The translations under genes were made by a program, and so were the position numbers. From Clostridia bacterium (GTDB lineage: Bacteria > Bacillota > Clostridia > UBA1381), in assembly GCA_017415105.1 (NCBI GenBank), contig JAFQJD010000003.1:62001-126000 (forward strand): a DNA stretch of 64,000 nucleotides, written 5' to 3'. The notes beneath the pieces were generated by a model. It saw nothing but the letters and a program-made list of their open reading frames with translations, did no database searches and had not been told where the DNA came from. Shown here in pieces: positions 1-64,000 of this stretch. How positions within the stretch are numbered: position 1 is the stretch's first letter; each line of letters opens with the position of its first letter.

Positions 1-1805
1 CGGTTATCGTTAAGAAGCTGTTTTGCAATTGCATAACGCTCTTTCATAATCGAAACAATCTCATTGTCAATAGCTGTCCGTGTTTCCTCTGAACAATGTG
101 AAACAGCTCTGCCGTCAAGATATTTATGCTCGATACTCTCAAGACCAACAAGCCCGAATCTGTCCGACATACCGTACATCGTCACCATCTGTCGTGCCAT
201 CTCCGTTGCACGTTCAATATCGTTTGATGCACCCGTTGTCTGCGTGTCAAACACAATCTCCTCTGCCGCACGGCCTGCCAGAAATACCGTTATCTGGTCA
301 AGAAGCTCATTTTTATTATTAAGATACTTCTCCTCCTTATCCGGCATCTGCATTGTATAACCCAATGCACCCATAGTTCTCGGAACAATTGTTATCTTCT
401 GCACCGGCTGTGTATTTTTCTGCAATGCTGTTGCAAGTGCATGACCTACCTCGTGGAATGCAACGATGCGTTTTTCTTCCTCTGATAGTATTCTGTCCTT
501 CTTTTCCTTACCGGCTATGATTACCTCAACAGAATCCATCAAATCCTCCTGAAGCACTTCTTTTCTGCCCATACGCACAGCCCTTAACGCAGCTTCATTA
601 ACCATATTTGCAAGATCAGCACCAACCGCACCGCTTGTAGCAAGTGCCATTGCGTGAAGGTCTATGTCTGGTGAGGTTTTTACGTTCTTTATGTGAACCT
701 TCAGTATATCCTCTCTGCCCTTAAGGTCAGGTTTTTCTACTATAATGCGTCTGTCAAAACGTCCCGGACGCAAAAGTGCCTTGTCAAGTATCTCCGGACG
801 GTTTGTTGCCGCCAGTACCACAAGTCCCTTTGATGTGTCAAAACCGTCCATTTCAGATAACAGCTGATTGAGTGTCTGTTCACGTTCGTCGTTTGTTGCC
901 ATCTGATTATCACGTGATTTACCGATCGCATCAACCTCGTCAATGAATATTATGCACGGTGCCTTTGCGTTTGCCTGCTTAAAGAGATCACGTACTCTTG
1001 ATGCACCCACACCTACAAACATTTCAACAAACTCCGAGCCTGACAGTGAGAAGAACGGCACATTTGCCTCGCCTGCAACTGCCTTTGCAAGGAGTGTTTT
1101 ACCCGTTCCGGGAGGTCCGACCAAAAGTGCACCCTTGGGCTGCTTTGCACCGATTGCTGTGTATTTGCCGGGGTTATGCAAAAAGTCCACAATCTCATTA
1201 AGTGACTCCTTTGCTTCCTCCTGACCTGCAACGTCTTTGAATGTTACTCCGGTTTTGTTTTCGATATTATACATCTTGGCATTTGACTGGCCTATTCCCA
1301 TTATTCCGCCGCCACCGCCCATTTTCTTTGACATCAGACGCATAAATATCGTTATGATGACATACATAAATGCGAGCGGTAAAATCCACGTTACTATAAA
1401 ATTCACAATCGGACTGTTAAGTTCAACCGGTGTTGAGTATGTTATACCCTTTTTGTCAAGCATTTCAAACAGCCGCTCGTCATTGAGATATCCTGTATAC
1501 CATATTTTCTGTGTTTCTTCCTCAGATACAAGCCCGATTCCGAATATATTCTCATTCTCCGGCTTTGTCTTTTCAGGTTTTCCGTATATAGTAAATCTGT
1601 CGTGCTCTATTATGACCTCTTCGACTTTATCCTGTTCTACAAGCTCAAGGAATTTATCATATGTTATCTCTTCTTTCTGCGGTGCAAACATAAAACTCAT
1701 AAGCGAGTTAAGAATTATGGTTGCAATAATTGAAACCGCAAGAAAGATGAACATAGGATTTTTAAACGGCGGTGTCTTTTTATCACGCTTTTTGTTGTTA
1801 TCCAT
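1..1805 (-). CDS. ftsH: ATP-dependent zinc metalloprotease FtsH (C-terminus cut by window edge)
   Basis: Membrane-anchored AAA+ protease that degrades misfolded membrane proteins and regulators. About 601 codons are visible and the frame is still open at base 1. In order: a first membrane segment near residues 17-40, an extracytoplasmic domain to about 120, a second membrane segment near 125-148, a glycine-rich linker (MGGGGGIMG), the AAA+ Walker A GPPGTGKT near 228-235, Walker B ending FIDEIDAIG, the second region of homology around RPGRFDR, and the zinc-site HEVGH (HExxH) near 450. The ATG at 1805 follows a purine-rich stretch (GAAAGGGGAAAACAG). It is divergent from the SLH gene and has its own promoter at 1851-1879. 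The family call is very secure. Confidence 0.96.
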
Positions 1806-1850
1806 CTGTTTTCCCCTTTCAGAAATCTGCTATCCGTTTCATACCGTATA

Positions 1851-1879
1851 AGTTTATCACAAATCTTTCATTATTTCAA
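1851..1879 (-). promoter_or_regulatory. Predicted sigma-A promoter of ftsH
   Basis: On the minus strand, TTGAAA (1879-1874) and TAAACT (1856-1851) are separated by 17 bases and lie about 46 bases upstream of the ftsH start codon. The -10 box is imperfect, so this is a moderate call. Confidence 0.5.
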
Positions 1880-1955
1880 CTGATATTTAATAATTTTTAA
1901 TTTTGTTAACATTGTGTTAATAATAAATTTGGCAAAAAAAAGTAACTAAATTTGA

Positions 1956-1984
1956 TTGACTTATGCTGGATTTAATGGTATAAT
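1956..1984 (+). promoter_or_regulatory. Strong sigma-A promoter of the SLH surface-protein gene
   Basis: TTGACT at 1956-1961 and a perfect TATAAT at 1979-1984, spaced 17 bases, about 58 bases before the start codon at 2043. An A-rich tract precedes the -35 box, like an UP element. This near-consensus promoter predicts high constitutive expression, as expected for an abundant surface protein. Confidence 0.85.
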
Positions 1985-2042
1985 ACTACTATAAGATATG
2001 ATGAGTATATATACCATCAGAAAAAGAAAGGAATGATTACCT

Positions 2043-4991
2043 ATGAAAAAGCGTTTTTCAATGCTTGTGGCGTTAGTAATGCTTCTTACTACACTTGTTC
2101 CGTCATTTACAGCAAATGCGGCATTCAGTGATGTGTCAGATTCACATCCGTATCAGGAAGCTATAACAACGCTGTCAACCCTCAAAGTCATTAACGGCTA
2201 TGAGGACGGAACATTTGCACCTGATAAGGATATCAGCCGTGCAGAATTTACAAAGATGATTGTGTATATGTTGGGCTTGGGTCAGCTTTCAACTCCTATC
2301 ACAACATTTGAGGACGTGCCCGGTTCTCACTGGGCGAATGCAAACATCAGAACTGCATATGATCTACAGATTATAAACGGTTTTGATGACGGTTCGTTCA
2401 GACCCGACCAGCCGGTTACATATGAGCAGGCACTTAAGATGGTTGTCTGCACACTTGGCTATCAGCCGTATGCAGAGCAGATGGGTGGCTATCCTGTAGG
2501 TTACAGAGAGCAGGCATCAGAGTTAAATCTTACAGACAAGATTTCAAGCCTTGGCTTCTCAGACAATGCTCCCAGAGGCGTAATTGCACAGATTATGTAT
2601 AACGCTCTTGAAGTTGAAAAGCATGAGAGTGTAAACGGAACATGGAAAGCATCCGGCAAGACACTTCTTAATGATTACCTTAATGTAGAAAGCTTAAAGG
2701 GTACTCTTGTAGGTGTTGAGGAATCAACAACATCAGATTGTAACGCAGTTCTTGCTCCCGGAAAAATGGCAGTTAAGGACAGCTTAACAGGCGAAGAGTT
2801 CATCATCGACTTTGCAGAGCATGACATAACAGTTCCAGAACTTATTGACAATCTCGGACGTACTGTTCAGGTTTACTACCGCAAGGACAAGCTCTCAAGC
2901 GATAAGTGGCTTGTTGAAATAAGCAACGAGATATTCAAGAATGCAGAGGTTACAATCAACTCTTCTGAAATTCAGGATTTTGACGGCAGTGCAGTTAAAT
3001 ACCGTACAGAGGGTTCTTCAAAGACAACAACCGCACGTCTTGATATGTCAAATCTGTCAATCCGCTATAATGGCAGAGCTGTTACTGCGGCCGACTCATT
3101 TACATTGAGCGACTATCTCAACCCTGCATCAGCAAATTTCATCTACGGTACAGTAAGACTTATAAGCAACGATACAAAAGAGGTATACAGCATGGTTGAT
3201 ATCTATGACTATGATGTAATCGTTGCACAAAGAGCACTTCAGACAACAGATTACAGAGTTAACGACAAAACTGTTGCTTCAAATTATATCACACTTGACC
3301 CCGATGCTCTTGATTACACATTCACACTGACAAGAAACGACAAGGAAGTTGAGCCGACAAAGATTGCTGCAAACGACGTTATTGTTTATGCAGAGAGCCT
3401 TGATGGTACATTTATGACAGTAAAGGCTTCGTCAAACAGCGTATCAGGTAAGATAGATGCTTTAAACACAACAAAGCAGACGCTTGCTATTAACGGCACA
3501 ACATATAACTACAGTGATTATTTTGAGAACTATCTCACAACAAAGGAAAACAGAACACTCCAGTCAGGTCTTCAGATTAAGGCATACACTGATGCGTTCG
3601 GCACAATCCAGTGGGGTACAATAACATCAACTGAAAGCTACTATCCGTATGCTTACGTTATAAATGTAGTTCCGGATGCAGAGGAATATTACTTGAGACT
3701 CTTCGCACCGTCAAGCACATCAGTTAAGACTCTTACATCTTCAACAACATATAAGGTTAAATCTTATAAGATAGCTGAAAATGCAAAGCTTAACGGCACA
3801 AAGAAGTCACCTGAGGCAATCGTTGGTGCTCTTGCAACATCAGCTGTTACTCCCGATACAGGCGTAACAAACGCAACAGGTTATAACCAGTTTATAAGAG
3901 TAGGCTTCAACTCATCAGGTGAGATTGATAATGTTATAACAGTATCTGCTACAACGGGTGTTGAAAACACAGACGCGTCACAGCTTGTAAAGTACAACAA
4001 TGCAGGTACATACACAGTAACAACAAACGCTGTTAAGGACGGAGGAATAACACTTTATTCAATAAAGTCATCAACTCCGTTGTTCGTAATCCCGTCAGAC
4101 AGAACAGATACTGATGCATACGCTGTGAAGAACACAATTTCTTCAAGCTCAATGACTGCTGGTTCAAGCTACTTTATTGAAGCATACGACCTTAACTCAT
4201 CAAAGTATCCGACATTTATAGCTACATACGGTTCAGCTATCCAGAAGGGTACACCGATTGCTTACACATCAACATTCAAGCTTCTTGCAACAGATATCGA
4301 AGAAGAGGTTGATACAGAGCTTGATGAAGTATTCGATATGTTAAGAACCTATAACTGTACAACAACAGTTTCAAACCTCAAGATTTCACAGGATGCTACT
4401 GACGACTTCTCAACACTTGAGCAGGGTGACGTTATCCTGACAGGTCTTGACGGAGATAACTATGCTGATACATACTGGCAGGTTATGGATTACACAAAGG
4501 TTCGTGAAGTTCTTGACGGAACAACATATGACTGGACAGAAGAGCAGACACAAACTGCTGCTAATCACTGGCAGAAATATGTATTTGATTTCAGATATCC
4601 GAAGTCAGGTGCATCAGCAAATGATAGCTATTTTATGACATCTTCAAACTCAACAGGAATTCTTTCAAGAGTTGCAATGTTCAACGTAATGCAGGTACTT
4701 CCGGAAGAAAAGCTTCTGTATCTCACAAAGAAAGGTTTTGATGCTACTGGTCAGACAACTGCAACCTCATACGAAACAATTGCAGTTTCAGACAGCACAA
4801 AGATTTTGAGATATGACAGTGACGCAGACGAATATACACCGTACATAGTTGATTCAACATCAACAACACTTTCAATAACAGATATTCTTGATATTGAAAA
4901 CTACGGTGTTGCATGCTCAAAGATTATGCTTCACTACTATTCAGATACAAGTGGTACACCGACAGCTAAGTTCATCGTAATCTACGAATAA
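2043..4991 (+). CDS. Secreted SLH-domain surface (S-layer-like) protein
   Basis: 982 residues. A signal peptide (MKKR, a hydrophobic core, then an Ala-rich end at about residue 26, ANA-AFSDV) directs export. Three SLH motifs follow at about 27-80 (FSDVSDSHPY start, then INGYEDGTFAPD), 88-140 (FEDVPGSHWA, then INGFDDGSFRPD) and a weaker one at 155-195 ending IMYNALE. SLH motifs bind secondary cell-wall polysaccharide, so the protein should sit on the cell surface. The remaining 780 residues are Thr/Ser/Asp-rich without a domain I recognise. A strong promoter and a perfect terminator make it a monocistronic unit, so it may be a major S-layer or surface-array protein. Start chosen from the signal peptide and the upstream AGAAAGGA. 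Confidence 0.88.
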   Translation: MKKRFSMLVALVMLLTTLVPSFTANAAFSDVSDSHPYQEAITTLSTLKVINGYEDGTFAPDKDISRAEFTKMIVYMLGLGQLSTPITTFEDVPGSHWANANIRTAYDLQIINGFDDGSFRPDQPVTYEQALKMVVCTLGYQPYAEQMGGYPVGYREQASELNLTDKISSLGFSDNAPRGVIAQIMYNALEVEKHESVNGTWKASGKTLLNDYLNVESLKGTLVGVEESTTSDCNAVLAPGKMAVKDSLTGEEFIIDFAEHDITVPELIDNLGRTVQVYYRKDKLSSDKWLVEISNEIFKNAEVTINSSEIQDFDGSAVKYRTEGSSKTTTARLDMSNLSIRYNGRAVTAADSFTLSDYLNPASANFIYGTVRLISNDTKEVYSMVDIYDYDVIVAQRALQTTDYRVNDKTVASNYITLDPDALDYTFTLTRNDKEVEPTKIAANDVIVYAESLDGTFMTVKASSNSVSGKIDALNTTKQTLAINGTTYNYSDYFENYLTTKENRTLQSGLQIKAYTDAFGTIQWGTITSTESYYPYAYVINVVPDAEEYYLRLFAPSSTSVKTLTSSTTYKVKSYKIAENAKLNGTKKSPEAIVGALATSAVTPDTGVTNATGYNQFIRVGFNSSGEIDNVITVSATTGVENTDASQLVKYNNAGTYTVTTNAVKDGGITLYSIKSSTPLFVIPSDRTDTDAYAVKNTISSSSMTAGSSYFIEAYDLNSSKYPTFIATYGSAIQKGTPIAYTSTFKLLATDIEEEVDTELDEVFDMLRTYNCTTTVSNLKISQDATDDFSTLEQGDVILTGLDGDNYADTYWQVMDYTKVREVLDGTTYDWTEEQTQTAANHWQKYVFDFRYPKSGASANDSYFMTSSNSTGILSRVAMFNVMQVLPEEKLLYLTKKGFDATGQTTATSYETIAVSDSTKILRYDSDADEYTPYIVDSTSTTLSITDILDIENYGVACSKIMLHYYSDTSGTPTAKFIVIYE

Positions 4992-5001
4992 TCACACAAC
5001 C

Positions 5002-5030
5002 AAAACCGAGGGTTAAACCCTCGGTTTTCT
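5002..5030 (+). terminator. Rho-independent terminator of the SLH gene
   Basis: Perfect 11-bp stem (AAAACCGAGGG at 5002-5012 with CCCTCGGTTTT at 5018-5028), loop TTAAA, then T-rich sequence, 11 bases after the SLH stop codon. Confidence 0.9.
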
Positions 5031-5041
5031 TTTGCAAAAAT

Positions 5042-5069
5042 ATCGGGTGTTCTGCATTGAACACCCGAT
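5042..5069 (-). terminator. Terminator of the transketolase/lipoprotein operon
   Basis: 11-bp perfect stem (5042-5052 with 5059-5069, ATCGGGTGTTC type) with a 6-base loop. On the minus strand it is followed by ATTTTTGC and lies just past the lipoprotein stop at 5075. T-rich sequence on the other side may also make it work in the plus direction, as backup for the terminator at 5002. Confidence 0.8.
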
Positions 5070-5074
5070 TATTT

Positions 5075-5629
5075 TTATTTAATTACATTACTTGTTGCCG
5101 CCTCATAGGTTTCAATCGGAATTACCCTTTCAACCTCACCTGCTGCGATTGATGCGAGAGTTTCAAGTAACTCGCGTTGGTCATCATCATCGCCCGAGCC
5201 GGCACTTATACGTATATAACAGCCTCTGTCATATACATTGATGTACGGATATGCGATATAGCAATCCTCGCCTATACCCTCTATAAACTCCATATCGCCT
5301 CTGTAGATACGGCTGTTCTCATAGTCGTTCCATACTTGAGTAGCTGTAAGTGACTCCGAAAACTGCTCTATGCGTATCGTGACCGGATCACCGGCATACG
5401 GCTCATCTGAAACATATGTCACGCTTGATGCATTGCCGTCGGTTGTAACACCGTTCTCATCAACCTCCATATCAACGCCTGTTATTTTAGATACTGCTTC
5501 AACTGTTACAAGCTGATCCGGTGCTATTTTTTCAAGCTCGCTCACATCCGGAACATCTGAATTTTTTCCGCAGGCTGACATTGAAACTGATAATGCCAGA
5601 CATGCAAGAACTGCACATAATTTCTTCAT
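5075..5629 (-). CDS. Predicted lipoprotein of unknown function
   Basis: 184 residues from the ATG at 5629, which has GGAG 8 bases upstream. An in-frame ATG at 5659 would add 10 residues in front of the signal peptide and is less likely. The N-terminus MKKLCAVLACLALSVSMSAC is a lipoprotein signal peptide with the lipobox cysteine at residue 20, so the mature protein should be anchored to the outer face of the membrane. The rest is acidic (a DDDD run near the C-terminus) with an EGIGEDCYIAYPY segment. I do not recognise the domain. It follows the transketolase genes closely and ends at a terminator, so it is probably the last gene of that operon. Confidence 0.75.
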   Translation of the reverse strand: MKKLCAVLACLALSVSMSACGKNSDVPDVSELEKIAPDQLVTVEAVSKITGVDMEVDENGVTTDGNASSVTYVSDEPYAGDPVTIRIEQFSESLTATQVWNDYENSRIYRGDMEFIEGIGEDCYIAYPYINVYDRGCYIRISAGSGDDDDQRELLETLASIAAGEVERVIPIETYEAATSNVIK

Positions 5630-5658
5630 AGTTATACTCCATTCTGCTGCACACAGCA

Positions 5659-6585
5659 TTACTTCATTTTTATAACCTCTTTTACTTTATTTGCAATATT
5701 CTCTGCTGTAAGACCGTACTCCTCAAAAAGCTCTGCCGGCTTTCCTGATTTTCCGTAACGGTCAGTACCGATTATCTTAACCGGACACGGTGCACCTTCA
5801 CATACAACCTCTGTAACTGCACTGCCAAGTCCGCCCATTATATAATGCTCCTCAGCAGTTACAATTGCGCCGGTCTCCTTTGCCGCCTTTATTATTATGT
5901 CCTTATCAATCGGCTTTATTGTATGGATATTGATAACTCTTGCATCTATTCCGTCATCCTTAAGTGTTTCTGCCGCCTTAAGAGCCTCCTGAACCATAAG
6001 ACCAGTTGCTATAATTGTAACATCATTACCGCCTTTAAGCTCAACACCCTTGCCTATCTCAAACTTGTAGTCCTCGCCGTTAACGTCCTCAACAGCAAGT
6101 CTGCCAAATCTCATATAAACCGGACCGTTATGCTCAATTGCCGCTTTTACTGCAAGCTGTGCCTCGATATCGTCTGCCGGATTTATAACAACCATTCCGG
6201 GAATTGTACGCATAAGTGCAAGGTCTTCAAGACACTGATGTGTAGCACCATCCTCACCTACAGAAATACCTGCGTGAGTTGCACCGATTTTTACGTTAAG
6301 ACCGGGGTATCCGATTGTGTTTCTTATCTGCTCATATGCTCTGCCTGCGGCGAACATTGCAAATGTTGATGCGAATGCCACCTTGCCCGTTGATGCAAGA
6401 CCTGCTGCAACACACATCATATTAGCCTCTGCGATACCGCAGTTTATGAAACGCTCCGGATATGCTTTCTGGAACATTTCTGTTTTTGTTGATTTTGAAA
6501 GGTCTGCGTCAAGTACAACTACGTTTTCGTTACTGCCGTATTTAACCAACGCCTCACCGTATGATATTCTCGTTGCCTTTGCCAT
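5659..6585 (-). CDS. Transketolase, C-terminal subunit (split transketolase)
   Basis: 308 residues. It supplies the pyrimidine-binding and C-terminal domains of a two-subunit transketolase, which moves two-carbon ketol units in the non-oxidative pentose phosphate pathway with thiamine diphosphate. Visible features: VLDADLSKSTKT near residue 24, INCGIAEANM near 48 (containing the ThDP-activating glutamate), GATHAGISVGEDGATHQ near 102-118 and a transketolase C domain after about 185. Its ATG overlaps the stop of the N-terminal subunit (TAATG at 6585), so the two halves are translationally coupled. Split transketolases are common in Clostridia and anaerobes. Confidence 0.94.
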   Translation of the reverse strand: MAKATRISYGEALVKYGSNENVVVLDADLSKSTKTEMFQKAYPERFINCGIAEANMMCVAAGLASTGKVAFASTFAMFAAGRAYEQIRNTIGYPGLNVKIGATHAGISVGEDGATHQCLEDLALMRTIPGMVVINPADDIEAQLAVKAAIEHNGPVYMRFGRLAVEDVNGEDYKFEIGKGVELKGGNDVTIIATGLMVQEALKAAETLKDDGIDARVINIHTIKPIDKDIIIKAAKETGAIVTAEEHYIMGGLGSAVTEVVCEGAPCPVKIIGTDRYGKSGKPAELFEEYGLTAENIANKVKEVIKMK

Positions 6586-7433
6586 TATAACGCCGCCTCC
6601 AATTCTGCAATTTTTGCATCAAGCTCTCTGATAGCCTGATTATACTGCTCCTCGTTCGGAGCTGAGCCGTGCCATGCGGCATTGTTTTCCATAAATGATA
6701 CGTTCTTACCCTTTACAGACTTCATAATAACCGCTGTCGGCTTACCCTTGCACGCCTTTGCCTTTTCTATTGCATCCGAAAGCTCATCAAAGCTGTGTGC
6801 ATCACATACTATTACGTTCCAGCCAAAAGCTTCAAACTTTTTATCAATCGGAGTCGGGTTCATCACCTTTGTGATGTCACCGTCAATCTGCAAACCGTTA
6901 AAGTCAACAAAAATTGTGAGATTGTCAAGCTTATAATGCGGTGCAAACATTGCCTGCTCCCATACCTGACCTTCTTCAAGCTCGCCGTCGCCAAGGATTG
7001 CATATACTCTGTAATCCTTCTTATCAAGCTTTGCAGAAAGTGCCATACCTCCTGCAACACTCACGCCCTGTCCGAGTGAACCTGTTGACATATCGACACC
7101 GGGGATATTTTTCATATCGGGATGTCCCTGAAGGTAGCTGTCTATCTTTCTTAATGTTGCAACATCCTCTACCGGGAAGAATCCACGCTCTGCAAGTGTT
7201 CCGTAAAGTGCCGGTGCAGTATGTCCTTTAGATAGAACAAGTCTGTCACGGTCTGCCATTCGGGGATTTTTCGGGTCAACATTCATAACCTCAAAATACA
7301 ACAATGTCAATAAATCCGAGATTGAGAGTGAACCGCCCGGATGTCCTGCCTGGGCATTATATACTCCCGTAAGTGCGTGTTTACGCACTCTGTTTGCGAT
7401 GATAGCTAATTCTGTAGCTCTTTTTGCGTTCAT
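6585..7433 (-). CDS. Transketolase, N-terminal (ThDP pyrophosphate-binding) subunit
   Basis: 282 residues. Carries the ThDP pyrophosphate-binding half: the motif starts GDGELEEGQVWE near residue 146 and closes with FVDFNGLQIDG near 174-184. The N-terminal part has AGHPGGSLSISDLL and the substrate-channel HTAPALYGTLAERG. AAGGAGG lies 12 bases upstream of the ATG. Only 43 bases separate it from mrnC with no terminator visible, so it is probably co-transcribed from the cysS promoter. Confidence 0.94.
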   Translation of the reverse strand: MNAKRATELAIIANRVRKHALTGVYNAQAGHPGGSLSISDLLTLLYFEVMNVDPKNPRMADRDRLVLSKGHTAPALYGTLAERGFFPVEDVATLRKIDSYLQGHPDMKNIPGVDMSTGSLGQGVSVAGGMALSAKLDKKDYRVYAILGDGELEEGQVWEQAMFAPHYKLDNLTIFVDFNGLQIDGDITKVMNPTPIDKKFEAFGWNVIVCDAHSFDELSDAIEKAKACKGKPTAVIMKSVKGKNVSFMENNAAWHGSAPNEEQYNQAIRELDAKIAELEAAL

Positions 7434-7476
7434 CTTTTTTATTTCCTCCTTAAGTTATAAAAAGTCTTCCGACAAA

Positions 7477-7869
7477 TTATTCTGTTACTGCGTTATATGC
7501 CATTTCCATTATCTGGTTGAGCCTGTCCTCTTTTTTGCTGACATAAAGCCAGCCCAACAGTGCTTCAAATCCCGTTGCCCTGCGGTATTCGCCCACGTCC
7601 GCATTCTTAGGTACAGTAAACGATTTCGTGTTCCTTCCACGTTTATATGCTGAAAGCTCGTCGTCTGTCAGCTTGTCCTCTATGGAGAGCACTGATGTAC
7701 TCTGTCCGTGTGCTTTTACATATCTGATTGCTTCAACGTGCAGTTTATGTGCCGATAGATCTCCGTTTTCGGCAATAAGCCTTGACCTGACATACACATC
7801 ATACAGCGAATCGCCTATATATGCCAGAACAAGTGGATTATATAAATTTGGTGCTTTTGAAAATTCCAT
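7477..7869 (-). CDS. mrnC: Mini-ribonuclease III (23S rRNA 3'-end maturation)
   Basis: 130 residues, matching the family's usual 130-145. RNase III catalytic domain without a dsRNA-binding domain. It trims the double-stranded end of pre-23S rRNA. Motifs: LAYIGDSLYDVYVR near the start (catalytic acidic residue in YIGDS), KRGRN in the middle and TGFEALLGWLY (the second catalytic glutamate, FEALLG). The start at 7869 overlaps the cysS stop as TAATG and fits the family N-terminus. An alternative ATG at 7887 would add six residues. The cysS-mrnC pairing is the standard Firmicutes order. Confidence 0.93.
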   Translation of the reverse strand: MEFSKAPNLYNPLVLAYIGDSLYDVYVRSRLIAENGDLSAHKLHVEAIRYVKAHGQSTSVLSIEDKLTDDELSAYKRGRNTKSFTVPKNADVGEYRRATGFEALLGWLYVSKKEDRLNQIMEMAYNAVTE

Positions 7870-9260
7870 TACTTTACCAGAGTCCATTTTACGCCGTCGG
7901 GCGTATCCTTTATAATGATATTCATTTCCTTGAGCTTGTCACGGATTGCGTCTGCTGTTGCCCAGTCCTTTGATGCACGTGCCTCGTTACGCTGCCTTAT
8001 AAGCTCCTCAACCTCTGCATCAAGTGAGTTGTCAGCCTCTTTTGTGAAAAGTCCCAAAACGGCACCAAGCTCACGTATCAGTGAAAGTACTGCATCAATA
8101 GCTCCCTTGCCCGATGCACTTGATATATTAGTATTAGCCATATATACAATGTCAAATATTGTCGCAATCGCATCTGCAGTGTTTAAATCATCATCCATTG
8201 CATCACAGAACTTTTTACGGTATCCGTCAAGCTCTGCACTAATTTCTTCACTGCATTCCGTAGCCTCTGCGTTCTCTTTTAAGAACTCAAGGTTTTCTAT
8301 ACAGGTATATACACGCCCAACAGCTGATTTTGCCTGTTCCATAAGCGTATCGGCAAAGTTAATGGGGCTTCTGTAATGAGCCGAAAGCATAAAGAAACGA
8401 ATGATTTCTCCGTCGTATTCCTTTAATATATCACGCACGGTAAAGAAGTTACCGAGCGACTTACTCATCTTTTTACCGTCGATATTGATATATCCGTTAT
8501 GCATCCAGTAGTTTGCAAACTGCTTGCAGTTTGCACATTCGCTCTGTGCAATCTCGTTCTCGTGGTGTGGGAATATCAAATCCTGACCTCCGGAATGAAG
8601 GTCGATTGTCTCGCCCAAGAACTTGTTTGCCATAGCACTGCACTCGATATGCCAACCGGGACGCCCCTCACCCCACGGGCTCTGCCAGAACGGCTCACCC
8701 GGTTTTTTAGCTTTCCATAACGCAAAATCCATCGGGTCGTCCTTGCGTTCATTAACGTCTATTCTTGCACCAAGCTCAAGATCCTCCAACGGCTGTTTTG
8801 AAAGCTTGCCGTATTCCTTAAAGTTCTTTGTTCTGAAATATACATTTCCGTCAACATCATAAGCATAACCGTTCTCGCAAAGTCGCTTTATGATATCAAT
8901 TATTGCATCAATATTTTCTGTTGCTTTCGGATGAACAGTCGCCTTTCTTACGCCTATCGCCTCTGCATCCTTAAAGTACTCTGCAATAAAACGCTCCCCA
9001 AGCTCTTTAACTGTAATTCCTTCTGCATTTGCACGCTTGATCATCTTGTCATCAATATCGGTAAAGTTCTGAACAAATGTAACTTTATAACCGATATATT
9101 CAAGATATCTACGCATTGTGTCAAATATAATAAACGGTCTTGCGTTACCGATATGAAAATAATCATATACAGTCGGACCGCATGAATACATTCTGACATT
9201 GTCCTTGTCAATCGGGACAAATTCCTCTTTTTTTCTCGTAAGAGTATTATAAATTTTCAT
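7869..9260 (-). CDS. cysS: Cysteinyl-tRNA synthetase
   Basis: 463 residues, full length. Charges tRNA-Cys. Class I synthetase signatures: HIGN (in [12 protein letters not shown], residues about 33-44) and KMSKS (about 265). The zinc-binding set includes Cys27 of SCGPTVY, Cys207 in HIECSAM, and the [10 protein letters not shown] segment. GGAG lies upstream of the start. It heads a probable operon cysS-mrnC-tktN-tktC-lipoprotein. Confidence 0.97.
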
Positions 9261-9292
9261 AGTCTAACTCCATCATATAAAATACTTATATC

Positions 9293-9321
9293 ATTATATC
9301 ATTTTCAGGAGAAAAAAACAA
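9293..9321 (-). promoter_or_regulatory. Predicted sigma-A promoter of the cysS operon
   Basis: Minus strand TTGTTT (9321-9316), 17-base spacer, TATAAT (9298-9293), about 33 bases before the cysS start. The -10 box is perfect and the -35 box partial. Confidence 0.6.
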
Positions 9322-9331
9322 CTGTTTTTAC

Positions 9332-9367
9332 AAAAAAAATACAAGGACATTTCCGAATGTCCTTGTA
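9332..9367 (-). terminator. Terminator of the sleB-ypeB operon
   Basis: 11-bp perfect stem (9340-9350 with 9357-9367, TACAAGGACAT type), 6-base loop, followed on the minus strand by eight T residues. It lies 14 bases after the ypeB stop. Confidence 0.9.
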
Positions 9368-9380
9368 CAAAATGCACCAA

Positions 9381-10733
9381 TCAAACCGTAAGAATTCCCG
9401 TTTCCGATTCTATAAGCAGTAAAATATCTTCCTCGCGTCCGTTTTCGGCATTTATATAGATAATAAAATTCTTATCCTTATGCGTTCCGTGGAACTCATA
9501 GCAAAGCACCTCACGCAGTGAGTCCTTCGGTATTACTGCAAGTGTAGGCGTATTGACATTAAGATGTGTCGATACCGCCGCACGGGCAGCCTCTGCGGAA
9601 AGCACCGGCTTTTGTTCGCCCCGGTCCTTATGGTTCATCAGATAGCCCTTACACTCAATACCGGTAACCTCACCTATATCCAGTGCAACACGTACTTTTA
9701 TCAGGTCTGAATACATCTTTACACCGTTTTTGGAATATGCAAAGTTGATTGTTGCAGTGTTGTCGGTTATCTCATAATAACTGCTGACCATATCCGTAAA
9801 TCCGTGTTCTGTAAGATAATTATGAGCAATTGCAGTTGCCGCATCCTTATCATAATTCATTTCACGAACATCACGACTCTTTATAAAGTATAATACATAT
9901 CCACCCTTTTTAGTGACACTCACACTTAACTGCCCGTCATCCGTATCCTTTGAGAATACATAGCATTCAATTGCGGTGTTTGTCATTTCTGACTGAAACT
10001 CAAGGCCTTTGCCTTCGTCTCCAAGAAATTCTTTTGCTTTTTTAAGTGCGTGCTTCTGGGACACCTCCGGTGCATTTTTAAGCATCACAGATTCCACGTT
10101 CTCAATGTGCTCTGAGAACGGTCCGTCATATATAAGCGACGGATACCCCTCAAATGACTTTTCTACATTTTCAAGGTCACCGAATATATCCTCCGCCGCA
10201 ATCGCACGTGTTATGAGGTCAATACCGTGTGCAGTGTTAAAGCTTATCTCACCTTTATATATGCGTGCTTCCATATCATCAAGGCTCTTGCTTAACTCAC
10301 CTGCATAATCGTTTAATTTACCAAGTGTTGTATACTCCTCCTGCGATATATTCTGCCCGTTAATCATATTCTGCGACAAAACATATGTGTAATCGCCTAC
10401 CTGCGATAAGAATTTTGCGGTTTTTTCAAGGTTTACACCCTCCTGCGGCAACTCACCAAAACACGATTTTGCTTCTGCTGCCTGCATAAAGATTTCGTTT
10501 GAAATTGATGCAAGCTGTGCCGGAGTTGATGCAAGCTGTGCCTTTGTAAGAAGAACATCAATATCGCTCACATAATCTGAAAGCTCAAAAAATGCCTTAT
10601 CGTATGAATTATTAACAGCAACATCAAGCTTGTCCTTTTGTGCAGCACATCTGTACCACATAACTGCAAGAAGTATAATCGCAATACCTAATACGGAGTA
10701 TGCCACTATATGAATCTTATTTGTTTTTTCCAT
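9381..10733 (-). CDS. ypeB: Spore germination protein YpeB
   Basis: 450 residues. YpeB partners the cortex-lytic enzyme SleB in the dormant spore and is needed for its stability and localisation. One N-terminal membrane anchor (about residues 8-27), a helical YpeB domain to about 220 and PepSY-like repeats in the C-terminal half. The gene starts 15 bases after the sleB stop with a strong Shine-Dalgarno (AAGAAAGGGAA). The sleB-ypeB order is conserved in spore formers and in Bacillus is transcribed by sigma-G in the forespore. I could not find a convincing sigma-G promoter here. Confidence 0.92.
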   Translation of the reverse strand: MEKTNKIHIVAYSVLGIAIILLAVMWYRCAAQKDKLDVAVNNSYDKAFFELSDYVSDIDVLLTKAQLASTPAQLASISNEIFMQAAEAKSCFGELPQEGVNLEKTAKFLSQVGDYTYVLSQNMINGQNISQEEYTTLGKLNDYAGELSKSLDDMEARIYKGEISFNTAHGIDLITRAIAAEDIFGDLENVEKSFEGYPSLIYDGPFSEHIENVESVMLKNAPEVSQKHALKKAKEFLGDEGKGLEFQSEMTNTAIECYVFSKDTDDGQLSVSVTKKGGYVLYFIKSRDVREMNYDKDAATAIAHNYLTEHGFTDMVSSYYEITDNTATINFAYSKNGVKMYSDLIKVRVALDIGEVTGIECKGYLMNHKDRGEQKPVLSAEAARAAVSTHLNVNTPTLAVIPKDSLREVLCYEFHGTHKDKNFIIYINAENGREEDILLLIESETGILTV

Positions 10734-10748
10734 ACTTTGTTCCCTTTC

Positions 10749-11192
10749 TTAGCGACAAAACCTATGCTTTCCAATCTGCACTATCAACGGTCTTGACCAT
10801 ATCCATGAATTTGTTGCCGTATCCGGATTAAAATAATAAATCGCACCGCCTGACGGGTCCCAGCCGTTCATTGCGTCACGGCACGCCTTATACACGGTCG
10901 AATCCGCACTTATCGGTGCATTTATCTGTCCGTCAGAAACCGCGGTAAACGCACCCGGCTGATATATAACACCTGCTACAGTGTTTGGGAATGACGAATG
11001 GTTGACACGGTTTAATATAACCGCCGCAACCGCAACCTGTCCCGTATACGGCTCACCTCGTGCTTCACCGTTCACCGCTCGTGCCATAAGCTGTAAATCC
11101 GATGTTGCGGCATACACCCTGACTGACGGATAATAAAGTACACTCACCGATAAAACCGTACACATTGTTATTATTGAAATCAGTTTCTTCAT
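10749..11192 (-). CDS. sleB: Spore cortex-lytic enzyme / cell wall hydrolase (SleB catalytic domain)
   Basis: 147 residues. A signal peptide (MKKLISIITM, cleavage near residue 28) is followed directly by the hydrolase SleB domain: LMARAVNGEARGEPYTGQ (with the catalytic glutamate of NGEARGE), AVILNRVNHSSFPNT, and a C-terminal IYYFNPDTATNSWIWSRP. The N-terminal peptidoglycan-binding domain of Bacillus SleB is missing, a shorter form often seen in Clostridia. It precedes ypeB by 15 bases, which supports a germination role over vegetative wall turnover. It diverges from spoIIR. Confidence 0.9.
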   Translation of the reverse strand: MKKLISIITMCTVLSVSVLYYPSVRVYAATSDLQLMARAVNGEARGEPYTGQVAVAAVILNRVNHSSFPNTVAGVIYQPGAFTAVSDGQINAPISADSTVYKACRDAMNGWDPSGGAIYYFNPDTATNSWIWSRPLIVQIGKHRFCR

Positions 11193-11290
11193 AGTTATCT
11201 CCTTTGCATTTTTTATCAGTATGTCCCGAAATGTATAAATTTATTTGTATTGTCAACAATTTATTCAGATTTAACGAAAGGATTTCTGAT

Positions 11291-11845
11291 ATGAGAAAAA
11301 TATTTTTTGCAGTTTCAATGCTCTGTGTTTTTATGCTTTCTTTGTGCATGTATACCGACACAATAACAAATGACCTTAAAAACAACATTATACGGTTACA
11401 TATACTCGCAAGAAGCAACAGCGATTATGACCAGAAAATAAAGCTTGCAGTCCGCGACGAGGTTATTGAGGCGGTATCAGATATACCCATAACCGACACC
11501 GAAAAATTCATTGCGGTTTCCGAAAAAACCGCAAATGAATACCTCAAAGCCAACAGCATCCCATACCGTGCAAAAGCCGAATACGGTACTTTCACATTCC
11601 CACGTAAATCATACGGTAATATCTCACTTCCTGCAGGGCAATACCGCGGTGTTCGTATTCTTTTAGACAATGGCAATGGCAAAAACTGGTGGTGTGTGAT
11701 GTATCCGCCTCTGTGTGTTACAGAAAAAGCTGATGAAGCCTCCGAAGCATTGAAGCAATCACTCAACTCCGGGACATACGAGGTAATAACAAAAAAGCCC
11801 GAGGTACGTTTCAAAATCCTCGAGCTTTTGTCACAGATTATTTAG
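11291..11845 (+). CDS. spoIIR: Stage II sporulation protein R
   Basis: 184 residues. SpoIIR is made in the forespore and secreted to trigger SpoIIGA processing of pro-sigma-E in the mother cell. The ATG at 11291 follows AAAGGA. The hydrophobic N-terminus (residues about 3-19) acts as signal or anchor. The family signature is visible as IIRLHILARSNSDYDQ and LKLAVRD-like KLAVRDEVIEAV near residues 32-65, and a conserved C-terminal WWCVMYPPLCV. The last 8 bases overlap the 3' end of the convergent DUF3298 gene. An upstream ATG at 11204 lacks a ribosome site. Confidence 0.92.
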   Translation: MRKIFFAVSMLCVFMLSLCMYTDTITNDLKNNIIRLHILARSNSDYDQKIKLAVRDEVIEAVSDIPITDTEKFIAVSEKTANEYLKANSIPYRAKAEYGTFTFPRKSYGNISLPAGQYRGVRILLDNGNGKNWWCVMYPPLCVTEKADEASEALKQSLNSGTYEVITKKPEVRFKILELLSQII

Positions 11846-12539
11846 TTGTCTTATACCGGTCTTTAAGTATCGGTGCAATCCTCTCATACGGTATTGCAAA
11901 CTCAATAAATCCCTTTGCATAATATGAGAGCTCATATGGCGGGAAGAATATCACAAGCTCGGTATCGGTCATATAAAACCGATTTTCGTTCTCACTTGTA
12001 ATTTCAGGCTTTGCCCACAGTTCTCCGTATTTTTCGGGGTTTTCTTCTACCATTTTTGCAATTACAGCATTAAGCTTTGAGATATAGTCTTTGTCGGAGA
12101 ACAGTTCGGATAGTTTCAGGTTATGTGGGTTTTCGGATGTAACATTAACCGTTACCGGTATCCATAGGGTAGTGCCATGTGCACCGCCGGTATATGTATA
12201 TACCTCTGTTATAAACGATATTATATCCGTTGTGTTCCGCTTTACCTTCTGTGTTATGCTCAATGCTGATTTTACACCCTTTGGCAACGACTCCTTTGCC
12301 TCAAGTGCCAATGCATCAAAGCTTTTTATTGCTTCCTCCACATCCTCACGCACAGCCATATTCAGTTCCGATTCATATTCTTTATTCTTAAATCCGTCAA
12401 ACTCTATCACCTCGGCATATACTGAGGAATAGTCACTCTCCTGCTCCTCCTTTTGTGTTTTTACACTGTACCCATCGGAAAATAACGCACAGCCGGAAAG
12501 TATAACTGCCAGACCACCTGCCACCAGACGTTTATACAC
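11838..12539 (-). CDS. DUF4163/DUF3298 (RsiV-like) predicted lipoprotein
   Basis: 233 residues if started at the GTG at 12539, which has the purine run AGGGGGAG just upstream. An in-frame ATG at 12569 lacks such a site and would overlap spoIVA. The signal peptide ends in a lipobox (AVILSGC). Residues about 45-125 resemble DUF4163, ending with YTGGAHG, and about 140-225 resemble DUF3298, as in the extracellular part of the anti-sigma factor RsiV and the PdaC deacetylase. No sigma gene is adjacent and no catalytic domain is visible, so the role is unknown. It directly follows spoIVA, perhaps co-transcribed. Confidence 0.8.
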   Translation of the reverse strand: MYKRLVAGGLAVILSGCALFSDGYSVKTQKEEQESDYSSVYAEVIEFDGFKNKEYESELNMAVREDVEEAIKSFDALALEAKESLPKGVKSALSITQKVKRNTTDIISFITEVYTYTGGAHGTTLWIPVTVNVTSENPHNLKLSELFSDKDYISKLNAVIAKMVEENPEKYGELWAKPEITSENENRFYMTDTELVIFFPPYELSYYAKGFIEFAIPYERIAPILKDRYKTTK

Positions 12540-12553
12540 AATACTCCCCCTTT

Positions 12554-14032
12554 TTAAAGGATAAGACACAGAAGCCCTCCGCTTCCCTCATTTATAATCC
12601 GCTCCAGAGTTTCACGAAGCTTACCCTGTGCATCCTCCGGCATCCTTTCAAGCTTGTTTTTGAGTCCGTCGTTGACAAGCTCATTAAGGGTTTTTCCGAA
12701 TATATTTGATTCCCACAGCTTTGCCGGATCCTCTTCATATTCCTCAAGAAGATGCTCAATAAGCTCCTCTGACTGTTTTATCGTTCCGACTATGGGGCTT
12801 ACAGAGGTTTCTATATCAGCCCTCATAAGATGAATCGACGGTGCACAGGCTTTGAGTTTTATACCGTAGCGTCCGCCCTGCTTTATTATCTTCGGCTCTT
12901 CAAGTACCATTTCCTCACTCTTTGGTGATACAATCCCGTAGCCGGTTGTACGAACGGAGTCTATAGCTTCTCTTATATGCTCATACTCCTTCTTCATAGC
13001 AGACATCTCGGATACTTCCTTTAACAGCTGCTCATCATTTTCTATCTTTGTACCCGAATATTCGCTCAACACTTTATAGAATACACCGTCTTCAAACTCA
13101 AGTGCAATCTTTACCGTTCCCTGACCTAAATCTATGGTGTCTGAATATGCTCTTTTCACATAATCAGGTGTATTAAGATGCATACACACACTATCCACAT
13201 CACGCAGATTACGTGCATCCGACACTGCTTCTGCCGCCTCGGCATATACTGACTTTAACAGCTCGTGTTCAGGTGATAAGTGTTTTAACCAGCACGGTAT
13301 TTTTATTTCAATTTCACTTAACGGGAACTCCATAAGTATTTTGTTTATTATTCTTTTTATGTCCTCACCGTTAAGCTCCTCACAGTTTACTGTCATCACT
13401 GACACATCGTGTTCCTTCTCTATTTGCGACGCTATCGTTTTTGCCTCATCAGACGCCGGATTTGCAGAGTTTAAAAGCACAACAAACGGTTTATTTATCG
13501 CCTTGAGTTCTTTTATAACACGTGTTTCTGCATCAACATATCCCTCTCTTGGAATTTCAGAAAATGACCCGTCTGTCGTAACAACAAGCCCTATTGTCGA
13601 ATGGTCACATATGACCTTCTTTGTTCCAAGCTCTGCTGCATCATTAAACGGAATCGGATGGTCAAACCATGGTGTATTCACCATTCTCGGCTCGCCGTCC
13701 TCCTCATAACCTAAAGACTCGTCTACTATATATCCCACACAGTCAATCATTCTCACACGCATACTTGCGTTATCACCCGGAGCTATCTCAACCGCCTCAT
13801 TGGGAATGAACTTAGGCTCCGTTGTCATAATTGTTCTGCCTGATGCAGACTGCGGCAGTTCATCACGTGTACGCTCTGCCTGATATACATTCGTCATATT
13901 CGGGATAACAAGGGTGTCCATAAACTTTTTTATGAATGTAGATTTACCGGTTCTTACAGGACCAACCACGCCTATATAAACGTCTCCGTTATTACGCCGT
14001 GCAATATCACGGTAGATATTCGTTTCTTCCAT
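12554..14032 (-). CDS. spoIVA: Stage IV sporulation protein A, coat morphogenetic ATPase
   Basis: 492 residues, the same length as I recall for Bacillus subtilis SpoIVA. This cytoskeleton-like ATPase polymerises on the forespore surface as the basement layer of the coat and links cortex assembly. Walker A GPVRTGKST is near residue 22. ETRVIKELKAINKPFVVLLN carries the Walker-type strand near 175-195. The C-terminus ends in a hydrophobic GGLLCLIL tail, as needed for membrane/SpoVM association. GGAGGAAGCGAA precedes the ATG at 14032. An upstream in-frame ATG at 14158 adds unrelated residues. Confidence 0.97.
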   Translation of the reverse strand: MEETNIYRDIARRNNGDVYIGVVGPVRTGKSTFIKKFMDTLVIPNMTNVYQAERTRDELPQSASGRTIMTTEPKFIPNEAVEIAPGDNASMRVRMIDCVGYIVDESLGYEEDGEPRMVNTPWFDHPIPFNDAAELGTKKVICDHSTIGLVVTTDGSFSEIPREGYVDAETRVIKELKAINKPFVVLLNSANPASDEAKTIASQIEKEHDVSVMTVNCEELNGEDIKRIINKILMEFPLSEIEIKIPCWLKHLSPEHELLKSVYAEAAEAVSDARNLRDVDSVCMHLNTPDYVKRAYSDTIDLGQGTVKIALEFEDGVFYKVLSEYSGTKIENDEQLLKEVSEMSAMKKEYEHIREAIDSVRTTGYGIVSPKSEEMVLEEPKIIKQGGRYGIKLKACAPSIHLMRADIETSVSPIVGTIKQSEELIEHLLEEYEEDPAKLWESNIFGKTLNELVNDGLKNKLERMPEDAQGKLRETLERIINEGSGGLLCLIL

Positions 14033-14151
14033 TTCGCTTCCTCCTTGAATTTGCTTTTCATTCCATATATATTCCTGCTGATGTAAAATATGCAGGCTTT
14101 TTAAGCGATTTTTGTTCTTTGGAAAAAGTTTGATTATTTTTAAAATATGGC

Positions 14152-14179
14152 TTGACAAAAGATTTAAAAGTAGTATAAT
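14152..14179 (+). promoter_or_regulatory. Sigma-A promoter of the MATE transporter gene
   Basis: Perfect TTGACA (14152-14157) and perfect TATAAT (14174-14179) with a 16-base spacer, 31 bases before the start codon. Confidence 0.85.
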
Positions 14180-14210
14180 ACAGGTAAATCACAGATTTGT
14201 GAGGAGTTGA

Positions 14211-15572
14211 ATGGATATGAAAAACAAGAAAACAATCGATTTGACCACAGGTCCGTTACTGGGTAAAATTGTACTTTTTACTATCCCTATATTGCTTACG
14301 GGAATATTGCAGCTGCTTTTTAATGCTGTTGATATGGTTGTTGTCGGAAGATTCTGCGGAAGCACTTCACTTGCGGCTGTAGGCTCTACAGGCTCAATAA
14401 CAAACCTTGTTGTCTGTCTTTTTATGGGGCTCTCTGTAAGCTCAGGAATTATGATTTCCCACGCAGTAGGAGGAAGACAGAAAAAAGAGATTGACAGAGT
14501 TTTGCATACCTCCACGCTTTCAAGCTTTCTTATCGGAGCAGTGCTCGGAGTAATCGGTTTCATAATAACACCGTGGCTGTTAAAGCTTACCAATACCCCC
14601 GATGATGTAATCGGCAAGGCAACAACCTATATGCGGATAATATTTATTGGTATGCCCGTAAATATGCTCTTTAACTTTTGTGCGAGTATGTTACGCTCAA
14701 CAGGTGATTCAATCCGACCGCTGATATATCTTGTAATTGCAGGTATTACAAACGTGGTACTGAATGTCATTCTGGTTACAATTGTTAATCTTGACGTTGC
14801 AGGTGTTGCAATTGCAACAATAGTATCTCAGGCAATATCAGCATTCCTTATAGTATACCGACTTGCAAAAGGAACAGAACATTTAAAGCTTAAGCGTTAT
14901 AAATTACATATATCCATGCCACATCTTAAGAAGCTTATGTCAATAGGCATCCCGGCGGGCGTACAGAGTATGATGTTCTCAATTTCAAATACCATAATAC
15001 AGTCATCAATCAACTCCTTCGGCACTGCCGCTATCGCAGGTAACTCTGCCGGAAGCAGTATAGACGGATTTTTGTATATGAGTATGAACTCATTCTATCA
15101 GGCGGCAATAACTGCTGCAGGGCAGAATATGGGTGCACACAGGTACGGAAGAATAGCACGCAGTGCCGGTGTATGCTTGATTGCAGCCGCATTTTTAGGT
15201 TTTGCCCTTGGACTTTTTTCAAAAATCTTTGCACCCGAGCTTCTGTCAATATATACTACCGATGCCGAAGCAATCGAAGTAGGAATAATGCGACTTAACA
15301 TAATGGGCTCTTTCTATCTCCTGTGCGGACTTATGGAGGTGCTTGTCGGAATTATCCGCGGTATGGGACATTCATTTACAACTATGATAGTTTCAATTAT
15401 AGGTGTATGCGGTATCAGAATTGTATGGATTTATACCATATTCCAAAAAATACACACACTGGAATGTCTGTATTTCTCATACATAGTATCGTGGGCGTTT
15501 GTCATTATAGTAGATGCAATTATGCTTGCGGTTTATCTCCAAAAACTTAAAAGAACACCTATACAGCAATAA
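14211..15572 (+). CDS. MATE-family multidrug/metabolite efflux transporter
   Basis: 453 residues, about 12 predicted membrane segments. It likely exchanges cationic compounds for Na+ or H+ at the cytoplasmic membrane. Characteristic segments: NAVDMVVVGRFCGSTSLAAV near residues 36-55, VGSTGSITNLVVCLFMGLS after it, SVSSGIMISHAVGG, and the second-half counterpart GNSAGSSIDGFLYM near 275. GAGGAG lies 6 bases before the ATG. Monocistronic between a consensus promoter and a terminator. The substrate is not predictable. Confidence 0.93.
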   Translation: MDMKNKKTIDLTTGPLLGKIVLFTIPILLTGILQLLFNAVDMVVVGRFCGSTSLAAVGSTGSITNLVVCLFMGLSVSSGIMISHAVGGRQKKEIDRVLHTSTLSSFLIGAVLGVIGFIITPWLLKLTNTPDDVIGKATTYMRIIFIGMPVNMLFNFCASMLRSTGDSIRPLIYLVIAGITNVVLNVILVTIVNLDVAGVAIATIVSQAISAFLIVYRLAKGTEHLKLKRYKLHISMPHLKKLMSIGIPAGVQSMMFSISNTIIQSSINSFGTAAIAGNSAGSSIDGFLYMSMNSFYQAAITAAGQNMGAHRYGRIARSAGVCLIAAAFLGFALGLFSKIFAPELLSIYTTDAEAIEVGIMRLNIMGSFYLLCGLMEVLVGIIRGMGHSFTTMIVSIIGVCGIRIVWIYTIFQKIHTLECLYFSYIVSWAFVIIVDAIMLAVYLQKLKRTPIQQ

Positions 15573-15601
15573 AAAAATCCCGAACATAGTTCGGAATTTT
15601 T
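15571..15601. terminator. Bidirectional terminator between MATE and U32 genes
   Basis: CCGAAC (15580-15585) pairs with GTTCGG (15589-15594) over a three-base loop, flanked by seven A residues on the left and seven T residues on the right. It can terminate both convergent genes, and the A run overlaps the MATE stop. Confidence 0.85.
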
Positions 15602-16828
15602 TTATGCTCTTTTCTTGCGTATCATTGCACCCTCACATACAGGCGTATCACAATCCATTGTGATTACCTCTTCTGCGTGCGGTGCGACATCTACACTTTC
15701 GCCTTTTTCGTTTTTCATATTCTGTGCAGTAATTTTTATATATGGCTTCTGAGGTTGGATTATCTCTAGCTCGTCACCCTCAAAAAAACGGTTTCTCTGA
15801 CTTAGTGTCATTCGCTTTGTACCCTCATCATAGCCGGTAACGATACCCACAAGCTCGTAATCACGGATATATGAGCTTGTTTCATACACCTGAGCGTCAG
15901 TGCCCGGTTTTCCGAAATAGAAGCCCGTAGTATACGGACGGTGACTTACCTTACAAAGTTCTTCCATTTCTTCAGGATTAAATACATAATTTTCGGGATC
16001 GGCACAGTAGCGGTCAATCTCACGGCGGTATGCACCCACAACTGTTGCAACATAGAATGCAGTCTTTACACGTCCCTCTATTTTAAGGCTTGCAATACCG
16101 CTTTGTACAAGCTCAGGAATATACTCAATCGTACATAAATCCTTTGAGTTGAATATGAACGTGCCTCGCTCATTTTCAAACACATCAAAATACTCACCCG
16201 GACGTTTCTCCTCAACCAATGAATAATTCCATCTGCACGGATGTGCACATGCACCGAGGTTTGAGTTTCTGCCCGTCATATAGTTTGATAAAAGACATCT
16301 GCCCGAATACGAAATACACATTGCACCGTGAATAAATGCTTCAAGCTCAAGGTCAGGCGAAACATTTTTCTGTATTTCTTCTATCTCTTTAAAAGACATC
16401 TCACGACCCAGAACCACACGTTCTGCTCCGAGCTTATGCCACATATCAGCCGTCATATAGTTGGTGTTATTCGCCTGAGTGCTTACGTGGATTGGAATTT
16501 CCGGTGCAAGAGTACGCATCATATTAAATAGTCCGAGGTCTGCAATCAGCACCGCATCAAAGCCAAACGGGCGGATTTCGTTTATAAACTCACGAAACTT
16601 TGCAACATCACGGTTGTGTGCAATTATATTCGCTGTAAGATAGACCTTTTTGCCGCGGTCGTGTGCATATTTAAGTCCCTCTTTCATATTCTCGGTCGAA
16701 AAATTTTCCGCCGCAACACGCAGTGAAAATGCCTCACCGCCAATATATACAGCATCAGCACCGTAATCAATCGCCGCTTTTAATTTTTCAAGACTGCCTC
16801 CGGGGGCAAGTAGTTCAGGTTTTTTCAT
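15602..16828 (-). CDS. U32-family protein (peptidase U32 / tRNA hydroxylation type)
   Basis: 408 residues from the ATG at 16828, which has AGAGG upstream. An ATG five codons earlier overlaps the preceding stop and lacks a site. The U32 signature is visible: EAFIHGAMCISYSGRCLLS near residues 164-182, with conserved cysteines and the following GACAHPCRW. N-terminal PELLAPGGSLEKLKAAIDYG is typical. Members are annotated as collagenase-like peptidases, but characterised relatives (TrhP/RlhA type) act in RNA hydroxylation, which I consider more likely than proteolysis. A C-terminal beta-barrel lies from about 320. Confidence 0.92.
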   Translation of the reverse strand: MKKPELLAPGGSLEKLKAAIDYGADAVYIGGEAFSLRVAAENFSTENMKEGLKYAHDRGKKVYLTANIIAHNRDVAKFREFINEIRPFGFDAVLIADLGLFNMMRTLAPEIPIHVSTQANNTNYMTADMWHKLGAERVVLGREMSFKEIEEIQKNVSPDLELEAFIHGAMCISYSGRCLLSNYMTGRNSNLGACAHPCRWNYSLVEEKRPGEYFDVFENERGTFIFNSKDLCTIEYIPELVQSGIASLKIEGRVKTAFYVATVVGAYRREIDRYCADPENYVFNPEEMEELCKVSHRPYTTGFYFGKPGTDAQVYETSSYIRDYELVGIVTGYDEGTKRMTLSQRNRFFEGDELEIIQPQKPYIKITAQNMKNEKGESVDVAPHAEEVITMDCDTPVCEGAMIRKKRA

Positions 16829-16839
16829 TCTTTTTCCTC

Positions 16840-17022
16840 TCATATCAGATTGATACCGTAACCCAATACTTTCATTTTCTTTCCGTTGTTTTCTATCTGT
16901 TCGGATAACGAAGACGGAAAACTGTCCCTGAAGCTTGTTACAAACTCATACTCGTATTCATATTCATAAACACCGCTTCCAAAAGAACCAGATGATTTTA
17001 ATTTCAGAATACTCTGTGACAT
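16840..17022 (-). CDS. Small protein of unknown function between hydF and the U32 gene
   Basis: 60 residues. AAAAGGAGAG lies 7-8 bases upstream of the ATG, and the stop overlaps an ATG of the next gene (ATGA), so the spacing is that of a real operon gene. Residues 19-26 are an alternating Tyr-Glu run (YEYEYEYE), followed by FVTSFRDSFPSSLSEQIENN. No signal peptide or membrane segment. I do not recognise a family. It sits where several clostridia have a short ORF, but it does not look like ZapA. Function unknown. Confidence 0.6.
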   Translation of the reverse strand: MSQSILKLKSSGSFGSGVYEYEYEYEFVTSFRDSFPSSLSEQIENNGKKMKVLGYGINLI

Positions 17023-17039
17023 ATCCGTCTCTCCTTTTC

Positions 17040-18221
17040 TTATTTTTCAAATATTTCCATACTGCGTTTTAGAATACCGCTTGCGTATGAAAGCACTACA
17101 CCGTAGTTTGTAACAGCAACGCCTGCATCACGGCAAATTGCGATTCTGTTCTGCATTGTTTTGGAGTTCAGCATACAACCCCCACAGTGTATCACCAAAT
17201 CATACTCTGATAAATCAGCAGGGAAATCGTGATGGACACTGTATTCAAATTCGAGTTCCTTGCCGGTGTATTTGCGAAGTATGTTCGGGATTTTCACCCT
17301 GCCGATATCCTCGTGTGAGGTGTTATGCGTGCACGCCTCCGCCATAAGAATACGTGCCTTGTCGGGCAGGCAGTCAAGTGCCGCCGCACCTTCGGCAAGC
17401 GTTTTTATATCGCCCTTTGTATTTGCAAGAAGCATTGAGAATGATGTGAGCTTTATATCCTCCGGAACAATTTCTGAGACCTTTTTAAATATCTGCGAAT
17501 CTGTTACCACAAGGTCAACTTTTTCAAGCGCGTCTAAAGTATCCTTTAGCTCTGTATCACGTACACATACTGCACGCATACCGTTATCAAGGCAGTCCCG
17601 AATGAGCTGTACCTGCGGCAAAATAAGTCTGCCTTTTGGTGCTTCAGAATCTATCGGGATAACGAGCACCACCATTGCTCCTCTATCAAGAAGTCCGCCA
17701 AGAAGGCTCTTTTCCTCTTTTACCGTTTTTGTGAGCTTTGATATAAGTTTTTCCCTGAAATCCTCAACCGTTTTTTCGTCTTTTACAGACACGCACACAG
17801 CATCGGGATAATCTTTTACCGCATCATTTACGCCTAAATCTGATTTGGTGAACACAAGAATGTGCGGTATTTTTCTTTTTTCAAATTCCTTGCACGCACT
17901 CTCATAAGCGGTTTTGTCAAACCCTGTTATATCAGCTGTATAAATCGCAAAATCGGTGCGGTCGAGCAACTTGTTTGTTTTTTCCTGTCTCTTGTCACCG
18001 ATTTCTGTTCTATCTCCCCAACCGGCTGTATCTGTCAGAGCAACAGGCCCGAACGGAATCAGCTCCATTGCCTTTGTTACGGGGTCTGTCGTTGTACCCT
18101 CCTTTTCGGAAACTATCGCCATATCCTGACCGATAAGCTTGTTAAAAAGCGAGGACTTGCCAGAGTTTGTGTTTCCGAAAATCGTTATATGCGTTCTTAA
18201 AGATAACGGCGTTTTCTCCAT
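17040..18221 (-). CDS. hydF: [FeFe] hydrogenase H-cluster maturation GTPase HydF
   Basis: 393 residues. Scaffold GTPase that assembles the 2Fe subcluster with HydE and HydG and delivers it to the hydrogenase. Walker A GNTNSGKSSLFN near residues 16-27, DTAGWGD (G3) near 63, TKSD (G4) near 125. The C-terminal domain has the Fe-S ligands: Cys in EACTHNTS near 298 and HCGGC near 347-351. The N-terminus follows AAAGGGG. No hydA, hydE or hydG is in the window. Its presence indicates an H2-metabolising anaerobe. Confidence 0.95.
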   Translation of the reverse strand: MEKTPLSLRTHITIFGNTNSGKSSLFNKLIGQDMAIVSEKEGTTTDPVTKAMELIPFGPVALTDTAGWGDRTEIGDKRQEKTNKLLDRTDFAIYTADITGFDKTAYESACKEFEKRKIPHILVFTKSDLGVNDAVKDYPDAVCVSVKDEKTVEDFREKLISKLTKTVKEEKSLLGGLLDRGAMVVLVIPIDSEAPKGRLILPQVQLIRDCLDNGMRAVCVRDTELKDTLDALEKVDLVVTDSQIFKKVSEIVPEDIKLTSFSMLLANTKGDIKTLAEGAAALDCLPDKARILMAEACTHNTSHEDIGRVKIPNILRKYTGKELEFEYSVHHDFPADLSEYDLVIHCGGCMLNSKTMQNRIAICRDAGVAVTNYGVVLSYASGILKRSMEIFEK

Positions 18222-18238
18222 AGCAATCCCCTTTCTTT

Positions 18239-18937
18239 TTAACCGTAGATTTTATTTAACAGTTCGTCATACTCAATTTCTTTAACTTCACCAAGTTTAA
18301 GACTATCCGGCAACCCGAGTCCGCCGATTGATACTCGTTTGAGGTATACAACCGTCTTACCCACACGTTCAAACATCCGCTTTACCTGATGAAACTTGCC
18401 CTCGGCAATCTCAACAAAAGCCTCGTGTGCATCATCGCATATCTCAAGCCGTGCCGGCTTTGCAGTGAAATCTTTAAACTCCATACCGCCGCCAAAAACA
18501 GCTTTGTCCGCCTCTTCTGCCGGCTTATCAAGCCTTGCGAAATATCTTTTATATACATTCTTTTTCGGTGATGTTATATCGTGGACAAACTCACCGTCAT
18601 TGGTGAGAATTAAAAGCCCCTCGGTGTCTATGTCAAGCCTGCCTGCAGGAAATACATCAAAATGACGGTATTCTTCCGGAACAAGTTCGGTCACTATCGG
18701 ATATTTCTTATCCTCTGTTGCACTCACATACCCCGCCGGCTTATTAAGTATAAGATAAACAAATCGTTTATATAAAACGGCTTGTCCGTTCACTGTAACA
18801 GCATCATTCTCACTTACCTGTGTTTCAGGCTTTATGGCAATATCGCCGTTTACGGTCACTGCTTTTTTCCTTATAAGCTGTTTTATATCCTTTCTCGACA
18901 TATCGGTCGAATCGGACAGAAATTTATCAAGTCGCAT
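18239..18937 (-). CDS. RsuA-family rRNA pseudouridine synthase
   Basis: 232 residues from the ATG at 18937. A GTG at 18949 overlapping the mnmE stop is an alternative. An N-terminal S4 RNA-binding domain (MRLDKFLS... residues 1-60) is followed by the synthase domain with the catalytic motif GRLDIDTEGLLILTNDG near 98-114 (Asp of RLDxxTxG). RsuA-type enzymes modify a single uridine in 16S rRNA, but close paralogues act on 23S, so the exact target is uncertain. It is tightly linked to mnmE upstream and hydF downstream. Confidence 0.9.
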   Translation of the reverse strand: MRLDKFLSDSTDMSRKDIKQLIRKKAVTVNGDIAIKPETQVSENDAVTVNGQAVLYKRFVYLILNKPAGYVSATEDKKYPIVTELVPEEYRHFDVFPAGRLDIDTEGLLILTNDGEFVHDITSPKKNVYKRYFARLDKPAEEADKAVFGGGMEFKDFTAKPARLEICDDAHEAFVEIAEGKFHQVKRMFERVGKTVVYLKRVSIGGLGLPDSLKLGEVKEIEYDELLNKIYG

Positions 18938-18948
18938 AATTTTACCCA

Positions 18949-20319
18949 CTATTTACCCACACAAAAGTTATGAAAAATATCGGCAACTACCGATTCTGAT
19001 ACAGTTTCGCCCGTAATCTCACCAAGGCAGTCCATTGCTCCTGCAATATCAATCGAAACTATATCGCACGGCATACCTGCCTCTAATGCATCTGCAACTC
19101 TTGTGAGTGCATCACGTGCACCGATAAGTGCCGTTTTATGACGCATATTTGTTATTATTCTGCCGTTTTCAGATTCTATTGCATCAAGTCGGCACAGTTT
19201 TTCAATTGCATCGGCAAGCGCGTCCGTACCATCACCTGTCTTTGCACTGATTTTGATTACTGTATCGTCTGCACAAAAAGCATCTTTCGTCGTTTTTGTG
19301 CCTATATCCGATTTATTAAGCAGAATTATGCGGTTTTTATCCTTTGTTGCCAGAAGGACATCTTCGTCCTCATTGTCCATATTTTCCGCACCGTCAATAA
19401 CTACTATTACAAGGTCGGCACTGTCAAGATACTGCATCGATTTTGTGACACCGATTTTTTCTACAACATCATCCGTTTGGCGTATTCCTGCAGTATCGGA
19501 CAAAATAAGCGGTATTCCCTTTATTGTAACACTTTCTTCTATTACATCACGTGTTGTTCCCGCAATATCGGTAACAATTGCACGCTCATCCTGTGCAAGA
19601 CAGTTTAGGATGCTCGATTTTCCGACATTTGGTTTTCCAACAATCGCTGTACGTATTCCGTCACGCATCATACGTCCGTTATCGCTTGTTTCAATCAGAC
19701 GTGAAACCTTATCCGCACAGCTTCGGCACACATTTTTTATATCGTCCTCTGTTACGTCTTCAAGGTCTTCGTCGGGATAGTCGATTATAACCTGCATCTC
19801 TGCACACAAATGCACAAGCTCAGCACGTACCGATTTTATCTCCTTTGACAGTGTTCCGCCAAGCTGGGATATTGCATTTCGCTGTGAAAGCTCGTTTTTT
19901 GCGTTTATAACATCAATAACCGCCTCTGCCTGTGAAAGGTCTATACGACCGTTAAGGAATGCCCGTTTTGTAAACTCGCCCGGCTCTGCCATATGTGCAC
20001 CCGCTTCAATTACTGTCCGAAGCACCGCATGAGTAGTTACCGTTCCGCCGTGACAGCTTATTTCAACTGTATCCTCACGTGTGAACGTCCTCGGAGCACG
20101 CATAAGGGAAACAAGAACCTCGTCAATTTTTTCACCCTTTGTGTTTTTTATAAACCCATAGTGGATGGTATGCGACGGAGCATCTTTGAGGCTCTTGCCG
20201 CAAAATACTCTATCCGCAATTTCTATAGCATCGTGTCCGCTAATACGGATTACCGATATTCCACCTGTTCCCTGCGGTGTCGCAACAGCGGCGATTGTTC
20301 TGTCAGTTAACTTTGTCAT
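18949..20319 (-). CDS. mnmE: tRNA modification GTPase MnmE
   Basis: 456 residues, full length. With MnmG it installs the (carboxymethyl)aminomethyl group on U34 of tRNAs. N-terminal folate-binding domain beginning [20 protein letters not shown], then the G domain inserted in a helical domain: [14 protein letters not shown] near 228, [10 protein letters not shown] near 273, NKSD near 335. The C-terminal catalytic cysteine motif is FCVGK (usually CIGK). The first 17 bases overlap nrdR. Confidence 0.97.
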
Positions 20320-20764
20320 TGATTAATCCGTTAAGCTCGTCCATAAACGTGCTCAAGTCCTCAAACTGCTTATAAACTGATGCGAAACGAACGTATGCAA
20401 CCTCGTCAAGCAAGCGGAGCTTATCCATAACCATTTCACCTATTACGGTTGATTTCACTTCTCGCTCCATTGACTGTGCAAGCTCACTCTCGATATCGTC
20501 TGCGATTTTTTCCATCTGAACGATAGAAATCGGACGTTTTTCGCACGCAGTGATAATACCCTTCAACACCTTGTTGCGGTTAAACGGCTGACGTGATTCG
20601 TCCTTTTTAATAACCACCAACGCAACAGATTCAAGCTTTTCATAAGTTGTAAAACGCTTACCGCATTTTAAACACTCACGACGACGACGGATAGAGTTGT
20701 TCTCCTCTGTGGGACGTGAGTCAATAACTTTACTCTCGATAAAAGAACAGTACGGACATTTCAT
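20303..20764 (-). CDS. nrdR: Transcriptional repressor NrdR
   Basis: 153 residues. Represses ribonucleotide reductase genes when dATP is high. N-terminal zinc ribbon (MKCPYC ... [12 protein letters not shown], two CxxC pairs) and a C-terminal ATP-cone domain ([21 protein letters not shown] onward in pieces). AAAGGAG precedes the ATG at 20764. Earlier in-frame codons run into promoter sequence. It overlaps the mnmE start, so the two may be co-expressed. No NrdR-box-controlled reductase gene is in the window. Confidence 0.96.
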
Positions 20765-20806
20765 AATTTTTCTCCTTTTGCAACCTATATAGTTATATAT
20801 GCTTTT

Positions 20807-20835
20807 ATTATACCACATATAGTATATTTTTTCAA
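20807..20835 (-). promoter_or_regulatory. Sigma-A promoter of nrdR-mnmE
   Basis: Minus strand TTGAAA (20835-20830), 17 bases, perfect TATAAT (20812-20807), about 42 bases before the nrdR ATG and overlapping the end of the ylmC gene. Confidence 0.8.
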
Positions 20836-21083
20836 GAGTTTTCACTAAAATCAAATGTTTTTACAAGTACAAATTCATCGCTCATGGCAGTTATGGTATG
20901 CCACGGAACGGATATTTCCCCGATGCGAAACAGCGACGCAAGAAATCCGTAGGATTTCCGTACTATCACCGACGTAATCCGTCCGCTCACTTCGTCGATT
21001 TCAATGTCTGCCACATACCCGATACATTCTGCCGTATTTATATCAATAACCGTCCTGCGACGTAATTTCCCACCATGAAACAA
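20832..21083 (-). CDS. YlmC/YmxH-family PRC-barrel protein (sporulation-associated)
   Basis: About 83 residues. A single PRC-barrel domain: [19 protein letters not shown], then [21 protein letters not shown], ending in a short acidic tail. YlmC/YmxH proteins are small PRC-barrel proteins annotated with sporulation in Firmicutes, with no biochemical role that I know. No ATG fits the domain. The best start is the TTG at 21083, 8 bases after AAGGGG. A GTG at 21092 overlaps that site. The ribosome site lies in the 3' arm of the hairpin at 21081-21119. Confidence 0.75.
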
Positions 21084-21119
21084 AAATAACACCCCTTATA
21101 CAGCTTATGAGGTGTTATT
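21081..21119 (-). terminator. Terminator-like hairpin overlapping the ylmC ribosome site
   Basis: AATAACACC and GGTGTTATT (9-bp perfect, 21111-21119 with 21085-21093) with a partly pairing loop, followed on the minus strand by TTTTTG. It ends the upstream membrane-protein gene, and its 3' arm contains the AAGGGG of ylmC. Confidence 0.65.
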
Positions 21120-21124
21120 ATGAT

Positions 21125-21751
21125 TTATTTATTCTTTTTTCTGCTGACGGGCTTCAAATCGTAAATACGAATCTGTACAACAATACCAGCAACAAATATA
21201 ATACCTGCAATTATCCACGTTTTTATGTCGGGGAAATAGAACCCGATAAGTGCAAGTGAACTTACGGCAGTGATAACTCCGCCTGATGCCGCAGTAACAA
21301 GTGACACGGTGAACTTTGACCTGCAAGCCGCAAGTATGCCCATAACAAGCCCGATAACGAGATCAATAAATAGCAGTGTATTCTCATTTACCGTATCCCC
21401 TGCTACATTCATTTCGGATGTCAGAATGAAAGCTAAAAGCCAGCCAAGACTGCTTATACCTATAAAATATCCCACCGCCTTGAACCTTTTAACAACAAAC
21501 ACGAGCAGCACGCCACAAATCGAGGCAAGTATAATCATTATGATTATACTGTTAAATACAAGTATGCCAATCATCGCACCTGCAAGTGTTCCAAAAACCA
21601 ATGCACAGACCGACACAACCCATATCATCGTTTCACGGCCCTTCATTGCAATTACCACACCGAGAACGGTGAGTGCAAGAAATATTACAGCAGCCACGGC
21701 TGTGCCTGCCGCACCCATAGTATTACGGCAGAAATTAACCAAGTGTATCAT
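21125..21751 (-). CDS. Multi-pass membrane protein of unknown function
   Basis: 208 residues, 6-7 hydrophobic segments spread over the whole length, with a basic C-terminal tail (SRKKNK). The arrangement resembles DUF4203/TMEM198-like membrane proteins, but this is a weak impression. AAGGAG lies 6 bases before the ATG. It ends at the hairpin before ylmC. No functional residues are recognisable. Confidence 0.65.
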   Translation of the reverse strand: MIHLVNFCRNTMGAAGTAVAAVIFLALTVLGVVIAMKGRETMIWVVSVCALVFGTLAGAMIGILVFNSIIIMIILASICGVLLVFVVKRFKAVGYFIGISSLGWLLAFILTSEMNVAGDTVNENTLLFIDLVIGLVMGILAACRSKFTVSLVTAASGGVITAVSSLALIGFYFPDIKTWIIAGIIFVAGIVVQIRIYDLKPVSRKKNK

Positions 21752-21768
21752 AAATTCTCCTTAAACCA

Positions 21769-21796
21769 ACACCGCCACTTTAGAGAATGGCGGTGT
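21769..21796 (-). terminator. Hairpin downstream of ilvE
   Basis: 9-bp perfect stem (ACACCGCCA 21769-21777 with TGGCGGTGT 21788-21796) just past the ilvE stop. The following minus-strand sequence (TGGTTTAAGG) has only a short T run, so termination may be partial. Confidence 0.5.
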
Positions 21797-21804
21797 GATA
21801 ATAT

Positions 21805-22830
21805 TTAGCAAATTTCGCAAATCCAGCCCTCGGGAGCTTCTATTCTGCCCATCTGGATACCAGTCAATGTATCGTAAAGCTTCTTTGTAACAGGACCCAT
21901 CTCGTCCATACCGCTCGGCAGGCAGATTTCCTCGCCGTGGTTGTAAATCTTACCAACAGGTGAGATAACTGCTGCAGTACCGCAAAGACCGCACTCTGCA
22001 AAGTCTTTAAGCTCTGATACGTAAACCTCACGCTCCTCTACCTCAAGACCGAGATAGTGCTCTGCAACATACATAAGTGAACGTCTTGTTACTGACGGAA
22101 GAATACTGTCAGACTTGGGTGTTACAACCTTGCCGTCCTTTGTTATAAAGAGGAAGTTTGCACCGCCCGTTTCCTCAACCTTTGTTCTTGTCTGCGGGTC
22201 AAGATACATATTCTCGTCAAAGCCGTTCTCGTGTGCATCAACGATTGCATAAAGGCTCATTGCGTAGTTAAGACCAGCCTTAATGTGACCTGTTCCCTTT
22301 GGTGCTGCACGGTCGAAGTCCGAAACACGGATAGTAAGCGGTTTTGCACCACCCTTGAAGTACGGGCCAACCGGTGTTGTGAATGCTCTGTACTGGAACT
22401 CTGTTGCAGGCTTGACACCGATTACTTCGTTTATACCGAACATAAACGGTCTTATATACAGTGATGCACCTGTGCCATACGGCGGAACATACGCCGCATT
22501 GGCCTTTACAACCTGCTTTATTGAATCTATGAACTGCTCCTTTGAAATCGGGGGCATCTTCATACGCTCTGCTGAATTTATAAGACGCTCTGCGTTCATA
22601 TCCGGACGGAATGTTACTATACGTCCGTCCTCAGTTGTATATGCCTTTATACCCTCAAATATTGTCTGGGCATACTGTAAAACGCACGCACACTCACTCA
22701 TCACAATCTTATCATCGTCAATAAGTGCACCCTCGTCCCACTTGCCGTCTTTATATGTTGCAACATATCTCTTGTCGGTTTTGATATAACCAAAACCGAG
22801 GTTGCCCCAGTCTATGTCTTTTTTCTCCAT
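21805..22830 (-). CDS. ilvE: Branched-chain amino acid aminotransferase
   Basis: 341 residues. PLP enzyme that transaminates leucine, isoleucine and valine with 2-oxoglutarate (fold type IV). Landmarks: QTIFEGIKAY near residue 55, the PLP lysine in GTGHIKAGLNYA near 184, KVEETGGANFLFI near 216, and ECGLCGTAAVISPVG near 285-299 (CxxC, as in the longer BCAT subgroup). It has its own promoter at 22869-22897 and GAAAGGAAG before the ATG. Confidence 0.95.
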   Translation of the reverse strand: MEKKDIDWGNLGFGYIKTDKRYVATYKDGKWDEGALIDDDKIVMSECACVLQYAQTIFEGIKAYTTEDGRIVTFRPDMNAERLINSAERMKMPPISKEQFIDSIKQVVKANAAYVPPYGTGASLYIRPFMFGINEVIGVKPATEFQYRAFTTPVGPYFKGGAKPLTIRVSDFDRAAPKGTGHIKAGLNYAMSLYAIVDAHENGFDENMYLDPQTRTKVEETGGANFLFITKDGKVVTPKSDSILPSVTRRSLMYVAEHYLGLEVEEREVYVSELKDFAECGLCGTAAVISPVGKIYNHGEEICLPSGMDEMGPVTKKLYDTLTGIQMGRIEAPEGWICEIC

Positions 22831-22868
22831 TGTTAAATTCTTCCTTTCAAAATATCAACTTACTTTAT

Positions 22869-22897
22869 ATTATACCACTACGGTTTGTATTTGTAAA
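22869..22897 (-). promoter_or_regulatory. Sigma-A promoter of ilvE
   Basis: Minus strand TTTACA (22897-22892), 17 bases, TATAAT (22874-22869), about 38 bases before the ilvE ATG. No T-box or long leader fits in the space. Confidence 0.75.
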
Positions 22898-22942
22898 TAC
22901 TTGCAGAAAAATTTTTTACATTAAATTTCTTTTTAAAAACTC

Positions 22943-22971
22943 TTGACATTTAAATAAAAATAGTGTATACT
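22943..22971 (+). promoter_or_regulatory. Sigma-A promoter of tRNA-Asp
   Basis: Perfect TTGACA (22943-22948), 17 bases, TATACT (22966-22971), 19 bases before the mature tRNA 5' end. Confidence 0.85.
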
Positions 22972-22990
22972 ATATACTGTTGTTAACGAT

Positions 22991-23067
22991 GGTCCGGTAG
23001 TTCAGTTGGTTAGAACGCTAGCCTGTCACGCTAGAGGTCGTGAGTTCGAGCCTCATCCGGATCGCCA
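22991..23067 (+). tRNA. tRNA-Asp (GTC)
   Basis: 77 bases with encoded CCA. Acceptor arms GGTCCGG and CCGGATC pair (one G-U), anticodon GTC at 23025-23027 within CCTGTCACG, T-arm with GTTCGAG, discriminator G. It has a dedicated promoter and is followed immediately by a terminator-like hairpin. Confidence 0.98.
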
Positions 23068-23096
23068 GGCTCCGCATAAGCGGAGCCTTTCTTTTT
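23067..23096 (+). terminator. Terminator after tRNA-Asp
   Basis: GGCTCCGC (23068-23075) pairs with GCGGAGCC (23080-23087), four-base loop, then TTTCTTTTTC. It begins one base after the tRNA CCA. The next gene starts at 23114, so read-through could still express it. Confidence 0.85.
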
Positions 23097-23113
23097 CATA
23101 AAGGAGAATCATT

Positions 23114-23338
23114 ATGAGTGATGAAATAAAAAAAGCAATTGAGTTGCTTAATAAGAATAATTACATAGCAGTACCCATTTCGAAAGGACAGATTTTCCTT
23201 TGTGACGGGTGTAACCAGAACGAAGCTGAATGCCGTTACAGTGCACTTGGATATACGTGTTCAAATCTCTTGTGCTTAAACCGCACCATAAAGGAACAGC
23301 TTGATGTAGAGGGTATATTAAAAGACGAAGCGGAATAA
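23114..23338 (+). CDS. Small cysteine-rich protein of unknown function
   Basis: 74 residues, AAAGGAG 7-8 bases before the ATG. A cysteine cluster in the middle (CDGC near 30, then C in AECRY, YTCSNLLC) suggests a metal site with five cysteines. The rest is charged and soluble. The stop codon lies in the loop of its own terminator, so the last residues (KDEA) are encoded by the stem. I do not recognise a family. The only promoter in view is that of tRNA-Asp. Confidence 0.7.
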   Translation: MSDEIKKAIELLNKNNYIAVPISKGQIFLCDGCNQNEAECRYSALGYTCSNLLCLNRTIKEQLDVEGILKDEAE

Positions 23339-23356
23339 CCGCTTCGTCTTTTTTGT
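23321..23356 (+). terminator. Terminator overlapping the end of the small cysteine-rich gene
   Basis: 13-bp perfect stem (AAAGACGAAGCGG 23321-23333 with CCGCTTCGTCTTT 23339-23351), loop containing the TAA stop codon, T-rich tail. Confidence 0.9.
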
Positions 23357-23377
23357 GTTAATTTCAAAATGCCCGAT

Positions 23378-23666
23378 GCAGGTCGTTCATTTCAGCAGAT
23401 GAGGCTATACTTGTGTATGCGAGTCTGCACAATTGTGGCGAGATGCAAAGAGCTTTCTTAAAAAATAATCCGGTAATGCTCAAAGCAGGTCGTTCAATTC
23501 CGCAGGCGAGGCTATACTTGTGTATGCGAGTCTGCACAATTGTGGCGAGATGCAAAGAGCTTTCTTAAAAAATAATCCGGTAATGCTCAAAGCAGGTCGT
23601 TCAATTCCGCAGGCGAGGCTATACTTGTGTATGCGAGTCTGCGGAATTGGGCGAGATGCAAAGAGA
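23378..23666. repeat. Three tandem copies of a 107-bp repeat
   Basis: Copies begin at 23378, 23485 and 23592 (GCAGGTCGTTCA start), with exactly 107-base spacing. The third stops after about 75 bases. Copies differ by a few substitutions. Each contains the direct words GCGAGGCT, GCGAGTCT and GCGAGATGC and an inverted repeat. In copy 3 this is a perfect 11-bp stem, CAATTCCGCAG (23602-23612) with CTGCGGAATTG (23639-23649). In copies 1 and 2 the stem is imperfect. Together with the short spacers it fills the whole 23339-23675 gap between two convergent genes. No coding potential is supported. Confidence 0.9.
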
Positions 23667-23675
23667 ATTTCCGGA

Positions 23676-24530
23676 TTAGAATACCTCTATTTCGCTTATT
23701 GCTATATCCTGCCAGTCGCCATAGTAGCTGTCAAGGACTGTAATTGATATGTAGTCTGTGTATACAGGCTCATCAAGCTTAAAGCTGAGCATTGCACGGT
23801 AGTTGTCAATACCGAATGTAACTTCCTTTTCACCGCCACGGTATGATATTCTTGCACGTGTGATACGGCGGTTTCTTGTGTATGTCTTTTCAGACTTACA
23901 GTAACCGTTTGTCATACGTATTCCCGTAACGTACTGGTCGTTATGTGCATTAAGAGTTATGGTCGGGATAGACTCAATATTTCTGTCGGGTGTCCATGCT
24001 GTACGCATATCGCCATCCACTGCATATTCAGGATAATAATACACAATTTCACCCGTTGAGCTGTCCTTATCATGTCCGCGTGTACTTGATGCTACAACCC
24101 AGTCAAACTGCGGCGGTGCCGGCGTCGGCGTTTCCACTGCAACCTCGGCGGGCTGTACCGAATACTCTTCATTATCATTATCGTTTCCGCCAAACAAGGC
24201 ATACGCACCTATTCCTACCGCAATTGCAACAAGCACTGCCAGAATTATTATAAGAACTGTCACAGTGGTGTTCTTCTCCTTTTGCGGCTGTGGCTGATAC
24301 ACAGGCGGTACCGGAGTATGAGCCGGTGTCGGCTGTGGTGCCGGAGCCGGTTCGGGCTCTCTTGTCCGCTTTCCGCAACCCGGACAGAACACATCACTTT
24401 CAAAGATTTCCATTCCGCAGTTCTGGCAGAATGTTCCGTTTTTCATATTTTCCATTTTCTGCTCTGCACCGCATACCGGACAGAACTTGTCACCTGCACC
24501 CAACTGGGCACCGCATTTTTCACAATTCAT
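23676..24530 (-). CDS. Zinc-ribbon membrane protein with C-terminal discoidin-like domain
   Basis: 284 residues from the ATG at 24530 (AAAGGGTGG upstream). Two N-terminal zinc ribbons (CEKCG...CPVCG and CQNCG...CPGCG, residues 3-52), a Pro-rich stretch, one membrane segment near 90-112 (VLIIILAVLVAIAVGIGAYA), a low-complexity linker, and a C-terminal domain of about 145 residues (VVASSTRGHDKDSSTG..., AVDGDMRTAWTPD). That pattern matches the discoidin/NADase-type glycan-binding fold found in Firmicutes surface proteins. The ribbons should be cytoplasmic and the glycan-binding domain outside. Specificity unknown. Confidence 0.82.
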   Translation of the reverse strand: MNCEKCGAQLGAGDKFCPVCGAEQKMENMKNGTFCQNCGMEIFESDVFCPGCGKRTREPEPAPAPQPTPAHTPVPPVYQPQPQKEKNTTVTVLIIILAVLVAIAVGIGAYALFGGNDNDNEEYSVQPAEVAVETPTPAPPQFDWVVASSTRGHDKDSSTGEIVYYYPEYAVDGDMRTAWTPDRNIESIPTITLNAHNDQYVTGIRMTNGYCKSEKTYTRNRRITRARISYRGGEKEVTFGIDNYRAMLSFKLDEPVYTDYISITVLDSYYGDWQDIAISEIEVF

Positions 24531-24562
24531 AAAAACCACCCTTTATAGTTTAATATATTTAC

Positions 24563-24591
24563 ATTATAACAGATACTTTTACATTTGTCAC
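24563..24591 (-). promoter_or_regulatory. Sigma-A promoter of the zinc-ribbon/discoidin gene
   Basis: Minus strand GTGACA (24591-24586), 17 bases, TATAAT (24568-24563), 33 bases before the start codon. Confidence 0.7.
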
Positions 24592-24619
24592 GTAATTTTT
24601 GTATTTTTCTCCATTTCTA

Positions 24620-24648
24620 TTGAATTTTTTGTCAAAATATGATATTAT
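24620..24648 (+). promoter_or_regulatory. Sigma-A promoter of the M15 peptidase gene
   Basis: TTGAAT (24620-24625), 17 bases, TATTAT (24643-24648), 30 bases before the start at 24679. It is divergent from the promoter at 24563-24591. Confidence 0.6.
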
Positions 24649-24678
24649 CAGCTTATGGTTCTGAAAGGAGTTTTTAGA

Positions 24679-25479
24679 ATGGATAGAAATAAACACGTAA
24701 AAAAGAATAATAAACCGCTTATCTTCGTGCTTCTTGCACTCATTATAATAACGGTGCTCATAATCGCACGGATGATGATGAAGCCGGAAACGGATTTGCA
24801 CGTTAATGAGGACAGTGTCCTGTTAACTTCGTCTGCCACGGAGGGGCCAACGCCCGAACCAACATCTTCGCCAACACCTGAACCGGTTATACGGCGTGGA
24901 ACGTCAGAGCCGATTCCCGAGGATATAAGAGCATCAATGCAGGGCAAGTCAATGAAGAGTAATGCATCGGTTAAATTTGACGATTTGCGGTATCTTACCA
25001 TTCCTCATTATGATTTTGACTATAACGTGACTACAGGCCATCTCGTAGTCGCAGCACCGCTTGCGGAAGAGGTTCTTGATATATTCGCAGAGCTGTTTGA
25101 TGCAAAGTACCCTATTGAGCGTATGGAGCTTATTGATAAATACAACGCCGATGATTTCACATCAATCGAGTATAACAACACATCAGCATTTAACTACAGA
25201 CCGGTATCAACCGGCACGGGTAAGCTTTCAAATCACGCCTTTGGACGGGCTATTGATATAAACCCACAACAAAATCCGTATGTCTACAGTAATGGCACAG
25301 GTGCACACGAAAATGCACGTGAGTTCTGGAAACGTGATATAAGCAAATGGTCTCGCGAAATTGACCGTGCGGCATACATAGGAAACGACACTGTGATATA
25401 CCGCATCTTCAAAAAATACGGTTGGACATGGGGTGGTGACTGGTCATCAGCAAAGGATTATCAGCATTTTGAGAAATGA
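24679..25479 (+). CDS. Membrane-anchored M15-family peptidoglycan peptidase
   Basis: 266 residues from the ATG at 24679 (AAAGGAG upstream). One N-terminal membrane anchor (residues about 12-33), a Pro/Thr/Ser-rich linker with PTPEPTSSPTPEP, then a zinc peptidase M15 domain of the D-alanyl-D-alanine carboxypeptidase / L,D-endopeptidase (CwlK/VanY) type: SNHAFGRAIDINPQQNPY near 182-199 (zinc ligands His and Asp) and WTWGGDWSSAKDYQHFE at the C-terminus (Asp/His pair). It should trim peptide stems in the cell wall. No vancomycin-resistance genes are nearby, so a housekeeping wall role is more likely. Confidence 0.9.
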   Translation: MDRNKHVKKNNKPLIFVLLALIIITVLIIARMMMKPETDLHVNEDSVLLTSSATEGPTPEPTSSPTPEPVIRRGTSEPIPEDIRASMQGKSMKSNASVKFDDLRYLTIPHYDFDYNVTTGHLVVAAPLAEEVLDIFAELFDAKYPIERMELIDKYNADDFTSIEYNNTSAFNYRPVSTGTGKLSNHAFGRAIDINPQQNPYVYSNGTGAHENAREFWKRDISKWSREIDRAAYIGNDTVIYRIFKKYGWTWGGDWSSAKDYQHFEK

Positions 25480-25480
25480 A

Positions 25481-25505
25481 AAATGGACTGCGTTGCAGTC
25501 CATTT
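25481..25505. terminator. Bidirectional terminator between M15 and anti-sigma genes
   Basis: 11-bp perfect stem (AAATGGACTGC 25481-25491 with GCAGTCCATTT 25495-25505) and a three-base loop. T-rich sequence follows on both strands. Confidence 0.85.
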
Positions 25506-25506
25506 C

Positions 25507-26430
25507 TTAGTTATAGGTCAATCTGAATGATATGTTTTCGCCTGAATTATATTGCAGGTCGCATTCATATCCTACGCCCTTGTCATTGAGCTTGTCAATC
25601 AATGCGTAGAAATTATCACGAGATGTCATATAATAACCACCCGAATTCTTAACACCCATTTCGCTCATTGTGCTTACAACAGCACCCATATCATCACTCT
25701 GTACGTGCAAATAGTCAGAAATCACACTCGGTGTTCTTCTGTTCCTTTCAACATTGTAATGACCGTATGCTATCTGCGGCCCATCTTCCTTTATCTGATA
25801 ATCTTCAACATCGTGTACATTATCAGGTGTCGGTGCCGGAGCTACCGTATGTGCAGGAGTCTTCTCTGCTTCAGCCTTGGGAGCTTCTGTCTTTACCGGT
25901 GCCTTTGTAGCAGTAACTGCCGGTTTTGACGGCTTCTTCTCTGGGGTTTGTGAAACCACCTTTTGGGTAACCTTTTTCTCAGCCCTTGCCGGCTCGGAAT
26001 CAGGCTTTTCCGGTTCGGGAGCAACTTCTTCTGCAGGAGCTTCCACAGTTTGCGGAGTGCTTACTACAGTTTCACTTATTACTCCGTCTGTTCCGTCATT
26101 TGTAATGGTTTCTTTTATATATCCGTTATTGATGCCTACTGCAAGACCTATTGCAAGACAAGCTGCAACAGTCGAAAGAACTCTGAAATTCCATCTGAAT
26201 CCTACAACTACGGTCTTTTCGGCATCAAGCTTCGCATTTACTTTGTCAATAAGCGATTCGGGAGCTTTCGGTGACGGAATTGACGCAAGATTTCCTATTA
26301 CAGATTTGAAAAACTCAAGCTCTTTGCGGCAGGTTTCACATTCAGCTGTGTGTTTTTCCATTTCAATGCGTTGCTCATCAGTTAATGATTCATAATTATC
26401 AAGCAACTCAAAAAACTCTGAACAAATCAT
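25507..26430 (-). CDS. Membrane anti-sigma factor (zf-HC2 type)
   Basis: 307 residues. The N-terminal anti-sigma zinc finger is visible as HTAECETCRK (HxxxCxxC, residues about 27-36). One membrane segment lies near 85-103 (VAACLAIGLAVGI), then a long Pro/Glu/Ala/Lys-rich extracytoplasmic linker (about 120-205) and a folded C-terminal domain of about 90 residues (YLHVQSDDMGAVVSTM). It lies 48 bases after the ECF sigma gene in the same direction and should sequester that sigma at the membrane until a wall or envelope signal arrives. Confidence 0.88.
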   Translation of the reverse strand: MICSEFFELLDNYESLTDEQRIEMEKHTAECETCRKELEFFKSVIGNLASIPSPKAPESLIDKVNAKLDAEKTVVVGFRWNFRVLSTVAACLAIGLAVGINNGYIKETITNDGTDGVISETVVSTPQTVEAPAEEVAPEPEKPDSEPARAEKKVTQKVVSQTPEKKPSKPAVTATKAPVKTEAPKAEAEKTPAHTVAPAPTPDNVHDVEDYQIKEDGPQIAYGHYNVERNRRTPSVISDYLHVQSDDMGAVVSTMSEMGVKNSGGYYMTSRDNFYALIDKLNDKGVGYECDLQYNSGENISFRLTYN

Positions 26431-26478
26431 GGTAATTCCTCCTTTCCCTTTACTTATTACAATATTTTAGACGATAGA

Positions 26479-27051
26479 TTATGAAAAAAGTTCCCGTTTA
26501 TCGGATAATTTTTTGCGTAATGCATTTCTTGCCCTGTTCAGCCTTGATTTTACAGTTCCGTTAGGAATTTTCAGTATTGCTGATACTTCATCATACGAAA
26601 GCTGTTGTATATCCGACAAAACAAGCACCTCTTTATACTCAGGCTTTAAGCTGTTTATCGCCTCACGCACAAGTGCCTGTGTTTCACTCAATTCGACCTT
26701 TTCCTCAGGCGTGGGTGCGTCGGATTTTATTTCTTTTATCGGTCCGTCATCAGTGTCATCTGTATCAATGCTCGTCACAACTGAGTGCTTCTGGCGTTTA
26801 CGCAGAATATCGTTGCACGAGTTACGGCATATCACATACAGCCACGTGGTAAAAGCTGAATCGCCTTTAAATGAGGATATTGACTTGTATGCTTTTATAA
26901 ATGTATCCTGTGCAGCGTCTTCAGCATCCTGATAGTCTGAAAGAATATTATATGCCATACCAAATACAAGATTCTGATGCTTCTGCATTATTTCTGTAAA
27001 CGCATCACGGTCACCGTGCTTGCAACGCTCTATAAGCTCCTTATCTGTCAA
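26479..27051 (-). CDS. ECF RNA polymerase sigma factor
   Basis: 190 residues from TTG at 27051. Region 2 spans about 20-85 (FGMAYNILSDYQDAEDAAQDTFIKAY in pieces, then STFTTWLY-like SAFTTWLYVICRN) and region 4 about 130-180 (LSYDEVSAILKIPNGTVKSR, helix-turn-helix). SigW/RpoE-type sigma for envelope stress. The ATG at 27069 has no ribosome site, whereas AAGGTGG precedes the TTG, which also fits the usual (M)TDKELIERC start. It begins about 35 bases after the aroC stop and is followed by its anti-sigma. Confidence 0.92.
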   Translation of the reverse strand: MTDKELIERCKHGDRDAFTEIMQKHQNLVFGMAYNILSDYQDAEDAAQDTFIKAYKSISSFKGDSAFTTWLYVICRNSCNDILRKRQKHSVVTSIDTDDTDDGPIKEIKSDAPTPEEKVELSETQALVREAINSLKPEYKEVLVLSDIQQLSYDEVSAILKIPNGTVKSRLNRARNALRKKLSDKRELFS

Positions 27052-27086
27052 TACCTCACCACCTTCCATATGTATTTTAATTAGGG

Positions 27087-28232
27087 TTAATAATTCTTTA
27101 TTCTTTCCGTATATGCATCAAATGATGCTTTTATATCTGCCAGACAGTCACCGCCGAATTTCTCAACAAATGCGTTTGCAATCTCAAACGCAACCGCCGC
27201 CTCGACTACCACCGAGCATGCTGGCACCGCACACGCATCCGAGCGTTCAACTGATGCCTTATGTTCTTTTTTGTCGATTATGCTTGCGGTTTTTAACGGG
27301 TTGTACAGTGTGGGAATAGGCTTCATTGCCGCACGTACCACTATCGGCTCACCGTTTGACATACCACCCTCTATTCCGCCTGCGTTGTTTGTTATACGAC
27401 CGAAACCGTCCTGATATACAATCTCATCGTGTACGTTTGAGCCGTGAGTTTTAGCAGTTTCAAAGCCCATTCCTACTTCAACGCCCTTTATCGCCTGAAC
27501 GCTCATAACAGAGAATGCCAGACGTGCGTCAAGCTTTCTGTCGTAATGCACGTAACTACCCAAACCTACCGGCACACCCGAAACCACAGTTTCGACTACA
27601 CCTCCGCAGGATTCGCCCGATTCCTTGATTTTGTCTATATATTCCATTGCTGCCTTTTCAGATTCGGCATCACCAAAACCTACAGGTGACTCTGCTACAC
27701 GGCAATAGAATCCGTCAGCAGTTGTATCTGCATTGTCTGACACCTCACCGATTGATACAACACGGCTCTTTAGTTCTACACCAAACGGCTCTATAAGCTG
27801 ACGTACCAACGCCCCAACAGCAACTCTTGCCGCAGTTTCACGTGCAGATGCACGTTCAAGCACGTTTCTTAAATCGTGGTGGTCGTATTTCATACCGCCC
27901 GATAAATCTGCATGGCCCGGACGTGGGAATTCAACAGATTTCTCGCCATTTGACTCCTCTGTGCCCATTATCTTGCTCCAGTTTGCCCAGTCACGGTTTT
28001 CTATCTTAATTGCAATCGGGCTACCAAGTGTCACTCCTCCTCGGATACCCGACAGAATTTCTGCCGTATCCTTTTCTATAAGCATACGACCGCCTCTGCC
28101 GTAACCTTTCTGACGCTTTGCAAGCTGTTCGTTTATTTTTTCAAGACTTATATTAAAGCCGGCAGGAACTCCCTCTATTATGACTGTAAGACATTTTCCG
28201 TGTGTCTCTCCGGCTGTGAAATAACGTAGCAT
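27087..28232 (-). CDS. aroC: Chorismate synthase
   Basis: 381 residues. Last step of the shikimate pathway, converting EPSP to chorismate with reduced FMN. Signatures: GETHGKCLTVIIEGVPAG near residues 8-25, KRQKGYGRGGRM near 38, RPGHADLSGGMKY near 110, and DGFGRITNNAGGIEGG near 280. AAAGGAC lies 8 bases before the ATG. No other aromatic genes are adjacent. It precedes the ECF sigma gene in the same direction. Confidence 0.97.
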   Translation of the reverse strand: MLRYFTAGETHGKCLTVIIEGVPAGFNISLEKINEQLAKRQKGYGRGGRMLIEKDTAEILSGIRGGVTLGSPIAIKIENRDWANWSKIMGTEESNGEKSVEFPRPGHADLSGGMKYDHHDLRNVLERASARETAARVAVGALVRQLIEPFGVELKSRVVSIGEVSDNADTTADGFYCRVAESPVGFGDAESEKAAMEYIDKIKESGESCGGVVETVVSGVPVGLGSYVHYDRKLDARLAFSVMSVQAIKGVEVGMGFETAKTHGSNVHDEIVYQDGFGRITNNAGGIEGGMSNGEPIVVRAAMKPIPTLYNPLKTASIIDKKEHKASVERSDACAVPACSVVVEAAVAFEIANAFVEKFGGDCLADIKASFDAYTERIKNY

Positions 28233-28270
28233 ATTTTAAAGTCCTTTCTATACATACTTATACATAGTAT

Positions 28271-28299
28271 ATTGTATCACTTTTCGCCTTTTTTTTCAA
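28271..28299 (-). promoter_or_regulatory. Sigma-A promoter of aroC
   Basis: Minus strand TTGAAA (28299-28294), 17 bases, TACAAT (28276-28271), 39 bases before the aroC start. Confidence 0.7.
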
Positions 28300-28382
28300 C
28301 CCCTGTACGAAATTTGTTTGAAAAACAGCAAAAAATGCGTGTTCAATCGGAAGAATTGATAAAAACAACACTCTTTATGGTA

Positions 28383-28411
28383 AAGACAAAATTTCATTTG
28401 TATTATATAAT
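28383..28411 (+). promoter_or_regulatory. Possible promoter of the phosphofructokinase gene
   Basis: A perfect TATAAT at 28406-28411 lies 31 bases before the start at 28443. At 17 bases upstream is AAGACA (28383-28388), which matches TTGACA at 4 of 6 positions, so the -35 box is weak. Confidence 0.4.
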
Positions 28412-28442
28412 ACAGGTACATTCAAGAAAAAGGAGAGCAGTA

Positions 28443-29666
28443 ATGATAAAAGGAAATGCAATCGTAGGGCAGTCAGGCGGACCAACAGCAGTAATCAATT
28501 CAAGTCTTGCCGGCGTATTTAAAACCGCCCGTGATAACGGAATCCAAAAAATCTATGGTATGAAAAACGGATTAAGCGGATTTATCAGGGAAGAATTTGT
28601 TGACCTGACAGACTATATAAAAAGCGGTCTTGATATTGAGCTTTTGAAAAGAACTCCATCATCTTTCCTTGGCTCATGCCGTTACAAATTGCCCGATTAT
28701 ACCACTGACAGTAGCGTTTATGAGAAAATTTTCAGTATACTAAAGAAATATGATATTAAGTATTTTTTCTACATCGGTGGCAACGATTCTATGGATTCTG
28801 TTGCAAAACTTTCTGCATATGCTGACGAAATAGGCTCCGATATAAGATTTATGGGGGTGCCGAAAACCATTGACAACGACCTTGACAAAACAGACCACAC
28901 ACCCGGATACGGAAGTGCATCCAAGTACATAGCATCGGTTGTAAAGGAAATTATACTTGATAACCGTGTATACGGTACAGAGGGTGTTGCCGTTGTTGAA
29001 ACTATGGGACGAAACGCCGGCTGGCTCGCCGCCGCTTCTGCACTCGCTAAAACAGATGACTGTGCAGGACCTGACCTGCTATGTCTGCCGGAGGTAGCTT
29101 TTGATTATAACTGGTTCTATAACAGGATAAATGAAATACGAAAAGATAAAAAGTCAATGGTAATCGTTGTGTCAGAAGGCATAAAAACCGCAAGCGGAAA
29201 CTACCTCTGCGAGGAAAACAACGAAAAACGTGTCCGTGACGCATTCGGTCACGCATCACTTGGCGGAACGGCGATGTTCCTCACGCATTTCTTGAGAACA
29301 GAAATGGGAATTAAGACACGTGAGAATATATTAGGATCACAACAACGCAGTGCATCACATATTGTATCAAGAACGGACATTACCGAAGCATTTGTCGCAG
29401 GCGGCAGTGCCGTACAGGCAGCACTCGAGGGACAAAGCGGAAAAATGGTAACATTCCGACGCTTGTCTGATGACCCGTATAAAATTGATGTTTCACTATG
29501 CAATGCATCGGAAGTCGCAAACGTCGAGAAAAAAATCCCCGATGAATGGATTGATAAAACAAACGGTTATGTGTCGCAGGAGTGCATAAACTACATAAAA
29601 CCGCTTATCATCGGCGAACTCACACCATTTATGGTTGACGGTATGCCGATGCATATGCATCTGTAA
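28443..29666 (+). CDS. 6-phosphofructokinase, probably pyrophosphate-dependent
   Basis: 407 residues. Phosphorylates fructose 6-phosphate. The phosphate-donor site reads GGNDSM instead of the ATP-type GGDGS, and the next motif is GVPKTIDNDL with lysine instead of glycine. The Asp/Lys pair is the known signature of PPi-dependent enzymes. TPGYGSASKYIA and VVETMGRNAGWLAA (substrate binding) follow. AAAAGGAG precedes the ATG. In-frame ATGs further upstream would include the promoter. PPi use would make the glycolytic step reversible. Confidence 0.9.
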   Translation: MIKGNAIVGQSGGPTAVINSSLAGVFKTARDNGIQKIYGMKNGLSGFIREEFVDLTDYIKSGLDIELLKRTPSSFLGSCRYKLPDYTTDSSVYEKIFSILKKYDIKYFFYIGGNDSMDSVAKLSAYADEIGSDIRFMGVPKTIDNDLDKTDHTPGYGSASKYIASVVKEIILDNRVYGTEGVAVVETMGRNAGWLAAASALAKTDDCAGPDLLCLPEVAFDYNWFYNRINEIRKDKKSMVIVVSEGIKTASGNYLCEENNEKRVRDAFGHASLGGTAMFLTHFLRTEMGIKTRENILGSQQRSASHIVSRTDITEAFVAGGSAVQAALEGQSGKMVTFRRLSDDPYKIDVSLCNASEVANVEKKIPDEWIDKTNGYVSQECINYIKPLIIGELTPFMVDGMPMHMHL

Positions 29667-29708
29667 AGCACACCCGCACGGATTTTGGCTCTTGATTTTA
29701 GTTGTAGA

Positions 29709-29766
29709 ATAAACGAAACTCACCCGACGGCGTACACCGGTACGTTGAGTGGTGAGTTTCGTTTAT
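29709..29766. repeat. Large inverted repeat downstream of the phosphofructokinase gene
   Basis: Perfect 16-bp arms (29709-29724 with 29751-29766, ATAAACGAAACTCACC type) enclose 26 bases that hold a nested CGTAC...GTACG hairpin. The T run after the stem is short, so this may be an auxiliary terminator, an RNA-stabilising hairpin or a palindromic element. Confidence 0.8.
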
Positions 29767-29769
29767 AGC

Positions 29770-29803
29770 AAAAAGGAATTCGCACTAAAACGAATTCCTT
29801 TTT
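29770..29803. terminator. Bidirectional terminator between pfk and the SDR gene
   Basis: 13-bp perfect stem AAAAAGGAATTCG (29770-29782) with CGAATTCCTTTTT (29791-29803). A runs on one side and T runs on the other serve the two convergent genes. Confidence 0.9.
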
Positions 29804-29831
29804 GTGTTCTACACTAAAAGCATTGCCAAAA

Positions 29832-30632
29832 TTACGGCTGTTTGCCGATATATGCAAGAATGCCTCCGTCTACATAGAGAATGTGACCGTTTACAGCATT
29901 TGATGCATCTGATGCAAGGAATACTGCCGGGCCGCCCAACTCATCGGGGTTAAGCCATCTGCCTGCAGGTGTTCTTGCACAGATGAATGAATCGAACGGA
30001 TGCTTTGAACCGTCTTCCTGCGGCTCACGAAGCGGTGCAGTCTGCGGTGTTGCTATGTAACCCGGTCCGATACCGTTACACTGAATGTTGTACTGTGCGT
30101 ACTCTGCACAGATGTTTCTTGTGAGCATCTTCAAACCGCCCTTTGCAGCAGCATAAGCTGATACAGTTTCACGACCAAGCTCTGACATCATTGAACAGAT
30201 GTTTATAATCTTACCGTGTCCCTTCTTTATCATACTCGGGATAACTGCCTTTGCACAGATAAACGGTGCGTTAAGGTCAACGTCGATAACCTGACGGAAC
30301 TCAGCTGCTGACATCTCGTGCATCGGTATTCTCTTGATGATACCTGCATTGTTTACGAGGATGTCGATAACGCCAACTTCTGCCTCTATCTTCTTAACCA
30401 TGTCATTTACCATATCTTCGTTTGTAACGTCGCAAACATAACCCTTTGCGTCGATACCGTCTGCCTTATAGCTCTCAAGGCCCTTGTCTACAAGCTCCTG
30501 CTTAATGTCGCAGAAAACAATCTTTGCACCCTGTGCAGCAAAAGCTGTTGCGATACCGTAGCCAATGCCGTATGAGCCACCTGTTATAAGAGCAACCTTG
30601 CCCTCAAGGCTGAATAGCTTTGAAAAATCCAT
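29832..30632 (-). CDS. Short-chain dehydrogenase, gluconate 5-dehydrogenase-like
   Basis: 266 residues. Classical SDR: cofactor motif GGSYGIGYGIA (TGxxxGIG) near residues 18-28, NNAGI near 92, catalytic Ser in ICSMMSE near 147 and YAAAK near 160-164. Whole-protein impression is closest to gluconate 5-dehydrogenase / KduD-type enzymes of hexuronate and gluconate metabolism (CDIKQELVDKGL segment), so it probably interconverts 5-keto-D-gluconate and D-gluconate. The substrate is not certain. Monocistronic with its own promoter. No sugar-acid transporter or kinase is adjacent. Confidence 0.85.
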   Translation of the reverse strand: MDFSKLFSLEGKVALITGGSYGIGYGIATAFAAQGAKIVFCDIKQELVDKGLESYKADGIDAKGYVCDVTNEDMVNDMVKKIEAEVGVIDILVNNAGIIKRIPMHEMSAAEFRQVIDVDLNAPFICAKAVIPSMIKKGHGKIINICSMMSELGRETVSAYAAAKGGLKMLTRNICAEYAQYNIQCNGIGPGYIATPQTAPLREPQEDGSKHPFDSFICARTPAGRWLNPDELGGPAVFLASDASNAVNGHILYVDGGILAYIGKQP

Positions 30633-30665
30633 TTCAAATTCCTCCTGATTTTATATGTTAATAGT

Positions 30666-30694
30666 ATTATATCACAATATCTTCCATATTTCAA
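30666..30694 (-). promoter_or_regulatory. Sigma-A promoter of the SDR gene
   Basis: Minus strand TTGAAA (30694-30689), 17 bases, TATAAT (30671-30666), 33 bases before the start codon, immediately past the terminator of the upstream SLH gene. Confidence 0.8.
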
Positions 30695-30703
30695 GTGATA
30701 AAC

Positions 30704-30736
30704 AAAAAAATCGCAGTCGATGACTGCGATTTTTTA
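30704..30736 (-). terminator. Terminator of the 1097-residue SLH gene (recurrent hairpin, copy A)
   Basis: Stem ATCGCAGTC (30710-30718), loop GAT, GACTGCGAT (30722-30730), with A and T tracts on the two sides extending the stem. The same core occurs at 36171-36187 and 36994-37014. Confidence 0.9.
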
Positions 30737-30740
30737 GTAG

Positions 30741-33700
30741 TTAGTTGTTTGATGTTATAAATCTCTGAAGAATAGTTGCAATTTCTGCTCTTGTTGCCTT
30801 ATCCTGCGGTTCGAGTGTTTTATCTGTCTTACCGTTAATAAGTCCGCTACCTACCATGTATTGCATTGCAGATACTGCATAATCCGAAATTTCAGAGTAG
30901 TCATCACGTTCACTGATTTCTGCGCTCTTATTTACATCATAACCTTTGTATGTTGCATATCTGTGCATAATTGTTGCAATCTGCTCACGTGTGATATTTG
31001 CATCAGGTGCAAAAACGTTATCTGTGTATCCGTCAACTATTCCGTTAGCTTTTGCCCATGCAACAGCCTTTTCATAGTATGAACCTGTTGCAACATCGTC
31101 AAATGCTACTTCTGTATCTACCGCAGGCTCACCATCGTTACGGTAAAGAATTGTTACAAGCATTGCTCTTGTCAGAGTAGCGTTCGGAGCAAATTCAGTA
31201 TCTGATACACCGTTCATAAGCTTGTTTTCTACTGCAAACTTAACAGCATCAGCATACCATGCATCAGCCTTAACATCACTAAATGGTGTCTTTGCCACAT
31301 CTTCCGGTTTTTCTGTCGGCTCCGGCTCAACTGTTACGGTTTCTTCCCATTTAGCATAAAGAGTCGTGTCTTTCTTAACTATATCAGCAAAATCATGCGG
31401 TGTTGTGAGTTCCGCATCACTGTACCAGCCTACAAAGGTATAACCATTCTTTGATGGTATTGCCGGCTCTGTTACAGATGTATTCTTTCTCACGCTCTTG
31501 TTTGAAATCTTACTTCCGCCGTTTGTTTCAAATTTAACTGTGTATGTTGAGTCACCACCGCCGGTAGCCTGTTTTACAAATTTTGCAACGAGGTCTTTAT
31601 TTTCATTTGCTACAAACGTATATGTCGTATTTGTTGAAACTGTTTCATTACCAACCATCCAACCGTTAAACACAAAACCACGTGTAGGTGTTGCCACAAC
31701 TGTTACTGTGCTTCCCTTTATATAGCTTCCTGCACCTGTTACTGTACCGCCATCTGCCGTAGCTGTAATTGTAGCAACATTATCTGTTGTTATTGTGCTG
31801 TTAAGCTCTGTAGTTGTAACTGTGTAGTTATCTGACTTTTCGCCTTCAAGCTCAAAACCTGTTACTTTTACATTTGATGTTGTTTCATTAACTGCATCAA
31901 TAATTTCAAGATTGAGCTTGTCAAAGTTAAGTGCAACTGCGGTGTCACCACTTAATACACCGTCAAGAACTGCCGTCTTTGCATCCAAATCTACAGATGT
32001 TACTGTAACGCCCTTTTTGTTTACAACAAGCTTCTGTGTGTTTGTAAATACCGCATAATCAGCATTACCCGGCTCTGTTACTGTGATGTCAGTTTCGCCT
32101 GCAGCCTTGATTGTGATTGTTCCGTCTGCGGCAATTTCTGCAACGTCTGTGTTACTGCTCGCGTACGCAAATGCTGAAAGGTTTGCTGTTTCATCAGGAG
32201 TTACTGAAACTGCAAAATCAGCATCGCCGTATGTCTTTTCGCCTATTGTTGCAACAACAATCTCCTGCGGTGTCTTATCAACTACCGTAAGCTTACCCTT
32301 AACAAATGTCAATGCATAGTTATTTCCGGCAGTAACTGTTCCTTGTGTGATGTCGAACTCACCAAGTCTTGTACCATCTGCATTTACTGACAATGTACCT
32401 GTGATTGAATCACCCGAAACGAGTTCTCCTGCTGTAATGTCATATTCCAATGTCGGAACAGGATTGTTCTGCTTTATTGTGTAGCTCTTTGCTGTAACTG
32501 TAAGATTTTTCTGGTCAATTTTCATTGTTGCATTAAGCACCAAATCATTGTAGCCGTCTTTCGAAACTGTCGCTTTAACTGCGTATATACCAGCCTCTGT
32601 CGGCTTTTCTGTGCTACCGTCGTATGTGTATGTAACAGTCGCACCACTCGGCACTGTTCCCGAAACTGCCATGCCTTTTTCTGCACCATCGTATGTATAG
32701 GTCTTGTTTGCAAGTGACAATCCCACAAAATCCTTTTTAGGGCTCTCTGCCCAAGGATGTTTTGCAAATCCAAGTTTACCGTTTAAATCCCATATAGCGA
32801 AAAAATCCCCCTGAGATTGTATATCTTTAAATTCGCCAATTCTATCACCATTTGAATCAAATAATACACGAGATTCATAATCATCCGTATAAGCGCAGAT
32901 TAAGTTATCACTTTTCCACGTTATATATTCATAGATTACAGGGACTATTACGTCTCCGTCATTATTTATAATTCCCTGTTTCTTTGTTTCCTTATCCGTT
33001 ACACATATCAAATTATCCGAATACTTCCAAAGATTCTCATATTGGGAGAATATAATCTCTCCTTTTTCATTTACATACGAATATACGCTTCCTATAGAGG
33101 GCCCATCAAGTTGTAACTCATAGCAGTTTTTATTTAGATAATCTGGTAGATATTGGTGAAAAATACTCCATTTATGATATATTGTCTCATTACTGTATTG
33201 TGCCACAATTTCATCGAATTTATTTTTTACTATAGCTGTTTTTTCCGGAAAACTCTCACCTTTTGAATTTGTCAGAATGCCATCAACCAAAAACTCATCA
33301 GTATTACATAGAGGTATACCCCTAATAGTGTTAAATACATTTACCGAGCCCTTTATGTTTAGAATGTTTCCTGTTTCCCGATCTATAATTATATTGTTAT
33401 TATTTCCATCATCAATACACGCTACAAAATATTCCGACCAGTTCACTTCTTCATACTTGACGTCGCATATAATATTTCCTTTTGTATCAATAATTCCCCA
33501 TTTACCATCTTTTTTACACCCAAGCCATCCAAGATCATCCATTTCAAATATAGAATCATATTCGGCAGGTATCACTATGTTGCCTTCCAAGTCCACAAAT
33601 CCATACTCCCATGGTCCTCCGTAGTTATCATGTTCTTCTGTTTCTACTTCGATTCCGACCAACTTTGCTTCTTCAATATAACCCCATATTTCGTGATCCA

Positions 33701-34034
33701 ATTCGAGAATCACATCACCATTACCATCTATAATTTTGCCTTTTCCGTCTATATTTACAGCACACAATCCGTCACCAAGATATAATTCTAATGACTCATC
33801 CAACATAATAATATTATCCATAATTACATTGTTTCCACTATCAACGAATTTATATGTGCTACCATCTTCTGACACTTGCCATATACCTTCGTTATAATGC
33901 TCACCCTCTACGTATTCATATTCAAGAGAAGGCTCTATTATCCACTCAAAGAACTCCGAGGCTTGTGCAACTGTTCCCGACAAGAGAACAACTGTCATAA
34001 ACATGCTTACTACAGCTAAAAATTTTCTTTTCAT
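30741..34034 (-). CDS. Large mosaic SLH surface protein (WG repeats, MBG/Ig-like, InlB-type repeats)
   Basis: 1097 residues. A signal peptide (residues 1-25, ending AQA) leads to WG/KWG repeats at about 60-430 (for example GFVDLEGNIVIPAEYD and GKWGIIDTKGNII). Next come MBG/YDG-type beta domains at about 440-760 (ANKTYTYDGAEKG, KTYGDADFAV), a bacterial Ig-like part, an InlB-like repeat region at about 780-905 (GFVFNGWMVGNE, NGYTFVGWYSD, LYAKWEE) and three C-terminal SLH motifs at about 920-1097 (FSDVKADAWYADAVKFAVEN). It should be exported and attached to cell-wall polysaccharide, perhaps as an adhesin. AAAGGAG precedes the ATG. The first gene has N-terminal SLH motifs, this one C-terminal. 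Confidence 0.9.
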   Translation of the reverse strand: MKRKFLAVVSMFMTVVLLSGTVAQASEFFEWIIEPSLEYEYVEGEHYNEGIWQVSEDGSTYKFVDSGNNVIMDNIIMLDESLELYLGDGLCAVNIDGKGKIIDGNGDVILELDHEIWGYIEEAKLVGIEVETEEHDNYGGPWEYGFVDLEGNIVIPAEYDSIFEMDDLGWLGCKKDGKWGIIDTKGNIICDVKYEEVNWSEYFVACIDDGNNNNIIIDRETGNILNIKGSVNVFNTIRGIPLCNTDEFLVDGILTNSKGESFPEKTAIVKNKFDEIVAQYSNETIYHKWSIFHQYLPDYLNKNCYELQLDGPSIGSVYSYVNEKGEIIFSQYENLWKYSDNLICVTDKETKKQGIINNDGDVIVPVIYEYITWKSDNLICAYTDDYESRVLFDSNGDRIGEFKDIQSQGDFFAIWDLNGKLGFAKHPWAESPKKDFVGLSLANKTYTYDGAEKGMAVSGTVPSGATVTYTYDGSTEKPTEAGIYAVKATVSKDGYNDLVLNATMKIDQKNLTVTAKSYTIKQNNPVPTLEYDITAGELVSGDSITGTLSVNADGTRLGEFDITQGTVTAGNNYALTFVKGKLTVVDKTPQEIVVATIGEKTYGDADFAVSVTPDETANLSAFAYASSNTDVAEIAADGTITIKAAGETDITVTEPGNADYAVFTNTQKLVVNKKGVTVTSVDLDAKTAVLDGVLSGDTAVALNFDKLNLEIIDAVNETTSNVKVTGFELEGEKSDNYTVTTTELNSTITTDNVATITATADGGTVTGAGSYIKGSTVTVVATPTRGFVFNGWMVGNETVSTNTTYTFVANENKDLVAKFVKQATGGGDSTYTVKFETNGGSKISNKSVRKNTSVTEPAIPSKNGYTFVGWYSDAELTTPHDFADIVKKDTTLYAKWEETVTVEPEPTEKPEDVAKTPFSDVKADAWYADAVKFAVENKLMNGVSDTEFAPNATLTRAMLVTILYRNDGEPAVDTEVAFDDVATGSYYEKAVAWAKANGIVDGYTDNVFAPDANITREQIATIMHRYATYKGYDVNKSAEISERDDYSEISDYAVSAMQYMVGSGLINGKTDKTLEPQDKATRAEIATILQRFITSNN

Positions 34035-34075
34035 AAATTTTCTCCTTTCAAACTCTGCCAGTTTATCAGCAGACT

Positions 34076-34098
34076 TGCAGTCATATACTGCATTTTTT
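34076..34098 (+). other. Degenerate copy of the recurrent terminator hairpin
   Basis: TGCAGT (34076-34081), CATAT, ACTGCA (34087-34092), then six T residues. Position and sequence match a decayed version of the hairpin at 30704-30736, and it lies next to the SLH remnant at 34103-34175 in the same relative arrangement. Confidence 0.6.
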
Positions 34099-34102
34099 GG
34101 TT

Positions 34103-34175
34103 TGTTGTTTTATGTTGTAAATTTTTAAAGTACAGTAACAATTTCTGCTTTTGTTACTTTGTACAACAGTTCAAG
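34103..34175 (-). pseudogene. Decayed 3' end of a second SLH gene
   Basis: Read on the minus strand this gives LELLYKVTKAEIVTVL, stop, KFTT, stop, NN. It aligns one-to-one with the C-terminus of the adjacent large SLH protein (LEPQDKATRAEIATIL, Q, RFIT, S, NN). Two sense codons have become TAA. No open frame continues upstream, so only about 24 codons remain. The fragment lies between the large SLH gene and the TPR-like gene, in the same orientation, with a degenerate terminator next to it. Confidence 0.8.
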
Positions 34176-34190
34176 AAATAGGTATTTATT

Positions 34191-35126
34191 TTACTGCCCA
34201 TAACCCCCTTTCTTTTCAATTCCGCTCTCTATCCCCGATTGACGTTCCAATATACTTACTCGTCTGAAGCACTGGTCTTTCATTCGATCCATCGTATCGT
34301 CCAAAGACACTATTGCACTATAATAAGCATCATAAATCGGTTTCACATTATCGGCTGTCAACTCTTTTGATTTATCTCGCAACACACCTTCTTTTGATAA
34401 TGCCAAGATATAGTAAGCGTATCCTATATTGATAGACGGTTGGTCTTCTGACATTTTTACTGTTCTTTCAAGAACAGGTACACATTCCTCATATCTTCCA
34501 TTTTCGAAAAGACTATCCGCATAATTGAGTGCACACTGCGGACATATTTTCAGCGACTCTAAAGCTTCTTTTAATGCTTTTTGGGCTAAATCATGCTTAT
34601 TTAACAATTCATAAAAATCGTGCTCGACCATATATGCACGCTCGTCATTTGGTTTATACTCTTTGTAATCAGAAATTAATTTTTCTATCTCGTCTATAAT
34701 TTCATCTTCTTGTGCCTTACTCTTTGAATACTGAATATAAACCATATGAAAGTCAATAGAAAAATGGAATGCTCTCCAACTCCAAAATCTTCTATCGATT
34801 TTTGCCAGTTTATCATAGTAATACGGACTTATTTCTGATAATGCCCGACATTTCAGTCCGTATTCCAATAAATCCGCAAGAATATCTGTCGATTTAGGAT
34901 ATCTTTTTAGTCCATGCTCCAACAAAAATACTGCGTTGTCATAATCATCCATCCTAACCAACCCCACCGAAGCATTATGATAATCATCCTCACTTCCGGC
35001 AATAGTTTCTGCATTTATGACATAATCCATTATTTCTTTAATTTTCAAATAATCCTCTTCTGTATATGCTGCAACTATTTTTTGTATTGCCACATTAATC
35101 GATGGAATATATAAAGCCATTTCCAT
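34191..35126 (-). CDS. TPR-like helical repeat protein paired with the TIR-like gene
   Basis: 311 residues from the ATG at 35126 (AAAGG five bases upstream). An earlier ATG at 35171 lacks a site. All-helical, with tetratricopeptide-like segments, for example VGLVRMDDYDNAVFLLEHGL near 60-78 and YADSLFENGRYEECVPVLER near 200-220. A KICPQCALNYADS segment has a CxxC. No signal peptide or membrane segment. It overlaps the TIR-like gene by 32 bases, so the two are probably translationally coupled. I do not recognise the specific family. A regulatory or adaptor role for the TIR-like partner is inference. Confidence 0.72.
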   Translation of the reverse strand: MEMALYIPSINVAIQKIVAAYTEEDYLKIKEIMDYVINAETIAGSEDDYHNASVGLVRMDDYDNAVFLLEHGLKRYPKSTDILADLLEYGLKCRALSEISPYYYDKLAKIDRRFWSWRAFHFSIDFHMVYIQYSKSKAQEDEIIDEIEKLISDYKEYKPNDERAYMVEHDFYELLNKHDLAQKALKEALESLKICPQCALNYADSLFENGRYEECVPVLERTVKMSEDQPSINIGYAYYILALSKEGVLRDKSKELTADNVKPIYDAYYSAIVSLDDTMDRMKDQCFRRVSILERQSGIESGIEKKGGYGQ

Positions 35127-35745
35127 TTTTTCCTTTCTCACGCTCTTTATCTTCTTCAATGCCATTTTCAATCACTTGAAAAATATTCTTATTCATCTGA
35201 GTTTTTGTTGTATCATCTTTTTTACGTTTTGTTTTCACTTTGTTGTTATCAATTTTCGGGCGCTCAACACCGTCAATAGTTTTAACTATTCGATTCACAG
35301 CAGAATTCAATCTTTCCTCTACACTTTCTGCTTTAGGACGTCTTGCGAATTTATAAGTCGCATTGGTCACGCCAAACCAATCTGACATCATTTTTATTTG
35401 ATTATTGAATGGTGCAATACAATATGTACGATTTCGTCCCAAAAATCCAAGGAATAGTCCTAGTTCAAATACAACATTATCTCTTGGTGCATAACGAACT
35501 TGACCTCTGAACTCGATTTTGTCATCAGGTGTCATTAACATTATTGCATAGCCTTCATTATTTTTTAATTCACATGCTTTTTTATATAAACTTTCAATGG
35601 TTGTCTTTCCTACAGGAAACACGCCATCATCATTCCATAAAATACATCGAATATTATATTTCTGCAACCGTTTGTTCAAAAGTTCTTTTAATTTTTGTGC
35701 ATAAACTAATCCTTCTCCTGAACATCCTATAAATACTTCTTTCAT
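35095..35745 (-). CDS. TIR-like (CAP12/Pycsar-type) predicted nucleotide-binding protein
   Basis: 216 residues. Residues 1-150 match the TIR-like domain known from CAP12/Pycsar effectors and stand-alone nucleotide-binding proteins: KEVFIGCSGEGLVYAQKL at the start, VFPVGKTTIESL near 43, AIMLMTPDDK near 67-76, and ARPRQN-like RYAPRDNVVFELGLFLGFLG near 84-103, where the Glu of VFELG is the probable NADase residue. The C-terminal 60 residues are Lys-rich and probably disordered. A strong promoter stands upstream. No cyclase gene is in the window, so a CBASS or Pycsar assignment is not supported; a defence role is inference from the domain. Confidence 0.8.
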   Translation of the reverse strand: MKEVFIGCSGEGLVYAQKLKELLNKRLQKYNIRCILWNDDGVFPVGKTTIESLYKKACELKNNEGYAIMLMTPDDKIEFRGQVRYAPRDNVVFELGLFLGFLGRNRTYCIAPFNNQIKMMSDWFGVTNATYKFARRPKAESVEERLNSAVNRIVKTIDGVERPKIDNNKVKTKRKKDDTTKTQMNKNIFQVIENGIEEDKEREKGKNGNGFIYSID

Positions 35746-35806
35746 TCCTTTGTATCTCCCCCTTTCTTCCGTTCATAAAACTAAAACCCCCCTCCTGTCA
35801 AATATT

Positions 35807-35835
35807 AGTATACCATAGTATTTTTATTTTGTCAA
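35807..35835 (-). promoter_or_regulatory. Sigma-A promoter of the TIR-like/TPR-like operon
   Basis: Minus strand perfect TTGACA (35835-35830), 17 bases, TATACT (35812-35807), about 62 bases before the TIR-like start. The word TAGTAT recurs three times here (near 35806, 35816 and 35850), between the promoter and the divergent XRE gene, so the XRE protein may bind it. Confidence 0.82.
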
Positions 35836-35885
35836 GTAAAATTGTATAATAGTATATGAATTATTGACCGAAAAGGGGTGAAAAA

Positions 35886-36182
35886 ATGTTAAACGAACAA
35901 ATAAAAAAACTCCGCACAGCGTGCGGAATTACACAGGTACAGCTTGCAAAATCGCTCGGTGTTACGAAGCAAAGTGTGTCCAACTGGGAGAATGATAATA
36001 TACAACCGTCGATTGATATGTTGATACGCCTTGCAGAGTTTTTTCAGGTTTCTACAGACTATATGCTTGGGCTTGATACCAAAGAGACAATTGACGTTAC
36101 AGAACTCACCAACGAAGAAATCGCTCATATTAGATTCATCATTTCAGATATTACAAGCAAACAAAAAAACCGCAGTCGATGA
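35886..36182 (+). CDS. XRE-family HTH transcriptional regulator
   Basis: 98 residues. An N-terminal Cro/C1 helix-turn-helix (residues about 5-60: GITQVQLAKSLGVTKQSVSN, then SIDMLIRLAEFFQVSTDYML) and a C-terminal helical tail (TIDVTELTNEEIAHIRFI). AAAAGGGGTG precedes the ATG. A perfect TATAAT is at 35845-35850, without a clear -35 box. It diverges from the TIR-like operon and is its natural candidate regulator. Its TGA lies inside the loop of the following terminator, so the last residues are encoded by the stem. Paralogous to the gene at 58513. Confidence 0.9.
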   Translation: MLNEQIKKLRTACGITQVQLAKSLGVTKQSVSNWENDNIQPSIDMLIRLAEFFQVSTDYMLGLDTKETIDVTELTNEEIAHIRFIISDITSKQKNRSR

Positions 36183-36194
36183 CTGCGATTTTAT
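36163..36194. terminator. Terminator between XRE and PIN genes (recurrent hairpin, copy B)
   Basis: CGCAGTC (36171-36177), GAT, GACTGCG (36181-36187), preceded by an A run and followed by TTTTATTTG. The core is identical to copies at 30711 and 36995. The XRE stop codon lies in its loop. Confidence 0.88.
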
Positions 36195-36598
36195 TTGTTT
36201 AGTATCTCTATCATTTCCTTTGGTGTTACAACAAATGCTTTTTTAGGAAAATGCTTCAAGTTTCCGGTCACAAGATATGCATCAACCTCTTTTCGTGCTT
36301 CCATAACGATTTCATAGAAAACTGCATCATCAGGGTCAGGCATATACTCCTCTGTTGGTGTTGAATCAACATAAATTGCTTGCTTTTTCAATTCATTAAT
36401 CAAATTAATAACGTAATCAATTGGAAAATGAAATTTTTTACGGCTTAATACTTCAAGATATTCATTTAGTATTTCTTCATTCACAAGCAAATTTATATTT
36501 CCGACCAACACTTCCTTGAGAACCAATGCCGGCATAGAATCATTTTTCAGCATTGCAGATACTATTACATTGGTATCTATGACTGCAAAATACTTCAT
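36191..36598 (-). CDS. PIN-domain ribonuclease toxin
   Basis: 135 residues. PIN fold with the acidic set Asp in VIDTNVIVSAM (residue 8), Glu in NEEILNEYLEVL near 42-47, Asp in PDPDDAVFYEI near 86-90, and DAYLVTGNLKHF near 105. Members of the putative toxin-antitoxin PIN family cleave RNA. It starts three bases after the antitoxin stop, so expression is coupled. Confidence 0.9.
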   Translation of the reverse strand: MKYFAVIDTNVIVSAMLKNDSMPALVLKEVLVGNINLLVNEEILNEYLEVLSRKKFHFPIDYVINLINELKKQAIYVDSTPTEEYMPDPDDAVFYEIVMEARKEVDAYLVTGNLKHFPKKAFVVTPKEMIEILNK

Positions 36599-36601
36599 TT
36601 C

Positions 36602-36907
36602 TTAACTCCTCGCTCTGCGTTCCTTTCTGTATGCTGAAATCTCATTGTTAATGTCATCAAGGGACATTTCAGCCACTCCGTTTTCTGATGCACTTTTATT
36701 TATCTCATCCATAAATTCCAATGCTTTTGTTGCACTGTAATTTTCTTTAGGAAGAACCATACTGAATGGTATGCCGTTAACTGTTACAGACCTTTTAAGA
36801 AACATTCTCATTGCTGTAGAAAGGTCAATTCCCAGTTTCTCATATAAAGCTGTTGCTTCATTTTTTAAATCATCATCAATTCTGAATTGTACAATAGAAG
36901 TTGCCAT
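36602..36907 (-). CDS. RelB/DinJ-type ribbon-helix-helix antitoxin
   Basis: 101 residues. N-terminal ribbon-helix-helix: SIVQFRIDDDLKNEATALYE, then GIDLSTAMRMFLKRSV, typical of RelB/DinJ antitoxins. The C-terminal half is charged and should neutralise the toxin. GGAGGA lies upstream of the ATG. The family usually pairs with RelE/YafQ toxins, but here the partner is a PIN nuclease. Confidence 0.9.
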   Translation of the reverse strand: MATSIVQFRIDDDLKNEATALYEKLGIDLSTAMRMFLKRSVTVNGIPFSMVLPKENYSATKALEFMDEINKSASENGVAEMSLDDINNEISAYRKERRARS

Positions 36908-36949
36908 AATTTTCTCCTCCTTTATGCATTTTTACCTCTTTGTATTTCA

Positions 36950-36978
36950 ATTATACTATATTGTATGACAAATGTCAA
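36950..36978 (-). promoter_or_regulatory. Promoter and probable operator of the RelB/PIN module
   Basis: Minus strand perfect TTGACA (36978-36973), 17 bases, perfect TATAAT (36955-36950). The inverted repeat TGACA-AA-TGTCA (36966-36977) overlaps the -35 box and is a likely autorepression site for the antitoxin. Confidence 0.82.
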
Positions 36979-36986
36979 TATAGTAT

Positions 36987-37018
36987 ACAAAAAATCGCAG
37001 TCGATGACTGCGATTTTT
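36987..37018 (-). terminator. Terminator of the ribosomal super-operon (recurrent hairpin, copy C)
   Basis: ATCGCAGTC (36994-37002), GAT, GACTGCGAT (37006-37014), with A and T tracts. It lies 11 bases past the rplQ stop and ends the alpha operon. Confidence 0.9.
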
Positions 37019-37029
37019 CGTTTGTTTGA

Positions 37030-37374
37030 TTAGTCAACCAACTCAAGAATTGCCATCTGAGCTGCGTCACCACGACGCTCACCCAACTTGTAAATTCTTG
37101 TGTATCCACCGTTTCTATCAGCATACTTCGGAGCGATTTCGTTGAACAGCTTAGTTACAACGTCCTCCTTTGTGATATATGCCAAAGCCTGACGGCGTGC
37201 TGCAAGAGTGCCCTTCTTGCCAAGAGTTATCATCTTTTCAGCCATGCTTCTTGTTTCCTTTGCACGTGTAAGAGTTGTTGTCATCTTACCGTTCTCAAGG
37301 AAGCTTGTAACCTGGTTACGAAGCATTGCTCTTCTCTGATCTGTGGGCATTCCTAATTTTCTCTGTCCCGGCAT
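37030..37374 (-). CDS. rplQ: 50S ribosomal protein L17
   Basis: 114 residues, full length. The family start is visible ([18 protein letters not shown]) and the conserved end ([20 protein letters not shown]). Last gene of the ribosomal cluster, 12 bases after rpoA. In many Firmicutes rplQ is followed by energy-coupling-factor genes, truA, rplM and rpsI, which are absent here. Confidence 0.97.
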
Positions 37375-37386
37375 AACCGTACCTCC

Positions 37387-38337
37387 TTAATCTTCTTCTT
37401 TCTTAAGGCAAAGACCTAATTGATATAGTTTGTTAATTACTTCTTCAAGCGACTTTCTGCCGAGGTTTCTTACCTTCATCATGTCTTCTTCTGACTTGTT
37501 TGAAAGATCCTCTACAGTGTTGATACCTGCACGCTTTAAGCAGTTATAGGAACGAACTGAAAGGTCAAGCTCTTCGATAGTCATCTCAAGTACCTTTTCC
37601 TTCTTGTTCTCTTCCTTCTCAACAATAACGTCTGTGTTCTTCGCTTCCTCTGAAAGGTCTACGAACAAAAGCAATAGCTCGTTCATAATCTTTGCTGCAA
37701 GCGAAACAGCGTCATCGGGCTTAATAGTTCCGTTTGTCCATACTTCAACTGCGAGCTCCTCGCGGTCTGTGTACTGACCTACACGTACATTTTCTACTGT
37801 GTAGTTAACCTTTGTTACAGGTGTGTAGATTGAATCCATCGGAATAACACCTATAATCGGCTGAAGCTCTGCCTTGTTTCTTTCAGCAGATACGTATCCT
37901 CTGCCCTTTGATATTGTAATCTCTGCATTGAGCTTTGCATCTGAATTGAGCGTAGCGATGTGGAGTTCAGGGTTGAATATCTCAACGTCACTGTCACACT
38001 TGATATCGCCTGCTGTTATTTCCTGTGCACCCTTTGCATCGATATAAACAGTCTTTACTTCATCACTGTGAAGCTTGATAGCCATTTTCTTGAGATTAAG
38101 AATAATCTCGGTTACGTCCTCTAATACGCCCGGAACGGTTGAGAACTCGTGCTGTATTCCCTCTATCTTTATAGAAGTACAAGCAGCACCCGGTAGAGAT
38201 GAAAGCAATATTCTTCTCAATGAGTTACCAATCGTTGTACCGTAACCACGCTCTAACGGTCCTACGACAAACTTTCCGTATCTGCCGTCTGCGCTTAATT
38301 CTGTACACTCAATATTCGGCTTTTCCATTTCTATCAT
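37387..38337 (-). CDS. rpoA: RNA polymerase alpha subunit
   Basis: 316 residues. The N-terminal assembly domain has [20 protein letters not shown] and [19 protein letters not shown]; the C-terminal alpha-CTD after about residue 245 has [16 protein letters not shown] and [10 protein letters not shown], which contact UP elements and activators. A Lys/Glu-rich linker separates the two. It is preceded by a 165-base spacer with three hairpins. Confidence 0.97.
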
Positions 38338-38415
38338 ATCGGAACCCTCCTTCTAAACTTAACCGGCATATTCTGCCAATTCAACATATATTCATTCCAC
38401 TTACCGAGGGTAAAG

Positions 38416-38482
38416 TATTATATGCGACACGCTGACGCATATAATAACCCGAGCGGGTCAGTGAATACCAGAATGTATTCAC
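38416..38482 (-). other. Three consecutive palindromes between rpsD and rpoA
   Basis: TATTATATGCG/CGCATATAATA (11-bp arms, 38416-38446), ACCCG-AG-CGGGT (38447-38458) and GTGAATAC/GTATTCAC (8-bp arms, 38461-38482) lie end to end in the 165-base space. No T run follows, so they are not simple terminators. A role in RNA processing, stability or translation of rpoA is inference. Confidence 0.75.
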
Positions 38483-38502
38483 CAAACGCCACTTTAGTGT
38501 TA

Positions 38503-39096
38503 TTATTTTGAATAAAGCTCGACAATAAGGTGTTCCTGAACATCGTAGTCGATGTCTTCTCTGTCTGAAAGCTGAAGCACTCTGCCCTCAAGCTTGTTCT
38601 TGTCCATGCTGAGCCACTTCGGGATTATTCTCTTCTCGTTAGCCTCAACGATTTCCTTGATTCTTACTGAAGACTTGCTCTTCTCTCTTACAGCAACTAC
38701 ATCGCCAGCCTTCACAAGGTATGACGGGATGTCTACTTTGTTGCCGTTTACAAGGATATGACCGTGGTTAACGATCTGACGTGCTTCCCTACGTGTGTTT
38801 GCAAGACCGAGTCTGAATACTACGTTGTCAAGTCTTGACTCAAGAATCTGAAGAAGATTCTGACCTGTGATACCTGACTGCTTTGTAGCCATCACATAGT
38901 ACTTCTTGAACTGCTTCTCCAACAATCCGTAGATAAACTTAACCTTCTGCTTTTCGTTAAGCTGTATGCCGTATTCCGACTGCTTCTTTCTTGACTGCTT
39001 CGGATTTCTGTTTGTGCTCTTATCGTAACCCATTACTGACGGCTCAATGCCGAGAGTCTTACATCTTTTTACGATAGGCTGCATATTTCTTGCCAT
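38503..39096 (-). CDS. rpsD: 30S ribosomal protein S4
   Basis: 197 residues. Body-organising protein of the 30S subunit. The S4 RNA-binding domain is near residues 92-150 ([34 protein letters not shown]). A single cysteine (KRCKTLG) rather than a zinc cluster marks the zinc-free form. Confidence 0.97.
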
Positions 39097-39124
39097 GCTA
39101 TTAACCTCCTATACAATTCACTGA

Positions 39125-39523
39125 TTAAACTCTTCTTCTCTTCGGCGGTCTGCAACCGTTGTGAGGAATCGGAGTAACGTCCTTAATCATTGTAACGCTA
39201 AGACCTGTTGCCTCTAAAGCTCTGATTGCAGCTTCACGACCGGCACCCGGTCCCTTTACGTATACTTCTACAGTCTTCATGCCGTGCTCTTTTGCAGCTT
39301 TTGCAGCTGTTTCAGCAGCTGTCTGTGCAGCAAACGGAGTGCTCTTTCTTGAACCTCTGAAGCCAAGACCACCTGCGCTTGCCCATGAAATTGCATTTCC
39401 GGCTGTATCAGTGATTGTAACTATTGTATTGTTAAAGGTTGAGCGGATATGAGCTGCACCCTTTTCAATGTTCTTTCTATCACGACGACGTGTACGTGTA
39501 GTTTTCTTTGCTACTTTAGCCAT
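39125..39523 (-). CDS. rpsK: 30S ribosomal protein S11
   Basis: 132 residues. Typical segments: [17 protein letters not shown] near 25-40, [16 protein letters not shown] near 55-70 and the C-terminal [12 protein letters not shown]. Platform protein of the 30S subunit, between rpsM and rpsD. Confidence 0.97.
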
Positions 39524-39541
39524 TTACGAGTCCCTCCTTAA

Positions 39542-39910
39542 TTATTTCTTTTTACCTGCTATGGTCTTTTTCGGACCTTTGCGGGTTCTTGCGTTATTCT
39601 TTGTGTTCTGTCCTCTTACAGGAAGGCCCTTTCTGTGTCTGATACCACGGTAACATCCGATTTCCATCAAACGCTTAATGTCCAAAGCAACCTGTCTTCT
39701 CAAGTCACCCTCAACCGTGTATTCATTGTCAATTGTTTCACGAAGTGAGTTAACCTCGGCGTCTGTAAGATCCTTTACTCTTGTATCCGGATTGATGCCT
39801 GCCTGAGCGAGTATCTTCTGACTGCTCTTGAGGCCTATTCCGTAGATATAAGTAAGACCGATTTCAACTCTCTTGTCTCTTGGTAAGTCAACACCTGCTA
39901 TTCTTGCCAT
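39542..39910 (-). CDS. rpsM: 30S ribosomal protein S13
   Basis: 122 residues. Starts [21 protein letters not shown]-terminal [13 protein letters not shown] and a basic tail ([14 protein letters not shown]). Contacts the P-site tRNA and forms subunit bridges. Confidence 0.97.
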
Positions 39911-39964
39911 ACTTTTCTACACCTCCATTAAAGATATCATCAAAAAATTATAAGTGTTGTGTTT

Positions 39965-39987
39965 CCGGCTTACGCCCTGTAAACCGG
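39965..39987 (-). other. Hairpin between rpmJ and rpsM
   Basis: CCGGCTTAC (39965-39973) pairs with GTAAACCGG (39979-39987) with one mismatch and a five-base loop, in the 97-base space between rpmJ and rpsM. No T run. In E. coli S4 binds upstream of rpsM to regulate the alpha operon, but similarity of this element to that site is not shown. Confidence 0.45.
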
Positions 39988-40007
39988 TTTAAAATTAAGG
40001 TATGTGA

Positions 40008-40359
<352 letters not shown>

Positions 40360-40371
40360 TATTTTACTCCT

Positions 40372-40620
40372 TTATGAGTTTAGAAACCGCCGCAGCATAT
40401 AGTTTTCTGCTGTGCCGCCATCAATACAAGCCGCGATTTCTTCCGATACGTTATAACTTCCCTGTATGTGCTTGAGCTTCTTTTTCTTAGGAGCTTCAAG
40501 CTTACGAGTCTCACCGTCTGCAACATATACATAGTTGGGTTCGGTTTTAACTACCATAAAAGCTTTTCCGTTGTCACGGCCCGCTATTGAGCGAACCACC
40601 TGTCCTATACGATATTCCAT
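40372..40620 (-). CDS. KOW-domain RNA-binding protein (L14e-like)
   Basis: 82 residues. N-terminal KOW motif (IGQVVRSIAGRDNGKAFMVV) followed by a basic KKKKLKHIQ segment, as in the small clostridial proteins placed between map and infA and related to archaeal/eukaryotic L14e/L27e. Presumably ribosome-associated; its role is not established. Confidence 0.88.
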   Translation of the reverse strand: MEYRIGQVVRSIAGRDNGKAFMVVKTEPNYVYVADGETRKLEAPKKKKLKHIQGSYNVSEEIAACIDGGTAENYMLRRFLNS

Positions 40621-40632
40621 ACCGCACCTCTC

Positions 40633-41379
40633 CTACAGAGTCAGGATTTCGCAGCCATCACGGGTTATAACAACAGTGTTCTCGTAATGTGCTGCCAGGC
40701 TGCCATCCGCAGTTACTACTGTCCAGTCATCATCGAGCACGCCTACACGGTAGCTTCCGGCTGTTACCATCGGCTCAATCGCCAATGTCATTCCCGCCGC
40801 AAGTCTTATTCCTCTGCCTGCTGTTCCGAAATTCGGGACTTCAGGGCTCTCGTGTAATTCTCTGCCGATACCATGACCGACCAGGTCACGGACAACGCCG
40901 TAGCCTCGTTCCTCTAAGAATGTCTGAATTGTATGCGAAACATCGCCAAGTTTCACACCGTGCTTTATTACCGATATTCCCTCGAAAAAGCTCTGCTTTG
41001 TGTCGTCGATAAGCTTTTGAGCCTCGTCCGAGATTTTGCCGACTCCGAACGTTCTTGCAGCGTCCGAGTGCCAGCCGTCTAAGATACAGCCCATATCAAT
41101 GCTTATTATGTCGCCGTCACGAAGAATTGTCTTTGTCGACGGTATTCCGTGAACAACCTCATCGTTTACCGATGCACAGATTGTTGCAGGATATCCGTTG
41201 TAGTTTAAGAAATTCGGTGTAGCACCATGCTTTTTGTAAAAATCATACGCAATGGTGTCAAGCTCTTTAGTCGTTATTCCCGGCTTTATCTTATCTTCAA
41301 GTATCAGGAACAGCTCCTTTGTGAGCTTGCACGATTCACGCATTTTATCAATTTGTTTAGCTGATTTAATGGAAATCAT
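40633..41379 (-). CDS. map: Methionine aminopeptidase, type I
   Basis: 248 residues from the ATG at 41379 (GGAG upstream). Removes N-terminal Met from nascent proteins. Metal ligands: Asp in ISIDMGCI and DAARTFG near 94-110, His in GHGIGRELHESP near 170, Glu in LAIEPMV near 204 and Glu in HYENTVVIT near 235. It starts four bases after the adk stop. Confidence 0.97.
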   Translation of the reverse strand: MISIKSAKQIDKMRESCKLTKELFLILEDKIKPGITTKELDTIAYDFYKKHGATPNFLNYNGYPATICASVNDEVVHGIPSTKTILRDGDIISIDMGCILDGWHSDAARTFGVGKISDEAQKLIDDTKQSFFEGISVIKHGVKLGDVSHTIQTFLEERGYGVVRDLVGHGIGRELHESPEVPNFGTAGRGIRLAAGMTLAIEPMVTAGSYRVGVLDDDWTVVTADGSLAAHYENTVVITRDGCEILTL

Positions 41380-41383
41380 TAAA

Positions 41384-42022
41384 TCACACTCCAAGTCCAA
41401 GAGCCTTCGCTACATTTGCAGTTGTATCTGCGAGCTCCTCTTCACCCTGTGCAACAGCTAAGATACCCTTTGCCTGATAGAACTCTTTAATCGGTTCTGT
41501 CTGCTCGTGATATACATTCAGTCTGTTCTGGATGGTTTCAGGAACATCGTCCTTTCTGCAAATCAGCTCTCCGCCACAGTTATCGCAGATACCCTCTTTT
41601 TCGGGCTTCTTTGAAATGATGTTATAAGGTGTTCCGCACTTTGAACATTCACGTCTTGAAGAAAGTCTTTCGACAATCTTGCTGTCGTCAACCTCAAGTA
41701 ACAACACCTTGTCTATCGTAACACCTGCAGCATCGAGTGCTTCTGCCTGTGCCGTTGTTCTGGGGAATCCGTCAAGGATAAATCCCTTTTCACAATCCGG
41801 CTGTGACAAACGCTCTTTTACTATTGCAACTATGACATCGTCCGGAACAAGTTTGCCGTCGTTTATATACTGTTCAGCGAGCTTTCCGACCTCTGTCTGT
41901 TCCTTTATAGCGGTTCTCAGCATAAGACCTGTTGAAATGGTACTGATACCGAGCTTTTTCTCCAATAATTCGCCCTGAGTTCCTTTTCCAGCTCCCGGGG
42001 GTCCCATAAGAATTAATCTCAT
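41384..42022 (-). CDS. adk: Adenylate kinase (zinc-lid form)
   Basis: 212 residues from the ATG at 42022 (GAAAGGA upstream). P-loop GPPGAGKGTQ near residues 7-16, DGFPRTTAQA near 84, and a lid with two cysteine pairs (CSKCG near 130, CDNCGG near 150) that bind zinc, as in Gram-positive enzymes. It interconverts 2 ADP with ATP and AMP. Confidence 0.97.
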   Translation of the reverse strand: MRLILMGPPGAGKGTQGELLEKKLGISTISTGLMLRTAIKEQTEVGKLAEQYINDGKLVPDDVIVAIVKERLSQPDCEKGFILDGFPRTTAQAEALDAAGVTIDKVLLLEVDDSKIVERLSSRRECSKCGTPYNIISKKPEKEGICDNCGGELICRKDDVPETIQNRLNVYHEQTEPIKEFYQAKGILAVAQGEEELADTTANVAKALGLGV

Positions 42023-42127
42023 ATAATTATCCTTTCTGAAAGTTTGCAAGAAAATCGTTCAGTTTTGCCTTCGCATAAACAATCGCAAAGGTGCAAGATG
42101 AGCGATTTAATTCAAACTTTAAACCGC

Positions 42128-42160
42128 TTCGGCACGGAGAATGCCTATGCACTCCCCGAA
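42128..42160 (-). other. Hairpin between adk and secY
   Basis: TTCGG-CAC-GGAG (42128-42139) pairs with CTCC-CCGAA (42152-42160), with a three-base bulge and a loop holding GCCTATGC. It is seven bases after the secY stop and has no T run. Possibly an RNA processing or stability element. Confidence 0.4.
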
Positions 42161-42166
42161 ATCCGA

Positions 42167-43504
42167 TTATTCAAGGAATCCTTTATAATGACGCATTACC
42201 ATCTGTGATTCCATCTGCTTTACAGTTTCCAGTGCAACACCAACCATAATGAGTAGTGATGTACCGCCTATCTGCAATGACTGGTTACCTGTTATAGCAC
42301 CAACAATGATAGGTAATACAGCAACTACGCCAAGGAACAAAGCACCGATAAAGTTCAGTCTTGATGTTACCTTGTTGAGGTAATCGCTTGTCGGCTTACC
42401 GGGACGAATACCCGGAATGTAACCGCCACTCTTCTTGATGTTGTTTGACATCTCGATTGCGTTGAACTGAATTGTTGAATAGAAGTATGTGAAGAATATA
42501 ATCAACAAGAAGTATAATACTCCATATACTACAGTTGTCCAAGCCGGACCGCTTGTTGAAAGACAGTTTAAGATAGTGCCGCCAACACCCGATGTCGGAA
42601 CATTACCGCCGCTCAATAATCTTACGATTGTTGACGGGAATGCCATAATTGATGATGCAAAGATGATCGGCATAACGCCGCCTGCTGCAACCTTAATCGG
42701 AATGTTTGTGCTCTGTCCGCCGTACATTTTTCTGCCAACAACACGTTTAGCATACTGAACGGGGATTCTTCTTTCAGCGTCTGTGAAGAGTACTACAAGT
42801 GCGATTGCAGCGATTGCTATTACAAGAATAGCTGCTGCCCATACTGTACCCTTTGCACTGAATGAGCCACCCTCTAAAACATAGGTTCTTACAACTGAGC
42901 TTATAGCTGTCGGGATTCTTGATACGATACCTGCAAAGATAATCATTGAAATACCGTTGCCAAGACCCTTTTCTGTAATCAATTCACCGAGCCATACAAT
43001 AAATGCTGTACCGGCAGTGAATGTAAGAACGATTACGAAGAATGAAAGTACACCGGGATTTGATACCGGGTCAAGACCTGTTGTTACAGCCATGTTACGG
43101 AGTGTAATATACAAGCCTGCACCCTGAACAAATGCAAGGATTATACCTACATATCTTGTGATTTTGTTAATCTTCTTTCTTCCCTCAACGCCTTCTTTTG
43201 AAAGTCTTTCAAGCGCCGGGATTGCTACTGTGAGCAACTGGATTATAATTGAAGCGTTGATATACGGTGAAACACCGAGTGCAAGCACCGTTGCGTTCTG
43301 GAATGCACCACCTGTGAATGTATCAAACAGGTTGAACAAATCCATGCTGCTGCCTGCGGCAAGAAATGCCTTCATCGCTTCTGCGTTCAGAAACGGTACC
43401 GGAATTGCCGCACCGAATCTGAATACTACAAGCATTAACAGTGTGAATACGATTCTGCGTCTTAAATCAGGAATTTTAAATGAGTTTCTGATTGTTTCGA
43501 GCAT
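42167..43504 (-). CDS. secY: Protein translocase subunit SecY
   Basis: 445 residues, about 10 membrane segments. Central channel of the Sec translocon. The N-terminal RRRIVFTLLMLVVFRFGA, plug region VLALGVSPYINASIIIQLL near 72-90, and C-terminal MGVALETVKQMESQMVMRHY-like segment (cytoplasmic C5/C6 loops) are typical. It follows rplO by one base. Confidence 0.97.
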   Translation of the reverse strand: MLETIRNSFKIPDLRRRIVFTLLMLVVFRFGAAIPVPFLNAEAMKAFLAAGSSMDLFNLFDTFTGGAFQNATVLALGVSPYINASIIIQLLTVAIPALERLSKEGVEGRKKINKITRYVGIILAFVQGAGLYITLRNMAVTTGLDPVSNPGVLSFFVIVLTFTAGTAFIVWLGELITEKGLGNGISMIIFAGIVSRIPTAISSVVRTYVLEGGSFSAKGTVWAAAILVIAIAAIALVVLFTDAERRIPVQYAKRVVGRKMYGGQSTNIPIKVAAGGVMPIIFASSIMAFPSTIVRLLSGGNVPTSGVGGTILNCLSTSGPAWTTVVYGVLYFLLIIFFTYFYSTIQFNAIEMSNNIKKSGGYIPGIRPGKPTSDYLNKVTSRLNFIGALFLGVVAVLPIIVGAITGNQSLQIGGTSLLIMVGVALETVKQMESQMVMRHYKGFLE

Positions 43505-43505
43505 C

Positions 43506-43946
43506 TCAGATCACCTCTGCCTTTCCGCCTGCCTTTTCGATTTTTTCTTTAGCTGACTCGCTGATTTTAGCTACCTTAACAGTGACTTTCTTTGTAACTT
43601 CGCCTCTGCCAAGGAACTTTACGCCATCGAGTGTTTTGCTGATTATGCCCTTTTCGAGTAAGCTTTCTGCTGTTACCTCATCACCGTCGTTAAACTTGTC
43701 GAGCACTTCTACGTTCACCGTTACATACTTCTTAGCGAAGATGTTTGTGAAGCCACGCTTCGGCAAACGTCTGTACAACGGCATCTGACCGCCTTCAAAT
43801 CCCGGTCTTACGCCACCGCCACTTCTTGCTTTCTGGCCCTTATGACCTCTGCCTGAAGTTTTGCCAACGCCTGAACCGATACCACGGCCAACGATTTTCT
43901 TTCTGTGAGTTGAACCCTCTGCCGGTTTCAATTCTTCAAGTTTCAT
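43506..43946 (-). CDS. rplO: 50S ribosomal protein L15
   Basis: 146 residues from the ATG at 43946 (GGGAGG upstream). Starts [17 protein letters not shown]; Gly/Arg-rich [20 protein letters not shown] near 35-54. Late-assembling 23S-binding protein. A start seven codons earlier overlaps rpmD and is unlikely. Confidence 0.96.
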
Positions 43947-43963
43947 TCGCTGCACCTCCCTGC

Positions 43964-44143
43964 TCAAATTTCTTCTACTGTTACAAGGTGTGATACCTTG
44001 TTTATCATTCCTCTGATCTGCGGGTTGTCGTTATGTTCAACAACTGAGCGGATCTTCTTAAGTCCAAGAGCCTCAACAGTTTTGATCTGATCCTGCTTTC
44101 TGCCGATTGTGCTCTTAACCAAAGTAATTCTTAATTTAGCCAT
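43964..44143 (-). CDS. rpmD: 50S ribosomal protein L30
   Basis: 59 residues ([17 protein letters not shown]..., ending [10 protein letters not shown]). The bacterial short L30 with the [11 protein letters not shown]-terminus. It stands between rpsE and rplO, its usual place. Confidence 0.96.
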
Positions 44144-44178
44144 TACTTAACCATTCCTTTCTGTTAATCAGTGTGTGA

Positions 44179-44682
44179 TTAACCTCTGATCTGGTCTACG
44201 GTCTTGCCGCGAAGCTTTGCAACTTCTTCAATGCTCTTCAATTCCGACAGACCCGCAATAGTTGCATTTACAACATTACGCTTATTGTTTGAACGTAAGC
44301 ATTTTGTTCTGATATCCTTTATACCTGCAAGCTCCAATACTGCACGGGCAGCACCGCCTGCGATAACACCGGTACCTTCCTTAGCCGGCTTAAGGAGAAC
44401 CTTACCTGCACCGTCAACACCGATTGCTTCATGCGGAATTGTTGTACCTACCAAGGGAACTCTTATAAGGTTCTTCTTAGCAGCCTCAATACCTTTTCTT
44501 ATTGCCTCGGGGATTTCAGCAGCCTTACCTGAGCCGCTGCCTACGATACCGTTTCCGTCGCCTACTACTACTAAGGCACTGAATCTCATAGTACGTCCAC
44601 CCTTAACTGTCTTTGATACACGGTTAATGGCAACAACGTTTTCCTCGAGCTCAAAATCTCTAGCGTCTAATCTTTCAGTCAC
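44179..44682 (-). CDS. rpsE: 30S ribosomal protein S5
   Basis: 167 residues. dsRBD-like domain [20 protein letters not shown] near 15-35 and the S5 C-terminal domain ([28 protein letters not shown]-like). Involved in decoding accuracy. Confidence 0.97.
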
Positions 44683-44702
44683 TTGTTTGCTCCTCCTATC
44701 TA

Positions 44703-45062
44703 TTAGAATTCCAAGCCGCCTTCTCTTGCACCTTCTGCAAGAGCTGCAACTCTACCGTGATATACATATCCGCCTCTGTCGAATACAACAGTCTTTATGC
44801 CGGCAGCCAATGCCTTTTCAGCGATTGCCTTACCAACAAGCTTTGCACCCTCAGCGTTGGATCCGTTACCCTCAAAGCCCTTTTCAAGACTTGAAGCAGC
44901 TACGAGTGTAACACCGTTCACGTCGTCGATAAGCTGAGCGTAAATGTGATTTAAGCTTCTGAATACGTTAAGACGAGGTCTCTCCGCAGTACCGGAGATG
45001 TTCTTTCTTACTCTGTAATGACGCTTAATTCTAGCCTGATTTTTATCTTTCATCTTTATCAT
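44703..45062 (-). CDS. rplR: 50S ribosomal protein L18
   Basis: 119 residues. 5S-rRNA-binding protein: [20 protein letters not shown] near 11-30, [12 protein letters not shown] near 35, C-terminal [20 protein letters not shown]. Start at 45062 kept because GGAG lies 10 bases upstream; the next ATG is three codons in. Confidence 0.96.
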
Positions 45063-45082
45063 TTTAAGAACACTCCTTTCAA

Positions 45083-45631
45083 TTATTTCTTCTTAGCACC
45101 GGTCTTACCTTCTTTACGTCTGATGTACTCATCAGCGTACTTGATACCCTTGCCCTTATACGGCTCCGGAGCTCTGAAGCTTCTGATCTTTGCTGCAACA
45201 GCGCCTACACGCTCTTTGTCAGCACCCTTTACTACGATCTGGTTGGGTGCGGGTACCTCGATTGTGATACCTGCTTCTGCCTCGAAGTTAACCGGGTGTG
45301 AATAACCCAATGTTAAGTTCAAAGTCTTGCCCTGCATTGCTGCTCTGTAACCAACACCGTTGATTTCAAGGTTCTTTACAAAACCGTCAGTAACACCGAT
45401 TACCATATTGTTTACAAGTGTTCTTGTAAGACCATGAAGTGATCTGTGCATCTTATTGTCTGAAGGACGTACGATTGTGATTGTATCGCCTTCGATTTCA
45501 ACCTTCATTTCAGGATGAAGTGTTCTTGTCAAAGTTTCCTTTGCACCCTTTACTGTGATAACATTATCAGCAGTAACGTCTACCTTAACTCCCGCAGGAA
45601 TTGTGATAGGCATTTTACCTATTCTTGACAT
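45083..45631 (-). CDS. rplF: 50S ribosomal protein L6
   Basis: 182 residues. Start [33 protein letters not shown] near 67 and the C-terminal signature [20 protein letters not shown]. Located near the factor-binding site. Confidence 0.97.
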
Positions 45632-45709
45632 AGGATTTTCCTCCTTAACTTAAATTTCCTCTGCCTTATGGGCAGGTTTTCAGTTTCTGTTTTTATGTTT
45701 TATTAGTTG

Positions 45710-46108
45710 TTACCAAACGAAGCAAAGTACTTCGCCGCCAACGTGCTCTTTACGAGCCTCTTTGTCTGTCATAACACCCTTTGAAGTTGAAACAATTGCT
45801 GTTCCGAGACCCTTCAATACTCTGGGCATTTCTTCAGCACTTGCGTAATATCTTAAGCCCGGCTTTGATACTCTCTTAAGGCCTGATATTACTCTCTCGC
45901 CTGACGGACTGTATTTAAGTGTCATTCTGATAACATTCTGCTTGCCATCTTCGATAATCTGATAACCCTTTATATAACCCTCGTTAGCAAGAATTTCAAC
46001 GATTGCAGCCTTCATCTTTGATGACGGACAATCAACTGTTTCGTGCTTCTGAGTGTTAGCGTTTCTGATTCTTGTTAGCAAGTCAGCGATAGGATCAGTG
46101 ATTTGCAT
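45710..46108 (-). CDS. rpsH: 30S ribosomal protein S8
   Basis: 132 residues. [20 protein letters not shown] at the start and the C-terminal [20 protein letters not shown]. In E. coli S8 is the autoregulator of the spc operon. A 78-base spacer precedes rplF. Confidence 0.97.
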
Positions 46109-46126
46109 TTAAGTTACCTCCTTCCG

Positions 46127-46174
46127 CAGTAAACCCGGTTTACTGCTGACGTGTTTACGAATAATAAATTCGTC
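46127..46174 (-). other. Two hairpins between rpsZ and rpsH
   Basis: GCAGTAAACC/GGTTTACTGC (10-bp perfect arms, one-base centre, 46127-46147) and ACGAAT/ATTCGT (46158-46174, five-base loop). They precede the rpsH ribosome site, in the region where S8 autoregulates the spc operon in E. coli. Regulatory meaning here is inference. Confidence 0.6.
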
Positions 46175-46196
46175 CTTCTATCAAAATTACGGTTAA

Positions 46197-46382
46197 TTAC
46201 CAGCTTGCCTTCTTTACGCCGGGGATCTGTCCCTTGTAAGCAAGCTCTCTGAAGCAGATACGGCAGATGCCGAACTTACGAAGATATGCGTGCGGTCTGC
46301 CGCAAATCTTACATCTTGTATAGAACTGTGTGCTATACTTAGGTGTTCTCTGCTGTTTAACCTTCATAGATGTTTTTGCCAT
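46197..46382 (-). CDS. rpsZ: 30S ribosomal protein S14, zinc-binding type
   Basis: 61 residues, the short zinc form (rpsN1/rpsZ) with two CxxC pairs: [22 protein letters not shown]. Ends [11 protein letters not shown]. This C+ form depends on zinc supply; a C- paralogue may exist elsewhere. Confidence 0.97.
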
Positions 46383-46414
46383 GATTTTGTTCCTCCTTTA
46401 ACCTGTCACCCGCA

Positions 46415-46954
46415 TCAGTTAGCAAACGGTGCACCGAAGAGTGTCAATAACTCACGTGCTTCTTCGTCTGTCTTTGCAGTTGTAACAAAGTTAATATCCA
46501 TACCTCTGATTTTATCAATCTTATCATAGTCGATCTCAGGGAATATGAGCTGTTCTTTGATACCGAATGAGAAGTTGCCTCTTCCGTCAAAGCCGTTTGC
46601 ACTTATTCCTCTGAAGTCACGTACACGCGGTAGAGCGATGTTGAACAATCTGTCCATGAACTCATACATCTTGTCACGTCTTAAAGTAACCTTACAGCCG
46701 ATTATCATGCCCTCACGGAGCTTGAAGTTTGCGACTGACTTTCTCGCACGTGTCAATACCGGCTTCTGACCTGTTATAGCAGCAAGGTCTGCACTTGCAG
46801 CATCAAGAACCTTTGAGTTTTCCTTAGCCTCTCCAAGACCAATGTTGATTGTTATCTTTGAGATCTTCGGAATCTGCATAACGCTCTTGTAACCGAACTT
46901 GCTCATAAGAGCCGGTGCGATTTCCTGATTATACTTATCCTGTAATCTACTCAT
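46415..46954 (-). CDS. rplE: 50S ribosomal protein L5
   Basis: 179 residues. 5S-rRNA-binding: [20 protein letters not shown] near 27-45, [20 protein letters not shown] near 70, and the [17 protein letters not shown] segment near 140. Confidence 0.97.
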
Positions 46955-46977
46955 TATCTAAGTGTACCTCCTCTCAA

Positions 46978-47301
46978 TCAATCGTTAAATGTTTCGCCGC
47001 ACTTCTTGCAGTACTTAGCCTTTGAGCCGTCGTCAAAAATCTTAACGCCAACTCTTGCAGCCTTACCGCACTTCGGGCAAACTCTCATAACGTTTGATGC
47101 GTCGATGGGCATTTCCTTTTCGATTATAGCGCTTGACTGACCCTGCATTCTTGCTTTCTGATGCTTCTTAGCCACTGCTACGCCTTCTACGATAACCTTG
47201 TTCTCTTCCGGGAATGCTGCTACAACATTACCCTCTTTGCCCTTATCTTTGCCTGCGATAACTACTACCTTATCGCCTCTTTTTACATGCATTTTATTCA
47301 T
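46978..47301 (-). CDS. rplX: 50S ribosomal protein L24
   Basis: 107 residues. KOW domain (MHVKRGDKVVVIAGKDKGKE) and a C-terminal zinc ribbon (CPKCGKAARVGVK, then CKKCGETF). Start at 47301, with GGAGG 9 bases upstream. Confidence 0.97.
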   Translation of the reverse strand: MNKMHVKRGDKVVVIAGKDKGKEGNVVAAFPEENKVIVEGVAVAKKHQKARMQGQSSAIIEKEMPIDASNVMRVCPKCGKAARVGVKIFDDGSKAKYCKKCGETFND

Positions 47302-47319
47302 TTCCGACTTCCTCCTTAA

Positions 47320-47688
47320 TTAAAGAACTTCCGGAGCCAATGAAAGAATCTTCATGTATTCTTTGTCTCTGAGCTCTCTTGCAACCGGTCCGAAGATACG
47401 AGTACCTCTGGGGTTCTTATCGTCCTTTACTATTACAGCTGCATTTTCGTCGAATCTGATATATGAACCGTCAGCACGTTTTGACATGTTTACTGTTCTG
47501 ACAACAACCGCCTTAACAACGTCGCCTTTCTTAACAACGCCGCCTGGTGTTGCCTTCTTAACGCTACAAATAATTTCATCGCCAACAGCCGCATATCTCT
47601 TTTTTGAGCCGCCGATAACACGGATACACATAACTTCTTTAGCACCGGTGTTGTCAGCAACCTTCAAGCGTGTCTGTACCTGAATCAT
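47320..47688 (-). CDS. rplN: 50S ribosomal protein L14
   Basis: 122 residues. [20 protein letters not shown] start, [16 protein letters not shown], and C-terminal [20 protein letters not shown]. Forms a bridge to the 30S subunit. Confidence 0.97.
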
Positions 47689-47713
47689 TATGAAATCCTC
47701 CTTCCGAAATAGC

Positions 47714-47971
47714 TTACTTAACTTTTTCTACTATTTCTACCAATCTCCATCTCTTATCCTTTGAGAGGGGTCTTGTTTCCATTACCTTTACCTTGTCACC
47801 GATCTGGCATACGTTTTCCTCGTCATGAGCCTTCAGCTTGTAGGTACGCTTTACGATTTTGCCGTAAAGCGGGTGTTTTACGTTATATTCAATAGCTACA
47901 ACGATAGTCTTATCCATTTTGTTGCTGACTACCTTGCCTATCTTTACTTTACGTCTGTTTCTTGTTTCCAC
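47714..47971 (-). CDS. rpsQ: 30S ribosomal protein S17
   Basis: 85 residues from the GTG at 47971, which follows AAAGGAGG by nine bases and gives the normal length. A TTG eight codons earlier lies upstream of that site. [20 protein letters not shown] near 10-30 and [20 protein letters not shown] at the end. Confidence 0.96.
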
Positions 47972-48015
47972 AGATATGTGCCTCCTTTCAAGCAATATAA
48001 ATCTGTTTTACTAAG

Positions 48016-48210
48016 TTAACCCTGGAGTTCACGCTCGTGAACAATGGTAAGAATACGAGCAATTGTTCTCTTAACTTCAGTAATTCTCTTGGGATTCTCT
48101 AACTGGTTTACTGCCTTTTGAAAACGCAGATTGAAGAGCTCCTGCTTGCACTCCTGCAACTTTGCTTCGAGCTCAGCGGTTGATAAATCTCTGATTTCGT
48201 TTATTTTCAT
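48016..48210 (-). CDS. rpmC: 50S ribosomal protein L29
   Basis: 64 residues, two helices. [20 protein letters not shown] start, [20 protein letters not shown], and C-terminal [14 protein letters not shown]. Near the exit tunnel. The start overlaps the rplP stop (TAATG). Confidence 0.96.
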
Positions 48211-48629
48211 TACTGCTCACCATCCTCACGTTTAACAAACTTACACTTGATTGGGAGCTTGTGCATTGCAAGACGCATAGCCTCACGAGCTACTTCCTCT
48301 GAAACGCCGTCCATCTCGAACAATACTCTACCCGGCTTTACTACTGCTACCCAGTACTCCGGAGCACCCTTACCTTTACCCATTCGAACACCTGCAGGCT
48401 TAGCTGATACAGGCTTATCCGGGAATATTTTGATCCATACCTTACCGCCACGCTTGATATATCTTGTCATAGCGATACGGGCTGCTTCTATCTGTCTTGA
48501 TGTTATCCATGCCGGCTCAGTTGCCTGCAAACCGAATGTTCCGTTTGTGACTTTGTTGCCGCGAAGAGCCTTGCCCTTCATTCTGCCACGCATAACACGT
48601 CTGAATTTAACTCTCTTAGGTAATAACAT
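48210..48629 (-). CDS. rplP: 50S ribosomal protein L16
   Basis: 139 residues. [20 protein letters not shown] start, [20 protein letters not shown] near 33 and [20 protein letters not shown] near 82. Start and stop overlap the neighbours by one base. Confidence 0.97.
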
Positions 48630-49399
48630 TACTGCTCTCCTCCCTTTGAGTTATTTCTTCTCTCACGCTTCTCGCCTGCGGGACGACGTGTGCCTTTGCC
48701 ACGGCCACCCTTAGCGTCACGACGCTTGTCGTTAGCCTGAGCCTCTGCTTCCTTCTTTCTGCCTTCAGCAACATTTAGGATTTCGCCCTTGTAAATCCAT
48801 ACCTTGATACCTAAGATACCATAAGTTGTCTTTGCCTCTGCGAAACCGTAGTCGATATCAGCACGAAGTGTCTGAAGCGGAATTGTACCCTCGTGGTACT
48901 GTTCTGTTCTTGCGATTTCTGCACCGCCTACACGGCCTGAAACTGCTGTTTTGATACCCTTAACGCCCATTCTCATAGCTCTGCCCATAACCTGCTTCAT
49001 AGCACGTCTGAACGAGATACGGTTCTCAAGCTGTGCAGCGATGTTCTCTGCAACGAGCTGTGCGTTTGTGTCCGGGTTCTTAACTTCCATTATGTTGACA
49101 TTAACTGTCTTGTCTGTGAGCTTTTCAATCTGTGCCTTGAGCTTATCGATCTCAGCACCGCCACGGCCGATTATGATACCCGGCTTTGCAGCGTGGATTG
49201 TTATAAATACTCTGTTCTGCTTTCTTTCGATACCTATTTTTGCGATACCGGCGTTAAAGCAAAGTTCTTTAACATATTTTCTTATCTTGTGATCTTCAAC
49301 CAACTGGTCACCAAACTCGCGTTTACCTGCGAACCACTTTGAGTCCCAGTCCTTGATCACGCCGACTCTGAGTCCATGCGGATTAACCTTCTGTCCCAT
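48629..49399 (-). CDS. rpsC: 30S ribosomal protein S3
   Basis: 256 residues, with a KH domain ([20 protein letters not shown] near 68) and the S3 C-terminal domain ([20 protein letters not shown] near 162). The C-terminus has a long Lys/Arg/Gly-rich tail. Forms the mRNA entry site. Confidence 0.97.
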
Positions 49400-49417
49400 G
49401 AGTTAACCTCCTTCTTA

Positions 49418-49756
49418 TTAGTCTTCCAATTCCTTAACCACTAATGTGATATGGCTGGTTCTCTTTAAGATTCTATACGCTCTGCCCTGTGCTCTGGGCT
49501 GAATTCTTTTAAGTGACGGACCCTGTGTAGCGTAGCATTCTGATACTACAAGCTTATCCATGTCCATGTTATTATTGTTTACTGCATTAGCTACTGCTGA
49601 TGCAAGAAGCTTGCCAACGTATTCACATCCTGCTTTCGGTGTGTTCTTCAAGATTGCCTCTGCTACCTTAACAGGCTTATTTCTGATAAGGTCGAGGACG
49701 ATTTTTATCTTTCTTGATGAAATACGGGCATATTTAACTGTTGCACGTGCTTCCAT
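49418..49756 (-). CDS. rplV: 50S ribosomal protein L22
   Basis: 112 residues. Start MEARATVKYARISSRKIKIV; C-terminal CYATQGPSLKRIQPRAQGRA lies in the tunnel-lining loop. A 69-base spacer separates it from rpsS. Confidence 0.97.
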   Translation of the reverse strand: MEARATVKYARISSRKIKIVLDLIRNKPVKVAEAILKNTPKAGCEYVGKLLASAVANAVNNNNMDMDKLVVSECYATQGPSLKRIQPRAQGRAYRILKRTSHITLVVKELED

Positions 49757-49825
49757 TTAGGAAATCCTCCTTCCAATCGTTTTGATTGTATTTTCTCTGA
49801 AATTCTCTGTTACGAATATTCCCTA

Positions 49826-50098
49826 TTATCTTGATGTCTTTGCGCCTGCGTGACCTTTAAAGGTTCTTGTAGGTGCAAACTCGCCAAGCTTATGTCCAAC
49901 CATGTCTTCGCTTACGAAAACCGGAACATGCTTTCTTCCATCATGAACTGCGATTGTGTGACCAACCATCTCGGGGAATATAGTCGAAGCTCTTGACCAG
50001 GTCTTAACAACCTTTTTCTCGTTAGCTTCGTTCATCGCATCGATTCTTTTCATAAGACGCTCTTCGACGAAAGGTCCTTTTTTAATCGATCTGCTCAT
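49826..50098 (-). CDS. rpsS: 30S ribosomal protein S19
   Basis: 90 residues. [20 protein letters not shown] start and the C-terminal [20 protein letters not shown]. Head protein contacting S13. Confidence 0.97.
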
Positions 50099-50135
50099 TC
50101 TCTGTTCCTCCTTTTACGAACAATATAAGGACAAA

Positions 50136-50969
50136 TTACTTGTCGTTTCTTCTCTTAACAATGAACTTGTTTGTTCTGTTCTTGCTCTTTCTAGTCTTAA
50201 GACCAAGTGCAGGCTTACCCCACGGAGTAACCGGTGCCGGACGTCCGATAGGTGACTTACCTTCACCACCACCGTGCGGGTGATCGTTCGGGTTCATAAC
50301 TACGCCTCGAACTGTCGGTCTCCAACCCATGTGACGCTTTCTACCGGCTTTACCGATTGAAATGTTCTCATGCTGCTGGTTACCTACTGAACCGATTGTT
50401 GCCTTACAATTAAGAGCTACAAGTCTTACTTCACCTGACGGAAGTCTAACCTGTCCGTATCCGTTTTCTTTAGCCATGAGCTGTGCACTCTCGCCGGCAC
50501 TTCTTACAAGCTGACCGCCCTTGCCCGGATGGATTTCCAGATTGTGAATCAATGTACCAACCGGAATGTCCTTGATGAACAATGCGTTACCAACCTTAAC
50601 GTCTGCGCCTTCGCCTGATACGACCTTCATACCGTCTGTAAGACCTTCAGGTGCGATTATATACGCCTTAACACCGTCTTCATACTGAAGAAGTGCAATG
50701 TTTGCTGATCTGTTCGGATCGTACTCGATACCGATAACAGTTGCAGTCATTCCGTCCTTCTGACGCTTGAAGTCTATAATTCTGTACTTCTGCTTGTTAC
50801 CGCCGCCTCTGTGACGAACTGTGATTCTACCGTAAGAGTTTCTGCCGGCATTCTTGTTCTTCTTTGCAAGAAGTGAACGTTCCGGAGTCTTCTTTGTGAT
50901 CTCAGCAAAATCTGAAACCGTCATAAATCTTCTGGCAGGCGATGTAGGATTATACTTTCTGATAGCCAT
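50136..50969 (-). CDS. rplB: 50S ribosomal protein L2
   Basis: 277 residues. [20 protein letters not shown] near 46, and C-terminal [20 protein letters not shown] near 222, with the His implicated in peptidyl transfer. Core 23S-binding protein. Confidence 0.97.
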
Positions 50970-51022
50970 TATCCTTTACTCTCCTTTATCTGTTTTTCTG
51001 GATTTCTTCTTATTAAATAGGA

Positions 51023-51325
51023 TTACATATCGAAGAACTCGATTGTCTTTGAATCCTTCTTAAGAGTAACGATTGCTTTCTTCCATGCAGCACGTCTACC
51101 CTCGTAACGTCCCATTCTCTTAAGCTTGCCATCGTAATTCATTGTGTTTACCTTAGCAACCTTAACTCCGAAAACCTCCTCAACTGCATACTTGATTTCA
51201 AGCTTGTTTACAGTCTTGGGAACTTCGAAAGTGTACTTCTTGATTTCATTACCCTGTCTGTCAGTTTCAACCTTCATTGATTTTTCTGTAATGATAGGTC
51301 TCTTGATGATATCGTATGAATTCAT
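51023..51325 (-). CDS. rplW: 50S ribosomal protein L23
   Basis: 100 residues. [17 protein letters not shown] start, [16 protein letters not shown]-like segment near 48-62 and [20 protein letters not shown]. Docking site for trigger factor at the exit tunnel. It overlaps rplD by one base. Confidence 0.96.
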
Positions 51326-51945
51326 TATGCATACACCTCCTCAATCTTTGTAACAGCGTCCTTTGAAAGAACGATTGCCTTGTGCTTTAAGATATCGTAA
51401 GTGTTCAATGTTCCAACGTGTGTCGGTGTTACACCCATGATATTTCTTGCTGACTTGTAGATATTTGCATCAGCCTCTGCTGTAACGATAAGTGCTGATG
51501 AAACCTCAAGTCCCTTAAGCAATGCAGCAATCTTTGCTGTCTTAATTTCTTCAAGTGAAAGTCCGTCTACTACATATACAGCGTAATCATTGTACTTAGC
51601 TGTAAGAGCTGACTTAAGAGCAATTCTCTTAACCTTCTTATTTATACTGTAGCGATAGCTTCTCGGCTTGGGACCTAAAGCTACGCCGCCGCCTACCCAC
51701 TGCGGAGCACGGATACTACCCTGTCTTGCACGACCTGTACCCTTCTGTCTCCACGGCTTCTTACCGCCGCCGCGAACTTCTGTACGAGTCTTTGTGTTCT
51801 GTGTACCCTGTCTCTTATTTGCAAGGTGGTTTACGACTACTGTGTGAAGAACTGATTCGTTAACTTCTACTGCGAATATAGCATCTGAAGCTTCCATTGA
51901 ACCTGTCTTCTGACCTTCCATATTATATAGAGCCAATTTAGCCAT
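51325..51945 (-). CDS. rplD: 50S ribosomal protein L4
   Basis: 206 residues. [20 protein letters not shown] near 52-71 (tunnel loop) and [20 protein letters not shown] near 75. In E. coli L4 autoregulates the S10 operon; that mechanism is not conserved in all phyla. Confidence 0.97.
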
Positions 51946-51974
51946 TATGTTTCCTCCTTTCCAAATACCTGAAA

Positions 51975-52604
51975 TTACGCTTTAACGGCGTTTCTTATTG
52001 TAATAAGTCCGCCCTTAACGCCCGGTACAGCGCCCTTAACGAGGATTAGGTTCTCGTCTGCGTCTACCTTTACGATTTCAAGATTCTGGATTGTTACCTT
52101 ATCAACACCATAGTGTCCGGGAAGTTTCTTACCCTTGAATACACGTCCGGGGAATGAACACATACCCATTGAACCTGATACTCTCTGTGAGTGTGAACCG
52201 TGTGACATCGGACCTCTGTGAAGATTCCATCTCTTCATCGGACCTGCGAAGCCGTGACCCTTTGAGATACCGCTTACGTCTACCTTCTCGCCAGCCTCAA
52301 AAACGTCAACCTTGATTTCGTCACCTACGTTCAAACCATCGATATCTTCGAGTCTGAATTCTCTCAAATATCTCTTGTTGGCTACATTAGCCTTTGCGAA
52401 ATGACCCTTTAACGGCTTGTTAACATTCTTTTCCTTAATCTCGCCGTAGCCAACCTGAACTGCATTGTAGCCGTCTGTTTCAACAGTCTTCTTCTGAACA
52501 ACTGTGCACGGACCTGCAAGGATAGCTGTAACGGGGATTACTTTGCCGCCTTCACCAAAGATCTGAGTCATACCAATCTTTGTTCCTAAAATTGCTTTTT
52601 TCAT
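51975..52604 (-). CDS. rplC: 50S ribosomal protein L3
   Basis: 209 residues. [20 protein letters not shown] start and the central [40 protein letters not shown] loop that reaches toward the peptidyl transferase centre. Confidence 0.97.
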
Positions 52605-52628
52605 AATTTTCCTCCTTAACAGTTATTG

Positions 52629-52679
52629 GTTTGCGAAAAGCTACGCAAACATGACCTGCATCATAACCCGTGTGGGTTA
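52629..52679 (-). other. Two hairpins between rpsJ and rplC
   Basis: GTTTGCG (52629-52635) with CGCAAAC (52644-52650), and TAACCC (52664-52669) with GGGTTA (52674-52679), in the 97-base spacer. No T run follows. Possibly regulatory or processing structures. Confidence 0.45.
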
Positions 52680-52701
52680 CTGCAAAATTGTTCCGCCTGT
52701 G

Positions 52702-53016
52702 TTATTTCTGGATAATGCTTATATCCACACCTGCGGGCAAATCAATCTTCATAAGTGATTCCATTGTCTTAGCACCCGGAACAACTATGTCGATCAATCT
52801 CTTGTGAGTTCTTCTTTCGAACTGCTCACGAGAATCCTTGTACTTATGAACCGCACGGAGAATTGTGATGATCTCCTTATCTGTCGGTAGCGGGATAGGA
52901 CCTGAAACCTTAGCGCCTGTTCTCTTTGCGATCTCAACGATCTTCTCAGCACTCTGATCCAATACCACATGATCATAAGCCTTCAACTTGATTCTGATTT
53001 TCTGGTTTGCTGCCAT
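52702..53016 (-). CDS. rpsJ: 30S ribosomal protein S10
   Basis: 104 residues. [20 protein letters not shown] near 6-25 and C-terminal [20 protein letters not shown]. First gene of the cluster and also the NusE component of antitermination complexes. GAGGAGGGA lies about 9 bases upstream. It follows the long structured leader. Confidence 0.97.
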
Positions 53017-53358
53017 ACTTTGATTCCCTCCTCATAAAATAATTTGTTGCACTCTGCACGACAGCTCGCGAAATTGTACACACTCTCGGGTGTTTCTCAC
53101 CACCCCTTTTAAAAACCCGCCAAATCATTTGATTTGCGGGCCGTACAAGTCAATTTTCACCATTTTCAGTAATTGCTCAAAAAGAGCACACAGATATCCC
53201 AATACACGCAAGACACAGGTTTAGCGTGCACAGGACACAGACTTAAATGGCTTGACTGCCGCCCGACTTCATGAGTCGGACAATCTCCATGGAAAAACCG
53301 GCGTTAACCTACGCCGCAACCTCCCACTTCATCGTTTGTCTAGTGTCACAACATAACT
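53017..53358 (-). promoter_or_regulatory. Structured 5' leader of the S10 operon
   Basis: About 340 bases separate the promoter from rpsJ and contain no supported gene. Hairpins seen on the minus-strand RNA include CGGCGT/ACGCCG (53299-53316), CCGACT/AGTCGG (53263-53279), a terminator-like hairpin at 53111-53140 and GGGTG/CACCC (near 53088-53105). This is the layout of a regulated ribosomal-protein leader. The ligand is unknown. Confidence 0.65.
53111..53140 (-). terminator. Intrinsic terminator (attenuator candidate) in the S10 leader
   Basis: Minus-strand RNA: CCCGC-AAATCA (53140-53130), AA loop, TGATTT-GGCGGG (53127-53116, one bulged base), then TTTTT. A complete stem plus T run lies 95 bases before rpsJ and after the promoter, with no second promoter seen between them. 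It is therefore an attenuator candidate and not the end of an upstream gene. Confidence 0.75.
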
Positions 53359-53387
53359 ATTTTAGCATAATAAAGGGAAAAAGTCAA
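53359..53387 (-). promoter_or_regulatory. Main promoter of the S10-spc-alpha cluster
   Basis: Minus strand TTGACT (53387-53382), 17 bases, TAAAAT (53364-53359), preceded by A/T-rich sequence resembling an UP element, as expected for a ribosomal operon. Confidence 0.8.
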
Positions 53388-53688
53388 TCTTTTTATAAAA
53401 AATTTTTCATGAAATATTTAACAAAATGCAAGAATTTTCAAAAATATTTTTGTGCATTTTTACAACGACATTTTCACTTTTTCTTCCCTGATGTGTCAAG
53501 GAAATATGCAAAACAACCGGATACGGCAATCAACACATCCGAGCGATTATAGTTTGATATGCAAAATGGCATCTCGTTGTAGCACGAGATGCCATTTATA
53601 TTCTACTCTGATTTGCTTCGACTCGAACATTCTTTACAAACAGGCAAAAAATGATACACACAAATATAATATTATTCATCTTTTGTTT
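53388..53688. other. A/T-rich intergenic region with a 14-bp perfect hairpin
   Basis: About 300 bases with no supported gene. AAATGGCATCTCGT (53564-53577) pairs perfectly with ACGAGATGCCATTT (53584-53597) over a six-base loop. It is downstream of the gene ending at 53689 on the minus strand and probably terminates that cluster, though the T run (ATTTTGC) is short. Nothing else recognised. Confidence 0.7.
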
Positions 53689-54258
53689 TCAAATCACACT
53701 TTTCCCATTTATAATAATCCGCGGGTTATGTTGCAATATCTCATACAAACATTGTTTAATTTCCTCAACGTGTCCTGTATCAAAACCATAATAATTAAAA
53801 AGTTTATACGTTTCTCCGTTCGATAGTTTCAATATAACACATTCCCTATCTTTGCCTACTCCGTTTATGTAACGGACGAAATTCGTTTTTATCTCCACAA
53901 TCATTTTCAACGGAATGCATATATGCCACGAAAATCCGTACACAAAATTATCAGATACATAATAAATTCTTTTTTCGGTGTGTTTTGGAAATTCCTTTCG
54001 CATCTGCTCATATAAATTCATATCTTTAAGCAATTTTAAACTTTCATCCGCCTGACTGCCCTTCCCTGCATTTGTGACTAAAATGCAACCTGACACAAGT
54101 ATTCCCAAGAATCCGATAATTATAAATGTTCCTAACGATTCGCTATCGGAAAATCTGCCAAGACTCACTACAAAGATAATAACACTAACAAGTAAACCAA
54201 GCCAAGCCACATAATTATTCTTTTGCTCAAAAAAATTATCATTCGTTAAATTTCTCAT
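53689..54258 (-). CDS. Membrane protein of unknown function (last of a zinc-ribbon cluster)
   Basis: 189 residues. Two membrane segments (about 16-34 and 43-62) followed by a soluble domain of 125 residues containing RIYYVSDNFVYGF and a C-terminal LSNGETYKLFNYYGFD. That last part resembles a small PH-like or regulatory fold, but I cannot name it. It overlaps the upstream gene by 20 bases, so the two are coupled. No zinc ribbon in this one. Confidence 0.65.
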   Translation of the reverse strand: MRNLTNDNFFEQKNNYVAWLGLLVSVIIFVVSLGRFSDSESLGTFIIIGFLGILVSGCILVTNAGKGSQADESLKLLKDMNLYEQMRKEFPKHTEKRIYYVSDNFVYGFSWHICIPLKMIVEIKTNFVRYINGVGKDRECVILKLSNGETYKLFNYYGFDTGHVEEIKQCLYEILQHNPRIIINGKSVI

Positions 54259-55024
54259 TATCCTCTATTCCCATTTGCTTTGTTATGATATTTATTCTTA
54301 TTCTTATGTTCTTTAAGACGACTATTACAACAAGCAAAAATATATCTACCCATATAAGCCACGCACCTATAGTCTTTTCTCTCTTTGTAAAATAGCCGTT
54401 TTTTTGTATTTTATCATTAAACTCAATAATTTCATGTTTATTAATTTCATCAACAATGCTATCCCCAAGCATAAAATCTGATTTTTTCAGTTTTGCCGCC
54501 TTATATCCATAAATCCGCGAAACATCAGTATTTTTACTTAAAATGTTTTCAAATTCATCAACAAGATAATTACTGACAATAACAATATACTCCTCTTCAT
54601 CAGTCCCTTTTGCTATATAATATATATCTTTAGCAGAACCCCTCAAACCACTGGGGGCATATTTGTTGTAACTTATGCTAGATGAATACCCCTGAGCTAC
54701 TGAAACAACATCCACATAGCACCATTCGTATTCATCAGTCGTCCGTTTAATATCAACACATTCACTTATCGGATATTTTACATCACGTGTGAAGCCAAAA
54801 CCGAATGTTGCTATAACAGAAATAACCAGCACAACAAAAATAATCGGTATCGCAAACAATAATACAAAATCCATCATTACAGCTTCATCAAAAATTTTTG
54901 CTCTTTCTGTCTCCGATGCGTTTGGTTTATTGCAATACTGGCATTTTCTGCGATAGAAAAGCACATTCTTCCCACAATTTTCGCACCGTTTGATTTCGTT
55001 GCACAGCACTTTCTTTATATACAT
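54239..55024 (-). CDS. Zinc-ribbon membrane protein of unknown function
   Basis: 261 residues. N-terminal zinc ribbon (RCENCG near 12, CQYCNK near 28), a membrane segment near 53-77, an exterior domain of about 125 residues (SECVDIKRTTDEYEW...), and a second membrane segment near 220-242 followed by a short charged tail. The middle region may be a cache-like sensor but shows no diagnostic motif. It is 23 bases after the next zinc-ribbon gene. Confidence 0.65.
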   Translation of the reverse strand: MYIKKVLCNEIKRCENCGKNVLFYRRKCQYCNKPNASETERAKIFDEAVMMDFVLLFAIPIIFVVLVISVIATFGFGFTRDVKYPISECVDIKRTTDEYEWCYVDVVSVAQGYSSSISYNKYAPSGLRGSAKDIYYIAKGTDEEEYIVIVSNYLVDEFENILSKNTDVSRIYGYKAAKLKKSDFMLGDSIVDEINKHEIIEFNDKIQKNGYFTKREKTIGAWLIWVDIFLLVVIVVLKNIRIRINIITKQMGIEDNEKFNE

Positions 55025-55047
55025 TGCCCTCTCCTTTTATCTTCTGT

Positions 55048-56118
55048 TTATCGTCCGAAAACACTTAAAATATTCGTTTCGTTTATGTCATATGCATTTG
55101 CTCCGTCAAGCATTTTAAAACCGTCAAATTTCAATTTATATGCCTGTTCTGTTACGGTAACACCGTTTATTGTGAACACACTTCCAAATTCATTAGTCGC
55201 AACAGTGTTCCTAAATACCCCTGTAGGAGATACAATATATATACTGTCAATAGAGCATCCGTTATTATCGTTGTTTCTTTGACAAATTTCACTCTGTCCT
55301 TCTTTATATCCCCATGTAACATTCCTTTCAGCCATATCTGCAATCGCATCTTTATTTATACACTTAATTTTATCGGCATAGTAAGAATATATTTTCACCT
55401 GCGGTAAAGGAAAATCCTTTTTCCCCATATATATAACCAATTCCGGTATATTATCGTTATCTATGTTTATTAACTCAAATTTGTTTGCATTTCCAGTGTC
55501 AAGAACCTTATGTAAAAACTCTGAATATGCTGACATAACCGCAGTGTTTTCTTTTTGCTTGGTCCCATAATTCAATATTATAAATCCCACAATTGAGACT
55601 ACAAGCAATATATACGGAGCTGCCGATGTGTCGTAAAAAGCTTCAAAATAACTCCCTTCCGATTCACCAATACAAAATATAACAAAGATTCCGAATAACG
55701 ACAGTATTACTCCCACCACATTGGTGTTGTAAAACCATTTATCCGCCTCCTTTTTTTGTAATACATTTTTACATGTTATTATTGAAAAAATAACAACAAG
55801 GCAAGCTAGCACAAGAAGAATAAAGGCAACGAATTTTGCACCTGCTTCATCCCAAAGCTCTTCCACTTTAAATATTGTGTTAAAACAATTAAATCCCAGA
55901 CTATTACCCAAAAAGGAAACGGTAAGCCAGTTAAAAAGCAAAGTCACAGAACTTATTACTGTCATTACCATAAAAATTATTCCTTTTATATCTATTGTTT
56001 CCATGCTTTGCACAGGCGGCTTTGCCAAAACCGTCTCGCTACCTATTTTCTTTCCACAACGCGGGCAGAAAACCGCGCCTTCAACTGAGTGTCCACATTC
56101 CGAGCAAAACTTTGCCAT
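55048..56118 (-). CDS. Zinc-ribbon multi-pass membrane protein of unknown function
   Basis: 356 residues. Begins with a canonical double-CxxC zinc ribbon (FCSECG near 4, FCPRCGKK near 17). Four hydrophobic segments lie at about 45-70, 95-118, 133-150 and 167-185. A C-terminal soluble domain of about 165 residues contains INIDNDNIPELVIYMG, a calcium-binding-like DxDxDxxPEL pattern also seen in clostridial repeat-type surface proteins. AAAGGAGG precedes the ATG. Confidence 0.7.
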   Translation of the reverse strand: MAKFCSECGHSVEGAVFCPRCGKKIGSETVLAKPPVQSMETIDIKGIIFMVMTVISSVTLLFNWLTVSFLGNSLGFNCFNTIFKVEELWDEAGAKFVAFILLVLACLVVIFSIITCKNVLQKKEADKWFYNTNVVGVILSLFGIFVIFCIGESEGSYFEAFYDTSAAPYILLVVSIVGFIILNYGTKQKENTAVMSAYSEFLHKVLDTGNANKFELINIDNDNIPELVIYMGKKDFPLPQVKIYSYYADKIKCINKDAIADMAERNVTWGYKEGQSEICQRNNDNNGCSIDSIYIVSPTGVFRNTVATNEFGSVFTINGVTVTEQAYKLKFDGFKMLDGANAYDINETNILSVFGR

Positions 56119-56153
56119 CTGAAAACCTCCTTTTCTTTTGTTTTATTTGTATT

Positions 56154-56188
56154 ATGCTCCGGAAACAACGCTTCCGGAGCATTTTTTT
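56154..56188. terminator. Hairpin with T run between the M23 and zinc-ribbon genes
   Basis: GCTCCGGAA (56156-56164) pairs with TTCCGGAGC (56172-56180), followed on the plus strand by seven T residues. On the minus strand, where the genes run, the following sequence is A/T-rich without a T run, so termination there would be weak. Confidence 0.55.
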
Positions 56189-56230
56189 ATTTCTTACTTA
56201 ATAATTTTCTTATGCAAACATAAAATCCTC

Positions 56231-57544
56231 TTATTTTACAGTAAATGGTTTGCTCCATATTTTATTCGCTCCCGATTCATCCCATGCTGTCACTTTGAAT
56301 ATGTACGAGCCACGCGATAGTTTGTCAAACAGTAATTTTTGGTTCACTACCGATGTGCGAATATCTACATTGTAGATGTTCTGTTTATCGTATGCTCCCT
56401 GTATTATTGTTTTGCCGTCTGAACTCAGTATATATCCATTTACTGATGTCAACTTATAATTCGATGTCACATTTCCTCTTAATCCAAACATGCTTCCTTT
56501 TTTAATAGTTGTAGGAGCAGATGTTATATTGATTTTTAGAGTTGACTCTTTTCCTTTTACAGTGAACGGTTTACTCCAAACTCTGTTTGCACCAGATTCA
56601 TCCCATGCCGTCACTTTATAAATGTACGAACCGGGCGATAGTTTGTCAAACAGTAATTTTTGGTTTACCACTGATGTACGAATATCTACATTGTAGATGT
56701 TCTGCTTATCATACGCACCCTGTATTATTGTTTTGCCGTCTGAACTTAATATATATCCGTTTACTGATGTCAGTTTATAGTTTGATGAAACATTTCCTCT
56801 CAACCCAAATGAACTTCCTTGGTTGATTGTTGTGGGATATGATGTGATGTTGATTTTTAAGGTTGATGTAGTCGGTGTCGGTGTTGCGGTTGGTTCAGCC
56901 GTAACTATTGTGCTAGTATTAGAATTATAAACATACTTCATAACGCCTACATTGGTATTATAAAAGTTTTTTGTTACCTCTGCATACGTTTTATGTGCCG
57001 GATTCGCAACATTTATTGAATAGGTTTTTGCAACCTGAAAATGCAAATGAGGTCCCGTACTACTGCCAGTATTTCCTACCTTTCCTAGAACAGTTTTGCC
57101 TCCATATACTTTTTGTCCGGCTTTCACAGCTAAGGAATTATCATACATGTGCATATATGTACTAATTATTAATTTGCCATTTTTATCCTTGCCGTGATAT
57201 ATTTTAACATAATTTCCAAACGTGTTTCCTTTTCGGGCTTCTAAGACCACTCCATCTCTTGCCGCATAAACCTTTGCAACACCATTGATATTCCTACCAC
57301 CAATATCTATTCCTTGATGAAAATGCGGATTTCTCCAACTAGTTCTATTCTCGGCAAACTTAGATGTTACCGTTTTTGTCTGAGACAATAAAGGCCAATG
57401 CCACACTTCTGTTGAGGGATCAAATATTACACCATCAAATTCTGCAGTTGATACAGCTGCTGCAAACCCCGTCTGCGGTACCATTGAAAACACCATTATT
57501 AATACAAAAAATATAGATATATATTTCTTGATTACATCTTTCAT
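56231..57544 (-). CDS. Secreted M23-family peptidoglycan endopeptidase with two C-terminal repeats
   Basis: 437 residues. Signal peptide to about residue 28. LytM/M23 zinc peptidase domain at about 60-190: HFHQGIDIGG (first zinc His/Asp pair) near 73-82 and GPHLHFQV (HxH) near 165-172. A Thr/Pro linker (AEPTATPTPTTS) leads to two nearly identical repeats of 107 residues (about 227-333 and 334-437), each starting STLKINITS and ending KPFTVKG or KPFTVK. The repeats look like beta-sandwich wall-binding modules. It follows the stalk-domain gene by 19 bases. Confidence 0.92.
   Translation of the reverse strand: MKDVIKKYISIFFVLIMVFSMVPQTGFAAAVSTAEFDGVIFDPSTEVWHWPLLSQTKTVTSKFAENRTSWRNPHFHQGIDIGGRNINGVAKVYAARDGVVLEARKGNTFGNYVKIYHGKDKNGKLIISTYMHMYDNSLAVKAGQKVYGGKTVLGKVGNTGSSTGPHLHFQVAKTYSINVANPAHKTYAEVTKNFYNTNVGVMKYVYNSNTSTIVTAEPTATPTPTTSTLKINITSYPTTINQGSSFGLRGNVSSNYKLTSVNGYILSSDGKTIIQGAYDKQNIYNVDIRTSVVNQKLLFDKLSPGSYIYKVTAWDESGANRVWSKPFTVKGKESTLKINITSAPTTIKKGSMFGLRGNVTSNYKLTSVNGYILSSDGKTIIQGAYDKQNIYNVDIRTSVVNQKLLFDKLSRGSYIFKVTAWDESGANKIWSKPFTVK
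56234..56866 (-). repeat. Two 321-bp tandem repeats inside the M23 gene
   Basis: The units at about 56234-56545 and 56546-56866 repeat with a 321-base period. Protein identity is very high (only a handful of substitutions, such as Asn/Lys and Pro/Arg) and most third positions also agree, which indicates a recent duplication or gene conversion. Confidence 0.85.
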
Positions 57545-57563
57545 TTCGCTATCCCCCTATCCA

Positions 57564-58373
57564 TTAATCCTCATAAAACATTATTTCGTTGGTATCAATG
57601 TCATAATATGCTTCACAGAACACACTTGTATCAGCAGATACCGCAATCATCATAAGACGTGTTGTATGCGTTCCCATATTGGCTCTTACACCTACCAAAT
57701 AATAAGTTTCACCGTCTCTGCTAAATGTTTCAATTGTTCCTGTGAACCAATCCTGCCAGACATCCGTTTCTGCCGGATCAAAGCCTGTTCTTGCAACAAG
57801 ATTATCTTTTACGTACTGTGCAGCTTCTTCAGGTGTAGAAAGCAAAGCAGTTTCTTCAACTTTTTCCTCTGTATTATCCGCTACATCACCCTCAACATTT
57901 TCCGGTTCTGTCACATATACACTTCTTTCTTCATTAACCCACTCTATGTCCTGTCCCCAGATTTCACAAAATGCTCTTAATGGAATATAGAAACGGTCAT
58001 TATAAATCGTTGCCGGCACATCAAGCAGATAGTCTGCTGTTGTTCCATCCGACCAGTACTGAATTGCAGTATCGCTTTCATTTGTAAATTCACACGAAGT
58101 ATCCCCACCTTGGAAATGAGCTGTCTTTGTTGCATCATCATATGTAATGTTTTCATTTTCCCAGCCCATTGCCTCAAAAATCGGCCTTAACGGCACCATT
58201 GTTCTGTCATTGATGATAATGGGTTTTTCAACAGAATCTGCATATACATCTGTTCCCTCATAATAAACCTTTAGTTCCTCTGAAAAGGTGTTGATTTCAA
58301 GTGCACTTGCCACACTTCCCGCAACCGTTGCTAAAGCTACTATTACCGTAGCTACTTTTGAAATTTTTGTCAT
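57564..58373 (-). CDS. Secreted stalk-domain protein (copper amine oxidase N-terminal-like)
   Basis: 269 residues from the ATG at 58373 (AAGGAGG upstream). Signal peptide to about residue 24. Stalk domain at about 28-150 with the double motif PIIINDRTMVPLRPIFEAMG and ATIYNDRFYIPLRAFCEIWG, as in clostridial copper amine oxidase N-like domains, which act as structural extracellular modules. The C-terminal half (about 170-269) has an acidic linker and a domain with GETYYLVGVRANMGTHT. No oxidase domain follows. Co-directional with the M23 gene and probably in the same operon. Confidence 0.82.
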   Translation of the reverse strand: MTKISKVATVIVALATVAGSVASALEINTFSEELKVYYEGTDVYADSVEKPIIINDRTMVPLRPIFEAMGWENENITYDDATKTAHFQGGDTSCEFTNESDTAIQYWSDGTTADYLLDVPATIYNDRFYIPLRAFCEIWGQDIEWVNEERSVYVTEPENVEGDVADNTEEKVEETALLSTPEEAAQYVKDNLVARTGFDPAETDVWQDWFTGTIETFSRDGETYYLVGVRANMGTHTTRLMMIAVSADTSVFCEAYYDIDTNEIMFYED

Positions 58374-58414
58374 TGTTCTTTCCTCCTTGTTTTTCAACAA
58401 AATTTTGTAAACTA

Positions 58415-58443
58415 ATTTTATCACATTTACGCCCAAATGTCAA
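58415..58443 (-). promoter_or_regulatory. Sigma-A promoter of the stalk-domain/M23 operon
   Basis: Minus strand TTGACA (58443-58438), 17 bases, TAAAAT (58420-58415), about 42 bases before the start codon. CAATAATT (58441-58448) and AATTATTG (58476-58483) form an inverted pair across the divergent promoter region and are a candidate operator of the adjacent XRE regulator. Confidence 0.8.
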
Positions 58444-58512
58444 TAATTATATACAACAATTGATAATTTTGTTTCAATTATTGTATAGTATAATTAACAT
58501 GAGGTGATTTAA

Positions 58513-58812
58513 ATGTATAAATTAAGCGAACGCCTAAAAGAATTACGTAGACAAAACAATATAAGTCAAAATGCATTGGCGAAACAAATGAATCTGACTC
58601 GTGCAACGGTTAATGCGTGGGAAATGGGTATAAGCTGCCCGAATGCACAATCACTTGTTATGCTTTCACAGTATTTCAAAGTGTCAGTGGATTTTTTGCT
58701 CGGGCTTAACAACAGAGAAACAATAGATATAACACAACTAAATGAAAAAGAAAAAAACATAGTTTATGACCTGGTAAATTACTTTATAGACACAACAAAT
58801 GAACTTACGTAA
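58513..58812 (+). CDS. XRE-family HTH transcriptional regulator
   Basis: 99 residues. HTH at about 8-62 (ISQNALAKQMNLTRATVNAW, then SLVMLSQYFKVSVDFLLGL). Its C-terminal REETIDIT-like tail (NNRETIDITQLNEKEKNIV) clearly resembles that of the XRE protein at 35886 (TKETIDVTELTNEEIAHI), so the two are paralogues. GAGGTG lies upstream. TATAAT at 58489-58494 has no clear -35. It diverges from the stalk-domain gene and probably controls it and itself. Confidence 0.88.
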   Translation: MYKLSERLKELRRQNNISQNALAKQMNLTRATVNAWEMGISCPNAQSLVMLSQYFKVSVDFLLGLNNRETIDITQLNEKEKNIVYDLVNYFIDTTNELT

Positions 58813-58863
58813 CACGTGCATTTTTACAATCTGTATTTTTCCCATAATTTACGTTACAGGGTA

Positions 58864-58892
58864 TTGAAATTTCATTTTTAATAGTGTATAAT
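58864..58892 (+). promoter_or_regulatory. Sigma-A promoter of galE
   Basis: TTGAAA (58864-58869), 17 bases, perfect TATAAT (58887-58892), 31 bases before the galE start. Confidence 0.85.
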
Positions 58893-58923
58893 ATAAAATA
58901 GCAACATTATGGAGGGAAAAATT

Positions 58924-59937
58924 ATGAATATTCTTGTTACCGGCGGTGCCGGATACATAGGCAGCCACACCTGCGTGGAGCTTTTAAATGCAGGCTATGA
59001 CATTGTAGTTGTAGATAACCTTGACAACTCATGCTTAAAGGCAGTTGAAACAACAAAGCGTATTGCAGGCAGAGATTTTAAGTTCTATGAATGTGACCTG
59101 CTTGACCGCGAAAACCTTGAAAAGGTATTTATTGAAAATAAAATTGATGCCGTAATCCATTTTGCGGGATTAAAGGCAGTAGGCGAATCAACACAGATTC
59201 CGCTCCGTTACTACCATAATAATATAACAGGCACACTTGTGCTTATGGAGCTTATGGAAAAGTACGATGTAAACAACATCGTATTCTCATCATCAGCAAC
59301 AGTTTACGGTATGCCAAAGACTGTTCCGATTACAGAGGATTTTCCGTTATCAACCACGAACCCCTACGGTTCAACAAAGCTTATGCTGGAACAGATTCTT
59401 ACAGATGCCGCAAAAGCAAACAACAAGCTTTCAGTTACATTATTAAGATACTTTAACCCCATCGGTGCACATAAGAGTGGTGAAATGGGCGAAGACCCCA
59501 AGGGTATCCCGAACAATCTGCTCCCCTATGTTGCACAGGTTGCAGTAGGCAAGCTTGAAAAGGTACACGTATTCGGTGATGATTACCCCACCCCCGACGG
59601 CACAGGCGTAAGAGACTACATTCACGTTGTTGACCTTGCAATCGGTCACTTAAAGGCTATTGAACATCGTGCTGACAAGCCGGGCGTACACATCTACAAC
59701 CTCGGCACCGGCAACGGCTACAGCGTATTGCAGATTATAAAGGCATTCGAAAAAGCCTGCGGAAAAGAAATCCCGTATGTAATTGACCCCAGACGTCCGG
59801 GTGATATTGCAGAGTGCTGGGCAAACGCAGCAAAGGCAAAGGAAGAGCTTGACTGGACAGCAACAAGAGGCATTGAAGAAATGTGTGAGGACAGCTGGAG
59901 ATGGCAGTCAACACATCCGAACGGTTATAATGATTGA
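58924..59937 (+). CDS. galE: UDP-glucose 4-epimerase
   Basis: 337 residues from the ATG at 58924 (GGAGGG upstream). Interconverts UDP-glucose and UDP-galactose with bound [14 protein letters not shown] (cofactor site) near residue 5-15, catalytic Ser in FSSSATVYG near 123 and TNPYGSTK (YxxxK) near 147-154. Monocistronic. It feeds galactose into cell-surface polysaccharide, a plausible partner for the SLH/wall proteins here. Confidence 0.96.
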
Positions 59938-59942
59938 TAAAC

Positions 59943-59976
59943 AAAAATGAACTGTCGTAACGACAGTTCATTTTTT
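59943..59976. terminator. Bidirectional terminator between galE and the PIG-L gene
   Basis: 15-bp perfect stem (AAAAATGAACTGTCG 59943-59957 with CGACAGTTCATTTTT 59961-59975), loop TAA, T runs both ways. Confidence 0.92.
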
Positions 59977-59983
59977 GCATTCC

Positions 59984-60859
59984 TTAAAACGGGAACAACT
60001 TATCAATATTATCCTTTGTCAGCTTGGAGCCGTATTCAGACAACTGAAATGCTTCTGCAAAGAGTGTCTGTTTCGCAACTTTTTTGCCGTAACGCTCCGC
60101 AAGCTTCTTTCGGTATCTTACAGCATCGCCCGCCTCGCGGTATTCGCTGGTGTTACTCTCCAACGGTACATTAAGGTCTTTTTCCTTAAGCACCTTTCCG
60201 TTTCTCGGGACAAGCGGACGTCTGAGCCACGCAAGACGCTCATCAGTGTCTTTGGGCACTCTGTCAAGTACACCATTTGTAAATGGAAGCCATTCATAAA
60301 CCTGCGACACGTGACAGTTTTTCATAGCAAACTTCTCATCAATTACATCGTCTGTCGGAATAACCACGTCCGGCACAAACGGCGGATTTATAAATCTGTC
60401 GCTTGTAAACATAATAACCGGATTTTTCTTCATTGCCGGTGCATCAGGGCAGAAGTTCGGAACTATAAGCATATATGCTGAATCCTGAACAAGCATTGCT
60501 ACGTTTCTATGGTCTGCGTGATAATCTATTGTACGGTGCGTAAAAATAATATCCGGATTATATTCACGGATATATCTCACCATACGCATACGGTTCTCTA
60601 ATGTTGCCACCACGCAACCATCAGGGATATCCCATACATCGTATTCAATACCCGTTATGCGTGCAACTTCTTCAGTTTCCTTTTTACGGCGTACCGCAAT
60701 TTCCTCCTTGCCCATCACATGATGGCCTGCACTTCCGTCAGTCACAGACACAAATCTCACCCTGTGACCTGCTTTTATGTATTTGAGTGCAATTCCTCCG
60801 CATTTAAAATCGTTATCGTCAGGATGTGCACCTATTACCAGAATTCTTAACTTTTCCAT
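59984..60859 (-). CDS. PIG-L/LmbE-family deacetylase
   Basis: 291 residues. Zinc-dependent N-acetyl sugar deacetylase: IGAHPDDNDFKCGG near 9-22 (His, Asp, Asp) and HRTIDYHADHRN near 107-118 (third metal ligand). GSAGHH at 42-47 is also typical. The family includes deacetylases of N-acetylglucosaminyl compounds in bacillithiol, lipid and antibiotic pathways. The length and the C-terminal part suggest a GlcNAc-type substrate, but this cannot be decided here. Own promoter, monocistronic. Confidence 0.88.
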   Translation of the reverse strand: MEKLRILVIGAHPDDNDFKCGGIALKYIKAGHRVRFVSVTDGSAGHHVMGKEEIAVRRKKETEEVARITGIEYDVWDIPDGCVVATLENRMRMVRYIREYNPDIIFTHRTIDYHADHRNVAMLVQDSAYMLIVPNFCPDAPAMKKNPVIMFTSDRFINPPFVPDVVIPTDDVIDEKFAMKNCHVSQVYEWLPFTNGVLDRVPKDTDERLAWLRRPLVPRNGKVLKEKDLNVPLESNTSEYREAGDAVRYRKKLAERYGKKVAKQTLFAEAFQLSEYGSKLTKDNIDKLFPF

Positions 60860-60891
60860 AGTTTCTATCCTCCAAATTTACTGTTATGGTA

Positions 60892-60920
60892 AGTATAACA
60901 TTTATTACTCAAAAAAGCAA
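60892..60920 (-). promoter_or_regulatory. Sigma-A promoter of the PIG-L gene
   Basis: Minus strand TTGCTT (60920-60915), 17 bases, TATACT (60897-60892), about 33 bases before the start codon. Confidence 0.65.
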
Positions 60921-60936
60921 TAGACAAAATACGAAC

Positions 60937-60978
60937 AAAATTGTCGCTTATCAGGACAATTTTGCCGTAACGGCAAAA
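60937..60978. other. Two mutually exclusive palindromes in the PIG-L/PspC intergenic region
   Basis: AAAATTGTC (60937-60945) with GACAATTTT (60955-60963), and TTTTGCCGT (60960-60968) with ACGGCAAAA (60970-60978), share the bases 60960-60963, so only one stem can form at a time. Either or both could be regulatory, or chance. The rest of the 60860-61098 space holds the promoter and terminator listed separately. Confidence 0.4.
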
Positions 60979-61026
60979 TAATCTTTTTCATTGTAATACC
61001 TACTTTTGGTTTTCTGCTTTTCTACA

Positions 61027-61070
61027 TAAAAACACCTCAAACCCATAATCATACAGGTTTGGAGGTGTTT
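61027..61070 (-). terminator. Terminator of the DUF5662-cls-pspC operon
   Basis: AACACCTC-AAACC (61031-61043) pairs with GGTTT-GGAGGTGTT (61056-61069) with one bulge, followed on the minus strand by TTTTTATG. Confidence 0.8.
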
Positions 61071-61098
61071 AATACCAGAAATCAGATTTTTCTCATCT

Positions 61099-61287
61099 TT
61101 AATACGTCGTATCCTCAGGTATAAGAATAGCCGCTATCAGATACGCAAGCACCCCTGTGCCTACGCATAACACTAAAAAGATAAGAATAAGTCTTACTAT
61201 TGTAGAATCAATATTAAAGTATTCAGCTATACCGCCGCACACGCCGAACAGCTTTCTGTCTGTAGTTGATCTGAAAAGTTTTTTTAT
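61099..61287 (-). CDS. PspC-domain membrane protein with a non-standard (AUA) start
   Basis: 62 residues. A complete PspC domain: (M)KKLFRSTTDRKLFGVCGG, then IAEYFNIDSTIVRLI, a membrane segment near 34-55 and the end ILIPEDTTY. The frame has no ATG, GTG or TTG in front of the domain. ATA at 61287-61285 stands where family members have ATG, six bases after the strong site AAGGGGGAG. Alternatively one extra A in the A7 run at 61279-61285 breaks a frame from the ATG at 61312. PspC-like proteins sense membrane stress. Co-directional with cls. Confidence 0.75.
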   Translation of the reverse strand: MKKLFRSTTDRKLFGVCGGIAEYFNIDSTIVRLILIFLVLCVGTGVLAYLIAAILIPEDTTY

Positions 61288-61311
61288 TCTTCTCTCCCCC
61301 TTTATTAACCA

Positions 61312-62850
61312 TTATATCATCGTTGCAACAAAACGCAGAATTCTGCCTGTTGCACGGTAGTACCACGGATAATTTTCGTATTCAACCTCTGTGATACGTC
61401 TGCACTTTGAAAGTGTCGCAACGAAGTCACTTTCTATATCGTCTATCTCCGGTACATCAATCATATAAGTTGCACACTCATAGTGCAGATAAAGACTTCT
61501 GTAATCGTAGTTTATAGTTCCCACGATAGCACGTCTGCCGTCGGCTACAGTATTCTTTGCATGAACAAAGCCGGGGATATATTCATATACCTCAACACCT
61601 ATAGCGAACAAATCCTTGTAATATGAACGTGCAAGGCAGTACGGGGTTTTTTTATCCGGCACACCAGGAAGCATAAGCCTTACCCGTACACCACGTGTTA
61701 CCGCATATTCCATTGCATCGTATATTGCATCGTCTATAACAAAATACGGCGTCATTATATCGACATAATCTCTTGCTGAGTTCAATATATCAACATATGC
61801 ATTTCTGCCTATAAGCTTATTGTCAAGCGGTGTATCACCGTATGGAACAACGTAGCCTGATGCCTCGTATTCGGGGTACTTTTCAGACTCACGCATAAAT
61901 CTGCCCATATCAGGCTCATAGGTTTCTGATGTCGTGCACCACATTGTAAGAAACAGCTCCGTAAATCCGCTTACACCCTCGCCCGTAAGCTTTATACCCG
62001 TATCCTTCCAGTGCCCGAAACGCACAATTCTGTTTATATATTCATCTGCAAGGTTCACCCCGCCCGAGAACGCACACCGTCCGTCTATTACTATAATCTT
62101 GCGGTGGTCACGGTTATTCTGATAAGTGGAAAGCAGTGGCTGTAACGGTGCAAAAATCTGACATCTTATGCCGTTACTTTCAAGGAACTTGTCATAGTCC
62201 TTATCAACAATGCCCATACATCCCATACCGTCATACATCAGACGTACATCAACACCCTCTTTTGCCTTTCGCAAAAGGATTTCTTCTATTGTACGCCACA
62301 TATAGCTCTTTCGGTTTATTATGAAAAACTCCATAAAAATGAAGCTTTCCGCCTTTTCAAGCTCCTCTGTTATACTTTCAAACATCGTATCACCCAATGC
62401 GAAATAATCAACCTTTGTGTTTTTAAATACGGAATTACCGCCGGCTTTTGACAGGTATCTCACAAGCCCCGTATCAACGCCGTCATCGTCCATCTCACGT
62501 ATGAGGGATTTGTCATCGTAGCGGTATCTGTCAAGCACACGCTGTGCTTTCTGATGTGCTTTTAAAATGTTGCCCGAAATTATCCCCGTATGTGTGTAAA
62601 GATAAAAGAACCAGCCAAAATACGGCACCGCCGCTATCAGCATTATCCACGTTATTTTAAACGCACTCTCCTCGTGACGGTTTACCTCAATAAGAATAAA
62701 CACTGTGCTTATGAGATTGGACGCAAGCAGATAGAACCGCACATTGTTTGATATGTTTATAATATACATCAGAATCATTCCCACCTGCAGAAGCAGTGTG
62801 AGAATGGCAAAAAACTTATTTGAATATATGAGTTTCAGAAACTTATTCAA
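61312..62850 (-). CDS. Cardiolipin synthase
   Basis: 512 residues. Two N-terminal membrane segments (about 12-32 and 40-56) plus a third near 68-86, then two phospholipase D HKD motifs: HRKIIVIDG near 250 and HAKNTVADG near 435. It condenses phosphatidylglycerol to cardiolipin. The start is TTG at 62850, 9 bases after AGAGGG, as no ATG fits. Sixteen bases separate it from DUF5662. It precedes the PspC gene, which suggests a shared membrane-homeostasis unit. Confidence 0.93.
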   Translation of the reverse strand: MNKFLKLIYSNKFFAILTLLLQVGMILMYIINISNNVRFYLLASNLISTVFILIEVNRHEESAFKITWIMLIAAVPYFGWFFYLYTHTGIISGNILKAHQKAQRVLDRYRYDDKSLIREMDDDGVDTGLVRYLSKAGGNSVFKNTKVDYFALGDTMFESITEELEKAESFIFMEFFIINRKSYMWRTIEEILLRKAKEGVDVRLMYDGMGCMGIVDKDYDKFLESNGIRCQIFAPLQPLLSTYQNNRDHRKIIVIDGRCAFSGGVNLADEYINRIVRFGHWKDTGIKLTGEGVSGFTELFLTMWCTTSETYEPDMGRFMRESEKYPEYEASGYVVPYGDTPLDNKLIGRNAYVDILNSARDYVDIMTPYFVIDDAIYDAMEYAVTRGVRVRLMLPGVPDKKTPYCLARSYYKDLFAIGVEVYEYIPGFVHAKNTVADGRRAIVGTINYDYRSLYLHYECATYMIDVPEIDDIESDFVATLSKCRRITEVEYENYPWYYRATGRILRFVATMI

Positions 62851-62866
62851 CCAAATCCGCCCTCTT

Positions 62867-63391
62867 TCAATAGCTTTTTGTTTTTCTTATCTCGCGGAAT
62901 ACCGCAGTTTCGCCCTCGTCCTTGAGCATCATAAGCCATTTGCCGAGAAGCTCTGCTGTTTCGGGATGCATATTCATTCTTGCCGTACCGCCAAGGAAAT
63001 AACCGACCGGATTTTCGTTTGTATATTTCTTGCCAAGATATACCTTACCCGCCGCAACTCGGTCACAAAACATTTCCTTAACATATTTTATCGGCATCCT
63101 GACAGGCTCAATACGCCTTGTTTCGGGGTTATAGTCCGTCCAGTATTCAAAATGGTGACGGTTTCTGCCCTTGTGATGCATCCACGCCAAAGAGCACCCG
63201 TGTGTCTTTCGTTCAAGCTCCGTCGGGCTTCTGTCGCCTGTGAAATATTTAACGCCCTCATAAAACTCAATCGGGCTGAATTTTGACATATCGTGCATAA
63301 TACCACGCCAGATTATGCCCGCTTTTACGCAGTGTATAAACACAAAATGCTTATGCTTTACTATAGTACAAAAATGACGTATAAGACGCAT
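62867..63391 (-). CDS. DUF5662-family protein
   Basis: 174 residues. Conserved block: HCVKAGIIWRGIMHDMSKFS near 20-39, SLAWMHHKGRNRHHFEYWTD near 67-86, and MPIKYVKEMFCDRVAAGKVY near 98. The His/Asp pattern (HDMSKF, HHKGRNRHH) looks like an HD-type metal site, but the function of the family is unknown. First gene of the probable operon with cls and pspC. Confidence 0.85.
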   Translation of the reverse strand: MRLIRHFCTIVKHKHFVFIHCVKAGIIWRGIMHDMSKFSPIEFYEGVKYFTGDRSPTELERKTHGCSLAWMHHKGRNRHHFEYWTDYNPETRRIEPVRMPIKYVKEMFCDRVAAGKVYLGKKYTNENPVGYFLGGTARMNMHPETAELLGKWLMMLKDEGETAVFREIRKTKSY

Positions 63392-63426
63392 CGCAAAAAA
63401 CTCCGTTCCATTATGGTTTCTTTAGT

Positions 63427-63455
63427 ATTTTACCACAATTTTCGGTTTTTTTCAA
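63427..63455 (-). promoter_or_regulatory. Sigma-A promoter of the DUF5662-cls-pspC operon
   Basis: Minus strand TTGAAA (63455-63450), 17 bases, TAAAAT (63432-63427), about 36 bases before the start of the DUF5662 gene. Confidence 0.75.
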
Positions 63456-63574
63456 TACCTATGTACTTTTTGTACCAAAAAAGTCCCAAATCACATTTAC
63501 ACTTTAAAAAAGTATTGAATTTTTTTGAGGAATGGTATACAATATAATTACAAATAAAAAGGAGCTTACGGTAT

Positions 63575-63895
63575 ATGGATATATATAACTACGGAACAAT
63601 GTCAGGCGAGAAAAAAAGAAAGAGAAAACGTCATATTGCAGGCATTGTTATTATCTTAATAATACTTATGGTGGGCATAGGTGCTGTCGGTGTATTGACA
63701 AGCAACGGTCCGGAATATCAGATGCGAAAATCCATCATTGAGGAGAACCACGCATTGAAAGAGGAAAATGCAGAGCTTACAAACCGTATAGAAAAGCTTG
63801 AAAAGGAGCTTCAGGAGAAGGAGGACTATATAGAAGCCTTGCCTGAACCCGAAGAAACGGAAACTCCCGAAGAACCTTCAACTCCACGTGATTAA
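63575..63895 (+). CDS. Single-pass membrane protein with coiled coil
   Basis: 106 residues. A basic N-terminus (EKKRKRKRH), one membrane segment near 21-42, then a coiled coil of about 40 residues (ENHALKEENAELTNRIEKLE) and a Pro/Glu-rich tail (PEPEETETPEEPSTP). The layout resembles FtsB/FtsL-like septum proteins, but the context (upstream of addB) does not support that. AAAAAGGAG precedes the ATG by about 10 bases. TATAAT at 63543-63548 may be the -10 box. Function unknown. Confidence 0.7.
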   Translation: MDIYNYGTMSGEKKRKRKRHIAGIVIILIILMVGIGAVGVLTSNGPEYQMRKSIIEENHALKEENAELTNRIEKLEKELQEKEDYIEALPEPEETETPEEPSTPRD

Positions 63896-63907
63896 AGAGG
63901 TATAAAT

Positions 63908-64000
63908 ATGGCTGTTAAAATCATAACGGGCTCTATAGGCTCGGGCAAGACCCGATACTGTATCGACGAAATTTCAAAAGTGCATAAAAGCGACCCGTCA
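63908..64000 (+). CDS. addB: AddB, helicase-exonuclease subunit (first 31 codons)
   Basis: Only 31 codons are in the window. MAVKIITGSIGSGKTRYCID starts with a P-loop (GSIGSGKT), as in the N-terminal helicase domain of AddB, which works with AddA in double-strand-break repair and phage DNA degradation. AGAGG precedes the ATG. Thirteen bases follow the coiled-coil gene. The call is tentative because so little is visible. Confidence 0.6.
   Translation, partial: MAVKIITGSIGSGKTRYCIDEISKVHKSDPS

Follow-up and report, generated by a model that had tools for sequence, protein, structure and literature searches.

A TIR-domain gene overlapping a TPR-repeat gene in a Clostridia genome: a candidate two-gene defence module

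Within the 64,000 nucleotides of Clostridia DNA analysed here (the window), a gene for a CAP12/PycTIR-type TIR-domain protein overlaps a gene for a TPR-repeat protein, and to judge by their sequences the pair has the appearance of a two-gene defence module not described before. The reading we prefer, and to which we give about an even chance, is that the pair consists of an accessory TIR NADase effector and a TPR sensor or adaptor that holds and switches it, the TPR serving as a chassis whose enzyme can change. The first-pass annotation of this DNA had suggested a compact defence system with the TPR-like protein as regulator or sensor, and that interpretation of the pair is partly supported.

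The TIR gene (35095..35745, minus strand) encodes 216 aa from an ATG start. Its TIR-like identity, assigned in the first-pass annotation, was borne out by profile search, in which PF10137 matches residues 4-131 with an E-value of 3.7e-25 and 88.7 bits (cut-off 24.7). Residues W37, F43 and E94 align with W34, F39 and E86 in the sequence of the solved Cap12, which passages of PMC12421889 give as the NADase residues. A fold around the catalytic Glu, on which the earlier proposal had hinged, appears to be in place: E94 aligns with the Cap12 Glu, and the predicted structure is a TIR fold, at middling confidence, with Cap12 (9lmq) as its first structural match. This prediction agrees with the sequence evidence and leaves the standing of the competing readings unchanged. 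PycTIR (8jsj) also matches the window protein, with 39.2 bits, at residues 175-279 of the 311-residue 8jsj chain. The NCBIfam Cap12 equivalogs NF050172 and NF050171 score 104.1 and 77.9 bits, below the cut-off of 450. PF10137 is the sole domain over cut-off in the 216 aa, and no nucleotide-sensor domain (STING or similar) was found there.

The TIR protein ends in a tail (residues 159-216; 35095..35271, minus strand) that is basic, predicted to be disordered and without a known sensor domain. It is Lys-rich, as had been remarked: its 58 residues include 11 Lys and 3 Arg, for a net charge of +3, and pLDDT is below 50 over residues 160-216, which predicts disorder. This segment is a possible docking tail. 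A tail motif, N-[IV]-[FL], seen by eye in the window TIR, in the TIR of a second pair (L078, below) and in a phosphoesterase beside another TPR gene (L083, below), was rejected after it failed a shuffle test: for the best ungapped three-way blocks of widths 6-12, 195-371 of 1000 shuffles were equally good, and the motif was the best in-register block at width 12 alone (200 of 1000 shuffles as good).

The TPR gene (34191..35126, minus strand) encodes 311 aa from an ATG, in an open frame that reaches 35171 from a TTG. The all-helical, TPR-like character described in the first-pass annotation holds: the protein matches TPR_14 with an E-value of 3.7e-10 in a profile search, and its AlphaFold model consists of 15 helices with a mean pLDDT of 84.9. 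With TPR motif matches and an alpha-solenoid fold, it belongs to the TPR superfamily. The 3' end of the TIR gene overlaps the 5' end of the TPR gene by the 32 bases previously reported (35095..35126, minus strand), and the TPR ATG is preceded by a lead, GAGAAAGGAAAAA, located inside the TIR frame. We propose that the TPR protein is a sensor or adaptor.

Sequence searches place the TPR protein in a family of six members (the window, L078, L046/L079, L083, L084 and L113). All six carry the signature W-x-W-(R/Q)-x-x-x-F-x-I, and every pair matches at a mutual E-value of 2.2e-13 or better in a six-sequence database. When the window's own genome and 100 relatives were searched with the single TPR sequence, the own genome was the sole match among the 101, the 100 relatives giving none. 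In a sample of the class, 7 of 391 genomes matched, two of them family-wide (the own genome and G365, at 27% identity) and five over shorter stretches of 72-142 residues. One of these shorter matches, 27% identical to TPR residues 56-197 and with four in-frame stops (G177:C54:1059-1484, L026), is perhaps a decayed family member. A pattern scan of genome_contigs, a collection of 84,980 species by its own description, returned 58 pattern matches and two confirmed loci: L079, which is G365 again, and L078, from an Oscillospiraceae bacterium, whose TPR is approximately 39% identical to that of the window (40% over the best segment). Profile searches added two further members from 300 genomes (3 matched, one of them L078's own) and one more from 92 genomes (2 matched, one previously known); a second profile search over 92 genomes matched L078's own alone (1/92). 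TPR searches of 398 and 212 genomes gave 28 matches, family-wide in the own genome alone, and 4 matches, namely G841 and three partial matches of 19-28 bits. Shorter and partial matches were excluded from the family, and the genome samples overlap across searches, so that these counts are not additive. The members in G978, G1028 and G1371 were reached as kin of L078's genome. The L046/L079 contig is assigned to Mageeibacillus which, like Oscillospiraceae, lies in class Clostridia. No TPR relatives were found in the phage, plasmid and viral-contig collections.

The two genes of the pair are adjacent elsewhere, as the first-pass proposal needed. In the distant L078 genome, the gene directly upstream of the TPR gene encodes a 195-aa PF10137 protein, and both genes lie on one strand, ordered as in the window. 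The PF10137 match of this protein is divergent and over cut-off (E 3.7e-10, 40.3 bits). Because the window and L078 are both TIR-paired, the TIR-TPR link joins TPRs that are now 39% identical. In a tree of the TPRs (6 rows, long branches), those of the window and L078 are sisters (99/98), the other nodes not being resolved. The TIR tree places the two TIRs in one group with L038, L039 and L041 (88/91), within which branching is not resolved and they are not shown as sisters, and TIR replacement may therefore have occurred; co-inheritance of the pair is suggested by the TPR tree. As a rough estimate, one of the five other members would by chance directly follow a PF10137 gene with a probability of 1e-4, based on PF10137 in 20 of 391 genomes and an assumed 2,500 genes per genome.

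The remaining TPR relatives have other neighbours. L083:5549-8045 is a candidate sister module in which a calcineurin-like phosphoesterase gene and a TPR gene have 16 bases between them. The 496-aa phosphoesterase matches PF00149 (E 1.6e-10), the PADLOC model 'Effector, Endonuclease' (E 2e-15, a partial match, strongest over residues 287-349) and the PADLOC candidate PDC-S60 (E 2.2e-9); it had no match in plasmids at E<=1e-4. The sequence L-E-x-x-S-G-I stands at the C-terminus of each of the three TPRs that have a TIR or phosphoesterase partner, and of none of the three others, a pattern found post hoc. At L046 an AAA ATPase starts right after the TPR gene, and at L113 a VirD4/TraG-type ATPase is followed by the TPR. 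These ATPase partners of two members need not be immune, which counts against the module reading. The L113 stretch (L113:17-9954) further includes genes for a ThiF-family protein, a Sel1-repeat protein and two proteins that match no Pfam family, and is possibly a ubiquitin-like conflict island. At L084 the TPR forms the C-terminal part of a 533-aa protein, the N-terminal portion of which appears by eye to contain membrane segments and a coiled coil. The PADLOC candidate PDC-M71B does not match the window TPR and weakly matches L083 (E 4.7e-4) and L084 (E 3.2e-4); part of the TPR family may thus already be listed as a candidate. No paper on PDC-M71 was found in the open-access literature searched.

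Starting from the enzyme, we found PF10137 in 20 of 391 class genomes, in 18 of them over cut-off. No TPR family member was detected in the flanks of the 19 other PF10137 loci (0/19; best E 0.44 with a three-member TPR profile); the one match of that profile was L046, which is itself in the profile and was fetched as a TPR locus. TIR protein sequences were taken from 16 of the 19 loci. The TPR partner is a speciality of few TIR genes. The first-pass expectation of co-occurrence in several lineages without a cyclase therefore stood only in part: there is a second genome, and the own assembly gave no SMODS match, but only two genomes showed the pair, the 19 other PF10137 loci yielded no TPR partner, and one relative carries a phosphoesterase instead. 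This rarity counts against the module reading. Pattern scans found no TIR relatives in genome_contigs or viral_contigs, and no match in phages was obtained at E<=1e-3; phrog_16442, a phage protein family with function not assigned, matches the TIR domain at E 1e-13. Among plasmids, 19 records match the TIR (at most 75% covered and at most 41.5% identical), and 6 of the 19 are annotated as cyclic-nucleotide-binding or PycTIR, one neighbourhood having been viewed. At L043:6973-8319 a PF10137-like domain (E 3.1e-11) is followed by a long C-terminal part, helical by eye, and this gene is a possible single-gene counterpart of the TIR-TPR pair.

The setting of the pair was also examined. The TTGACA-17-TATACT promoter described earlier ahead of the TIR gene was recovered (35807..35835, minus strand), with an 11/12 match and a TG before the second hexamer. 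It is the second strongest of 13 promoter-like sites in the scanned stretch, where 13.5 were expected, so that the class is no commoner than chance. The divergent XRE-type regulator is likewise present (35886..36182, plus strand; 98 aa; HTH_3 E 1.4e-18). It is only a candidate member of the module, and no XRE gene was noticed beside the L078 or L083 pairs on inspection by eye. Next to it, preceded by a perfect TTGACA-17-TATAAT promoter, are genes for a PIN-domain toxin and a RelB-type antitoxin (36191-36907; PF13470 E 4.1e-16, TIGR02384 E 1.1e-20). Beyond this toxin-antitoxin cassette, no defence island or defence genes were noticed around the pair, a further point against the module reading.

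On one flank of this block lie rplQ, rpoA and ribosomal genes through to secY; the opposite flank has metabolic genes and encodes a large SLH-domain protein. GC content is 34.9% in the TPR-TIR-XRE stretch versus 43.6% from rplQ to secY. We read the rpoA locus from 10 of the 15 other genomes of the genus (10/10 read). By tblastn at E<=0.01, rplQ was found in all 10 loci and the TIR, TPR, XRE, PIN, RelB and SLH proteins, with three further flank proteins, in none of them, which makes the block accessory at this site. At least 2.5 kb beyond rplQ was available in 8 of the 10 loci, the remaining two being too short to tell, and the PIN/RelB pair was not found beyond rplQ in any of the 8 informative congeners. 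The window contains three exact copies of a palindrome, CGCAGTCGATGACTGCG, each of them within this block (30712-30728, 36171-36187 and 36996-37012), compared to a shuffle expectation of 0.02 matches on average with up to 3 mismatches allowed. The copies flank the PIN/RelB cassette and the stretch with the SLH, TPR, TIR and XRE genes. Both copies that fall within the scanned region resemble terminators, and one holds the XRE stop codon. Among 113 loci examined the palindrome is present in 4, all four from the window's own contig, and it may flag sites of cassette exchange. Some 10 kb from the pair, at 23676-24539, the window also encodes a zinc-ribbon protein in which PF25302 (E 3.7e-16) identifies a 'NAD glycohydrolase translocation' domain of the F5/8 type.

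CAP12-type TIR domains are familiar chiefly as cyclic-nucleotide-switched effectors, and at the enzyme level the pair appears, from sequence comparison, to resemble a CBASS/Pycsar TIR effector. With CBASS Cap12 (TIR-STING; 9lmq, 7un8) it shares the PF10137 TIR, the aligned W/F/E NADase-site residues and the best structural match (9lmq), whereas it has no fused sensor or SMODS match, misses the equivalog cut-off and has a TPR protein as second component. PycTIR (8jsj) is TIR kin as well; unlike in 8jsj, the window TIR is N-terminal in its protein and has a TPR neighbour. A search for SMODS cyclases gave no match at E<=1 in the own assembly, which is 93.87% complete, so that a gene could be missed; 5 of 14 control genomes matched, 2 over cut-off. 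The reported lack of a cyclase in the window was upheld for the 17 window proteins scanned (the window has 97 ORFs of at least 100 aa), none of which is of the adenylate/guanylate type. Nor is a ThsA-type effector, SIR2 or SLOG among these 17; the partner of the TIR is the TPR protein. Because the other components tested for were not found, we do not file the pair as CBASS, Pycsar or Thoeris.

Likenesses were also found outside these systems. The TPR-GreA/B-PIN conflict systems combine a constant TPR part with variable effector enzymes, but, in the passages of PMC8195603 that describe them, the TPR is on one polypeptide with GreA/B and PIN, whereas the window has a separate TPR-only protein in which no GreA/B or PIN domain was matched; the nearby PIN gene is separate and adjoins the RelB gene. 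Avs (STAND) sensors are similar in the proposed ligand-binding role of the TPR, the Avs4 TPR domain binding the phage portal according to part of PMC12847820, and differ in that the window pair has no NTPase and splits effector and TPR between two proteins. Swarozyc (PMC13174449) is a TIR-like NADase defence whose abstract names no cyclase; it contains DUF4062, not PF10137, and the words 'TPR' and 'tetratricopeptide' are absent from the main text as available. No bacterial TIR-TPR two-gene system was recognised in an open-access literature search; papers beyond it may describe one.

Under our preferred reading, the TIR protein would be a NAD+-cleaving CAP12/PycTIR-type effector without the usual cyclic-nucleotide sensor domain, physically bound and held by the co-translated TPR superhelix, perhaps via the disordered C-terminal tail. 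When the TPR senses and binds a phage or stress ligand, the TIR domains would assemble head to tail, which is how TIR NADases of this type act according to passages of PMC12421889. The assembled TIRs would then deplete NAD+, and the infected cell would stop growing or die, giving putative phage defence. The TPR would be the chassis and the enzyme exchangeable, either a TIR or a calcineurin-like phosphoesterase; passages of PMC7159879 and PMC8195603 present swapping of TIR and calcineurin-type effectors on constant parts as a known habit of conflict systems.

The same gene arrangement could reflect a TPR protein that restrains the enzyme and senses nothing. The pair would then be toxin/antidote-like, addiction would keep the element, and defence, if any, would come via loss of the partner. 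Co-directional adjacent genes, in the same order in both TIR cases and overlapping in the window, are consistent with this, as are the adjoining XRE regulator, the PIN/RelB cassette next door and a region that varies between congeners. However, usual antitoxins are smaller than a 311-aa folded superhelix, and TPR relatives also lie beside ATPases, where the need for an antidote is not obvious. We therefore regard this explanation as unlikely, if a serious one.

The AAA and VirD4-type ATPase contexts also suit a role outside immunity, in which the family TPRs are general enzyme adaptors and the pair serves housekeeping or signalling, for example NAD+-derived signalling. The lack of noticed defence genes adjoining the pair and the absence of TPR relatives from the phages and plasmids searched point the same way. 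Presence is nevertheless patchy, with one other family-wide match among 391 class genomes; the low GC and the variation at this site suggest an accessory gene, and both partner enzyme types match PADLOC effector models, so we consider such a role improbable. Very unlikely, in our estimate, is an orphan CBASS/Pycsar-type effector that takes its nucleotide signal from an unlinked enzyme, with the TPR incidental or a chaperone. The sequence kinship of the TIR with Cap12 and PycTIR favours it, but the 216 aa have no nucleotide-sensor domain, the genome gave no match to SMODS (within the completeness stated above, and the sole cyclase family searched genome-wide), and a further PF10137 gene, at L078, is likewise followed by a TPR of the family.

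If the preferred reading of a TPR-held TIR effector is extended to the relatives, a broader and more doubtful possibility, which we put forward only tentatively, is an undescribed modular immune family of Clostridia. In it, a signature-bearing TPR sensor would work with exchangeable neighbouring enzymes (TIR NADase, calcineurin-like phosphoesterase and perhaps ATPases), and CBASS-type effectors would be run by direct protein contact without a cyclic nucleotide. A sensor-less TIR beside a TPR whose cousin adjoins a defence-type enzyme suggests that the same effectors may be run by direct protein sensing. If true, NAD+ depletion would gain a route that needs no cyclase, and this small, easily cloned pair would serve for studying how a solenoid switches a TIR enzyme.
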